Translations under genes and position numbers: made by a program
In this document: piece by piece, positions 1-64,000 of the stretch
Layout: each line of letters opens with the position of its first letter
Position numbering within the stretch: position 1 is the first letter of the stretch
DNA from: Onthophagus taurus
Taxonomy: Eukaryota; Arthropoda; Insecta; Coleoptera; Scarabaeidae
DNA length: 64,000 nucleotides
Reading direction: 5' to 3'
Assembly: GCF_036711975.1 (NCBI RefSeq)
Contig: NC_091966.1
Coordinates: 35,781,501-35,845,500 of the forward strand
Notes under the pieces: generated by a model
Told to the model about the DNA's origin: nothing
The model's database searches: none
The model's input: only the letters and a program-made list of their open reading frames with translations

Positions 1-1735
1 AGACAATTGTTATATTTAAGTGCACTTGATAGAGTCGGAAAATACCAAAAAATATTGTAAATATATTATATATACACACATAAAATATATTAAATTAGAA
101 TTCTTTTTTTTTTTCATTTGTACGGTAATCGAGGTATAATACTTTTTTTTATGCAAGAAAGAGAAAAAAAACAATTTATTGTAAGGTAGTTAAACAATAC
201 GAAAGATAATATCATTATTACGAAGGGAAAAAAATGTGAAAAAAATAAGAATAAAGAATTGTTAATATTATTAATTGTAGAAAATTTCAATGTATTTTCA
301 TAAACATCTTTTGATTGTTAATTAAGAGAAAAATTAATTTGTTTCTTTTATCGTAAACTGTTATTAAATTTGTTCAAAATAAATTTAAAGAAAAAATATT
401 AAACGTGGGAAAGGTGCAACGGCGGTTACTCTGAGACAGCAGCTGTATAAAAAATATATATATATTTATAGGGACCTGATAAGCGAAATACTAAAATAAG
501 TTGTAATATTGTGGGATGATTGTCTTGCCTCAGTACCCAAAAAAGTTGCCTTCCCACGTCGCTATTTTAATTTAAATAGTTTTTAAAAGCCATAAGTACA
601 TCTCAATTCCACTTATACTGGTCTATTTTAGTCACGTGTTATTATTATTATAATTGTGTAAATCGGTTCTCTTGTACTATTAATTTTCCATTTTATCATT
701 TAATTAATAAATTAAATTAAATAACATTAAATCATAAAATCAGATTTAATTATTGTAGATTTTTGTTCGTTTTCGTAAGCACTCAGGTATTTTCGTTATT
801 TTATTATTTTCGTTAATTAATTTGGATTTTGCTCACTTGAATCAATCGAGGTTTAACACACGTTTTTTTAAGTCCAAAGTATTTTCGCTTGTGTATATCT
901 ATTTTGTATTTACTATGTTTTTTTTTCTTTTTCATTTATTTACATTTAACATGGATTTTTATGGGTATATTTATATACTACTACAGTTAATTATGAGACC
1001 AAGTGGACAGTGCCTTTACTCCTTATCGCAACTAGAGGCTGTCTTGCTTGAACGCAACATACATATAAAATATATTATTGTCATAATTGCCTTAATTTTG
1101 TTAGTATTAAAAATCATACAATCCTTTAAAATTGTTGTTTTATTATTACCTATTATTTATCAACTACCTATATATTCCTCCCATTTATCCAATATCAAAT
1201 ACGACACTACACCAAAACGGCACAGAAATGGTCATTTTTAGATCTGCATTCAACAGTTAAAGTGATATGACAAGTAAACTTCAATCGCTACAATATTAGT
1301 TTAAATTTTGCGCAAATGCCAATTTCGCCCAAGATTCTTGCGTCTCCATACTAGACTTGCATATCAATACATTTGACGATTTGACGGAAAAACCCATCGG
1401 AACAACATCACCACCCATCATGAATTAAATCACTTAACACTACATTACAGGTATAAGAAGGACCACAAGAATTATCTTAGATCGCTGTGGATCTGTGGGT
1501 GGAAGATCGGTTGACGAACATCGTTGTGAACAATATGGAAGAAAACCTAAGAAAGCTGAACGTAAGGATTGGAGAGTTAAGGAATGTTAGTAACTAGTTT
1601 CTGATTGTATCACAAGATACATGTACTTTATGTACCGAGTATATCTATACATATATATAAAATACATAATGAAAGAACGTCGAAACTTTAAAAGACAACA
1701 TTTAATCAAGTTTCGATTGTATTAAATAGTGCAAG
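1..1735. other. AT-rich stretch without a recognisable gene
   Basis: No host coding exon was recognised. An open frame at 822-1241 (+) is low in complexity and has no family signature. Bases 404-420 and 545-558 form an imperfect inverted repeat (CGTGGGAAAGGTGCAAC against CGTGGGAAGGCAAC), so 404-558 may be a small decayed MITE. Confidence 0.5.
404..558. repeat. Imperfect inverted repeat, possible small MITE
   Basis: The arm at 404-420 is nearly the reverse complement of 545-558, with about 125 bp between them. No target-site duplication or coding capacity is visible. It could be a chance hairpin. Confidence 0.3.
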
Positions 1736-2190
1736 ATGGAACACACCATAATGGGCAATATTGTAAAAATGGCAACAGAGTTAGATCTGCAAGTAAAATC
1801 AGAAGATGTAAAGGAACTCCTTACTTCGCATGATAAATCTCTGACTAACGAAGATCTGTTAAACCTTGAAACACAAGAAGAAGTCAACAGTGAAGGTAAT
1901 AATATTGAACCATAGGAAAGTTTAACAACGAAAATACTTCTACAAGCATTTGAGCACTTTGACAAAGCAAAGGCTCTTTTTGAAAAACATGATTCTAACT
2001 TTGAAACAAGTTCAAAATTTAATGCAAACGATATCGAATGCTTATGCTTGATATAAAAAAATCCACAAAGGAAGGAACTGTCACTCAAGGAACTCTGGAC
2101 AGCTATTTCCACGCAAAATCTATACCATCAACGTCCAGGGAATCATCTACGCCATCAACTATCTCTATTCTTATTGAAATCGAATCGAAT
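1736..2190 (+). pseudogene. Tigger/pogo-like transposase C-terminal relic
   Basis: Reading from the ATG at 1736 gives an acidic segment with ELLTSHDKSLTNEDLLNLE, the kind of linker that follows the DDE domain in pogo/Tigger (jerky/CENP-B-like) transposases. It is followed by an AFEHFDKAKALFEKHD segment and then, in another frame from 2038, TQGTLDSYFHAK, like the usual end of such proteins. A TAG stop near 1912 and a frameshift near 2038 show it is dead. No DDE catalytic core is visible upstream, so only the tail survives. The family call rests on recognised motifs, not on a search. Confidence 0.6.
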
Positions 2191-2229
2191 GTGCATATTT
2201 TTGCACATCTCCAGTTGCACTTTTCTATT

Positions 2230-2935
2230 GCTCGACTGCTCTGGCCGAAATAACTGCTATAGATATAGCAGCTAATGTAATCAACGACACCAAGAAAGTA
2301 TGCAGAAACGTTGTAATGGCATCGAACTGCGTCACCGGTAGTGAAGTCCTGTCGGCAATCACTTGAGGAGTCTAATGTTTATAACAATATCACAATAAAG
2401 TGGTGGACTAACCGGAAATAAGGGACAGGATCATGCGGACAGGCTGGATAAGCGGGCGGCTAAGAAGTCGCCGGTTAGCTAACTTTTAATACAGCATCAA
2501 AGCTGATCAACTCCATCTCCCATTGAGCTTTTTGCGATAGATGAGATGAGACTGCAGTAGGTGTCTCTGCAAAGAAAACTCTGCTTTACCCCAACCGGAA
2601 GAGATCAACTCAGTTCCTGGGAAAATCAAACCTGACCGGATACTGCAGGTTACGTAAGCATATATTCTATATGAAGCTGACGAACACATCCCTTTGTAGA
2701 GAGTGTGAAATGGAAGACGAGACGCTAAGTCACATTGTCTGTGACTGTCCCAACCTCGCGTTCTCAAGGGAATCCATTTTTGGCGTACCATGGCCCCAAA
2801 TTTCGGACATAAAGAACATACCCTTCTGTTGTATATTAACGTTCATTAAAACCTTGGGCTGCTTTTTTGACCCCTGAAGGCCCGCTGGGGCCTAAGTGCT
2901 GCGAAGGAATTCACCCCCACATGAAACTACATACA
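2230..2935 (+). mobile_element. Non-LTR retrotransposon 3' end (RNase H tail), decayed
   Basis: The frame at 2671-2877 encodes a cysteine/histidine cluster, CRECEMEDETLSHIVCDCP, typical of the zinc-knuckle-like tail after RNase H in R1/Jockey-group LINE polyproteins. Upstream pieces (around 2240-2370) resemble degraded RNase H in shifting frames. The segment has higher GC than its surroundings and ends near 2935. No intact ORF remains. Confidence 0.55.
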
Positions 2936-3746
2936 TACAACTATAATGTTATATCTTAGTTTTACAGCTTATATGTATTGGTAGTGTCCTTATCAGGTAA
3001 CTTGATTAAACACCCTTTCAAAATGAAATTTTAAAATACATACCAGTTTAATCACGTTTTAAGATGTTTTGTACTGCGAGGGAAGTTATTATATGACAAA
3101 AATCGTAATTTCAATATCATTGAAATTTTTTGAAACTCCTCCATTGATTTCAACTAATCTCGATGGAAGTAGGGATGTGATCGATAGATGGCACTGTGAT
3201 CGATCACGGATTACATTCAAATATTAAATTAAAACTTATTTTAATCAAAAGAAAATGTAGAATTTTATATAGAAATGTATTTTGGAAATATTCTTCGCTT
3301 TAATATAAAAATTTCTATTAATTATGATTTATTTTTTGTGAATGTTTGGCGTTCCAAGATGGCGCTGCGATCGGTTATTTCACATATTTTTATTTAATTG
3401 AACCTAAATAAAAATTATTAATTATTTTAATTAAAATATGAGTGTAACTTATATTTATTCTGATAATTACTAATCATGGATATTTATCAATTTCTTTTAA
3501 CAAACTCAGTTTTCCCGCTAGTTTCCAGATATCTCCGTCCTTTTCTAACATAAACAAACTATGATTTTGTGTCTCTTTCATTCGATCAAAATTGTAAGTA
3601 TCCTTCCCTACATACACAGTCTGTTCTGTCATTTCAAACAAGTTTGAGCACAAGTTTGTGTCACTTAACCTAAAAATTTTGTCGTCAAAACGTTTCGAGT
3701 GCGGTTTTACGTATTTATGTAATTATATTTAAAAAGCTAAGTAAAA
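2936..3746. other. Intergenic region upstream of ICE1-like gene
   Basis: No coding exon is seen. The region contains one exact AGATGGCGCTG at 3357-3367 and a related AGATGGCACTG near 3185. The ICE1 promoter and 5' UTR should lie in roughly 3600-3746, but I see no clear TATA box or initiator. Confidence 0.5.
3357..3367 (+). promoter_or_regulatory. CTCF-like AGATGGCGCTG site upstream of ICE1
   Basis: The 11-mer AGATGGCGCTG resembles the core of the insect CTCF insulator motif. Exact copies also occur at 33971 and 34150 (+) and as reverse complement at 18568. Function is inferred from motif resemblance only. Confidence 0.3.
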
Positions 3747-6700
3747 ATGTGCGATTCGACGCTTTTACTTATTAAGGATAAAATAATAAACACAGAGTAA
3801 GTTTAATCGGCAGTGAATAATCTATTTTTGTAAAATTATTAATATTTTTTTGATTTTTTTTATAGTGCTATCATAAAGCTGCTTTCGGACAAAAATACTC
3901 AAATAAATCGATTAAAACGACAATTAAAATTTCTTTATAAAAAATACCTGGCCCAAATAAAAGAGTTAGAAATTTGTAACCTTAAAGAGACGACTAACCA
4001 ATCTTACATAGATGAGAAAACTCTTCTTGAAAAATATACCGAATTAGAAGGGATTCATCAAGACTATGTTAACGTTTCAACAATAAAATATCAAAATATT
4101 TGTAAAGAATTAGAAGAATGCAAATCTTCAAAAAGTGTTACAACGATCAAAACAATTAAAAAGTGTAATAAATGTAAAGAAGAAGTTGAAAATAATCGAG
4201 TATTAAAGCGACAAATCACTAATTTGAAGCAAAACATAGAACAATTAACAAAAACGTTAGAATCAAAAAATGGAAGCAATTTAAATGACTTTAAATATTC
4301 TTCTGAATATAAACTGTTAAAACAACATCATACTACAGAAATCGAAAACCTTATGTCTGAGCATATGATGGAGTTAGATAAGGTGGAAACGAAATTTAAA
4401 AGTGAAATTAATATCTACCAAGATAGAATTGTTTCTTTGGAAGCACAAGATATGATTTATAAAGATAAAATAGATGAATTAAAATTAGAGTTGAATGAAA
4501 CAAAAATTTGTTTAGCAGAAAAAAATAAAGTAAAACCGGAGAATCATATTAATAATGAAATAAAAGGTGGTTTATATGAATTATTAAGTGAATGTGATTT
4601 GGAACTACCAAAAGTTGATGATCAATTAAAAACTAGATTAGATCAATCATCACAAACAGATGAAATATCATTTTATAATAATAATACAAATCCGATTGAA
4701 AATGTTGATGTTGCAAGTTTATTTGGTGATAATTTCTCTGATGTTTTAAGCGATCATCAAGAAGATTTCATGGAATTTAAGGATTTAGATGCAAAAACGG
4801 ATTGTAATGAATTGCTTAGGGTACCTTTAGAACCTTTAGAAGAAGAGAAGGAAGACTTAAATGATGAAAACCTTGATGTATGGAGATGTATCCAAGAAAT
4901 GAAAGAGATTCCAGAACCTTTAAGTTCATTAAGTTCATCTGAAAATGAAGACGAAACTACAACACCAAAGAAAAAAAATGTTTTCAATAAAAGAATAAAA
5001 TTAAAGCGATTGGCGCAAGAAAATCGCCGTAAATTTATTGCTAATATTAAAAAAGATGTCTTTAAATCTTTAGTGAAACATGTAGGAAAAATGTTAAAGA
5101 AGTCAACTGATAAAGAAAATAAATCAAATTCAACTAAATCAAAGAAAATGTCGAAACAATTTAAAAATAAACGTAAATTAGAAATGCTTAGATGGACAGC
5201 TTTACGTGAAATATCAAGCACTGATTCCGATGTATCTTGTACGTCAAAATCAAAAATAAAAATGAGAAAACTAGAAAGATACAAACATTTAAATGTAAAT
5301 AATAAAGAAGAGTACGCTAAATTTTGTGCTAAATTTAATACAATGACCGACTTTTATAACTCATTGAGTGGAAATGAAAACAAAATTAACGATAATGGTA
5401 ATATTGGTGAAGAATCTTGTTGGTCTGGACAAGATTCAGGTTTTGGAAAGAGCGATATTGAATGTGGCAAAACAGAAAAATGCATTAAAAGCGAAAATGA
5501 TAAGAAAATTAATATTCAATCAATTAAAATTCTTAAACAAGATAAATTACAATCTAAATTGGCTTCATCTAAAGAAATATTTCATGATGATTCAATTAAA
5601 AATCAAAAAACCAAAAAAAAATCAACTATCATAGGAGAAAATCAATTTTTACATAATTCTAAAGAAGAGTTACTATTTGGGGAATGTTCAAGTTCTGAAA
5701 ATGATAATGTAAGTTTTGATACAAAAGACTTAGTTGCAACATTAGAAGTATCTTCTGATTCGTTGGAAACTACATCTCTTAAAGAATTGTCTCAAAGCGA
5801 TTCATTTGAAAATAATAATGACAATTTTGAAGCTGTTCCAAAAACTGTTAATGAAATTGTTGCAACAAAAGCAATTGAAAATGATTTAGTACAGAAAAGT
5901 ACAGAAAATGATGATACAAATTCTTTTAAAGATAGTGATAATAAAAAGCAAACGATTAGTCGACGATATTCGGTAAGAATAAACAAATTAAAACATCAAC
6001 CAACCAAAAAATGGGGAGAAGAAATAATTGAGAATGAAAAAATTGATAAGAAATTATTAACAAATTCAATCTTAGAAATAATTTCGACTGAGGAATCTAT
6101 CAAACTTTGTACTCCTTCACAATTAAGTAACAAAAATGGTTGTTCAAGTTCTGAAAGTGATAATGAGATTTGCAATAAAACAGAAAATAATTGTAATTCA
6201 ACAAAAAAATCAACTATCATAGAAGAAATTCAATTTCCACAAAATTGTAAACATAATTCTAAAGAAGAATTATTATTTGGGGATTGTTCAAGTTCTGAAA
6301 ATGATAATGTAAGTGTTGATACAAAAGAATTAGCTGCAACGCGAAAAATATCTTCTGATTCGTTAGAAACTACATCTCTTAAAGAATTATCTCAAAGCGA
6401 TTTATTTGAAAATAACAATCTTAATAATAATATCGTTGAAACAAAAACAATTGAAAATGATTTAGTTAATGAAATAACAACCTTAGAAACAAGTATTTCG
6501 AAAAGTACAGGAAATGATACAAATTCTTTTAAAGATAGTGATAATAAAAAGCAAACGATTACTCGACGATATTCGGAAAGAATAAACAAATTAAAACATC
6601 AACCAAGCAAAAAATGTGGAGAAGAAATAATTGAGAATGAAAAAAGTGATAAGGAATTATTAACAAATTCAATCTTAGAATTAATTTCGACGGAAGAATC

Positions 6701-9700
6701 GATCAAATTAAGTTCTCCTTCACAATTAAGTAACAAAAATGGTTGTTCAAGTTCTGAAAGTGATAATGAGATTTGTAATAAAACAGAAAATACTTGTAAT
6801 TCAACAAAAAAATCAACTATCACAGAAGAAATTCAATATTTACAAAATTGTAAACATAATTCTAAAGAGGAATTGTTATTTGGGGAATGTTCAAGTTCTG
6901 ACAATGATAATATAAGTTTTGATACAAAAGAATTAGTTACAACGCGAAAAGTATCTTCTGATTCGTTAGAAACTACATCTTTTAAAGAATTATCTCAAAG
7001 CGATTTATTTGAAAATAACAATCTTAATAATAATATCGTTGAAACAAAAACAATTGAAAATGATTTAGTTAATGAAATAACAACCTTAGAAACAAGTATT
7101 TTGAAAAGTACAGGAAATGCTACAAATTCTTCTAAAGATAGTGATAATAAAAAGCAAACGATTAGTCGACGATATTCGGCAAGAATAAACAAATTAAAAC
7201 ATCAACCAAGCAAAAAATGTGGAGAAGAAATAATTGAGACTGAAAAAATTGATAAGAAATTATTAACAAATTCAATCTTAGAATTAATTTCGACGGAAGA
7301 ATCGATCAAATTAAGTACTCCTTCACAATTAAGTAACAAAAATGGTTGTTCAAGTTCTGAAAGTGATAATGAGATTTGCAATAAAACAGAAAATACTTGT
7401 AATTCAACAAAAAAATCAACTATCATAGAAGAAATTCAATATTTACAAAATTGTAAACATAATTCTAAAGAGGAATTGTTATTTGGGGAATGTTCAAGTT
7501 CTGAAAATGATAATGTAAGTTTTGATACAAAAGAATTAGTTACAACGCGAAAAGTATCTTCTGATTCGTTAGAAACTACATCTCTTAAAGAATTGTCTCA
7601 AACTGATTCATTTGAAAATAATAATCTTAATAATAATAACAACCTTGAAGCTGTTTCAAAAACTGTTAAAGAAATTGTTGAAACAAAAACAATTGAAAAT
7701 GATTTAGTTAATAAAATAACAACCTTAACAACAAGTATTTCGAAAAGTACAGAAAATGACGATACAAATTCTTTTAAAGATAGTGATAATAAAAAGCAAA
7801 CGATTACTCGACGATATTCGCCAAGAATAAACAAATTAAAACATCAAGCAATCAAAAGATGTAGAAAAGAAATAATTGAGAATAAAAAAATTCATAATAA
7901 ATTATTAACAAATTCAATCTTAGAATTAATTTCGACAGAAGAATCTATTGAACCGAGTATTTCTTCACAATTAAGTAATAAAAATGGTTGTTCAACTTCT
8001 GAAAGTGATACTAACGAGATTTCCCATAACACACAAAATAATTCTGATGAATTATCTAAATTGGAATTACCAAATTCCCAAATTGAATTGTCTTCAATAA
8101 AACTTCCATCTGTAATTAATGGAGGTGATGTTCCTGTTAGACCAATGAAAATACGAAAGGCTAACGAAAAAGTTACAAATTTAAAAAGAAAATTAGATGA
8201 ACCGGTTACAAAAAGAACAACTGAACCAGCAAATAAACTAAAAAAGTTAAAAGATAATTTTGTGAAAAGATTCAACAAAGATGATATGGTTAAAGAAGTA
8301 ATTAAAGTGGAAATGGAAAGGAAATTGGAAAAGGCGTGTTTTAAAAGACCAGTGAAACGTCCATTATGCACTCCTACGTCACCTCCACATTCTGTTGACT
8401 TTGAATTTACACCACCAAAGATTATTCCATTGAAAAAAGTAGGACAATTACATGAAGGTATTTATTTTAGAAAATTATACAGAATTTTTTTTTTTATATT
8501 ATGCATAGTACAATTGTATAACACCTAGTAAATACATATTGATCAGTTACTTCTTGTTGACAAGTAATGTTTTGCAGCTTTACGCAATGGTCCAGTCTGC
8601 TTTACACTTAATATACAGTGTGTCCCTAAGTAACGGATATAGGCGATAAAATCATAATAAACGGTTTATGGAAAAATCCCGGAAACGGGTCTAAAGATTT
8701 AAATTTTTTGGTGTAGATTTCAAATTTTTTCCGCCATTTTTAAACGAGTAATGACGCCATCGATATTTTTTTCAAATGGCAATCCCCCATTTTTATTACT
8801 ACTATTTTTTTCTGAATTTAGTACAGTCAATATTAATATTGGTTACATAAGAAAATTTTCGAGAAAAATTACTTTAAAGTTTAATTAGTTCAAATTTGTA
8901 TAATGATAAAAATAGCAGTAGCCATGAGTGTAACCAATTATTTTAAATAATTCCCTGAGTGTTAAAAACTGATTTAATAAAGCTTCTTGAAGTGTGGTGA
9001 CGCGCCATCTTGTTGGAATAGCTACCGTTGAAATTGAGTTGTGTCAACAATATCGGGATGGAAGGAATGACATCGCTTTGAAAAAATTTAAACATCTCTT
9101 TCCAGTTAAGGTTTCCTCAAATCTTTTGCGGATATTGGGTGTGCGGACTTCTTGGCTAATTTGGATTTTGGGTAGCGCAATACCGACAATTTTGTCATTT
9201 ACTTGTCCACTCAATGTAAATGTCCCTTCGTCGAAAAAATTATGTTTTTGACAAAGTCTTCGTCATCGTTGCAAAAACTACGGTTCATTGCTCGTGAATG
9301 AGGTTTACTTTATGGGAATGATATTTTGCGGGTTTTAAAATTTTATGAACCGTTGATTTACTCATGTTCAAATTAGATCCAATACTCCTTACAGTAACAT
9401 GAGAGTTTTCTTGCCAAGCCAATACCACGATTTGTTGAACTTCCTCTGAAACATTTAGTAGGCCAGACTTCGAGAGATGGCCATGCTGTTTAAATTTAGT
9501 CACAGCTAGGCTCACCCGACTTTGACTAATGAGTTGGCGATCAGGATATGTTGTATTAAAGAGTTCAACTACTTACTAAATCAGTTTTTGACACTTAGGA
9601 AATTGTTTAATATAATTGGTTACCATAGTTACTCATGGCTACTGCTATTTTCATCATGTCAACAAATCTGAAGCAGTTAAACTTTAAAGTAATTTTTCTC

Positions 9701-12700
9701 GAATATTTTTTTATGTAAGCAATATTAATATTGACTGTACAAGATTGAGAAAAAAATCTTCTTTCATATTCCTTAATAAAAATGGGGGATTGCCATTTGA
9801 AAAAAATACCGATAACGTCATAACTCGCTTGAAAATGGCGGAAGAAATTTTAAATCTACACCAAACAACTGCAAAAAATTTAAATCTTTAGACCCGTTTC
9901 AGGGATTTTTCCATAAACCGTTTATAATGATTTTATCCTATATCCGTTACTTTACGGACACATAAATATTGTCATATTTTTAGAGTTGTAGGGTCGTAAC
10001 ACAAAACGGGTACACTGCCATACGCGGAACACTCATTTCGGTTCTTGTTATAATTCCGCATTATTGCTTGCGTTTAAATCGACTAGGCACCAAATCACTA
10101 AATCGAGCGGCTTCATCCTCTGAAGGCGGCGCAGGACATCCTCGTTGTCGAGAAGCTGGATGGCCTCGCTGTTGGGATAATCTTGCATTCTCTTCTCATG
10201 TTTAAATGTAAATAATGCAATTTCTGATGACACTGATGCTACTTCCAAGTCGCGATGCAGGTCGCTGTTTCTTATGTACCAAGGTGCATTCACTATGCCC
10301 CTTAGTACTTTGTTTTGGAATCTTTGAATCAGACTTGCATTTGTCTTGCAGTTACAACCCCACAGTTGGATTCCATACGTCCATTTTGGTTCTGATATTT
10401 GCTTGTATATTAGCAACTTGTTTCTTAGTGACAACATAGATTTTCTGCTAATATAGGTGTCAAAATTTTATATCAAGTTCTTCACTTTTTTCTTGACGTG
10501 AGCTTTCTATTTGAGTCTGACATAAAGTTTATGTATGTCGATTTATTTGTATTTAATTTTATTAGCCATTGTTTGGTCCAGTTTTCTATTGAATTTAACG
10601 CCAATTGTAACTTATTTGCTGCAACTACTTCATTTTCTGCAACACCCAAGATCGCTGTGTCACCTGTGACTGTAGCTGTTAAAGTTTCTGGTATCTGAGG
10701 ATAGAGTAAGTAGTCAGCTTTTATTTCATGTAATGGTGAATAAGCGTTTTCGTATTTTACTCTAAAATATCGATCAGAAAGCTTGTGCAACATCCAAAAG
10801 CAGACTTCATTTTCTTATATTACTATTTCGATAGTATTCGTTATTCTATGCACTTGGTCTATTGTTGCATGTTTATTCCGAAACCCAAATTGATGTGTTG
10901 GTATTAGGGCGTTTTCTTCTATGACAGCTTTTAGTCTAACAATGAGACTAAAACCCACAAGAGACAAGTGAGACAAGACCCACTGTGGGGGGTTTACTAG
11001 ATTTTGGAGTTTTGGTATCATTATTATTTCAGCAACTTTTATATAGAAAATGAGGTTAAAAGTCTAAGCAATGGGTTTTTTATTCTTAAAAGGAATTTGT
11101 GGTTTTAAAAGGGTTGGGTACCGTATTTGAGTAAGTTGGTGTTGAGTTTACTTTCCGTATCTATCTCGTTATTTATCTTATTTCGATGATGCCTAGCCAA
11201 AACGGCATAAACGCCAAAATGGTCACTTTTTACTTAGCTACACCGAGCACCTCCTTCGCCTTCCGTTAGTAAGTCTCTTTCTATTTCCTCCTTCAGCTTC
11301 TCCCATACAATTGGTTCCTTAAATCTGTCTACGTTAAGTTTTTCCTGCTTGTGGGTCTTTTGTTGTACTTTGCTGTTAATTCTTCACCTAAATTGTATCT
11401 GAACTAGATGTGATCAGAGTCACAACAAGGCATCCTTTTCGCCCTCATATCTAGTATATTGTTATCATGTCCTGACTGTGTCTCCCATTGGGGTTGGTTA
11501 CCGCAGTTTTCCACAGAATTTCTCAGGCTTTCAGGGTTCCCCATATTGAAGCTTAGAGTGGGAATAGAGTAGGAGAGGCTAGGAGGTGCTATTAGCATAC
11601 AACATCTTATTTCGCGTTACTACCCCATTTGATCCTTGACTCATCCTTGGCTGATTCCCAAAGTCGAGTCTTGGTCTTTCATGCAATTCTATTGGCAAAG
11701 TCACCTTACTGCTCTACAATAAGCATAACAAACGAAAATTTAACCTAAAGATCAATTTATCAAAAATAAAGTCTGTTTATTAAGCACAACTCACACGTTT
11801 AGCAATGAAACCATAACTCTTACATATCTATCATTAATAAAGTACAGCCTAGAACTTATTACAAGAACCTCGAAACGAATTTTGCTTTGTGGATGTTTTT
11901 GCTTAATTATTATTATTAATGTGCATTTTTGGTGTTTGAACCTGACATATGAAATTAACTAGATGTGTATCTTTGACGATTATTTTTACATCATTTTCTA
12001 AATCTAAAAAATTTGTAAAATTTATTATTTTATTCAATGACTTAATTTTTTTATTTAATTTTTAGGAGTATGTAAAAAATTGCTTAAAAAATTAATCCAA
12101 TTTCCTGGTGAATCTGTGATACTACAAGAAATTTTCGATAAATTTTCTAGTCAGAAACAAAACTATATTATTAGGTAAATAAAAATTCCGTCGAATTAAA
12201 AAAATATATTTTAAATAATTTATGTTTTTAGGTTAATAATAGCAGAAGTACTAATTGATACAAGTAAATCAGACAATAAATACACCCCACCAGCACCATT
12301 ATTGACGCCAGTTCAAAGAACTTTACTAGGACTAACAATAAAACTACAAGAATCTTTTCCTGATATCTTAACAGAAATGTTATTTTCTTTAGAACGTAGT
12401 ATCCTAATTGAAACCAGTTTAGATGGTTTAATATCCACCACCAGATTTTACACGGGAATTTGTAAATTAAAAAAAGAATTGCATCGCATGAGAAGAATGA
12501 TTGGAGACGTTTTCTTCACTTTAAATAACTTGGCAATTCCATTTCTCTACACCGTATTAAGTACGTGGACGGAAATTTTACCACTAGAAGCTGAATCACA
12601 CGACAATATGCTCGTTAAAGTTTTAATACAAATCATTAACATGAAAAATTGTAAACCCGGTTATTGTTTAACCACTTTGAAGGGTTTATTACAAAATTAT

Positions 12701-13068
12701 TATGGGTATCCTAAAGAAAGATGGAAGAGTGAAGATGTGTTTAACGAAACTTTTACTAAGTTTAAAGGTAAATATTTAAAAATTACTTTATTATAATAAT
12801 AATTATTAATTTATTTGTTTTAGAAAATCCTTCAAAGTTCTTGGAATTTGCTTTATTAATATTATTTAAAAATCATCCTAATAAATGGGTTTATGAACAG
12901 ATGAGGATACATTTAAAGCCATTATTGAATGATTCAGCTGATAATCAGATAAAAAAAGCAATTGTTGTATTAATTAGTAATACTTTGCCTCAATTTGGCA
13001 GTGATAATTGTCAATATGTACAAGAAATTAAGACTTGGCTCAACTTGAATCTAAATAGTGTTGTATGA
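3747..13068 (+). CDS. ICE1: Little elongation complex subunit 1 (ICE1)-like, five coding exons
   Basis: Coding exons are 3747-3796, 3866-8457, 12066-12174, 12232-12767 and 12824-13068; phases join cleanly to 1843 codons plus stop. ICE1 scaffolds the little elongation complex (with ICE2, ELL/EAF and ZC3H8), which supports RNA polymerase II transcription of small nuclear RNAs in nuclear bodies. The N terminus has a KIINTD motif followed by a long coiled coil (about residues 18-125), as in vertebrate ICE1. The middle is acidic, Ser/Asn/Lys-rich and disordered, with a lysine-rich segment near residues 380-480 and about four 201-residue repeats (about 600-1395). The last three exons encode a helical domain of about 300 residues, the most conserved-looking part. 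Intron 2 (8458-12065) is swollen by a mariner-like element and a LINE relic. The start was chosen because the first small exon splices in frame and opens on the conserved motif. The name rests on motif recognition. Confidence 0.8.
5620..7995 (+). repeat. In-frame tandem repeats of about 603 bp inside ICE1
   Basis: Landmark peptides recur every 603 nt: SKEELLFG with CSSSENDN near 5657, 6259, 6862 and 7465; RRYS-RINKLKHQ near 5970, 6573, 7176 and 7821. The last interval is about 645 nt because a short Asn-rich segment is added. Each unit is 201 codons, so the frame is kept. Units 2 and 3 are almost identical in DNA, which points to recent duplication or gene conversion. The repeats carry acidic serine clusters (SSSESDNE) that look like casein kinase 2 sites. 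Confidence 0.95.
8616..9965 (-). mobile_element. Mariner-like DNA transposon with long terminal inverted repeats
   Basis: The ends are inverted copies of about 370 bp: the left arm begins CAGTGTGTCCCTAAGTAACG and the right arm is its diverged reverse complement. The core encodes on the minus strand (9515-9285) a helix-turn-helix with NMSKSTVHKILK and upstream DRQLISQS, the DUF4817/HTH type found in many insect mariner-like transposases. Further minus-strand pieces (about 9240-9000) resemble the start of the DDE domain, including FFDEGTFTLSGQVN, but frameshifts break it. It is inserted in intron 2 of ICE1. It is not autonomous. Confidence 0.8.
10040..11600 (-). mobile_element. Jockey-type LINE relic
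   Basis: Minus-strand fragments in several frames fit a reverse transcriptase: FGFRNKHATIDQVHRI (within 11021-10815), the palm-to-thumb region with ENWTKQWLIKLNTNKS (10793-10482) and a thumb region with RFQNKVLRGIVNAPWY (10437-10048). Pieces at about 11410-11220, including DSDHILVQI, resemble an endonuclease tail, possibly from a second LINE. Frameshifts and gaps make it non-functional. It lies antisense within ICE1 intron 2. Confidence 0.8.
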
Positions 13069-13161
13069 CGAGTTATTTTGTTGATTTGAATATTCAAATT
13101 TTGAATGTTTATAAATAATTGGTAAACTGACAGGATTCAGATTTTGGAATTACCAAAAAAA

Positions 13162-13171
13162 AATAAATAAA
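13162..13171 (+). terminator. Polyadenylation signals of ICE1
   Basis: Two overlapping AATAAA hexamers lie about 95 nt after the ICE1 stop codon and before the COA4 start at 13320. Confidence 0.5.
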
Positions 13172-13319
13172 GATTTTCTTTGTACAAAGCTTTTTTATTC
13201 CTATTATAAAGATAAATATCTGTCACATGACGTTTAGAAAAAAGTTAGGTTATAAATTTTAACTAAGAAAAAAATATCATTTTATTAATTATTATTTAAC
13301 TAAAATAGTTTAAACAGCA

Positions 13320-13578
13320 ATGACCGCTCATGGAAGTGTTGAAATAACCGATCCTGTGGAAGAGATGTTAAAAAAGACCGGTTGTATAAACCTTCATTAC
13401 AAAGTACAGGTTAGGTTGTAAAACTTTCATAATCCTTTTAATTTATTAAAAATATAAAAATACTTAGGAATGTATTGCTGAAACTCAAGACTGGCGAAAA
13501 TGTCAAGTTCAAGTAGCAGAGTTTAAAAAGTGTATGGTAAATTATACCCAAAAACAACAATCCCAAGAATCAAGTTAA
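13320..13578 (+). CDS. COA4: Cytochrome c oxidase assembly factor 4 (COA4), twin CX9C protein
   Basis: Exons 13320-13409 and 13468-13578 join in phase to 66 residues. The protein has the twin CX9C pattern of the mitochondrial intermembrane space CHCH family: C22-x9-C32 and C42-x9-C52, with the family-typical QDWRKCQ between the pairs. COA4 family members enter the intermembrane space by MIA40-dependent oxidation and are needed for cytochrome c oxidase biogenesis. The protein is slightly shorter than the human one of about 87 residues because it lacks the N- and C-terminal extensions. Only 9 nt separate its stop from the PTRH2 start, with no polyadenylation signal between, so the two probably share a transcript. 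Confidence 0.88.
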
Positions 13579-13587
13579 TAATCCACA

Positions 13588-14007
13588 ATGAAATCTTTCC
13601 TAAACAAACTCTCTTTATTCAAAAAACAACTCAATAAATATAGTGCAAGTGACACAAAAATGGTAATTTTAGTACGTACTGATATCCAAATGGGAAAAGG
13701 TAAAATCGCTAGTCAATGTGCCCATGCTGCAGTGTGCTTATATAAATCAGCAAGTGAATCAGGTCCACAAAACGTTGAATCTTGGATATTCTCAGGACAA
13801 CCAAAAATCATTTTAAAAGTAAACGAAAATAGTGAAGACAGGATTCTAGAGGTTTATAAAAAAGCTAAAAAACGCGGTTTAAATGCTTGTTTAATTTATG
13901 ATGGTGGTCGAACTCAAGTTAAAGGGGGGACTTTGACTTGTTTAGGAATAGGGCCAAGTTGTACTAAAGAAATTGATGACTTAACTAATTGTTTTAAGTT
14001 GTTATAA
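13588..14007 (+). CDS. PTRH2: Peptidyl-tRNA hydrolase 2 (PTRH2/Pth2)
   Basis: A single-exon ORF of 139 residues. The Pth2 fold starts at MVILVRTD (residue 25) and has the signature GKGKIASQCAHAA (lysine near residue 39) and DGGRTQV near residue 110, which supply the Lys, Asp and Thr of the Pth2 active site. Pth2 cleaves peptidyl-tRNA that has dropped off ribosomes; the animal protein (Bit1) is mitochondrial and linked to anoikis. The 24 residues before the core are basic and Leu/Phe-rich, compatible with mitochondrial targeting, but lack the clear membrane segment of the human protein. The ATG at 13588 (context CCACAATGA) is the first after the COA4 stop. Expression presumably needs reinitiation, leaky scanning, or a promoter inside COA4. 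Confidence 0.93.
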   Translation: MKSFLNKLSLFKKQLNKYSASDTKMVILVRTDIQMGKGKIASQCAHAAVCLYKSASESGPQNVESWIFSGQPKIILKVNENSEDRILEVYKKAKKRGLNACLIYDGGRTQVKGGTLTCLGIGPSCTKEIDDLTNCFKLL

Positions 14008-14034
14008 ATGTTAGAATTGTTTCAAAAATGAATT

Positions 14035-14044
14035 AATAAATAAA
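14035..14044 (+). terminator. Polyadenylation signals downstream of PTRH2
   Basis: Two overlapping AATAAA hexamers lie about 28 nt after the PTRH2 stop. They are the first after COA4, which fits a shared COA4-PTRH2 transcript. Confidence 0.55.
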
Positions 14045-15215
14045 ACAATATAGAGAGAGCTTCAGTCGTTTATTACAATTAAAATCTATAAAAAAATATA
14101 CAAATACTGTAAAAATACGCCTAATTGAGGCAAACAAAAAATATGTACAATTAAAATAACATTTTAATCATTACTCTTAAATTAATAATCAATAAATTTG
14201 ATGAAAAATTATTGTTATTAATTTAAAAGTAATGTAACAAATAATAATAAAGGCTAAAAACTATATCACAAAATAAATTAATTTTAAATTGCATTATCAT
14301 AAGTGCGATCGTTGTTACTAAGTTTATTTTGAAAGGTACAATATATTATTACCAGGGTTTAAAATTATATTGATTTTTTTATCCTGGTTCTTACTATTTT
14401 CTTTAAAATTTGTTTAAAAGACATTTATTTAATAATTAATAACATTAAAACTTTAAAATTACTACGTTTTTGTCTTTTTAAAACAAAAAAAACAAAGCGG
14501 ATTTATTTATTTAAAAATTAATTTTTGCTGCCTATTTGAAAAAAGTAATAACTTTTTAAAGTGCCACATCACATATTATTTACGGTGCATCTTAAATAAC
14601 ATCCAAATACTATAAATTAATAAAAGGAACAGCCCCTTTTTTTGATCCACGTATGATCTAGTCTTAAAAAATTGGCACCAACCACATTAATTTAATTTTT
14701 TTTGGTTTGCATTCAAAAACTTCATTTATTTACTCCATTCTTTTAAATCAAAAAACGGCAAGTTTTTTTTTTGTAGCAATCAATGTGTGCATTATTTACA
14801 GAGCATTTCTACAAATCTAGTTTATTTACTCGCTATTTCTTGACACTCTTTCAAATTTTCTATAATATTACTTCCTATTTGTTTAAAATATTACGTATTG
14901 CTCGTTAAAAAATATATCACCTTCAAAAAAGTATGAGTTTTACAGGTGCAAAATAAACAACTCTACATTCATTCCATTTTTTTTTTTCTTTTTTTTACTC
15001 CTCAAATACATTCAACAATAACCATAACTATTTCAAAAGTGTCAAGCACTTCACCTTAATATTTATTTTACGAATTATTTTAACTTATTTAAATTTAAAA
15101 CAGTCCGCATCAATTGACCTAAGAATCACCGACGTATTTGTTATAACTCTTGTTATTTATTTATTTTTTTTATTTTTATTTTTTTTTAGTAAATAAGTTT
15201 TTGTTTTGACTTGAT
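14045..15215. other. Gene-free stretch, probably the TMEM145 3' UTR (minus strand)
   Basis: AT-rich with many T-runs and no ORF or transposon signature. It lies between convergent genes. TTTATT (AATAAA on the minus strand) occurs near 14068, so the minus-strand TMEM145 transcript may extend almost to PTRH2. Confidence 0.35.
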
Positions 15216-18200
15216 TTACGCGTTTACCTTCGTCTTGAGCGACTCATCATACCTACTTACTATATCTAATGAACTTACGCTACTTAGTGAGGTGTATGAG
15301 TTATTTACAATGTGAGGAGCTTCATTAAACTCATTCAACTCTTCCAATTCAGCAAACGATGGTCCTGCTAAGAGGAAATACTGTTCTGATCTTGTTGGCC
15401 ATAATAAATGTGCCATTACACAATATGCAAAACAATCTGCTGAATAAGTCATTCCTGTAACAAATACAAAACGGTTTTTACTGGTGAATATTATTTTATA
15501 TATTTCTTTTAATATAGTGGAAGCTCTTATAAGTAGACAGTGTGTAAACACTACTCAAATTAAAGTACATACAAATATGTATTATCATTCGCGAATAACG
15601 AATGATTTTAGTTTAGAAATTACATTAAATGCTTTTGCCTCAATTTCAACATTTTCTGTCCGAAATTTCCAAATTATCTTAAACATGACAGTTATTATCA
15701 GTTGATCTTCCTTGACCCATTTGAAATCCAGCTTTGTTAAAACAATTTCTAGTTGTCGCTGTGAGATCTGCCACGCAGATTTAATAAAGTACAAGCTTTC
15801 TAACATATCAACAGATTTTGATAATTTATATTCAGAGCTGCTATAAATGTAGCACTGTGAGCACTTATGGGTTAAGTTTGCAGTGAATAGCTTCAATTTT
15901 GCTATTAGGGTTATCTACAGGCCGATATCTTTTGATTTGAGGTCGTTTTTGGAAGTATCGGAGGAGTCTTTGTCAGAAATCTCTCAGATCTTCTGCTAAT
16001 GCCTTGATCCCTACTTTGAATGCATTTGCACTCGAATTACTGATCGCTCGGAGACCCTAATTGACGTTATTATTATACCTAAAGAGTTTCCTCTTCTCAT
16101 TTGTGATACTGAGGATATCATGGTGTCAGATTATTTGTTAGTCTATTGTCTATTATTAATTCCTACAAGTGCTGAACCTAAGGCCAAATTTATTAGCTTC
16201 CGTGTTTTGCGTGCTATGTTTATTTCACTTTCATGCACCTATTGTGACGAAAGTGCTTAAGAAGAGGGCCTTACCCTGGATTACATAGAACATTAAACAA
16301 ATGATTAAATTAAGGAAAGATGCTTTTAATAAATATAAGAGAAATAGAAATCAAGGAACTTTTCAGTATTACAAATCGCTGCATAATTACGTTACAGATG
16401 CCATTCGTCGGGAAAAAAATTTAGTTGTTGCTAATTCTAGAGATATGTGGAAAAATCTTATAAAAACTTTAATGTTTTGAAATCTTCCAGTGTCAGCATG
16501 CCTCCACATTTGTCAGATCCCGATAATATTAACACATTTTTCAGTAACTGTATAAAAGATATCTTGGTTTCTCCCGACGTTGATCTTTTGGAGTATTATA
16601 ATGGTAACAGAATGCGTCCTGACTCACCGAGAATGGCATTTCATGAAGTATCTGCTGATCACATTAAGAGCAGGTAAGGATAATAGAAGCCATAATAACG
16701 CCGCATTTGAGAGGGTAGAGTAGAAATCTTGAAGTCACAAGAATGTGAAGAAATTGCAATCTTTTAGAAATAGAATTCTGTGTTCAGCAACGAATACTGC
16801 ATTTTACGTCAGAAATGCTGCAAAACGATGATCTGGACGAAAAATAGAAGAAGTGTGGTCTTCAAGAATTCCTGATTTTCTAAACCCCTAAGTTAACTCG
16901 GTGTACGTACAGGGTGGTTGTTTCCATTTAAAAAAACGAAATTGTCATAATATCTCAAAATCTAAAACCGAAAAATTTTTTTTGACTACATCATCAAATT
17001 CCCTGTAAAAAAGTGTCCATATACTGTCTTAGTTATAATACTCCACCTATAATAATAACCAAGGTAATTGCACTTGTTGGTTTTACGATATTTTCAATTT
17101 TGCCCTCTAGTGGAAAAACAAAAGACGATAGGGCTTTGAGGTTTTCGGCATTAGCAGTTTCTCGAAAAACGAGATCATGACATGTAAGCTACTTTTTTTC
17201 TAGCTCTTATAATTTTCGAGTTAGCCTATATGGGCATCGAATTTGGACCACCCTGTACCTATAGAGGTACACTGCAGATAAAAAATCAAAGAAAAATAGT
17301 GTCCGCGTCGTTTATTAGAACCTCCGCTCATAGGAAAGAAATTTATACATGAAAATATACGTTTGAGGTTGGTTCCAAGATTTTTGTCCACTTATTAAAG
17401 TTGCTTTCCCTTAACTTTCCCTTCCACACAACGTTTTTATTAGATACAAGTGATAGAACATCAAAAACTGTGCAACTTTCCTTATCAACATTGACTTGAA
17501 AAACTTTATAGTTTTGAAGATATTTAGAATTAATACTGAGACTATTAAGAAAATAAGTTAAATATGATTTTAATTTATGGTGATTGCGATATCTCGGTAG
17601 ACTAGTTCCAGAACGAAAATGTTCATAAATTTTGCTATTTTGGAACATTTAAGAAACAGAAACGACAGAGAGAAAAACGAGTTTGAGACGATGAAAACTG
17701 CAATGATCTTGCAAATAATAAATGACAACTCGCATACATTTCTAAATCATTGTGGCAACTAAGACAACACGCAAATTTCTGTTACATGTTATCGAATTTA
17801 AAAAACAAATAAATTTTTGCAATAAATGCAATTCAACATTTATAACCAGATGACAATATCCGTTGAGTTCAGTTCTTGGCTGAATTTTCAGTTTTGGTAT
17901 GAAGAGACAACATGCTCAATAACATTCTGTGGTGCAACGAATGTCCATGATAATGAAATAGACAATCTTAGTTGGACTGTACAAACAAATAATCAAACAA
18001 CCTTTTAATCTACAAGTCACCTGAAATTTATGCAGAACAACCTTCCTAAACTACTGAATGTTTTGCTGGAAGCATTAAAAAGACCGACGTGGTTTCAACA
18101 AGATGGTGCAGCTCCACATGATACGCAGATAATGCCTGTGACTCAGTACCTGAACCGCAAGTTTCCAGAACGATGGATTGGTACAAATAGTGTTGTGAGA

Positions 18201-21200
18201 GTAATAATATAACTGTAATGTTGAATTGGTAAGACGATTCGAATTGTGTGTCCATGAAAATGGAAGTAATTTTCAGTTATTATAAGTTTTTTTTGTTGTT
18301 CCAATTATTATTATCGTGAAAAATTTCACAATTCTGTTTTTTATTTTGTTAAATAGTTTTGTTATTTATGTTAAAAATAATGTTGAGACCACTTTATTGG
18401 TTTATATGAATAATTTTATTTCAATTCTATTCTTCTTTAATGTTAAATATCTCCGTAGCTACTAACTATTGAAAGCAATGTTAATAAGGAAAGTTGCACA
18501 GTTTTACATGCTCTATCACGTGCAGCTAATAAAATGTTTGTGATGAAGGGAAAGTTTCTTTTGACTGCAGCGCCATCTTTATTTTTGTAAAATGAATAAT
18601 AATAATACTTAAGAACATTTCAGAGATACTTGTCCTGGAAGTTTTAAATGAAACACCTGTATATGGCTAATATTCTAAGTGGCGATGATAAGAAATTTGG
18701 TTTAATAATAATATATAATAACAAAAAGAAAATTGTTAAAAATGACTTCGCTTCGATATGTGTCAAAACTGGTCTTACCATCGTTTTATACAGGGTGTGT
18801 CAAATGTCTGGAATATAGCCAATAACTTCGCCATTTGTGGTTTTGATGAAAAATGTTTCAAATAAAAGTTTCTTTATTAATCGTGACGCATTTTTTGGCG
18901 ATATTTGCTTGTTTGTATTGGTTTTTGTTTCGTTGCTATGGCAACCAACATTGTTATTTTAAATGGGAAGCATATGCTTTTCTTGCATACTTTGATAGAG
19001 GATAAATCCCTCGATGCGATCAAAGTATCAAATGATAGGGTTGTATAAGAAAAAAAGCGAGAAAAAATGCGTTTTCTGAAAATATTAAATCAGCAAATTA
19101 CAATCAAAGTAGGCGCCGAAATAACGCCGTTAAATGTCAAAAAAATGACAGTTTCAACAATTATGAAAAATTAATGATGTATGGGCATGGTGACACACAT
19201 TTAATGGAATTTCGTCATTGGTAGCTGTCTTTGGCTGTCCACTTTTTGGAAGGTTTTTGACACTTCCTTTGCTAAAGAATTTTTTTAATATTTTGGGATA
19301 CTGTGAATTCTGTAATGTGTGTATCCTAGTAAATATTATTGAAGAGTCATCATTAATATTTGGATTCTTTGTCGTTCGCTTAATAGGGCCGTTAAGGTCA
19401 ATCGATTAGAAAGACCGTGTTTCAAAAAATCGATAATCTAAATTAAATTAGACGGATTAGTAATGTTTTTATGTTCGAAAATTGTTTAATTTTTGCAATA
19501 ATTAATGTAAAAGTTTAAAATTCCCCACCTCCGACTCCAGATGACGTTTTATGTAAGAAGAAAGAAATCACAGACGTTCTATGTTTCGTACTTAGTTACT
19601 GTTTTCTTCTAGCGCATAAGATTCGTAGCATTGTCTCTCTTCAGGAATTTTATTGATTTTTATACGCTCAAATCTGAGTGTCGTACTTTGGAGTTCGCGC
19701 CTGTACTTTCAAACTTTATTATTTTTTCTTTGAAAACCTAAGCCTCAGAATCAAAAATTAAAAAATATAGGTTCAATCAATTTTAAAAAACTTTCGAATA
19801 AGCCAATAAAAAAGACTTAACAGCCCTATTGCGCCATATTTGTCAAATTTTTGACATTTAAAGCTGTCAACGGCGTTATTTCGGCGCCTACTTTAATTGA
19901 CTTTAATTGTAGTTCGCTGATTTAATATTTTGAGAGAACGCATTTTTTCTCGACTTTTTCCTTATACAACCATGTGATTTGATATGTTCATCGCGTAGAG
20001 GAATTTATCCTCTATCAAAATATGCAAAAAAAACATATACATTCCATTTAAAATAACAATGTTGGTTGCCATAGCAACGAAACAAAAAACAATGTAAACA
20101 AGCAAATATCACCAAAAAATGCGCCACAATTAATAAAGAATTTTTTATTTTAAACATTTTTCTTTAAAACCACAAATAGCGAAGTTATTGGCTATATTCC
20201 AGACATTTGATACACCCTGTATAGTAAAAGTTTCAATATTCTGTCTTATTACTGTCTTGTATGCAGTGTTGTATGCTAGCATCATAAAATACCCAAGTAT
20301 CTAATGTTTTCCACAGTTTCAAACTTGTACTCAGCAACAGTTAAGTTTTTAAAAAAGTAACACTTATTCACAAGTTATATAATAAAAGTTTGATCGAAAA
20401 TTTTCTTAATTGACCTTTCAATTCAAGGAAAATGAGTGAAAAAATATATATATTTACCTAATAATAATTTAAACCTCCACAATGCTGATACATGAAGCGC
20501 TATAACAGCTAAAATTGGTAAATAAATAAACCAAACTAAACTGGACGCTCCAAAATGTAGCAAAAAATTTAATTTTTGTGTGTTATGTTCGTATAACATC
20601 GTCGTCCTTAATTCGTATAAAAACCAGATCATAATCAAGGTTCTAAAAACGATTATTAACCAACCAGGCCATGTTTGATATTCATCTATATCTTCAATTA
20701 TATCCACTTCCGTCTAAGAAACAAAATATTTATGTTAAAAAGGTTTAAATTTTATTTTATTTAATACTTACTAAATTCCAAACATATAATAAAATATGTA
20801 CAACTCCATAGCATAACCAAATAGCAAATACTAACGGTTTCCAGGTTAATTCCAACCGGGTAACAGCCCATCCTTTAGCTAATAAAAGCAGAAGTAACAT
20901 AAAAGAAGTCTACAAAAAAGCGATATATGAATCTTGATCTTAGCGAAAAATTTTTTTTATTTACCCTTGATAAAATATCAAATATATCCCCAGCAAGGGA
21001 TAACCCCGGATATCCAATTCCATCCAAAGAAAATTTCAAATTATGTATTAAAATTAAACATAGAGCCAAAAAATCCAAAATTAAACTAGCTGTAAATAGT
21101 TTTGTTACAGGGTGTTTTTGTATTCGAACGGCGTGTAATTGTAATGGGACTAGCACCATGTAACATAACCAAAAAAGGAGGTACATTTCCAACGTGTTTT

Positions 21201-22367
21201 GTCGATCGAAAGAAAATTGATAAGTAAAGGTGCTTAATGAAACGTTTGGACTTCCATTTACCAACCATATATCATATTCTATTTCATAATGTTGATTTGG
21301 TTCATAGTAATGCCAATCGCATGTCGTGCTATTATGGTAACATGCTACCATTGATAAATACCAAAATCTAAAATTAATTATAATAATAAGATTAGCAAAT
21401 CATAAAATTTTAAATAAATTAAAATTATTTTTTTAAGTTGGTCTTCTGAAATTTGACAATCATTCAAATGAAACAATCAAAAATTGAGGTTATGGTAAAC
21501 AATTTCATTTATGAAAATTAGATGCAATTTATTAATAATTAATTAAAAATATGTAAACAAACTGAAATCTGACCGAAAATAAAAGCATGGTTCTTTAGAA
21601 GATTTATGTTAGTGAATTCTAAGGTAACTGTAAATCTAAAATTTTATTTAATTTTTTTATTTAGAATTAACCGTATCGAAACCACTTTCTATAATTAATA
21701 TTTGTAAACATAACAAGTACTTGGGTTAATAAGATAACGATACAATTCTTATCTAAATATTTTTTAGACTATTTAAAATATTTTGTGTATTCATTAGAAA
21801 ACAGTTCCTTTTTGCAACAAAATTCCAACTGACATTGCAACTTTTACAAAATACTTTTTTATTACATAATACAACAAAAAAAACTTACGATGGTTGTTGT
21901 AAATCTTGAATAACATAAGTAAATTGATGTCCCTTGATAACATTTTCAGGTGAATCCTCATCAACACAAAGTTTATTTTTCGGACACGGTATCTTTCGTA
22001 AATAATCATTACCGCCAGCACTACAATCAGGGTCGAAAGCCTTCACTTTGAGCTGTGGAAACATATGTTTGCATGCTTCCCGTTTATCAAATATAACCCT
22101 ATTTTGGTAGTAATCGAGGAAATATGATCGGTCAAGAACCGCGAACGTTATGGGTACTGGGAACGTTTGTTTAGAGGTGATATTACCAAAAATGTAACCG
22201 TGCGTGGCCTCCTTTTGGTGCCTATCCGTCTTTTGAAAACCGAACTTTATAAGAAACTTAAAGAAATCTTTATTGGTGAATTTGCCCCGTAAATGTGTAC
22301 ACTCGACATCGTCGAAACATACGGCGATTAATAAAAAAATCGCGAGCACCGAACGTGTCCTAAACAT
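15216..22367 (-). CDS. TMEM145: TMEM145/GPR180-family seven-transmembrane protein, five coding exons
   Basis: Coding exons on the minus strand are 22367-21889, 21367-20965, 20909-20772, 20713-20458 and 15454-15216; the phases join to 504 residues, close to human TMEM145. The protein starts with a hydrophobic signal peptide (about residues 1-23), then a Cys-containing extracellular domain, then about seven hydrophobic segments (about residues 195-450) typical of the intimal-thickness-related receptor family. FWYLSMVACY at the exon 1/2 junction and HLLWPTRS in the last exon are family hallmarks. The cytoplasmic tail is short and Ser-rich. The ligand or role of this family in insects is not established. 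Intron 4 (20457-15455, 5 kb) holds several mobile elements. TMEM145 fits better than GPR180 by length and tail, but I could not test this. Confidence 0.88.
15900..16895 (+). mobile_element. Jockey/R1-type LINE relic in TMEM145 intron 4
   Basis: Plus-strand fragments resemble the region before and within reverse transcriptase: FQYYKSLHNYVTDAIRREKN (16360-16420) and a piece at 16660-16895 that matches, with gaps, the 3' end of the LINE at 22986-24370 (shared DNA such as GGTAAGGATAATAGAAGCC and the ATTCCTGATTT end). Most of the reverse transcriptase is deleted. Confidence 0.65.
16910..17255. mobile_element. Short MITE with CAGGGTGG ends and TA duplication
   Basis: The ends are CAGGGTGGTTG and its inverted form CCACCCTG, flanked by TA on both sides. 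The internal sequence near the left end recurs at 30470-30570, so this is a dispersed family. There is no coding capacity. The TA target fits a Tc1/mariner-mobilised MITE. Confidence 0.65.
17790..18659 (+). mobile_element. Mariner-like transposase relic
   Basis: Around 18050-18190 the frame gives RPTWFQQDGAAPHDTQ and LNRKFPERWIG, the second catalytic Asp region of DUF4817-associated mariner-like DDE transposases; TFCGATN just upstream fits the same domain. The start of the protein is missing or frameshifted. The right end is probably AAACACCTG at 18659, followed by TA; a similar terminus lies at 29770. The left end was not found. Confidence 0.7.
18568..18578 (-). promoter_or_regulatory. CTCF-like AGATGGCGCTG site (reverse strand)
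   Basis: CAGCGCCATCT, the exact reverse complement of the 11-mer seen at 3357, 33971 and 34150. It lies within a mobile-element relic, so it may be incidental. Confidence 0.2.
18791..20219. mobile_element. Foldback MITE, 1.43 kb, with arms of about 370 bp
   Basis: The left arm (CAGGGTGTGTCAAATGTCTG...) and right arm (...CAGACATTTGATACACCCTG) are diverged inverted copies that can be followed for about 370 bp, including the shared CGAAATAACGCCGTT block. TA flanks both ends. The middle (about 19170-19800) encodes nothing recognisable. This is a non-autonomous mariner-type element inside TMEM145 intron 4. Confidence 0.85.
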
Positions 22368-22985
22368 TGTTGTTTGAAAATATGGTAAATTTTGACAGGT
22401 TAGATAAAACTGACATTTTGAATTAGGGAATTTTTAGTTTGTTACCAAATGTGTTGGCATTTTTGTTGGTACTACTATAATTATTTTAAACTTAAAAACA
22501 GTGTAAAAAATTATTTTAGAATTTAATTAAAAAAATACTATAATTAACAAATAAATTATGAAATTATTAATTAGAGAAATTTAGTTTATTTAATACGTGT
22601 ATTAATAACACTTTTCTCGTTTAATTTTATGTTGGTAACACCGAAAAGAAATTTTTCAAATTTAGATGATAGAATTGAAATGATTCTTATTTCAAAAACT
22701 AGATAATACTAAATTAGCACATTAAAGATTAATAATATTTATGTGTGTTCATTTCCTGTTTTAGTAATAACGATAATGACAGGTCATAGTTCGAAATTTC
22801 TTTGAAATGATTATTTTATCTACTGATAAGAGAGAATCAATAGTTGTACATACATGTTGTACGTGATTAAAGTTGAGTTTAATAATTTGTTCACGTAAAT
22901 TTTTTTATATGTACCAAGATAATGATAATAAAGGTTATAAACATTATTTAATTTGTTAATTAATCTTAATTAATATACAAAAAAT
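22368..22985. other. Intergenic region upstream of TMEM145 start
   Basis: AT-rich with no coding exon. The TMEM145 promoter (minus strand) should lie just above 22367; no clear TATA box or initiator was identified. Confidence 0.4.
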
Positions 22986-24370
22986 ATGGCAGTTATTATT
23001 AATAAAAGACACAAAAACGTATACAATCAGCTGCAGAAGAAAGCAGTTAAGAAAATGCTAAATGAGCACAAGGGAAAAATGTGGGACAAGACCACAGAAT
23101 AAATTATTCTGTGACAAGTCCGTCCTTGAGGATGAAAAAGACCAAATCAATCCCTGTGGAAGTTCCTGAAGAAGATAAAAAGGAAGCCACAAAGCAAAAC
23201 GCCATTAAAAAGTTTGGCATGCACTTGGAAACTCAATTTGACAACAAGAGAGGAATTGACGATAATATCCACAAGAGAGTAAACAAGGCACTCAACATGC
23301 TGCCCAAAAATGCAAGATTACAAATCACGAAGATCGTTAACGGCATAATAAAATGGAACTCATGTCCTAACTCATGGAAAACGGTGATGGTACTAACAAT
23401 CGCAAAACCGGGAAACGATGCATCACAGCCCGAGTCTCTTGGCAGGATTGTCGAAGATTACCGAAAGAATTTTGGTGGAGCGACTGCAAGAAGACGTAGA
23501 AAGGAAAGAACTACTCCCGAGGAATCAATTTGGATTCAGAGAATATAAAGGAACTGTACAGGAGACAGCGAATTTCATTAGCACGTAGGAACTTGTCCGG
23601 TAGAAAAGATAGCGGTGTTATTAGATTTTGAGAAGACTTACGACTCCGTCTGGAAAAGATGATTGAGGAAAGTTTGAAGGAAATCTAGTCTTATTGATAT
23701 CTTTCTTTCTGAAGAATATATACTTTTAGGTGAAAATGGGAGATGAAATGTCCAGCGTAAGAAGAATGAAAGAAGGCTTACTCTCCCCTCTGCTACATAA
23801 TATATTTGTATACGATATCCCGGCTGCAATGGCAAAAACCAAGATAGAAGTCTTTTAATTTGCAAATGATACTAGGTTAGTGACCGAACTAAAAGGAACC
23901 TTTACGGTGAGCCAGAACGGAAGCGGCTGAACTGGTACTGCAAAGAATGGAAGACGTCCCAACGTCTAAGGGGATATTGAATGCTGGAAAGCAAATAGCA
24001 AAGAGGTTAAGCATTGCGAAAACAACGGCAAATAAGCTACATTTCGTTATAAAAGGTCAATCGCCGCTTCCAGCAACAACCAAGGTAAAGGTAATAGAAG
24101 CCATAATAACGCCGCAGTTGACATAGAGTATTAATCTTGAAGAGTCACAAAAATGTGAAGAAATTGCAATCTTTTAGAAATAGAGTTCTGCGTTCACCAA
24201 CGTCAGGAACGCAGACATGCCGGAAGCTATAGAGAAGAAGGTATGCTAGACGAAAGAAAATCCAAGTTGTTGAAAAACTTGAAAGAAAACATGACAAGAA
24301 CTGGACAAAAAATAGAAGAAGTGTGATCCTCAAGAATTCCTGATTTTTAATCCTCATAGCAAACTCAGTG
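22986..24370 (+). mobile_element. Jockey-type LINE reverse transcriptase, decayed but nearly complete
   Basis: Reading across frames from 22986 gives the pre-RT region, the RT start (AWKT-like WNSCPNSWKTVMVLTIAKPG near 23355-23410), LLPRNQFGFREYKGTVQETA (23510-23575), a polymerase core region LLSPLLHNIFVYDIPAAMAK (23780-23840) and the thumb and 3' end near SSRIPDF (24325-24345). The Tyr-Ala-Asp-Asp site at about 23860 reads FANDT, and several stops and frameshifts are present. It belongs to the same family as the fragment near 16660. Confidence 0.8.
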
Positions 24371-24566
24371 TACCTATAGATCATCGTGTGAGTCAAAGAT
24401 TTTCTGCAATTGAACCTAATTGGCCGACCATCTATAGTAATTACGATAGATTTGAAAACAAAGTGTTCAACCAGTGAATTGGTTGTCTACTTGGCATAGC
24501 GCATTGATCGTAACATTTTTTACTTAAGATCCTGATACACAAAACTTATCTCGAATGATCTTACCC

Positions 24567-25640
24567 ATCATTCCTTCCTGCGATGATTGACAATTAAAAA
24601 AAAAGGAACCTTACCTAACATTCTTTTCCAGGATGATTGACATTTGAAAAGAAAGGAATTTAAATGTTTCCTTCCATCTGTATTTAGGCATAACTGCCTG
24701 TTTTTCTTCACTTTTTTGTCCTCTAATCGGTTGGAAGGTTGTTGCTCCATCTTTTTCTAGGTCTTCGAATGCTTTTTCGTCCTGATGGTGATTTATCCCG
24801 TGTTATTTTCGCAATTCGTTCTTCTGTCATTCGGTCGATGTGCTTATTCCATTTCTTCTTTTTGTCCAATATCCAATCATTGATGTTACCTATCCTGCAA
24901 GCCTGTCTGTTGTTCGCACTTCTTTCTCTGCCCATCAATGTTTTCCCAACTACTCTACGTACTATTTGCATTTCTGTAGTTTCTAGCATTCTTTTTGTTT
25001 TGGATGTTTCCGGTCGAGTCTCTGCTGCATATGTTAATATAGGTTTAATTGCGGTCTTGTATATCCAGGCTTTGGCTTCAGTTCTAATATGTTTATTTCG
25101 CCATATGGTATCATTTAGGTACGCCGCTGTCCTTGCCGCTCTTGCAGCTTAATTCCTTACTTCAGTCTCAATATCTCCGTATCCAGATATTTCATTGCCC
25201 AAATATTTGAATTTCATTTCTTGGTGTATGATTTTATCATCGACCACTAGCTTGCATCTAAGCTCAGCTAAATTTAGGGTAGTAGAGTAAATTGATTCCT
25301 TTATAGTTTTCTGGAATTTTTTTAACCCCCTTTTTAAATAATAGCATTGTAATGCTATTAGTCCGGGATTTTATGTTGGGAGAAATTTTTTTAATTAAAG
25401 TTAATTGTTGATTTAGCTTCTCTCCCCCATATTTCAGTAACTCGTTGGCAATATTGTCTTGACCTGTGCTCTTTCTGTTCTTGAGTTTTTTGAGTTCCCT
25501 TTCTATATCTTTCTCTTCTATAACGGCCTCATCGTTGGTTACTATCTGAGGTGTATTCCATTCTGTTTTGATCTCTAAATAAAGTTTCTCTAAATATTTC
25601 ACCCAGTTATTTTTTTTATATGTTTGATGTTAATGAGCTC
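24567..25640 (-). mobile_element. RTE-type LINE relic (endonuclease-reverse transcriptase)
   Basis: On the minus strand, 25602-25264 encodes ERELKKLKNRKSTGQDNIAN followed by NELLKYGGEKL, the start of an RTE-clade reverse transcriptase; 24989-24723 encodes the 3' end with NDWILDKKKKWNKHIDRM and RPRKRW. The polymerase middle between them is deleted or shifted. There is no intact ORF. Confidence 0.8.
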
Positions 25641-26370
25641 ATTTGCTTCCGCTCTTTGACTTCTAATTAATTTTGCCAGATTTGTTTCTGCAGTCCATAG
25701 AAGACACTTTCCATTCTTTTAGAAAAGGTTTCCCAGCGTTTGTCTCTTATATTTTTCGTATGCTTGTGGCGTTTGTGATGATATATATTCAAATACGCTT
25801 TCTTTTTCCATTTACACGGCTCTTTAATAACGTTACAGAACCATGGTGTTTTGTTTGTCTTTAATATGTTCGCATTCTTTGATGGGCTATTTGATATCTT
25901 CTAGTTCTTTGAATTTAAGCACTTAACAAAAAAAAAACATTATAATAAATACGAATCAATTTATTTTCACTTACACAAGATAGCTTTGTACATAACTTTG
26001 GACTACATGCAGATAAAATAATTTGAGAGGTCGCATGGAATATATTGGCCGTATTTTCATCAATTTTATAAGCTACATTTTTGTATCGATTGATTTTTCT
26101 TTTAAAAATAAGCTAAAATAAAATTGTATTCTCTTTTCTATGTATAGAGTTTAGCGATTATTTGTATATAAATATTTAATTAATTTATTATATTAATAAA
26201 TTAAAATCTGTTTGGGTATTAATACTGATATGTTGATAAATAGAAAATAAAGGGAATATTGCGTGTTCAACTTAAAATTAGGTATACATTTTTCATTTAA
26301 TATCACAGCAACTCTAATTAAATGAAAATCAATTCGATAAATCTGGTTTAAAAACTGTTTAATAATAATT
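25641..26370. other. LINE debris and probable TMC 3' UTR
   Basis: 25641-25900 continues the LINE debris of the preceding entry. From about 25930 to 26370 the sequence is AT-rich with no ORF and is the likely 3' UTR of the minus-strand TMC gene; TTTATT motifs (minus-strand AATAAA) occur, for example near 26182. Confidence 0.4.
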
Positions 26371-29300
26371 TTAATGACTAGAAATATTAACATCACCATC
26401 AACGTGTCTCAATTGCTTTTGAGTTTCTTGTTGTTGTCGAATAAATTGACTAAGTCTTTCTAATAAAAATTGTTTATCGTGCCCCTCAAGTACCAATTGA
26501 TCTTTAAGTACACGAACCATATGTCGATTTGCATTATTAACAGCGGCGTAATAATACAAAAGAAGTATTAAGATGATAAAAAGTGGAACAGTTACTGCGG
26601 CCGTTGTTAAATATCTCAATGAGTTTCTAATTATTTCTGGTGTACTTTCTAACGTTCTTTCTACAATTTCCCAAGCGGTGTTTAAACCTCGAAATGGACC
26701 GCAAGATTCGCTCGGTTTTAATTCACCGATTGTGTAAGCCACGGGAAATACGGCAACGATAAACGAAATTAATAGCATATTCATAAACATGAAATTTGAT
26801 GTTGACGCACGATGGATCATTTTACATGGTTTTGAATTCACTGTTATTACAAATTTTTTAACATAAAACATAAAAAATAAAATAATTACATAAATTACCG
26901 GTAGAAAAGGAGTGTAAAAAGTTCCTAACCAACACAATGTTTGCATGTAGACGATATCAAGGACATTTTTGGGTAAATCAAAGTGTTGTTCACCAATAAA
27001 TTTGATAAATTTATTATTGGTGCTTTTTTCTAAGATAGCACGAGGTAAATTAATAAGGAATGTTATTATTAAATGCGTTGCGAAATCTGTTAGGGCTAAA
27101 CGATAAATGTGTTGACCTATAAACGTTTCCCAACATTTGTATTCGTTTGCAAAACAATTTTCCATTTTATTATTAGTTATAATAATCGAATACATTGAGC
27201 CATAAAGAACAATAATCGATGATAATCTTAAAAATATTGTTCTTATTAATATTATCGAAATGGTAAATCCCGGACTATACTTTTCATAAACAACTAAATA
27301 GCGGAATAAAACCGGTATTAACAAATTCATTATTACGATACAAATCGAGGGTAAAAATTCAAAAAATAATTTTTCAATTTCAGTTAATTTCTTGGAAAGC
27401 TTTTGAGACGAAAATTCAAAAACTATATAAATCAACCAAGCACATAAAGCCAAAATGGCAATCTCAAACAAATTTATGACCAATCTAATAACGGAAATTT
27501 TTGCGTTTTCTTGTTTCGTTCTATTTTTCTTTTCCTCTCGTAATCGTTCAACTTCTAAGTTACTTTTGGTCTCGTTAAAAATCGCTTTCTTCTTAATTTG
27601 AGCAGCTTTCTCGTTATGAATACAAAAATCCCAACTTGCAAACGCCAAATTTGAATATTTATAAAACTGACCTTCGCCTTCGATTATTTTGAATCGAAAA
27701 CATTTCGCGGCTTCTTTAATCACAGAAAATAAGGAGTAAAGTAAAATTAATATTGTTATGCTTACATAGGCTAACGGTAAAAAATAATACATTTTTATGT
27801 TAAAAATTGTGTAAGGAATGTTTTTATGGGTGTAATTGCCATAAAAAAACGGGGTATACTCTAAACGACCTGTCCCTTGAACTAAATCTTGTATAACACT
27901 TATTACATCATCTTTAAAATTAGTTGAATTTAAATATGAAGATAAGCAACAGTCTGTATTGTTTTTATCGAAGGGCTTATCACAGGTCACTTCTTGGGTT
28001 GGTCCGATTATTAAGGGTAAAATTACAAAAATAAATATTACAATTGAAATCGTTAGGTTAAAAAATAATAACCATTTTATAAAAAGTAAATACGCTACGA
28101 TTCCAGTACCAAAATTCCCTTCCATTTGTTTCATATCATTATGCCATAATTCCAATTTAGACCATAATTCATCAAAGTTTTGATTGAATCTTTGAAAAAG
28201 TTTTCTACGCTTCCATTTAAATTGTTCGTAACCTTGCAGACGTAAATTTGGTGAACTCTATAAATATAAAATAAATTAAATAAATATTAAATATATATAC
28301 AGGTGTATCTGAATGACGTTCCCAAACTTCAGGGGTGATTCTTTAGCAAATTTTAATAAATAAAAAATTTTTTTTAAATAGATATAAATATTCTAAAACT
28401 TTTTTGCCTGAAAAAAATTAATTACTGTTAGCCGCCTACAGTTGCTCGCTTGTATAAGATCTTGGCAAAAAACCATAACACGGATCTAGACCACCTATGC
28501 AAACAAGACGGAAAATACACTGAGGATGCTAAGGTATCGCTGGAGCTCTTACTGAGCACGCATTTCCCTTCCTCAAAAGTCTGCCTCCATGCGGATGCCG
28601 ATCCTGAAGTAATGGATATAACTCGTCCATCATATCTTTACACCCAACAGAGTAAGATGGGCTATTACTAATTTTAAGCCCTAGAGGGGATGGAATTTTA
28701 GCCTATTTTTCTATAAAAAGGCGTAGAAGACCTGCTCCCAGTAATAATATCCCTATATATAACAAGCTGCAGCTTTAGCTATATAATTATCTACACTATG
28801 GAGGAAAGTACAGGTGGTCTTCATACCTAAAGGTGGTAGGGGTTCAAACGGCGATCCCAAGGCTTACAGACCCATTAACCCAACTTCATTTCTCCTCAAA
28901 GGGATGGAAAAAGTAATTAATCAATACCTTGGAATGGAGTGCTTGTCACTAATCCACGCCATCCGAGTCAACATGCTTCCCAGAAGGCAAAATCAACAAT
29001 TACTGCTCTCCCTGCTTTGAGAAGCAGTTTAGAGGAGACAATTACAACCAAGGAGATAGCCCTATGTGTTTTCATAGACATAGAGGGTGCTTTTGATAAC
29101 ACCTCCTACGAAGCCAAAGAGAATGCTGTAAAAGATATACATCCGGCGACAATCAATTGGTGTATAGCCATGTTAAAAAGTCAGCAAATCCAGCCTGGGA
29201 GGCGAGTCGTTGACTATTAAAGCGCTGAGAGAATGTCCCAAGGGGGACTACTCTCACTGCTTCTATGGTACCTGGTAGTTGATGACTTGATAATCACCTT

Positions 29301-31617
29301 AACAAAAAATGGATTCATGATTCATGGGTATGCTGATGACCTGGTAATCACAATCCGAGATAAATATGACACAATCATGTGCAGAAGCAATAGGCTCAGC
29401 ATCAATCCAATCGAAGCTACAATTGAGAGCACACTCCATTGAAAGCAGAACTATTAACCTCAAAGCAGAAGTTAAATCTGGATAACCAGATCTGTGCTGG
29501 GCACTCATCCGTCGCACTATATGCCGTTGTTTATAAACAGTTTTTCTTTGAGGCATATAAAATTAATTTTCAAGGGTCCTAAACTTTAAAAACAAATTAC
29601 GCTTCTTAGAAGGGCCATTAGATCAAAAGCTCTGGTAAAACTGATACATATTCAACATAGATTGAAAAAATACATCAAAATTAGTGAAGAGTCAACTGCG
29701 TTGTCTCCTTGTTAGTAAATTTTGATGTTTTGCAAATGGCTTTTTATAAGATTTTTAAATGGAACACCTGTATATTATGTGCTGGTTGAATAGCTCATCA
29801 AGTTTTTTAAAGTCCCTAGATTTGCAAAGTACCACGGTTTGACGCCATTTTGGCTCGAAAGTCAAGCGGGAAATTTAAAACTATGTCGTTCTATTGATAA
29901 CATTACGCCAAATTTCCTTTCTTTTTTTCTCATGGTAGTACTCTGAAGGGTCGAAAGTCCTTCTTACTCTCATTTTTGCAACTCCAAAGGCAACAAGACG
30001 GCAATATTTTTGTAAATAAGTGGCGAGATGCAGTGACAAGTTGTCAAACCGCCATCTTGGCTCGAAAACAGGCGTCATGAACCGCGGTACTTTGTAAATC
30101 TAGGGACTTTATTTTTTTTAATTCAAATAAACATAGCAACATTTGTTTGTATTCAAAAATTTTCTGAAGTGTCAAACTAAAAATCCTGTTTTTTAAGATG
30201 GATTATGAAAATTATGAAAAGTTTAACATGTTAGAATGTTACATATGTATTAGAAAATAAAGTAAATTTTATATAAATTATTTTTAGTAGAATAATTTTT
30301 AGTTATAGTACCGTTATTTACAGGAAACTGTAAATTTAATTTCTTTGACGACACTAAATAAAACTTTATTTTTAGCTTTATTCTAAAACAATAAGAAATA
30401 GACCTATATAACCCCATATTTTTGTAATCAGAAAAAAATAACGAATTTAATGAGCGAATAATCAGTGGTTGTTTCCATTTAAAAAAACGAAAATTGTCAT
30501 AATATCTAGAAATCTAAAACCGAAATTTTTTTTTGACTACGTCATCAAATTCTCTGTAAAAAAGTGTCCAACCAAGCTCGGCTTGCGCAAGCTTGCATGA
30601 TTACAATTCAATCCATCATCAAGCGGATTGCGCAAGCAAACTGTTTGTGCAAAATTATCCTACAAACGCTAAAGCATACTTGTCAAGTTTGCAGTTACAT
30701 GTGTAGCCACCTTTACAACCCTACAGCTTAACAGTGTTTAATTAATTTTTTTCTTAGAAATTATTAATTTTTGAAGAACATCAGAGAGACAAAAAAGTTT
30801 CAGAATATTTTTATCTATCTAACTGAAGTTTTTCCTATGTATTTATCATCTTCATAAAAAAAATCTAGGTTTAAATTGAACGGGGATGGTTATATTTAGT
30901 AACTTAGAAGGGAATATTGAGCTAAAAACATGCCATATTATGAACTAAACCTATTTCACCCCAAATTTCATTTTCCTGGTGTTTATAGTTCTGGAGAAAA
31001 AAAAAATTAAACTAAAATTTTCGCCATTTTTGGAGGGGCATAGCTCATCAAAATACCCTTAAAATTGACTAAAGAATCGCCCCTGAAGTTTGGGAACATC
31101 ATTCAGATACACCTGTATAAATTAAACAAACTTGTATTTTCATTTTCATCAATTTCTTCTCAGCCATTGGTATAGGTAACTCCTTAATCCTCATTACTTG
31201 TTCCCAAGCTGTTTGTTCATTAGAAATAGGTTCAGATAAATCCGGTAACATTGCAACTTGTACTTCAGCAGCAACTGAAGGTCTTCGCCCCGTATTTTCT
31301 CTTCTCCACGATCTAGTAGTGGTTTGTCTTCTAACAGTCCTCACGGTACGTGATTTAGTATCCGTGCAATGCATCCGCATTGTAGAATCTACAAAAAAAT
31401 TAAAGTAAATTAAATCCGACACAAAAGTTGACACAAAAGAATTACAAGCTCGATTTTGTTTGCTCGGAAGCAAAGTCGCCAAATGTTTAGGATCTTTTCT
31501 AAGCACTTCTTGGAGCTCAACCTCGTTCGAAAGATAATTTTCTTGGTAAAATTCAACTCCCGCATCTTCCCAACCTTGGATTTTATTGTTTTTCTTACGA
31601 TTTCCACCACCAGACAT
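26371..31617 (-). CDS. Transmembrane channel-like (TMC) protein, three coding exons
   Basis: Coding exons on the minus strand are 31617-31446, 31388-31132 and 28257-26371; the phases join to 771 residues. The family signature CWETFIGQ lies near residue 515 and the second TMC block, with TLCWLGTFYTPFLP, follows. The conserved entry to the first membrane segment, LELWHNDMKQMEGNFGTG, is at about residues 178-196. About eight to ten hydrophobic segments are visible. TMC proteins are ion-channel-like membrane proteins related to TMEM16; TMC1/2 act in mechanotransduction. By sequence style this looks like the TMC5/7 side of the family, but I could not test that. The first intron is only 57 bp, a multiple of three and free of stops. 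The second intron is almost entirely a DNA transposon. The gene is divergent from CDK10. Confidence 0.92.
28440..29480 (+). mobile_element. R1/Jockey-type LINE relic nested in the TMC-intron transposon
   Basis: Plus-strand fragments give YKILAKNHNTDLDHLCKQDG (region before RT), VFIPKGGRGSNGDPKAYRPI (RT block 1-2, from about 28818), CVFIDIEGAFDNTSYE (first catalytic Asp block, near 29070) and GYADDLVITI (catalytic YADD block, near 29330). Frameshifts separate them, so no protein can be made. Confidence 0.85.
29810..30111. mobile_element. Small MITE of about 300 bp
   Basis: The left end AAGTCCCTAGATTTGCAAAG and the right end are inverted copies for about 55-60 bp, including GTACC-CGGTTTGACG and the GGCTCGAAA block. 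There is no coding capacity. It is nested inside the TMC-intron element. Confidence 0.8.
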
Positions 31618-32205
31618 TGTTACGCTTAAATTTCCACGTGGATAATTAATATTGTTTAAAACATTCGGATATTTTTCGTTTTAACAACTTGTTTGTGGGA
31701 CTGAATAAGCACTTCACCTACATATGGACAAAAGTAAAGTCCAAATACGTCATGCGACCTATTTTTGAAAAATTAACACCACTTTTAGTTATCGTATACC
31801 GTTATAACACATGTTTGAGTTTAAATTAAATGTTTAAAGCACGTTTTTGTGCTTGTTTATAAACGGATCAATAAATGTAATGATCATAAAGGATACGTTC
31901 AATTAATTGTTGCATTATTGATACGTTCTGAAATTACAAATTTCAAATTAACTTCAATAATAAAAATTAATACATTTTTAATAATTTAAGTATTATTTAT
32001 TAATTTAATATCTATAAACGTTTTTAATTAAACGTTTTAAAATCTTTAAATCGTATTGATTAAATTATTTCTTGGTGATTTTTGTTTCTACAGTTGGTTA
32101 TGAAAAGTACTATAAAAAAAAACGATCAGCGTTTGTTTGTCGGCTTATTGGTTTTTGAGGTTAAGTCATATTAATTAAAAAAAACTAAGAATTGTGTGAC
32201 AAATA
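31618..32205. promoter_or_regulatory. Divergent promoter region between TMC and CDK10
   Basis: The 588 bp between the TMC start (minus) and the CDK10 start (plus) must hold both 5' UTRs and promoters. I see no obvious TATA box; CDK10 transcription probably starts near 32140-32190. The arrangement suggests a shared control region, but this is inference. Confidence 0.4.
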
Positions 32206-33794
32206 ATGGAAGTTCTCCGTAAATGTAAGTAACAATTTAAAAATGATTACTTAAAGATATTAATAATAATATTTTTAGCACCCGCTGCTAAAGCTCCGGC
32301 TCAGACTGAGAATGGAGCGGAACCTTCTGCTCCGATCACAAAAAAGGGAATTTTAACTTCGTTTAAAACCGGAAAGGCGATGAATATTCCTGAAACGGAT
32401 ATTGTAAGGTTATTTCAATTTGATTAAAAATTAATTTATAAATGAATTTGTTTTTTAGCTGGGAAGATGTCGTTTTGTGTCCGAGTTTGAAAAGTTAAAT
32501 CGTATTGGGGAAGGAACCTATGGAATAGTGTGTAAGTAAAAGCGAATGGTGTAGTAACCAAAGAATTATATTATTTTTTTTTTTAGATCGCACAAAAGAT
32601 ACACAATCAGATAAAATAGTAGCATTAAAAAAAGTTCGTATGGATTTGGAACGTGATGGTATTCCTGTAAGTAGTTTACGCGAAATTCAAGTTTTATTGA
32701 GTTGTCGCCATGAAAATATTGTTCATTTAAAAGAAGTTGTTGTTGGAAGAAGTTTAGAAAGGTATTTAATCATATCAAAAAAATTTATTCAATTAACTCC
32801 CGCCTTTTTTAGTATTTTCTTAGCAATGGAGTATTGTGAACAAGATTTAGCTTCATTATTAGACAATATGCAAGCGCCGTTCACTGAATCTCAAGTTAAA
32901 TGCATAATGTTACAAGTCTTGAGAGGTTTGCGATACCTTCATCATAATTTTATAGTTCATAGAGACTTGAAGGTCTCTAATTTGCTTATGACAGATAAAG
33001 GATGTGTTAAAATTGGTAAATTTTTTTTTAATTAAGTAAATTGTATTAAATAAAATTGATTTTATTTAGCTGATTTTGGTTTGGCACGTTGGTTTGGAGT
33101 TCCACTTCGTCCAATGACACCCCATGTTGTAACTTTATGGTATAGAGCCCCGGAATTGCTTCTTCAAGCTCCTACACAAACAACAAGTGTGGATATGTGG
33201 GCTGCTGGTTGTATTTTGGGCGAATTATTAGGACACAAACCTTTATTACCTGGTCGATCAGAAATTCAGCAATTAGAATTGATTGTTGATTTACTTGGGA
33301 CGCCTTCCGATGCTATTTGGCCAGGATTTAGTAATTTACCTGCCTTACAGAATTACACTTTAAAACAACAACCATATAATAATTTGAAGCAAAGATTTCC
33401 GTGGCTATCAGCCGCTGGTTTGAGACTTCTAAATTTTTTGTTTATGTACGATCCACGCAAACGAGCCACAGCCGAGGAATGCTTGCAAAGTAGCTATTTT
33501 AAAGAAGCTCCGTTACGTAAGATATTATTTAAATATCAGGATTATTATTTAATAATTTTTATTTATAGCTTGTGATCCTAAATTAATGCCAACTTTTCCA
33601 CAACACAGAAATATTAAAGGAGGGAGTAAAAGTACAGCAAATGAGGTTATCAATACTGGCGCTGGGGATCAAACCAATAATTTACCCGCTATTTCTGATT
33701 TGGTAAAATATCGTATAAATAAGCTTTGATTTTGATTTAATTTTGTTTTCATTTTTAGCTTGGATCTTTAGTTAAGAAGAGGAGAGTTGAATAA
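32206..33794 (+). CDS. CDK10: Cyclin-dependent kinase 10 (CDK10), eight coding exons
   Basis: Coding exons are 32206-32224, 32279-32403, 32459-32531, 32587-32761, 32813-33015, 33070-33516, 33569-33702 and 33759-33794, joining to 403 residues. CDK10 pairs with cyclin M, phosphorylates ETS2 and has roles in ciliogenesis and cell-cycle control. The cyclin-binding helix reads PVSSLRE (residues 99-105), the CDK10 variant of PSTAIRE. The kinase core is intact: GEGTYG (65-70), VALKK with Lys87, HRDLK (180-184), DFG (200-202) and the activation segment [20 protein letters not shown]. The C terminus ends in KKRRVE, a likely nuclear localisation signal. All seven introns are about 50-60 bp. The N-terminal 50 residues, with an Ala/Pro-rich start, are not conserved-looking. 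Confidence 0.96.
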
Positions 33795-33970
33795 AATTTA
33801 TAAATTACCGTTTTTTTTTTTAATTTGAGGTGTGATTAAAGAAATTTCAAAGGATAAACATTTATGTATTAATAATTTGATATAAATAAAAAATAAAAAT
33901 TTATTTGAAAATTAATTCAAAATCATTTTTACAGTATCCTAATCAAGTTTTTAAGTGTTTTATAACTTAT

Positions 33971-33981
33971 AGATGGCGCTG
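33971..33981 (+). promoter_or_regulatory. CTCF-like AGATGGCGCTG site downstream of CDK10
   Basis: Exact AGATGGCGCTG, 177 bp after the CDK10 stop. A second copy lies 179 bp further on at 34150, in a similar AT-rich context, so the pair may come from a duplicated segment. Confidence 0.3.
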
Positions 33982-34149
33982 TTTAATAAATTTTAATTTT
34001 TTTAACTACAAAGCTTATTAATTCATAAAAGAATTATTAATGCTTAAAATTACTTTATTCTTATTTAAAAAAATATTTTATTTTATATTTATTTATAATT
34101 AAATATAAATTAATAAAATTATTTATAATTTTTATTTGTTATAATTACT

Positions 34150-34160
34150 AGATGGCGCTG
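34150..34160 (+). promoter_or_regulatory. Second CTCF-like AGATGGCGCTG site downstream of CDK10
   Basis: Exact AGATGGCGCTG followed by TAATCGATT. It is the same 11-mer as at 3357 and 33971, where 3357 is followed by CGATCGG. The role is inferred from the motif only. Confidence 0.3.
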
Positions 34161-34494
34161 TAATCGATTTTTTGGCATTTTTTAAAGTTTAACCTATAAA
34201 TTAAACTTTAAAAAAGAGAAATTTTTTTATTTATCTAAAATAATAACAAGAATATAATCACGAAAATGAACAAATTAATAACGTAAGTGAAAATATAATT
34301 TTGTTTATTCTTCAGATTTTGACCTTTGTGCTCAAAACACATTTCTCAAATTATTACACAAACATAAACTTATTTGTTTATACTTTATAGGAAATGTATC
34401 CGCACATAAATTTTGTGTAATTATACACTTCTGTCAAATGTCATGTAGTGTACGTGGCTCGTTCAACACATTACGTTCCATATAGGTCTATAAT

Positions 34495-34634
34495 AGATAA
34501 AAGAACCCACGATGTTGGTGTAGTGGATATTTATTCGTTGGGGGCTCGCCTCTGCGCTAGAAGGTGGTTGGTCGCCGAACGAGGAGGTGTTCGTTGGCTC
34601 TGTGACGTTGCATTTCTAGGTTAGGAACGACAAG
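34495..34634 (+). promoter_or_regulatory. Candidate promoter and untranslated first exon
   Basis: A locally GC-richer block follows ATATAGGTCTATAATAG and ends in a strong splice donor, CAAG|GTGAGC, at 34634/34635. No ORF is present. It could be an upstream untranslated exon of the glycerol kinase gene, whose first coding exon has an acceptor at 43583. This needs transcript evidence. Confidence 0.3.
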
Positions 34635-37600
34635 GTGAGCAAGTTTTCAATGAATTTTAATTTTTTATTTCACCGGTGTTGAATAAACCACTTCTAAACA
34701 CAAATTAAACCTAGGTTTATATTGTTTAAATAGTGCGTTCATAAAAGAAGTACGATCCCATTTTAATTGATAAAAACGTGGAATTTTGAATGAAAATTTT
34801 TTCTGTTTAATTTAATTCATCATTTTAGCGACGATTTAAAATCTTTTCCTGTTACTTTATCAATGATTGCGCAATTTTCTGCTATTTTAAGGTCTCCAGT
34901 GAGAGAATGCATTTGAAGTTATAATGAGTCAGTTTAGATTCGTAGGTTTACTTTGATTGGATTTTTTTTATCTTGGAATCCTTAGTAAAGTCTATTTTTG
35001 AGTTTTCTTAATTAAGTTTCAATCGGGAAATTGAGAATTTTATTTTTACAAGAATCCAATTAACTGTTCTTGTTTTCACTTTATTTCTTCAATAAATAAT
35101 TAATTTTTTTATTGTGGTGTTTCTTACACTTTTTAATGTCTATATACAGGTGTTCTACAGTACTATAAACATCTAATAAAGCATTTCGGTTGTATCGAAA
35201 ACACTTTTTAGACTTTTTTAAGAAATACTTGTAAGTAGCATTTTTTATCTAAGGAGATCCCTATTTATAAACAAGCAATTTAAATATTATTACAAATATC
35301 TTCGAAATATTATCGAAGCAGTTTGTTGATAATTTTAATAACATTTGGTATCTACACTAAACAGATTGATTCTTAACATAATGCTAATAATATCTAATTT
35401 AATAAACGTGAATTTACGTCATTTCTTATCTTAAAAGTTTTATTTATTTCCTGGATTGTCGTTGTTAAGATTTATAATCTTTAAAAATTAACGCTGCGGC
35501 TAATATTATATATTTTAATATATTATTAATAATTAAACATCGATTTGTATTGCTTGTGGACTTCACAAGTTTAGGTTTTTTATGAACAACCTAACTTTAT
35601 CACCAACAGAAAAACGAGTTGAACGTAAATCAGTTGGACTACCAAAAAATGTCATATATGTATGTTAATTGAGATAAGAAAATTGTATTAGTAAACTTTT
35701 CGTTCAGTAGATGATTTTGATTAGCTACAAATGTTTAAATATTTGGCCGAAGTTCAAATAATTGAGATAAGACCTTACCTCCAAAAATACGAAACAATCG
35801 TAAATTTAAAGGTTTTGTTTAATAAAATTAATAACAATTATTGCATCATTGTGAACAAGAGAAACAAGAAGGAGAGAATTGATAAAGATTCAATGCTCTC
35901 AAAATCTTACAGACCGATCAGTCTTCTCAATGAATTGGATAGGTTTCTTAAAAGACTGCTTTCTTCTACAGCACAACTCATATGCGTTTTGAAGCAGTTG
36001 CTCAAATCATTATCTGAGTATAAACATTTTGTAGCACTTTGATAGACGTTTCATGCGTATTCGATAACTTATGCTAGCTTTTTTTGCAATGTCAAAGGAG
36101 CTGCAATGCGCAGATTCTACATTAAGTCGTTTCCAACATTACCACTGACAATGAGATCAATGGGGCAATCAGATGCGATGTGTATCAGATGGTACCAAAA
36201 GATCTCAATCTGTGGCTGATTTTTTCGAGAAACCTCAAAACATATACAGAGTGTTTCGTTGACTGGGGGAACAAATTTAACCACATTCATGTAAAAAAAA
36301 ATTAGTAAAAGTCTTCAAATTTTAAAGTTTTATCTTAAATTTTAACACATTTTTCCAAAAATCTTAACCGCTATTTGCAGTAATGTGCTGAAATTTGGTA
36401 CAGTATAAATCAATGTGATGTAAAATCGTTAGGCAATTTATGAGTTGGATCGGTCCGCGGGAACAATGCTATACAGACTGTTCCTAAACTTTGTTTGCTC
36501 AGACTTTTTTATTCTATCATAACTCTACATTTATTTTTGCAGTTTCTAATAGTAAATTTAGTATAGAAACTTTTATTACTGTTAGATAATATTGATAAAA
36601 ATCGCCGTTTTCGTGTTAAATGCAAAAATGTTGGGTTGAAGTGTAAGTCTTCCTCTACACTTCATTTTTCAGTCGCTCCAGCAAAAAGTTTCATCAGCGT
36701 GAATTATCATTTTATTATTACATTTATTGTGATTTGCAATCTTGCATTTTCGAGGAGCAGCGTTTTATTTGGAATACTGGACTACTTGGAATACTACCCT
36801 TGTTGCTTTTCCCCTTTTTTTAATTAAACAGTTTTTATAGAATTTGGTTTATGTCTCAACGTTCTGGAGGGTATTTCCCACATTTTTACCTTATATTATA
36901 TGTTTTTACATAGATCCCTCGTTTGGCTTCATTCCTTTTTTGCAGTATTCTTCTCATATATTTCCTCAAACTTTAATTTCTTCAGTTATGTATCTCCACG
37001 TCCTCTTCTGTGATCATCAGGTTGAACGTTTTACATTTAAATCTTCCTACAGTCTGGTTTTCTGATATGAAATTAATTCTTACCATTTCTGATCACAATC
37101 ATTATGGTGGAGATCAACTCCTGTAGAATTGTAAGCATTATTTGGTCTAAATTTTTTCCTTTTGTCTTTTCACCTTTGGGATTTGATGCGTCAGTCATCT
37201 TTATAAGTGCAAATTTATTACTGTAGAATATTCCTTTTTTCATTTTGTTTCGCTGAATTTGCGCTCTGAACCTTAGTCTTCTTTTCATCAATACTTCGCC
37301 AAATTTCCTTTTTTGGTCTTCCTTTATAAGCTTTATAAGGTATCTAAAGCATTACTTTGCACCCATTTTTTCTTTTTAGGATCAGTTTTCATCCGTAATT
37401 GTCATACTTTCTGAATATCGAATTTTTTTTGTCTTTTGTTCATTGAAGTGGAACTTTCGTTCCCTAAGTTTTTTTTCAAAATCTTCATTAGGACACCTCC
37501 TTAGAGATACATTTTCTTCTATTTCTTCTTTTACTATGAATTTTGTCAGATCTTGGAACTTACTCCATGATATGTCAATTTATCAATTAGAATCTTCAGC

Positions 37601-39900
37601 TGTTCTAAACAACTTTTTGGTTCTTTGGATAATTGGATATAACCTTTTTTGCTATAAAACTTTATTGGTCTTCTACCAACAAACAAGAATCGTCAGTTTT
37701 TCTTAGCCTTTAAAGGGAACCATTCTCACCACCACAGAATTTCTTTCTTTTATCCCTGGTAACACATTTTTCATTGATATTTTAAGATTACTGATGTCTG
37801 GTGTTGTCCTGATTTCTGCCGTTTTTTGCTCCTAGGCTTTTATTTCTGCCTATATGGCACGGTTGATCTCAACATCACTTTCAGCAGCTTTTGTGCTTTT
37901 TTCCTTCAGTTGTTGCCTTCTTACTACTATGCTACCAATTCTCTTTCCATCTATTTCATGCGCATTCTCGTAATAGTAAATTGAGTCATGGGTCCGACAA
38001 ACTCGTGCATTTATTTACACATTGTTAATAAACTTATCATTTTACCCCCATTATTTTCACATAATTGGAGTGAGAGTGTTAATTTAAGATCGATTGGACT
38101 AACATTTTATTTGCGTAAAAGTAAATATTATTTTAAAGTGATAATTATCTTTCTCGTTCAATAAAGTGGTTTTAGGTGTGTGTATGTTAGAATAATAATT
38201 TAAACTTATTAGTAAATGTAAACATTACTACTAATGTATACATTTACGATAGCGTTCAGTAAAAGCATACTTCAAATAATAGATACTTTACCAGCAAATT
38301 TAATGTACGTATCAACTGTTGAGGGCTAGTAAAAAAGTGCATTTGGTCAATTGAACATTTTATTTCAATAAAGGATTTTAATCATCATTTTATTATTCAT
38401 TATCATTTTATTAGTAACTGACATTTTACAACTTTTTATAAATAATAACTAAGCTTCTCTTGGCATGTATTAAAAATAAAACCAAATCAAATATTTACCC
38501 TTTATATGGTGTCCATCAAATTCCTTTTCAACACCTGCTTTAAACATTTCTAAAAATAAAAAAGAAAGAATCTGATTGAATGACATTTCGATGTTTTTAT
38601 TTATTATTACTACAAGCCAAGAATTTATTTATTAATGTTTGTTATTTATTAACCATCATGTCGTTATCATTATGTGATGATCTATTTCATCGACAAAATG
38701 TAATTGAAAACTATCTTATCTTAAAATCGCCTTTAAAGTTTCAAAATTATTTTTCACTTTGCGTGGGTTCCTCGACGATGTGTTATTTGTTTCGATTTAA
38801 AAACAAGATAATTAGGTATAAACCGATTCATGGGATTTTGAATGAATCATCTAGTCCAAATTCCTTTCGCAGAACAAGTTGTTTATTTTATGATAATATG
38901 AAAAACAACAAATAATAACAAAAAACTATTTGATAAATTTATCTTTATTTAAGTGTAATTTTATTCATTCATCGACGTCAATAAAGTCTTTTTTTTAATT
39001 GTTTATAAGTAATTGCAATATTTCTTTTTTACTCAGTTTACAATAGTTGATTTGCGTCATAGTTTGAAACATGCAATGCGATAATGCAATAGTATTAAGA
39101 TTGTTTTGCGTTTGCATTTTTTTAAATGCTGAGTTAGCAACTATTATGCGCTATTTTATGTTTGCTTCATGAAAAATTGCTATAAAATTTTAATTTACTT
39201 TTAAGCTGTGTTTGCAGAAAACTTTCATCTTTTAAATGGATTGTAAAAGAATTTATTTTATAGAGAGGTGGATTTAAATTTATTGAAGTTATAAACATTT
39301 CGTGATGTGCCATAAAATGTAATCATTTCGAGTTTAATTCAATATTTGTCTCTTGATGTTTTATGTTTTGCAATAAATTTTTAATTCCAATTGATCGAAT
39401 GTTTTTGTTGAAATCGTTTTTAATCTTATCTCAAATATTATTTTAAAACGACAGTTATTGACCTCCGTTTGAACGTCAAAATCTGGGTTTTAATAATTTT
39501 TAAAATTGAAAGGTGTGTCTATTTTGAATGTTATCATTGTATCAAGTTTTTTTTATGTAGTATAAACGATAGATAAACTTAAACTGGCTTGGTTTTATCA
39601 AAACCGAATTCCACTTTGAACAATGTTCAATTGCCACTCCTTATTTTGTTTTATAATTAAAATGTTCAAAGGTTAATAAAAAATATTCCAGATACTAATT
39701 TATATCTTTATCGCTTTATAAATTTATTATGTTTTCGTTAAAAACCGTTTGGGAATGTTAAAGTTATTTTTTACAAATTATCATCAATTATACTGAAAAA
39801 TATTTTTTAATTTTTTCTTTTTCCATTACGTAAAACTTATATCCATTCACTTCGACTTTTCAAGGCACTCTCAATCTCAATAAACCCCATTATGAAACGT
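34635..39900. other. Long region without a confident gene; LINE debris
   Basis: Mostly AT-rich sequence. A short reverse transcriptase piece with [10 protein letters not shown] lies at about 35895-35930 (+). 36640-38000 is T-rich on the plus strand and contains minus-strand open frames (37291-37073, for example) that look like LINE ORF1 debris. An exon-like minus-strand segment at 38499-38549 is listed separately. No other feature is supported. Confidence 0.4.
38499..38549 (-). other. Orphan exon-like segment, unknown gene
   Basis: On the minus strand a consensus acceptor (TTTTTATTTTTAG) precedes 51 bp encoding MFKAGVEKEFDGHHIK, followed by a GTAAAT donor. The coding quality is better than the surroundings, but I found no partner exons and do not recognise the peptide. 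It may be a chance open segment. Confidence 0.2.
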
Positions 39901-39940
39901 TTCGGTACTTATATTGCTGGCGGCGATAAAAAGGTGTTCA

Positions 39941-40074
39941 TATATAGAGCGGTTCTGCGTAAAGAAAAACTATCAGTTCGCGCGTGTCTATCGATTCGTT
40001 AACGGTGTCCGTTTTGCGATTATAAACGTGTTGTTGCACAGGTGTGTTTGTGACATTATATTCTAGTTGAAAAG
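39941..40074 (+). promoter_or_regulatory. Candidate core promoter and first exon, possibly of glycerol kinase
   Basis: TATATAG at 39941 is followed by an insect-type initiator TCAGTT, with the A at 39975, in a short GC-richer block. Splice donors CACAG|GTGTGT (40041/40042) and AAAG|GTCAGT (40074/40075) follow. The glycerol kinase coding exon begins behind an acceptor at 43581-43583, so a noncoding first exon upstream is required; this is the best-looking candidate. Confidence 0.4.
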
Positions 40075-40239
40075 GTCAGTGTCACGCCACGATTGTAATT
40101 AAGAACGTATTTTTATTTTGGGCAACGATTACTTAAGTGATTTGAATTCCTTGAATGAAAGAAATACTTATTTTGTTATGATAATGTTTAGATATCTACT
40201 ATACATCTACTAATATCTACTATACATCTACCCTGAACA

Positions 40240-42140
40240 TATTTGGCTTAAAATTTCATTTTTTTATAGTATCTATTAAATAATTGTTTCAAATTTTGTA
40301 TAAAAAATTGAAGATTCCTTAAAATTGATTCAGTTGATAAAAAAGGGTTTGATCAATTTCAATAGTTTTGGTGAGATTTATATGAAGTTATTTAAGACAA
40401 AGTTAAATTTCTTGTTCAAAATTAAGGTTCAGGAGTTTCATAAAGTATGTTCGGTTTGAATGAAGTTGTATACAATTCAATTGAATAAATATAAATTAGT
40501 GATTAAAATTCTAAGATTCCTTGAAGTTTGTTAAAGTTAGTCAGGATGGAATGAAGTTTGTTGAGCTACAGTTATACCACTAGTTAGAAATTAAAGTTAT
40601 ATTAACTTTGATGAAGTAAATTTGGGATCATTGAAAATTCTTTGGTGAATTATGTGATTTAGTTATATAATGATAAAGTTTTTTAGAGAAATGTTTATAA
40701 ATTAAGGTTATAAAGAAGGTTTCTTTCGTTTCATAGAAGTTTCATTAAACTTAACTCAGTAAATACAAATTATTGATTAAAATTCCAAAATTCCTTGAAG
40801 TTTATTAAACTTGGTTGGGATGGAATGAAGTTTTTTGGGCAACAGTTAAACCACTGGTTAGAAATTAAAGTTATAATTAACTTTAATGAAGTGAATTTGG
40901 AATCATTGAAGAGTCTTTTTGTATTACGTGATTTAATTATATTATGATGAAGTTTTTTAGAGAAATCTTTAAAAATTAAGGTTATAAAGAAGTTTCATAA
41001 GGTTTATTCCGTTTCATAGAAGTTTCATAAAACTTAATTCAATAAATACAAATTATTGATTAAAATTCTAAGATTCCTTGAAGTTTCTAAATTTTGGTTA
41101 GGATTGAATGAAGTTTTTTGAGTTATAATTAAACCTCTAATTAGAAATTAAGGTTGGATTTGACCAAAGCATTTCTTGTTAAAAATTAAAGTTAAGAAGT
41201 TTCATAAACTTTGTTGGGTTTCATTGAAGTTTTATAAATTTAATTCTACAAATATGAATTATTGATTGAAATTTTCAGGATTCGTTAAACTTTCTTGGAC
41301 TTACAATTAGTTAGGTTGGAATGAAGTTTTTCCAATAACAACCAATAACTTTTAGTTTGAAATTAAGGTTATAATTAAGTTTCATGAAGTGGATTTAGAA
41401 ACTAATGTTCAGATGAAGTTATTAAATTATTTTCTAATTCTTTTTTGGAATTGATTAATTTTCTTTAACGATTGAATATAGCTGAAGTTGATGTTGTATT
41501 TAGTGCGTACAAATTAAGTGTTTGATGAATTTTAATGGATTTGATTATATTATGATGAAGTTTTTAAGGTAAATGCCGAAAAATTAAGATATAAAGAAGT
41601 TTCATAAAATTCGATTGAATAAATATTACTCATTAAAATTTTAGGATGTCTTTGTTTAAGTTTCTTGGATTTCCTTAGGTTTGAATGAAGTTTCTTAGAT
41701 TTGCTTAGGTTTGGATGAAGTTTTTACAGTTAATTCACTAGTTAAAAGTGAAGGTTATAACTATAAAAAGTTTTTTGTGTAAGTATTAAACTTCATCGAT
41801 CCAAATTGCATTTAATTAGGTTGCTTAGGTTTTGATGACGTTTTTGAGTTAATATTAAATATTTTAATGAAAATCAATATTTCGTTGAAGTTGCTTTGTG
41901 TGGTAACTCCTAGTTATTCCTTGGTTAAACTTTGAGGTTGTATTGAAGAATCCAAAAGCTATCAATTAAAAATTTATGTTTCGATGAAGTTTTTTATTAT
42001 AGTCAAATTCTTGATTGATTCATATTAGCCTTAAGATTTTCCGGTTAATGTTAAATTATTGTTTCAATGAAGTTTTTATCTATTAGTGTTAGAAATTCTG
42101 TGTTAAAAATTAAGATTTTGATGAAGTTTTATGGAGTGCA
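40240..42140 (+). repeat. Degenerate tandem array, period about 280 bp, GAAGTTT-rich
   Basis: The landmark GATTAAAATTCTAAGATTCC occurs at 40501 and, with small changes, near 40775 and 41058 (spacing about 275-283 bp). Each unit also has GATGAAGTTTTTTAGAGAAA, AGAAATTAAAGTTATA and GAAGTTTCATAAA-type blocks. Units 1-3 (about 40430-41200) are clear; later units are fragmented, leaving scattered TGAAGTTT motifs to about 42140. No ORF. It lies in the probable first intron of glycerol kinase. Confidence 0.85.
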
Positions 42141-43583
42141 GTATTAATTTCTTAGGTTCATAATATATTTTGGTTTATATTATCAGTTTTCAGCAACACT
42201 TAGATCTTCAGAAAGTTTCATATATTTTGTATGACTTTAAAGATGTTTCTTTACTCATTAGTCTCATTACTAATGTTTCAATTACAATTGCAGGCTGTGA
42301 TAAAGTTTCTGTGATGAAGATTTTTAAGTTAGCGTCAACTTCAAAGTCAACCCTAAAATTGTGATCAAATTTTATTCATTGCGTTTAGTTTTGTTGAAGT
42401 TTCTTTATTTAATTGTTTAGTACTGATAAGTATTGTCCATTTTTCATTCTTTTTTCTAGTAATTATTTTTCCAACTCTTTCTTGTACTTGCTTATATGCA
42501 AGTTTATCGCCAGCCTTTTGGAGCTTCATACACAGTATTGTATAAGTTTCGTTTTTTTTATTTTAGATTCGATCTCGTCATTCCGCTATATGTCTTTTGT
42601 GCTTATTTTCCTTTTATGTATGATAATTTTACGTAATCATACTCTTGACTCATTCCACGTTGAACATATTTAGATCATAATAAGATCCTGGTGAGTTGTA
42701 TTATGGTCGTCGCGAGGTTTGTACAATAGTATTGGCAAAAGTGTTGTGTAACAAATCCAAGAGGTGGAAGTTCTGTTTACTTGAGTAGCAAAAGTTATAG
42801 AGTTGTGTGCAATAATTTGAAATCTAACTCTCTTTTCATTGATTGTATGGATCGTCAGTATTTAGACATCAGTCCTATTTTATTGCTATATATAGTTCCA
42901 TAATGATGCATAAAGTCATTTTTATACCAATAATACATAAATCTATCTGTGCTTTTCCTAGGGATCATTAATGCAATAATACTCACCTCTAACAACATAC
43001 AAAATAGACGTGAGCTACATTCTGCTGTATTTTCACAGCATAATCGTGAGATATCGTCGTTTACTAAATATATCAAAACATAAAATTTTGCCTTTACGAT
43101 CGGTTTTACAACATCACATTAATCTGATATAAAATGCCAATACCACGTTATGAAATAAATGGGAAAATACTTTTTTTAAAATGTTTTTTAATAACGTCAT
43201 AGAAAATATAAACCACTCCGTGTAAACTAAAACACAATGATTACCTAATGGATTGGTTTTTACGTTTCAAACATTAAATCTAATCATTGTTTGTGGTTAC
43301 GTTAAATCCCATTGACGTTTTATAGCTGTTTTTTATAAGATAGCAACAAAAATGAAAAAAAAAATGACGATGACAATTGAATAAATTTATCAACCGTTTA
43401 TTTATAAACTGGTTGAATCTCATAAATATTAAACGTTATGTTAAAAAGTATAAAAAAAGCAAAATACTCGAAGAAACATTTTTAATAACCTTTAAAACCT
43501 TGAACTTAACTTTAAAAAACAAATTTTATTTTCCGAATAAACGGAAACAACACTATTTTTTTAACTTTTTTTTTTCTTTCTAG
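42141..43583. other. Noncoding stretch upstream of the glycerol kinase coding start
   Basis: No recognised exon or mobile element. It ends with a T-rich tract and TAG acceptor at 43581-43583, 13 bp before the glycerol kinase ATG, so most of it is probably intron. Confidence 0.45.
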
Positions 43584-43596
43584 TAAATAATTTAAA

Positions 43597-46500
43597 ATGC
43601 CTGTAGCATCGGAAAAAGAACCACTCATAGGAGTAATAGATGCTGGTACAAGAACAGTAAAATTCTGCGTATTTCGTAGTCGACATACAAAGGAATTAAC
43701 CGATCATGCCGTTGATATAATGCCAGTATCAACATCGCGGGAGGGTTGGCACGAAGAAGATCCAATGGAAATCTTAGCAGGAATCAGACATTGCATAGGC
43801 GATGTCCTTCAAAAGCTTCCATCATTAGGTTACAAAGTATCCGATATTTGCACGATCGGAATTACGAATCAACGAGAAACGACCGTCGTTTGGGATCGAA
43901 CCACCGGACAACCTTTGTACAACGCGATCGTTTGGAATGATATCCGAACTGATGCAACAGTTGATAAAATATTAGCTAAATTACCGGATAATAACAAAAA
44001 TCATTTTAAACCTTTATGTGGATTGCCGGTTTCGCCGTATTTTAGCGCTTTTAAATTGAAATGGTTGATGGATAATGTACCGAACGTTAGAAAAGCTTGT
44101 AAAGCGAAGAAATGTTTATTTGGAACGGTGGATACGTGGATTTTATGGAATTTAACAGGAGGTCCAAATGGTGGTATTCACATGACTGATGTAACGAATG
44201 CTTCACGGACATTCCTTATGAACATTGAAACGTTACATTGGGATCCTTTATTATTACGGACTTTTTCTATCAGTTCGGATATTTTACCGGAAATTAGAAG
44301 TAGTTCGGAAATATATGGAAAAATCAAATTTAATAATAGTCCACTTAATGGTATACCAATCTCAGGAGTAAGTATTCATTAAATAAAAACATTTTATTTT
44401 GCGACGTTAAATATGATATCGTCATAAAGATGGATTAAGAAATAATAAATATATTTTTGAAGTATGATTGAATTTGCTAATCATTTTACTAAAAAACAGA
44501 TTGTCTTTAAAACTATCTAATTTTTTTAAAGTAATATTTGTTTTTAATTTAATTTTTTATGCTAGATTCTAGGTAATCAACAATCAGCGTTAGTTGGACA
44601 AAATTGCTTAAAAGAAGGTTTAGCCAAAAATACTTATCGAAGTGGTTGTTTCCTTTTATATAATACAGGCCCAAATGTAAGTTATTTTATCTTCTTTATT
44701 ATTCTATTTATTTTTATATGTATCATTTTCTTAGAGAGTTCAATCAACGCATGGTTTAGTTACAACAGTAGCTTATCAATTTGGTGATAAACCACCCGTA
44801 TATGCCTTAGAAGGTAGTGTTGCTGTGGCTGGAGCTGCAATGAATTGGCTTAGAGACAACATGGGATTAATTAATGATGTTACGGAGGACACAGAATCGC
44901 TAGCACAAGAAGTTTTTAATACTGGAGATGTTTATTTTGTCCCTGCTTTCAATGGATTGTATGCCCCTTATTGGCGAAAAGATGCTCGAGGGTGTGTAAG
45001 TTTCAATGTTTAAGAATCTTTAATTTTTTTCTCAATAATGCAAAATCAATAATTAAAATTATTACTTTTTTATTTTTATATAACATCAGTGTTTGCAATT
45101 AAGATTGTGTTTGTTTTCTTAAAGATCATTAAAACAATACTAATATTAAATTATTGCGAAAATTTAAAAGCCATTTTTACAGGATTATCTGTGGTTTAAC
45201 GGCGTTTACAACGAAAAAGCACATAATAAGAGCCGCACTTGAAGCAGTTTGTTTCCAAACGAGGGATATTTTAGAAGCTATGAACAAAGATTGTGGCATT
45301 CCGCTTGCAAAGTTACACGTTGATGGTCGAATGACAACTAATAATTTGCTTATGCAGTTACAAGTAATAAAATCATTCGAGTTTTTTGTAAAATAATTAA
45401 ATAATTTTTATTTTTATAGGCTGATATAATTGGAATTCCAGTTTTTAGAGCACAATCACAAGATATAACGGCATTAGGTGTTGCGATGGCGGCCGGTTAC
45501 GCTTCAGGAATTGAAGTGTGGGATTTAGAAGAACAAGATAGAGAAACCGTTCCGAAAGATACGTTTTTACCAACAACAACAGAAGATGGTAAGATAATTT
45601 AGGTTAATAATAAATATTTTTCTATAAAATTTTATTTATTTATTTGTATAATTTGAGAAGAACACCCATAAAGGTCTCAATTAATTTCCTATATTTTGTA
45701 GACCCCTCAATTAATTATTTGACCATTGTTTAAAAAGAAAGCAAAAAAAAAATTTGTTTAAAAATTTTCGTTATAGAAAGAAAAATAACATTAACAAAAA
45801 TCAAATAAAATTTAAACCAGAATTTTTTGGAGCTTATTAAAACATTGTTTGAGGTTTTAGATGCTATGTTGCAACCTTCTTCAGAAACAAGTTCAAAAAT
45901 CATTTTTAAACAAAACTAGACTTTGAGATAAGGTCTCTTATCAATCCCTATATGAAAAGAGATTGCGAAAAACTTTAGAAGTTCAGTTCCCTCAGTTCTG
46001 TTACCATATTTGTTTATCTCCAACAAAATTGATTTAATAAATTCATCAATCACAAACCTGTAACAGAACTACACCGGTATTGTAAATTCATTCATGCGAT
46101 TGTCTGTTATGCCATAATCATCAAAAACGGAACGATTTTGCATCGTATTATCAGACTATTTGGGCACATTATTATCATCTTCGTCATCAGAATAATGATT
46201 CTCTCAATCTTGTGCGATTTTGACAATAGCCATTTCTTCCAATCTTCATCGTTATTTAGCAAACGTCTTTCAAAACTTGTGTTAAGATATATTTATTACT
46301 AAAGCCAAGTAAGGTGATATAATGTGCTTAGCCATACACATCAATTGTTCAAAAAATGCCATTTCCTGTTATGTGTTACGAACTCGTAAATAAATAACAG
46401 TATGCTAATAGTACCATATTAGTGTAGCCAGATGTGAAAATCTTCAGAATAGGTTAATCTTTAATTTTAATCATATTTTGCACTACTCACTCATTCAATT

Positions 46501-49500
46501 GTGAGTGCGAGTGCGCGGGGGATTATTCTCAGGATTATTGCCATAGTTACAACGCTCTCATTGGCTAAGAACTGGATCTAGCAAAAGATGGTAAAAGTGG
46601 CCCTAACTTAAGTTTTATCTCAACTAATATTGTTTCAGGACAACTATAATAAAATGTTTGGATATTTATTAAACATATCAACTGAATTGTCGTTTTCTTG
46701 CCAGCGCGTTACTCCAAACTTGTTTCTCTTAACACCAGTACATGGTGTTTTTTTTATTGTCATTAATATCTTTGTTGACTTTTTTATAATTAAATGTGAA
46801 TTTCTTTCTAAAACGTGAGTCATTTTTAAGGTATATTACATTTAGGTGTCTATATCTGTGGTATTTACTTGATAACAATAAATAAAGAGAGTAAAGAAAA
46901 AAGAATAGAAAAAGAGTTCTTTAAGTTAAAAACTTTTTCTTCTTATTCTTATTGGAGATCTGTCGATCTGTTAATTCTGAAGTTATTACCTTTGGAACAT
47001 TTCCTAAGATATAAATACGAAGGCATTCGCGGCAGTTGTTAATTAAACTAACACTATCACTAGAACTTTCGGGTTGAACCGTGCGTTTTTTGAAAAAATG
47101 TTTCAAATCAAGAAACACGAGAGGAAGATCCGACTAAGGAAGATCCAACAATCTGCAGTCGCAGAGCATTGCCACAAAGGAGGACACAGCATAGAGTTCG
47201 ACAAAAACAAAGTGCTAGCAAGAAACGGACATTATTTCCAAAGATTGACGAGAGAGGCGATAGAGATTCATCGACATGGGAATAACATGAATAGAGAAGA
47301 TGCTTGGGTTGGGGTCAACTTAGTTGACAATTAGACAATTAGTTATTAATAACCTTTTCATATATTTATTGTCAAATTTTAATCGAATTCGTCACTTCGA
47401 ACTTGTTTCTGAAGAAAGTTGCAAAATGGCATCCGAATCGTCAAACATTTTTTCAAAAAACGCACGGCTTAACCCGAAAGTTTCTAGGTCTAGTGTTAGT
47501 TCTAGTTTTAGTTTACTTTTCTAAGATGTCGAATGCCAGCTGTCTCGCCATATCTTTGAGGTTCTCCCAGCTGGTCTTAAGCTTGGGGGGTTGTTTGCAA
47601 GCTGATTTTTGGAAATCTGTTGTTGTCCATTGTTTCTTCAGCAACTTCCCTATCTCACTATGTCTGGAACGTTCCATTTATCTCTAATATTCGATTTTCT
47701 TGCTCTGTCATTCTTGTTTTTCCCATTATTGATCTCAAGTCTTCTACTCTCACTTCTATTCCGTATGTCATTATTGGTCTTATACATGTCTTATATATTC
47801 CAATTTTGCTATCTATTCGTATTGGATTTGCGAATATCTGCGGATCTGCGGTTACTTTGTTAATTTGGTTTTTGAAGTCTTTCACTGGATCATGGGCGCT
47901 TGATATGTGTATACTTAAATAGTTAAATTGCATGACTTGTTCAATTGACTTATCATCGATTACGAGTTTACATCTGACCGGATCTTTTGTAGTAGTCATA
48001 GACTTGCTCTTATCAACGGAAATAGCAATCTTGAATTTGTGGGTTATTTGTAAGAAGTGTCATCGACATAACACACCATGCTAACACTATTGGAGCCCAT
48101 CACATATCCCATATTTAAAGATGTTATTTCCTCTATGATTTTATCCATTAGGAGATTAAACAGAAACGGCCCCTATATAATACTCGTTTTTTGTCCTTTC
48201 CTAAATATTGGAAGGCTAATACTGTTCTGCCATTCCTTTCGTACTTTTATCATAAAGAATTTTATTAAATATTTCTTCAATTTTTATACCAACTTGTGGC
48301 CTCCGTACTTTAAAAACTTTTTTATATTATCATTTCCACAAGACTTTCAGTTTTTTAAATTTGTAACTTTAGCTTCAACATCTTTTTTAAAGATTGTAGT
48401 GATTGTATTGGCACGGTCTTGGTTTGAACAAACTTGTTTTTCCATTTTCTCAACTTTTTCACGCCTTCCTTTGCCTTTATACATGTCATAAATCATATCA
48501 CATGTAAAGCCGGATTTATATTTGTCTGACGTGTTGTGACGTGATGCGCTCTGACGTAATGGTTAGTGTTCACATTTATATGTTGTGTTCTGACGCACTC
48601 AGCATTCCGCTATGTTCCCTTATCCTGGAGAGAAGTAAAGGTAGTCTTCATCCCTAAACCTGGGAGGAGAGATTACACTGACCCAAAATCATATAGACCA
48701 ATCAGTCTTTCCTCATTCGTCGGGAAAGCGCTTGAAAGGCGATGTGAAAGATATATAAAGAGAAACGACACTGGAAAGGCTGCATAGTCTCTCCTAATAT
48801 AGCAAGGGACTAATTGATGTGTGGCTTACAGTTTGCTATAAGAAAGCATTCATTACATCTGCAAATTACAAAATTATCCATAGTTTACTCTCATGTGCTC
48901 AAGTAAGGTATATATAAATTCTACAGGATGTATTTCTTCTTCTTGGGAAAGATTGTATAATTTGAAAGTTGAGATGTAAATTTACCAAATTTCTTCATCA
49001 TCAGTAAAAAAATAAGCTGGTATGACGTCATCAAGCGAGCGGTATTCACTTTGCAAATTGAAGCCGTATTTCCCTCAAGAACTGTAATTCAAGGCATAAT
49101 TGGTTCCATTCATGTACAGTTAATCGCTGTAATCTAACTTTGTTTGTGAGCAGACAGTCAACGCTGAATAAATAACTACCACAAGTCTTGTTATTTTCCC
49201 CATTTCGTTTCTAATTTATTCCAAAGTTGTGTTCCTTGGTTGATAAATTCGACTATGAAAGGAAATTAGTACGTTTATTGCTCCAATTATGACACTGCAA
49301 ATACAAATTTAAGCCTCTTGCAACTGCAGACTTATATTCTTGTTTATATCTCTGCCCAGAAAAGTGATTGAAATTTGCTATTCATTTGGCAGAGGTGGAT
49401 CGGAGATTTTATCCCCACTGAATTAATGAATAAATATATAAGATTTAATTATAACTATAATAAATGTTTTTTTTTTTGGTTTAGAACGTGATGCAAGATA

Positions 49501-49891
49501 TAAAAAATGGAAAATGGCTGTTCAAAGATCACTGGGTTGGGCTACAAGTAAAAAATCCCCCGACATGACAGGTACTATAATAAACAATGAACATCTACAT
49601 GCGCATTTGTAAATAATTATTTGTTTTTTATTTTATTATTTTGTTTTTGTAATTTTTTGTTGTTAAGAGTTTATTTTACAGTGTTTATTGTGTTATCTTG
49701 TATTTTTTTAGATGATTTTGTTGCTTTAAATTGTTTGTTTAAAATATTTGTTGTTAATAATTGAAATATTTTCTTTTTTCCCTTTAGATGAAAGATACAG
49801 GTTACTCTCTAGCATACCTGCAAGTTTATATTTAATTTCAAGTTTTGGACTACTACTGTTGTCAAAAAAGATGATGTTTGTCGAAGCGTGA
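43597..49891 (+). CDS. Glycerol kinase paralogue with altered active site, seven coding exons
   Basis: Coding exons are 43597-44367, 44566-44676, 44735-44991, 45183-45363, 45420-45588, 49485-49571 and 49788-49891, giving 559 residues in the FGGY kinase family. Glycerol kinase makes sn-glycerol 3-phosphate from glycerol and ATP, and animal forms attach to the mitochondrial surface. Conserved glycerol-site motifs are [14 protein letters not shown] and [19 protein letters not shown] and [15 protein letters not shown] are also kept. Three normally fixed positions differ: DQGT is DAGT (residues 15-18), GDQ is GNQ (Asn261, codon 44575-44577; the family catalytic base is Asp) and VDGG is VDGR (Arg429). 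The last exon adds a hydrophobic tail ([16 protein letters not shown]) like the membrane anchor of mammalian isoforms. An acceptor just before the ATG implies an upstream untranslated exon. The gene may encode a weak or inactive enzyme; the frame itself is undamaged. Confidence 0.9.
47045..47515 (+). mobile_element. Penelope-like element C-terminal fragment flanked by inverted repeats
   Basis: The frame from 47074 encodes [20 protein letters not shown] and then [19 protein letters not shown], the GIY-YIG-type endonuclease tail found in Penelope-like and related retroelements of insects. The segment is bounded by an inverted repeat: 47045-47108 (ACTTTCGGGTTGAACCGTGC) and 47441-47515 (GCACGGCTTAACCCGAAAGT). 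The repeat ends also carry CTAGTTCTAG-like blocks that recur near 56600-56790. There is no reverse transcriptase domain here. Confidence 0.65.
47560..48520 (-). mobile_element. RTE-type LINE relic in glycerol kinase intron 5
   Basis: Minus-strand reading gives [10 protein letters not shown] and [15 protein letters not shown] (RT blocks, about 48310-48200), a polymerase site CYVDDT near 48060, then [20 protein letters not shown] and [14 protein letters not shown] (47990-47760). It is of the endonuclease-reverse transcriptase type common in insects. Frameshifts and stops disrupt it. Confidence 0.8.
48590..48790 (+). mobile_element. R1/Jockey-type reverse transcriptase fragment
   Basis: The frame gives [17 protein letters not shown] followed by [19 protein letters not shown], the first reverse transcriptase blocks. 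It resembles the relic at 28814-28960. Sequence on either side is not recognisable as part of the element. Confidence 0.75.
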
Positions 49892-52800
49892 CATAGATAG
49901 CATTGCGTTAATGCTTATGTAATTTATAACATTAAGTGAAATGTATTTTTAATATATATTCGATAGGTTTATATAATGCGATGAGTGCTTTAGTCTTGTG
50001 TATGAATTTATTAATTTATTTTTAAAGAATTAATAAGTACAAGAGGAAAATAATAGAAAAAAGGCTTCATACGTTTATATAATCACAATTTAAAATATTA
50101 TTACATGAGGTTATTTTTTTCCTTTTGTGATATTATCTCTTTTTATGTCCCCAATTAATTGTGACAAAAAACGCCCAGACAAATTGAAATGTACAAATAA
50201 TACTTTTGATCATCTTCCTTTTTATTATTATAATTAATTGTTTTGGTGACATTTTATTACACTTTATTTATAATTATTATTTAATAATTGTGTATATTGT
50301 ATAATAGATTAAATGTTAGATTTTCATTTTTTTAATAATTAAAAATTTTGTAAAAAATTGATTTTCAGAAGTAATTTATTATTTTTCATACATAAGTGTT
50401 ACATAGTAAATATTTATATGGATAAAAAACATAGATTACTCATCAACTGTTATGTACAGACTTTGGTATATCTTCCTGAGGAAATTATATAATATATACA
50501 AGTTGTTTTCTTTTTGTTTGTATTTTAACTTAACCAGACTTACAATCTAATTAGTAAATTAATTCCGGTTTGATTGTGGCGTTCGCATCGTCATCAACAA
50601 ATCCAACGGAAAATTAAAAACGGAGGCAGAGAGACACGCCTTTGTCTTAAAAAAGAAACAATTTACGGTACAATACACAAATATACATCATCAGATCTAC
50701 ACGAACGAACCAAGTAGTGTCGAATCAGCCTTTTTTATTTATATATTCGTTTATATATTTTTTAGTCACATACGCTACGAATTATGTAGTTTTCAATAAC
50801 AAGTAGGTATACGATATGTAAATAGTTCTAAAGCGCATATTTAAATATTGCAATAATTTACCCAATAACGGTCCTTACGGCCTAAAAAGTACGACGTGGA
50901 GGAGGAGCTAGAGAAAAACAACTCGATTTTTAAATAGTTTTTTTAAATTTCATTTAAAACCCGTTCTAATAATGAAGTACGATTTATAGAAATCATTTCT
51001 TTTTTTGTACTAGTACTCTGTTTTTTTTTTCTTTATCTACTACCATCAATCGTTCATTTTTCTATTTTTTTTTTAATTCCATTTTTTTTTGGACCACGCT
51101 TTACCCTTTCTTTAAATAACATCTTCCAATTCCAAATCAAAAAAAGTACTAAGAAATGTATTGTTTAAAATTAATGATAATTTAAAAGTAGAAAATAATA
51201 TCGTGTGATTAAAAATAATTTTATTGGGTTGGTAATATTTTTGATCAAATTTGTAATTGTACAATGTGAAACTCATACTGAGTACATATGTTATGGTCGA
51301 AAAGTTCTGGAAAGTATTTTTTTGAAAGAAAGAGTGATGAATTTTTGCCACAACAAAAAAAAGCATCTTTAATACTTTGATCTTGCTTATTCTTCATACT
51401 TTGGTTTGAATCTTGTGACACAGATTCAATGAGCTTATTTCAAACACTCATTTTTCATTTTAGACGATATAGTTTAGTTGGAATTGACATCATAAGAAGT
51501 AAGTATTAACTCGACGGGTTCCAAAACGTTTGCTTCCAATCTTTCTTTAAATCTGATACAGTTTTCTTTAGAATTGTTATTCTCGATGAACTTTTTTTTT
51601 CACAAGGTAACGCGAAACATGTTAAAAAAAAGAAGACGTACCTGCCTGATAATAAGTGCCATTATCAGTGTAAGCATCAACCTACTGACAGTAGAGAAAA
51701 TAATACAGCTCACTTAGAACATGGAAAAACAACTTGAAATATATTGCAAAGGACGTAATTGCTGTAATCACCATCTAATATCAGAATTGATTGCACCAAG
51801 AAGAAAAAGGACAGAATTGGGAAAATTGTCTACGCAGAAAGATGTCAATTAATAACAACAATAGGTTGAATGAAAAGTTGTGATAATCGAAAAGAGTTGA
51901 TAAATGGCTCTCCAGATAATTCACTCCCTATAATCTGATTTAAAGTTCATAAATAAAGATATTTTTGAACGAATTTACAAACATGAAATGAATTTTTTGA
52001 CTTTCCACTATTTATAGACTACAACCTCTGGATATCGTTCTTTTCGTGGTTTATTCTGAGAAGTGTAAAAGTAATTCTGGATGCTGTGTGATTTAGTTTC
52101 AAAATATTGTTTGATGTTCTATTGCCACAAAGGCGCAAAACTAACAACTGCTAATGAAAGAAAAAGTTTGGGCTTGGATATGATGTAGTAAATTTAAAAG
52201 AAAGTAATTGTTATATAATATAGAGTTTCTGTGGACAACTTTCTTACTAGCAGTGATTTAGCTATATGTTAACTGAAACTATTAGAAGAAATAAGAAATT
52301 TATTCTCGATAACTTAAAAGAACGCGCGTCACTAAATCTGAACGTGTTAATTAACAATCCGAAAATGTCCAGGTTCTCTTTCAACCTTAATCAATCAATT
52401 TTGTAAGCAAAACTGTAAATGCTAAACTACCAAATTCTGCCATAATTTTCCGAGAAGTAATTTGTCTGCTTTCAACAGCCGTTCGTGTGACAATGAGTAA
52501 GAAACAAGGGAAGAAGTTAAAACTTTTTGCCGATTCTCCCATAAAGCATAAATAGACGTCTAATTTTTAACACACTCCACATTGATCGTCAAAGTTTCTT
52601 TGGTTTATTATTATTTAGGTTTTTTTTGCATAGAAAGTCGGAAATTGAAAGATAAAATCAATGCGTTAAGTTAATCCATAATTAAGAATACGCATGAACA
52701 ATGTTTTTGAAAAAGTTCTTTGCTTATACTTGAATAACAAATTATGTCTACGTCTAAACAAATGTTTAGTCAAAATGCATCAAAGTTTTGCATTTACAAA

Positions 52801-54426
52801 TATATTTCATAGGTAAAATATCATTACATGATCATTTGATGACCAAACCTTTAAACTTAAATACCTACAAAAATGTTCTGCTATTAAGTTTAGTTTTATA
52901 CCATTTTCAGTATCAATTGTGCGTCCCAAACGTTGCGAAAAGGTGAGTAACCAGAGATACTTGGTGGTGAGTGAAGTAGGAGAAGATTTGCCTCTAGACT
53001 TAAACTCTATTAAAAACGTGACATCCTATAGATACCTAGACTGCAAATTACAAGCAAGGGGGATAGCAATGAGAAAATAATTAGTAGAATGGGTCAAGCT
53101 AAGGTAATAATAAAGAGATTGAATAACGTTCTCTGGAGTAAGAAAACACACAAAATGCGAATGTGAAAAACAGGGGAAATATGTCGATGATGAATGCAAT
53201 AGAAATGAAGTACTGGCAAAGGTGCTGCAAAAAGACAAGGAGAGATAAAGTGAGGAATGTTGATACCAGGCAAGAAGTTGGAAGTGACATAAGTGCATTA
53301 GGGACAATGAGACTTATGATGACTTAAAAGAGTCTTAGAATTGGTGCCACACAATAGGGCAAAGCGAGGTAGAGCCAAGAGAACATGGAGAACGAACTGG
53401 AAAAGATGAATGTTTATTCATATTGACTGCTGAAGCACGTAGATTGAAGATTTTTACAATTAAAATATGTAGGTCAGACGAAAAATAGGTAATTACATAT
53501 ATGAAGCATAGTTCAATGAACAGTATATTCAATGGATGGTATAAGTATCTTGATAAATTGCTGGTCCATGAACCAATCCTTAGATATTCCCCCATTTCTT
53601 TGAACAACTGTCAACATTTTACTACGTGTTTTCCAGATTGCATGATTGTGTAATAGAAATGCTGAATATGCTGTCCACAATTTACGACATAAATCTTGAA
53701 GTTATCCTGGATTCTGAGACATTCAGGAGTGTAATGATAAGGTGGACGAGTTGATTAAAAGAGGACATCACAAAAGACAGAAGAGTTCAAATGAAAAAAA
53801 GTCTTTCCACCAAATAAAACAACACTTTAACCATGAGTGGGAATAAAATTACAGATTTTCCAAACCAGCTCAAAAACGTGTTTTCAATTCTATAGTGATA
53901 GATTCTGTTGTAATTCAATCTGCTCAAAAATAAATTTAAAAATATTATTAAATTATGCAACTGTAATCCTTGATTACAATCATAACTTATAAATAATTGA
54001 GTCAAAATAAATTAAAACCACTCAATTTCTTTCATGTTTACCAACATAACGACAACATATCAATCATTCTTGATCACATGATATAGTAACAAAAAAAATT
54101 AATAAAATAAAAATCGATTTTATAATCAATTTCATAATCAACTAATTAAACTAACATTTATTAGAGTATCTTTAAAACTTAAAGCCAAGTCTTGTGTATT
54201 TTGTGCCCTAAATTTAACCAAAGAATTAAAAATACAACATAAATGTTAATAAACTTTAACAATAGTGTTATAAAAATAGATCTCAAAACAAAAGTTGATT
54301 ATGAAACTGGTAACTTCATTAAAATTTAAACAATACAATTTCTACTACAAAATAAAAAAATAATTAATTTATAACTCTACCAATTTTCTTTCTTTTATAT
54401 AAATCCTAAGAAATCATTTAAATATA
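49892..54426. other. Intergenic region between convergent glycerol kinase and Cbl
   Basis: 49892 to about 50340 is the likely glycerol kinase 3' UTR. 50340-52900 is AT-rich with no gene or element I can name; a short acceptor-like segment on the minus strand near 50930 is noted among rejected items. 52930-53400 is a LINE fragment. About 54100-54426 is the likely Cbl 3' UTR (minus strand). Confidence 0.45.
52930..53400 (+). mobile_element. LINE reverse transcriptase 3' fragment
   Basis: Plus-strand pieces across frames include AKVIIKRLNNVLWSKKTHK (53098-53155), MKYWQRCCKKTRRDKVRN-like sequence (53205-53260) and a basic RAKRTW end (53360-53390). This order matches the thumb and tail of insect endonuclease-reverse transcriptase LINEs. 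Several stops are present. Confidence 0.55.
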
Positions 54427-57400
54427 CTATCCATGTTTCGTTCCAAATTCATGTAAAATATCACAAGCCATATCAACATTATTCCTGGTAATATACAGAG
54501 CTTTAATAACAGCATCTTGCGAATACCCCTCATTAACCAATTTTTTAATATAGTCCATATTTAAATTTTCATAACAAACCGACGCAGTTTCCTTTGAAGT
54601 TAAAGGATTATACCTTTCTTTGGGTCTTCCCGGTTGTTGTTTTTGTTGAAGAGCGACGTTTTCATAAACGTGGTTATCGTCCGTTAAATTCGGCGTTGTA
54701 CTCGATTTAACCGGACACGTAACCGTTTTTTTATTTTTCGTAGGACAACTTTGATGTCGACTTTGAACCTTAGCTATACTAGAAGTACAATTTGAAATAA
54801 CCACACCGTAAATTGTTTCTGGTGAGCTCAATTCGATCGTATTATTATCTAAAAGCCACGATTCTTCTCTATGCATATCTTGCATTGAATTACTTTTAGC
54901 TATTTGAGGTACGTCAATTGTGTTTTGAGACAAATTTGTTACCGATTGCGCTTCGTTAAGACCATTTAAATGTTTAAAACCGTGAGTTGTTGATCCGTTT
55001 TTTTGATGAGAAGTCGTTGGGATTACTACTTGTTCTAATGTTGGGGAATTTCTTCTTGGTGGGATTGGTGGAGGTGTTATTCCAGATGATGGGACTGTTG
55101 GTGTTGCACTTCTTCTAACCGATCTGGGACTATTCCTTGGTGATATCATTGGACTTGCTGAATTCTATAACAAAAAAATAATAACGTATAAATGTTTTTG
55201 TTTTTCACTAAATTAAAGAGATTTTAGCAGAAATCATTTGATCACAAAACATCTTACAAATAATATTTTTAACAAAAACAACTTACAGACATTTCGTTTC
55301 TGGGCGATAAAGCCAAGGCTTGCAAACTACTTCCGGAACAACTCCAAGGATCGCCACCGTCCTAAACACAATCACAAAAAGTGGTGTTGACATAAACTCC
55401 TTTAAACATGTTTTTTTTATACAAGATAAATAAAATAATATAAAAAACGAACACAAAGCGAACGAGGTACTTACCACAAAATAACACAATAAGCGGACAC
55501 AAACAAATAACAAAGCGAAGGAACGAGAACATTCACGTGGGGAAACGTGGTGAGTAAAAAAGAATGTGCGCTTTGGATAATCAAAAATAAAAAATAAATT
55601 TACGTGCGGTTTGTCGCATGATATATTATTATAAAGAAAAAAAAAATGTCAAAAAAGGTTAAATTACACTGAGAATGTTACATCTTAAATAAATAAATAT
55701 TGTAATACTTTTTACTGTGGCGAAAAAGTCAGAAATTAATATTTGGGATTTTGTAAAATTATATTAAATGTATCGAAATTAACCACATTGCACTTAAATT
55801 AGAACTTATCATTATTTAAAAATATAACAAAACGATTCATTTAATTAATAATACTTTTGAGTAATTCCCTAAATTTAAATTATCCTTACGTCTTTGTATT
55901 TTATAAAAACTAATCTATTAAACCCACTTAAACATAAAAATTAAAAAAATAATAATCATCACATCAATAACAATTTGCTCAAATTACTTCCTGTTATTGA
56001 AATCTATTTTTTTAATATTATTAAAATGGAGTTTGGATTAAAAAAAAAAGAAATTAATCATGCATGGATAAATTCTTTTAATCGTACTTTTAAATGACGT
56101 AATCCCTTCTCTTATTACGTTTAAAAAAAGGACTTGCACGAGTTGAAGCGAGTCTATAGACACAAGCAAAGCCCTTGTCACAAGCAAACACAACATAAAG
56201 TAAGGTCAGGTCAGTGGGAGTATTCGTTCGTGCAAGCGACAGCCGCATGTACCTCTAACTCAAAGTCGTCTTCATCGATAGTAGCCGTTCCTGAATTAGA
56301 ACTTTTCGGTTTGTGAGACTTTTTCGGATCAAATGGGTCCACAACTATTTGTTCAGTACCTTTTATTTCAGCTCTACAAAATGGACAACCTTGTCCTTCC
56401 GAATCCTACAAAAAAATACATAATAGAAAAGAAGCAATAATTTGAAGATTTAAATACAGTAAAACCTTGATATAACGGACAAAATATTTAAATATAAATA
56501 TTAGAGTTCGTAAATAGAATCCAACACGGTAGTTCTAGTTTTAATTGTTATTCAGTGTTAGATTGTTGGATGTTTTTATTGAATTAAAAGTGAAACTAAC
56601 ATTAGACCTAGAACTAGAAACATTCAGGTTTAGCAGTACGTCTCTTAAGACGGCTATACTCGAATGTTTTTAGTTCTAGGTCTAGTTTTAGTTCTAGTTT
56701 TAGTTGTTATTCAGAGTTAGATTGTTGTATATTTTTCATATAACTAAAACTAGACCAACACTAGAAACTACACTAACACTAGAAACATTTGGGTGTAAAT
56801 GAATACTGCATTGTATTCGGCTTGAGTAGCTTTCTAGTTGGGTAAGGTTGCTTCTGCGCTGGGTTACTTTTTGGTTGGGTTGCTTCTGTGTTGGATTGCT
56901 TTTGGGATGACTAAAAGTTACCGCGTGTATTGGAATACGTCAGAAAAATGGCAATCATCTATAGAAATTATCTTGTATCAACACGGTATTAAGCTGCAGC
57001 TTTTTGTAAGAAATAATCTCTCTAGATTTGGATTGGGTTCCTTATCGAATGAGTTCCTTTTGATTTGAACAAGATTGCTTGATTCATTTCGGGTTGACCT
57101 GCTTTTGGGATGAGTTCCTTTCGGGTTGGGCTGGATTGTTTTCTGATTGGATTGGGTTGCTTTCTGATTGGGTTGGGTTGAGTTGCTTTCTGATTGGGTT
57201 GGGTTGCTTTCATATTAGATTGGCGTTGAGTTGGATTAGATTCGGGTTGGATTCCTTTCGATTTGAGCTAGATAACTTTCTTGAAAGAAATAATCTCGAC
57301 CAACTTCGAAGACGTCGCCCGAGATTATTTCTTTCGGTTTCGGGTTGCTTATGGGATGAGTTGCTTTCGGGTTGGGTTGGATTGCTTCTGATTGGGTTGT

Positions 57401-60400
57401 GTTGAGTTACTTCCTGATTGGGTCGGATTGCTTTATAATTTGGTTGGTTTGCTTTCAAGTTAGATTGGCGTCGAGTTGGATTAGATTCGAGTTGGGTTCC
57501 ATTAGGAATGAGTTCCTTTCGATTTGAGCTAGATTGCTTTCTTAGTGTTCCTTTTTGACACATTTAGGTTACGCGAAAATGTAAAGTTTTGTTTCAACAT
57601 TTTTCCAATACAACCCAACAATTATTATACATCATTTTAAAGAGAAAGCTTTGAGCTTTAATTTAGAATAAGTCTCATTCCTTAATTTCAATAAATACGG
57701 CTTCCAGAAATTTTTAAATTAGCATCTTTTTTGACACTGTTAGGTTATGCGAAAATGTAAGTTTTGTTTCAACATTTTTTTTCTCAATATTTTTCCAATC
57801 CAACCCAACAATTATTATACATCATTTTAAAGAGAGAGCTTTGAGCTTTAATTTAGAATAAGTCTCATATCTTAATTTCAATAAATACGGGTTCCAGGAA
57901 TTTTTAAACTAACATCTTTTTTGACACTTTTAGCTTATACGAAAATGTAAGTTTTGTTTCAACATTTTTTTTCTCAATATTTTTCCAATACAACCCAACA
58001 ATTATTATACATCATTTTAAAGAGAAAACTTTGAGCTTTAATTTAGAATAAGTCTCATTCCTTAATTTCAATAAATACGACTTCCAGGAATTTTTTAATT
58101 AGCATCTTTTTTGACACTTTTAGGTTATGTGAAAATGAAAGTTTTGTTTCAAAATTTTTTTTCTCGATATTTTTCCAATCCAACCCAACAATTATTATAC
58201 ATCATTTTAAAGAGAAAGCTTGGAGCTTTAATTGAGAATAAGTCTCATTCCTTAATTTCAATAAACTCAGTTTCCAGTAATTTTTAAATTAGCATCTTTT
58301 TTGACATTTTTAGGTTATACGAAAATGTAAGTTTAATTTCAACATTTTTTTTCTCCACATTTTTGTGATCCAACACAACCATTATTATACATCATTTTAA
58401 AGAGAGAGCATTGAGCTTTAATTTAGAATAAGTCTCATTTCTTAATTTCAATAAATACGGCTTCCAGGAATTTTTAAATTGGCATCTTTTTTGACACTTT
58501 TAGCTTATACGAAAATGTAAGTTTTATTTCAACATTTTTTTTCTCAATATTTTTCCAATTCAACCCAACAATTATTATACATCATTTAAAAGCGAAAGCT
58601 TTGAGCTTTAATTTAGAATAAGTTTCATTTTTTAATTTCAATAAATACGGCTTTCAGGAATTTTTAAATTAGCATCTTTTTTGACACTTTTAGCTTATAC
58701 GAAAATGTAAGTTTTATTTCAACATTTTTGTCTCAATATTTTTCCAATCCAACCCAACAATTATTATACATCATTTTAAAGAGAAAGCTTTCAGCTTTAT
58801 GTTAGAATAAGTTTCATTCCTTAATTTCAATAAACTCAGCTTCCAGGAATTTTTAAATTAGCATCTTTTTTGACACTGTTAGGTTATGCGAAAATGTAAG
58901 TTTTGTTTCAACATTTTTTTTCTCAATATTTTTCCAATCCAACCCAACAATTATTATACATCATTTTAAAGAGAGAGCATTGAGCTTTAATTTAGAATAA
59001 GTCTCATTCCTTAATTTCAATAAAACGGCTTCCAGGAATTTTTAAGTTAGCATCTTTTTTGACATGTTGAGGTTATACGAAAATGTTAGTTTTAACTCAA
59101 TACTCTTTTTCTCAATATTTTTCTAATTCAACCCAACGATTATTATACATCGATTTAAACAGAAATCTTTAAGCTTCAATTTAAAATAAGTTTCATTTCT
59201 TAATTTCAATAAACACGGCTTCCAGGAATTTTTAAATTAGCATCTTTTTTGACACTTATATTATGCGAAAAAGTTAGTTTTTGCTCAATATGTTTTTTCT
59301 CAATATTCCATCAGATTTTCGTCGTTCTGTAGCTACAGGTCTGATAAATAAATATTCAAATTTACTGCGTCCACCAAAAAGGTCTTGCGCAAGTTCAAAA
59401 GAAAGAGGAGTTGTGAAAATTGTTCTGCCAAAACTAGACCCCACTTAAAATGTACTGCGTGCGATGTTTATTTATGTTGTAATGAAGAAAGATCTGTTTT
59501 TCTGAATATCATAATGTGATTTAGCTAAACCAAGTGTTACTTATTTTCTAACGTAATAAAATGTACTACTATTATTTTTATATTGGCAATAAAAGTTTTT
59601 GTTTACTGTAACATCACTAAAATATATTTTAATGCCTGATGGTACTCTCAAGTACCATTATCCCCCTGGAATGGGGGGATTACATATTTTGCTAAAATTG
59701 ATTCCAAAGGCCTTTACTGATTGTGAGTGCATTTTGATAGTCAAAATTTTTGACTTCTTGGGATACAAACTGCAAGAAAATGTGTGTAATTATACTGGCC
59801 AATGTCTACTAACACCAATAAGACACTACGTGTATTGCAATACTGTCAAAAAATGCTAATCATCTATAGAAATCGTCTTGTTCTGTATCAACATGGTATC
59901 AAGCTGCAGTTTTTGGGAAGAAATAATCTCTAGTTTTAGTTGTTAGTCAGCGTTAGATTCCTGTATATTTTTATTAAACTAAAAGTAGAACTAAGTAATA
60001 AAGAACGCAACGTGTGTATAGCTGTTCGAATTTGTGTGCATTAAAATTATTCATTCAACCAGTTTAAAGTGTAAATTAATAATTTTTCATGTACCTTTCC
60101 CGTATTAACCCGTTATATCGAGATTTTACTGTATTTTGATTTCACGTACATATTGCCAAGCTGTTAAACACGGTGTACATAAAAGATGTCCACATGGTTC
60201 TATCCGAACATCCTTATCATTTTCAGCACAAATTTTACATAATTGAAACGTACTACCCATTTCGCAATAGAGCTCGTATTGTTCTTGAGTAACCGCGATG
60301 TGATCTTCTGGTGTTTGTTGCACAGCCCATGATAAATCAGGATTAACCACTCTTCCATCGGGATATAAATAACTATTAAAAAAATTTATTTTATTTATTA

Positions 60401-60716
60401 ATATTTAAAATTTACTTAAAACTGTAATTTCAATAAATTTACTTACAACCCTTCTCTATAACCATCTAAAAGTGCTTGAATTAAACTTTTATTTTGCGGA
60501 ATCGTTTGTAAGATTTCCCCATCGGGTGTAACATACCCGATGGCCCATTGACCAAGTCGTGTACAAGACAATCTAAAGACATAGCTGCCGGCCTTGGTGA
60601 TGTATTTTTGAAGGCGCGCCTTCACCTCGTCGTAGGTTAAGAAGGCGACGTATCCCGGATGTGTCACAGCTAGGATCTGCCAGTTGCGCAGCAGGGTCGT
60701 CCACGGTTGAAACAGT
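54427..60716 (-). CDS. Cbl: E3 ubiquitin ligase Cbl, C-terminal part (five exons seen, 5' exons missing)
   Basis: Exons on the minus strand are 60716-60447, 60372-60150, 56405-56253, 55361-55287 and 55164-54427, joining in phase to 485 residues and a stop. Cbl binds phosphotyrosine on activated receptor tyrosine kinases and ubiquitylates them, ending EGFR-type signalling. Seen in order: the SH2-like part of the tyrosine-kinase-binding domain ([29 protein letters not shown]), the linker helix with regulatory Tyr ([15 protein letters not shown]), a complete C3HC4 RING ([17 protein letters not shown]), a proline-rich region with PPPIPPRRN for SH3 binding, and a C-terminal UBA-like domain (about the last 45 residues). 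The UBA marks the long isoform. The four-helix bundle and EF-hand exons were not found up to 64000 and probably lie beyond the window. One intron is filled by a pogo-like element. Confidence 0.95.
56840..57560 (+). repeat. GGTTGG-rich degenerate simple repeat
   Basis: Short units such as GGGTTGGGTTGCTTTCTGATT are repeated imperfectly across the interval, densest at 57120-57210 and 57360-57450. The reading frames are low-complexity (QPNPIRK-type) and not genes. The G-run spacing could allow G-quadruplex folding. It lies inside the pogo-like element. Confidence 0.8.
56930..57025 (+). repeat. Duplicated segment flanking the satellite, copy 1
   Basis: AATCATCTATAGAAAT and GGTAT-AAGCTGCAG and AAGAAATAATCTCT are shared in order with 59838-59930. 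The two copies lie on either side of the 190-bp array in the same orientation. Confidence 0.75.
57545..59330. repeat. Tandem array of 190-bp units, about nine to ten copies
   Basis: The landmark TTTTTTGACAC recurs near 57551, 57728, 57917, 58107, 58297, 58489, 58677, 58868, 59057 and 59250, a spacing of about 190 bp. Each unit also contains CAACCCAACAATTATTATAC, ATCATTTTAAAGAGA and ATTTCAATAAA blocks. Units are similar but not identical; the last two are more diverged. No ORF. The period is of the size seen for satellite DNA that fits a nucleosome. Confidence 0.95.
59838..59930 (+). repeat. Duplicated segment flanking the satellite, copy 2
   Basis: Direct-orientation partner of 56930-57025. 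It is followed by CTCTAGTTTTAGTTGTTAGTC, related to the CTAGTTTTAG-rich block at 56600-56790, which suggests that a longer segment was duplicated around the array. Confidence 0.75.
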
Positions 60717-63700
60717 CTGAAAAGTACAAGAACATCAATTCTGTCAACATCATTTTCGAAACGACGTGAAGATACTCGTCTTAGATTAGAAGAAATACGG
60801 GTTCTGCTATCTAAGAGAAATCCCGGCCGTCGCCGTCACGTTTTGACATTTACGTTAAAGTTCAATTAGAGTAAATTAAAATTTATAATCAGGCGAGGTC
60901 AATAATTATAGATGGAAAAAGAGCGGGAGAGTTGGGTTGGGTGTGATGTTAGTGCATCTGGGTCAGAAGACTATGTTTGGAATACAATTGAATTAGTAAT
61001 TTCTATGTTAGTACAAGTTTAGATAATTAAAGTGTCGTTTGATAGATTCGTAATACGAAACCGATATAAAATTTACATACATAATTTAATAGAAAGGAGG
61101 GAATTCGTATTTTTATTTTGTTCGATACCATTAATTGGAATAAATAAATTTTATTACCCTAAAAACGCCAACTCGAGGCTAATTTATCGGTTTCCAAAAT
61201 TGTTGCTACACGTAATTAATGTATAAATTATAATCGAGTCCAATTTTAAACATGATTTATGTCATTAATATATTTTGTATTATTATTAATTTCGTTTTGT
61301 AATTTATGGAAATTTAATGAAAGGAAATTATTATTAAAAGTATTTGATGAAAGGTTATTTATTCGAAAGAGGAAGAGGAAACTGATTTAAGTATTGTAAA
61401 CGACATAAATACTTCAGTTGGGAGGACAACGATGAGTAAACATCATTCATTCGCGGCAATCCGAGAGATAGGAATAAAACGCGACTTCCTCTCTCATTAC
61501 GACGACTGTTGGCGGCGGCGACAGCGGTCGCGCGAAGCTTCTCGTTAATCCGCTGATAGGACGACGGGAGGAAGAAGCAGATCAGATAAAATGAGTCGAC
61601 GACCGGCCACTATTTTCATCGACAGGTTCTATTTTTAGGAACGGGACGAGAGTTGTGCTCCTCGTGCCCGCGTTGTGGGCAGCAGATCGCCGCCTGTTTG
61701 CTACGGACGTTTCGCAGATTATCCATAAAATATGATACTTCCCGGTTATAGCGAACGGAGACCATTAATTAAACAATTCACCGTTGCACGTAAATTACCA
61801 GTGATGTTAACCAGAAAACGATCAACGGAGCCAACCTCGAGCGCTAATTCTCTGACGTACGCTTTTACGCCGTTTTCTAAATTTGGAAACGGTGCACTTC
61901 AAAATATTTAACTTTATCAAAATCTAACAAATTTATCAACGAACCTAAAATTCATTGAAATAATTATAGCTATGTGATGATATATACGAAACAAAAATCG
62001 TTCCATCATATAACATTTTTTCAAATAATATAAAGAGAATTTTGTACTTCTTTTATTTATCAAACAACTCGTGTCATCTTAGAAATACACTTGATGAAGT
62101 AATAAAGACACTCAAATGCTTCATAATAAACATGTAGGTGTTGCGACCGTCGGAGTGCAATGATAGGGAAATAGCAAGGTCTCATTGGACTTTCAAATAA
62201 GGATCCTAAATTTTAAACGATTCTCGCCAGTCTGCATAAATCACGGGGAACACTACATAGCGAAGTATTTCAAAAACAAAACCGTATGGTAGGTTCTTTA
62301 GTACATTTTAAGGAAGAATTAGAACAAAATTAAATTTTAATAAATCTTAAAAAGTTTCATTTTAGTTAGATAACTGTCAAGTTACAATTACACTGAAATA
62401 GAGGAAATTTAATTTCTATACTGAAACATTTCCTTGAATATAGTAAATATTTAATTTGAGTTTCCAAGGAAAAGACAATAATATTATTATTATTAATTAA
62501 TATCAAAGAAAGAAGGAGCGCAAGCTTGTTCAGTTTTTACTAAAAACTTTTTAGTAATAAATGTCTTATTATTGATACCCTAAGAAATAAACGTCACTTC
62601 CAGCGCACGATCCCCCCAATTTTGTAAGAATTCAACCCAGGAACCGACAGCCGCTTCCATATCGCATATTTCACGGAAGTTCACCATTATAGACAGTGTA
62701 AACAGAGTAGGTATCTTTGCCGACGGTTTCTCCGGACTAGCACCAACCCGGATTCCGCAACATAGCAAGGTGGTTGACGCCCGCATCTGCGGACAGACGA
62801 GGGTACAATCCAAACAGTAATAGTCCACCACGTTTATGTAAACCTGTGCTGATCGGTTAAATCGGCCAGTAAAGGCCCAAAAACCCAACAAAGCTAAGCT
62901 GTGAAAACTTAACGATGAAGAATGAGGTCAAATTAAGATCGAGTTAACAATAAATCTGTATCAAACGATTAACAGGTTGGGAAGAAGATTGTTATAAATC
63001 GCCTTCAACAATTTACGCTTCAGATGACGTAATGTTAAACATCATCAAAGAAATTGATCAAAACCAAAGTTGATTTGACGAAGAGAGTATGATTCCTAAT
63101 TTAGTCGTGGTAGCCTCAAGCTTTTTAGAGAGACGTTGAATGGATGAAAAAGAATGATTCTCTTCATCTGCTTCATCTTCATACTGGGTTAATAGATGGT
63201 TGGATGTGTCCATAAGATGAGTTCATCGAAAAATAAGACGTGAGCAACGGTATATAGATACAGAAGGCAAGAGGAAACCACTGTATTAAAAATTTATTTT
63301 GAACTTTCCAAGAAAGCAAAAATGGCAAGTCAACGACATATTTTGGCATCTAGTCCGTAACAATCCTTAGATGGGCAAGCGGTGCAAAAAATCTCAGCGT
63401 TGAAACACCTGAAAGTGGAAAATCAAAATAAAAACATAGTATAAATTAGAACATGGAACGCGAGATCTTGTTTGAAGTAGGAAAGGCTCACAATATAGTT
63501 AAAGCGCCATGCCCGGAATAAATCATGTATTATTAATACAGGAAAAAAACTGCAAAAGATCTGTTAAAAAATTGTTCTAAAAGTGCACTGCCACCTTTTG
63601 TTGTCACAATATTTTTGTGCCTAGACACGTCAAGGTTTACCTTGTATCATAACAAGAGAAGGTTAATAACAAAGATTAATTTCAGTTTACTTTGCATATA

Positions 63701-64000
63701 CTTCCAATGTATTGGTGAAACTAGCTGAGGACACTAAATCAGATTACTGAAATTTCGTCATAAGCTTCGACTTCAATGCGAACTCTATTTCTTTTAAGAC
63801 ATCTACTGAGTATAACACAAGGGATAGATCACTTTTAGACTTTACATTCAGCAGTAATCTTGATCTCCTTCATCAGTTATCGAACTACTCTGATTTGAAT
63901 GGCTATCTCCCAAGTAACCCACAATTATAAGGAATATCAGATTCCTTTTATCAGACCTCGTTTTCAATGTCAGATTACCTTCGATGTAGGTATTAAAAAT
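60717..64000. other. Probable Cbl upstream intron; no supported gene
   Basis: No Cbl N-terminal exon was recognised. The CpG-rich block at 61480-61870 is listed separately. A GC-richer open frame of 103 codons at 62891-62580 (minus) has no recognised motif. 63770-63900 has faint resemblance to LINE endonuclease debris. The rest shows nothing I can name. Confidence 0.4.
61480..61870. promoter_or_regulatory. CpG-rich island, possible promoter or enhancer
   Basis: In an AT-rich setting this block has clusters such as GGCGGCGGCGACAGCGGTCG, GACGACCGGCC and GCCGCCTG, with many CpG. No long ORF spans it. It could be an alternative Cbl promoter, an untranslated exon or an enhancer; nothing in the sequence decides between them. 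Confidence 0.35.

Follow-up and report, generated by a model that had tools for sequence, protein, structure and literature searches.

A probable dicistronic mRNA for a COA4-like ORF and a PTH2-domain ORF in Onthophagus taurus

Dicistronic genes of flies and their counterparts in this genome

FlyBase release 6.04 contains 159 dicistronic gene pairs, and 2.5% of fly protein-coding genes have a polycistronic transcript, according to excerpts of PMC4528330; the remark in the initial annotation that dicistronic mRNAs are uncommon in insects thus understated their frequency. The same excerpts describe 45 of the 159 pairs as apparently exclusively dicistronic and give gaps of -34 to 319 nt for exclusively polycistronic loci. 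The 64,000-nt stretch of O. taurus DNA analyzed here (the window) contains a COA4-like ORF and a PTH2-domain ORF on the same strand, and their gap of 9 nt falls inside this range.

Two known fly dicistrons were used as controls in the same genome, as positive controls only. MOCS2A/MOCS2B is a known conserved dicistron (PMC4528330 and PMC2276209, excerpts) and resembles COA4-PTH2 in its tight gap, since MOCS2A (84 codons) stops 2 nt before MOCS2B in O. taurus. However, MOCS2A and MOCS2B are two subunits of one enzyme, and an intron interrupts MOCS2B here, which gave two separate matches. The sloth1/sloth2 pair (SMIM4/BRAWNIN; CG32736/CG42308) resembles COA4-PTH2 in its small mitochondrial upstream ORF and tiny gap. 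In flies this gap is 5 nt, and PMC9681215 (excerpts) reports a bicistronic transcript of full length together with reporter assays that support a leaky-scanning mechanism. In O. taurus, an intron of 57 nt divides the 71 codons of sloth1 into two exons, the 51 codons of sloth2 are uninterrupted, and the two ORFs are 12 nt apart; a short intron in the first ORF and an uninterrupted second ORF in the same frame are also found in COA4-PTH2. However, the two sloth ORFs have been described as paralogous, unlike the unrelated COA4 and PTH2, sloth1 has no out-of-frame ATG in this genome whereas COA4 has three, and the sloth pair was tested at the bench whereas COA4-PTH2 is known here from sequence. 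The fly sloth1/sloth2 starts are weak and then strong, the same direction as from COA4 (G at -3) to PTH2 (A at -3). In O. taurus G is found at -3 of sloth1 and sloth2 alike, so this asymmetry is not a general mark of dicistrons in this species. It should be noted that in locus L009 (contig C1) an upstream ORF of two codons, ATG CAA TGA at 1484-1492, runs over the sloth1 start (ATG 1489) and may tune the sloth1/sloth2 ratio.

In D. melanogaster, Hayden and Bosco listed 44 upstream ORFs that are conserved, among which ORFs for mitochondrial import are in excess (PMC2276209, excerpts). Upstream ORFs with CX9C motifs are found in CG9865 (uORF1 and uORF3), CG30290, and CG9288, and these transcripts resemble COA4-PTH2 in that a small CX9C ORF precedes the ORF of an enzyme. 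The excerpts of PMC2276209 mention no peptidyl-tRNA hydrolase in the 44 rows of Table 4, and the word "hydrolase" has 0 occurrences; the closest in function is CG30100, which encodes a translation release factor and has an upstream ORF of 70 aa. The COA4-PTH2 pair was not found among the literature matches listed, and it may be in print, for example in supplements. Flies are already known to have dicistronic arrangements of this kind, to which COA4-PTH2 would be an added case. A real COA4-PTH2 mRNA would add a COX assembly factor and a peptidyl-tRNA hydrolase to the recurrent and unexplained insect habit of CX9C upstream ORFs ahead of other enzymes, and would provide a compact case for telling leaky scanning from reinitiation.

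Layout and products of the two ORFs

The COA4-like ORF lies on the forward strand and comprises 66 codons over two exons. Exon 1 (13320..13409, 30 codons, ATG at 13320), which was matched as a separate exon in the genome search, is followed by a predicted intron of 58 nt (13410..13467, GTTAGG...TTAG, GT..AG, phase 0) without an ATG. Exon 2 (13468..13578) completes the twin CX9C and ends with the TAA at 13576-13578. The intercistronic 9 nt (TAATCCACA, 13579..13587, + strand) start with a second in-frame TAA and supply the A at -3 of the PTH2 start. From the first stop onward the sequence reads TAA TAA TCC ACA ATG, with two tandem stops and both ORFs in one frame. The PTH2-domain ORF (13588..14007, + strand) has 139 uninterrupted codons, encodes a TM-less protein, and stops at the TAA at 14005-14007. 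Its first 23 codons (13588..13656) form an N-terminal extension ahead of the PTH2 domain, and 78 nt (13579-13656) separate the COA4 stop from the conserved domain. The initial annotation had given the COA4 stop, the ATG at 13588, the gap, the intron length, and the codon count of the first ORF correctly.

The COA4-like product has cysteines at positions 22, 32, 42, and 52, which constitute the twin CX9C. Its match with Pfam CHCH was sub-threshold (E 0.00045, 20.7 bits, cut-off 27.2), and no COA4 model or structure was among its matches in family-profile and structure searches. A genome search with the protein (E up to 10) recovered its own two exons and no other match. The ORF is presumably COA4 (CHCHD8), given its resemblance around the motifs.

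The PTH2 ORF showed a complete domain of this peptidyl-tRNA hydrolase type, whose enzymes release stuck tRNAs, matching Pfam PF01981 with E 2.4e-36 over profile positions 2-115 of 115 and NCBIfam arch_pth2 with E 5.2e-36, with PDB matches to 1q7s and 1xty. The D-[AG]-G-x-TQ stretch is present within LIYDGGRTQV, and its Asp, D105, would correspond to the catalytic Asp of the yeast enzyme (D174). Four PTH2-domain matches were found in this genome, on contigs C16, C1, C10, and C7. The C10 match is a diverged copy, and the C7 match is presumably PTRHD1. The C16 gene has a hydrophobic, anchor-like N-terminus and two predicted introns, and it is identical to human Bit1 at 58/114 aligned positions, versus 50/114 for the window gene. 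The window gene is 53% identical to Sulfolobus Pth2 (60/114) and 34% identical to the C16 copy (47/137). In a tree of nine sequences and 115 columns, from which the C7 row was left out, the C16 gene and human Bit1 formed a group (81/77, not a starred fork), and the window gene had no resolved placement. Because of these groupings, the window gene is most likely a TM-less PTH2 paralogue and not the PTRH2/Bit1 orthologue; the identities favor the C16 gene as that orthologue. The name PTRH2, given to the window gene by the initial annotation, therefore most likely denotes the wrong orthologue and should not be used for it without further proof.

A horizontal origin of the window gene was considered, as its best identity among the compared proteins is to Sulfolobus Pth2, and set aside, as human Bit1 is also 50% identical to that enzyme and the tree gives the window gene no firm position. 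A prokaryote scan with the window PTH2, covering close relatives only, gave one locus at 39%, and a viral scan gave no match. Among fly genes, CG17327 and CG1307 are named aminoacyl-tRNA hydrolases and CG42496 clusters with respiratory-complex assembly in the source excerpts. CG33057 had been guessed to be a PTH2 gene, which was wrong, as it is a TPT1 orthologue. CG42496 may be fly COA4, perhaps with a PTH2 gene adjoining.

The window protein shares the PTH2 domain with PTRH2/Bit1 and yeast Pth2 but has no N-terminal membrane anchor. The hydrolase role of yeast Pth2 needs the active site and not the anchor, whereas its import-gate role needs the anchor (PMC9892010, excerpts). By analogy, a TM-less PTH2 would suit the hydrolase role. 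In place of the outer-membrane anchor, the extension of the window protein is lysine-rich, with one acidic residue and five lysines; a sixth lysine falls within its first 24 residues. The first 18-mer is moderately amphipathic, with a moment of 0.463, which 484/10,000 shuffles of these 24 residues also reached, so that the signal is weak. The initial annotation held that both products act in or on mitochondria; this applies to COA4 in general, and for the window PTH2 the sequence hints at it faintly.

The bacterial-type Pth profiles PF01195 and TIGR00447 had 0 matches at E up to 10 in an exon-wise six-frame search of this genome, in which small exons can escape, and the same type of search gave three matches to RF-1 (PF00472). 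Because genes were searched exon by exon, the Pth negative is weak. Together with the lysine-rich amphipathic N-terminus, it permits but does not show a matrix PTH2 in place of PTRH1. It is doubtful that this insect lacks the bacterial-type mitochondrial Pth/PTRH1 and has replaced it with a TM-less PTH2 that carries a matrix presequence and is tied to COX assembly via the COA4 mRNA.

Evidence for one mRNA and competing explanations

The two ORFs are probably expressed from a single dicistronic mRNA with its promoter upstream of COA4, and PTH2 would be translated via leaky scanning and/or reinitiation. As the initial annotation pointed out, the 9 nt between the genes leave no space for a promoter. 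Neither they nor the 78 nt before the conserved domain can hold UTRs and a promoter without overlapping coding sequence. A pattern scan found no TATA-Inr pair in 13410-13587 and one in 13185-13319. The latter is a candidate core promoter of the pair (13251..13282, + strand), consisting of a TATAAA at 13251 and, at 13277, an initiator-like TCATTT whose A+1 is at 13279. It was picked post hoc, and such a pair arose in 20/2000 dinucleotide shuffles of 13185-13319. No other ATG lies between 13279 and the COA4 ATG. The next ORF upstream stops at 13068, and 251 nt with two AATAAA (13162 and 13166) precede COA4. An 11-codon upstream ORF (13227-13262) would lie ahead of COA4 if transcription begins before 13227. 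A promoter and terminator scan with bacterial models, which is not meaningful for an insect, gave three promoter-like sites (fewer than shuffles) and one terminator-like site. The genome had 134 matches to 7tm_6, the family of insect odorant receptors, which marks it as that of an insect, and spliced-leader operons are thus not expected.

Under random placement, a gap of 9 nt or less has a probability of ~0.0004-0.0006 per neighbor pair, and ~2-6 same-strand pairs this close are expected by chance in a genome of 12,000-20,000 genes. Because a few such pairs are expected genome-wide, the 9-nt spacing by itself is suggestive and not proof. The junction offers no room, the scan gave a TATA-Inr pair upstream of COA4 and none in 13410-13587, and the two fly dicistrons are tightly spaced in this genome, which makes a shared transcript the best reading. 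The initial annotation was thus right to propose a dicistronic transcript, but it had the first poly(A) signals only after the second gene, which is not the case. An AATAAA lies inside the PTH2 ORF (13633..13638, + strand), 55 nt past the COA4 stop, and permits a COA4-only mRNA as a possible early poly(A) signal. It is near chance expectation, as shuffles of 13579-14007 average 1.2 such motifs, and it may be inert. The next AATAAA are at 14035 and 14039, in the overlapping AATAAATAAA after the PTH2 stop (14035..14044, + strand), which likely provides the poly(A) signals of the dicistronic mRNA.

Two overlapping monocistronic mRNAs, with a PTH2 promoter in COA4 exon 2 or the intron and with COA4 ending at the AATAAA at 13633, are a rather unlikely alternative to which this motif and lone TATA-like motifs at 13385 and 13453 would lend themselves. 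A transcript begun at 13560 would have 13588 as its first ATG, and fly dicistronic loci often have monocistronic forms as well, of both genes in 45/159 and of one gene in 69/159 (PMC4528330, excerpts). However, the PTH2 promoter and 5' UTR would sit in COA4 coding sequence or the intron, the PTH2 region has as many AATAAA as chance predicts, and 13410-13587 contains no TATA-Inr pair. TATA and Inr are not required by all promoters. It is less probable still that PTH2 is made from a splice form of one mRNA in which COA4 is broken or removed, by intron retention or an alternative acceptor. With the 58-nt intron retained, COA4 would indeed break off at 33 codons and the mRNA would gain no ATG, but the COA4 ATG would still come first on that mRNA, and no second acceptor near 13588 was evident by eye.

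Since the PTH2 ORF is intronless in the window versus two predicted introns in the C16 paralogue, it might be an old retrocopy that landed by chance behind COA4 and is no functional partner of it. This origin is highly improbable given the greater identity to the Sulfolobus enzyme (53%) than to the C16 copy (34%), the complete domain, and a downstream region in which no poly(A) tract was seen by eye, all of which point to an old and constrained ORF. Stop-codon readthrough would yield a COA4-PTH2 fusion, as the frame is kept across the 9-nt gap. However, PTH2 begins with an ATG of its own in a context with A at -3, and the two consecutive in-frame UAA codons make a fusion scarcely credible.

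For the single dicistronic mRNA, we infer the splice, the transcript, its promoter, and both routes of translation from the sequence. One promoter just 5' of COA4 would produce a spliced mRNA of ~0.7 kb carrying COA4 and then PTH2 and ending near AATAAATAAA. Intron retention, which would truncate COA4, or the internal AATAAA could change the ratio of the two products.

Translation of the second ORF and surroundings of the pair

On the shared mRNA, COA4 would be translated first, and ribosomes would arrive at the PTH2 start both through leakage past the COA4 ATG and through reinitiation once they have terminated. The COA4 ATG stands in the context ACAGCA-ATG-A (G at -3), the PTH2 ATG in TCCACA-ATG-A (A at -3). 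Three out-of-frame ATGs in the COA4 ORF open ORFs of 5, 3, and 8 codons, and scanning could resume after ORFs this short (3-8 codons). The out-of-frame ATGs are not clearly depleted in COA4, with three versus a mean of 3.6 and with three or fewer in 2156/5000 synonymous shuffles. Because of this, and because the asymmetry of the starts is no general mark here, leakage alone is not favored and some reinitiation is likely. According to PMC2276209, reinitiation in plant protoplasts falls sharply once the first ORF exceeds 34 codons; excerpts of the same paper give the mean length of conserved fly upstream ORFs as 70 aa (abstract) or 76 aa (section 6). The 66 codons of COA4, which the initial annotation regarded as short and hence favorable to reinitiation, are long by the published rules, though near the fly mean.

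A folded IRES at the junction was considered and rejected, as the RNA there is no more structured than its shuffles (z +1.19; 179/200 fold at least as well). Scanning fits an unstructured junction better than a folded IRES does.

Several other elements were observed in the window. Two ORF pieces at 10048-10814 (- strand) resembled reverse transcriptase fragments by eye and had no Pfam match at E 0.01. Between an ORF at 3843-8528 and ORFs at 12215-13068 lies a nested palindromic element of ~1.3 kb (8645-9937) with imperfect inverted-repeat arms of 75, 95, 96, 51, and 27 nt (88-96% complementary), which by eye appears to be a terminal-inverted-repeat transposon. Downstream of the pair and on the opposite strand, an ORF at 20878-21399 (- strand) encodes a GPR180/TMEM145 transmembrane domain (E 1.1e-9).
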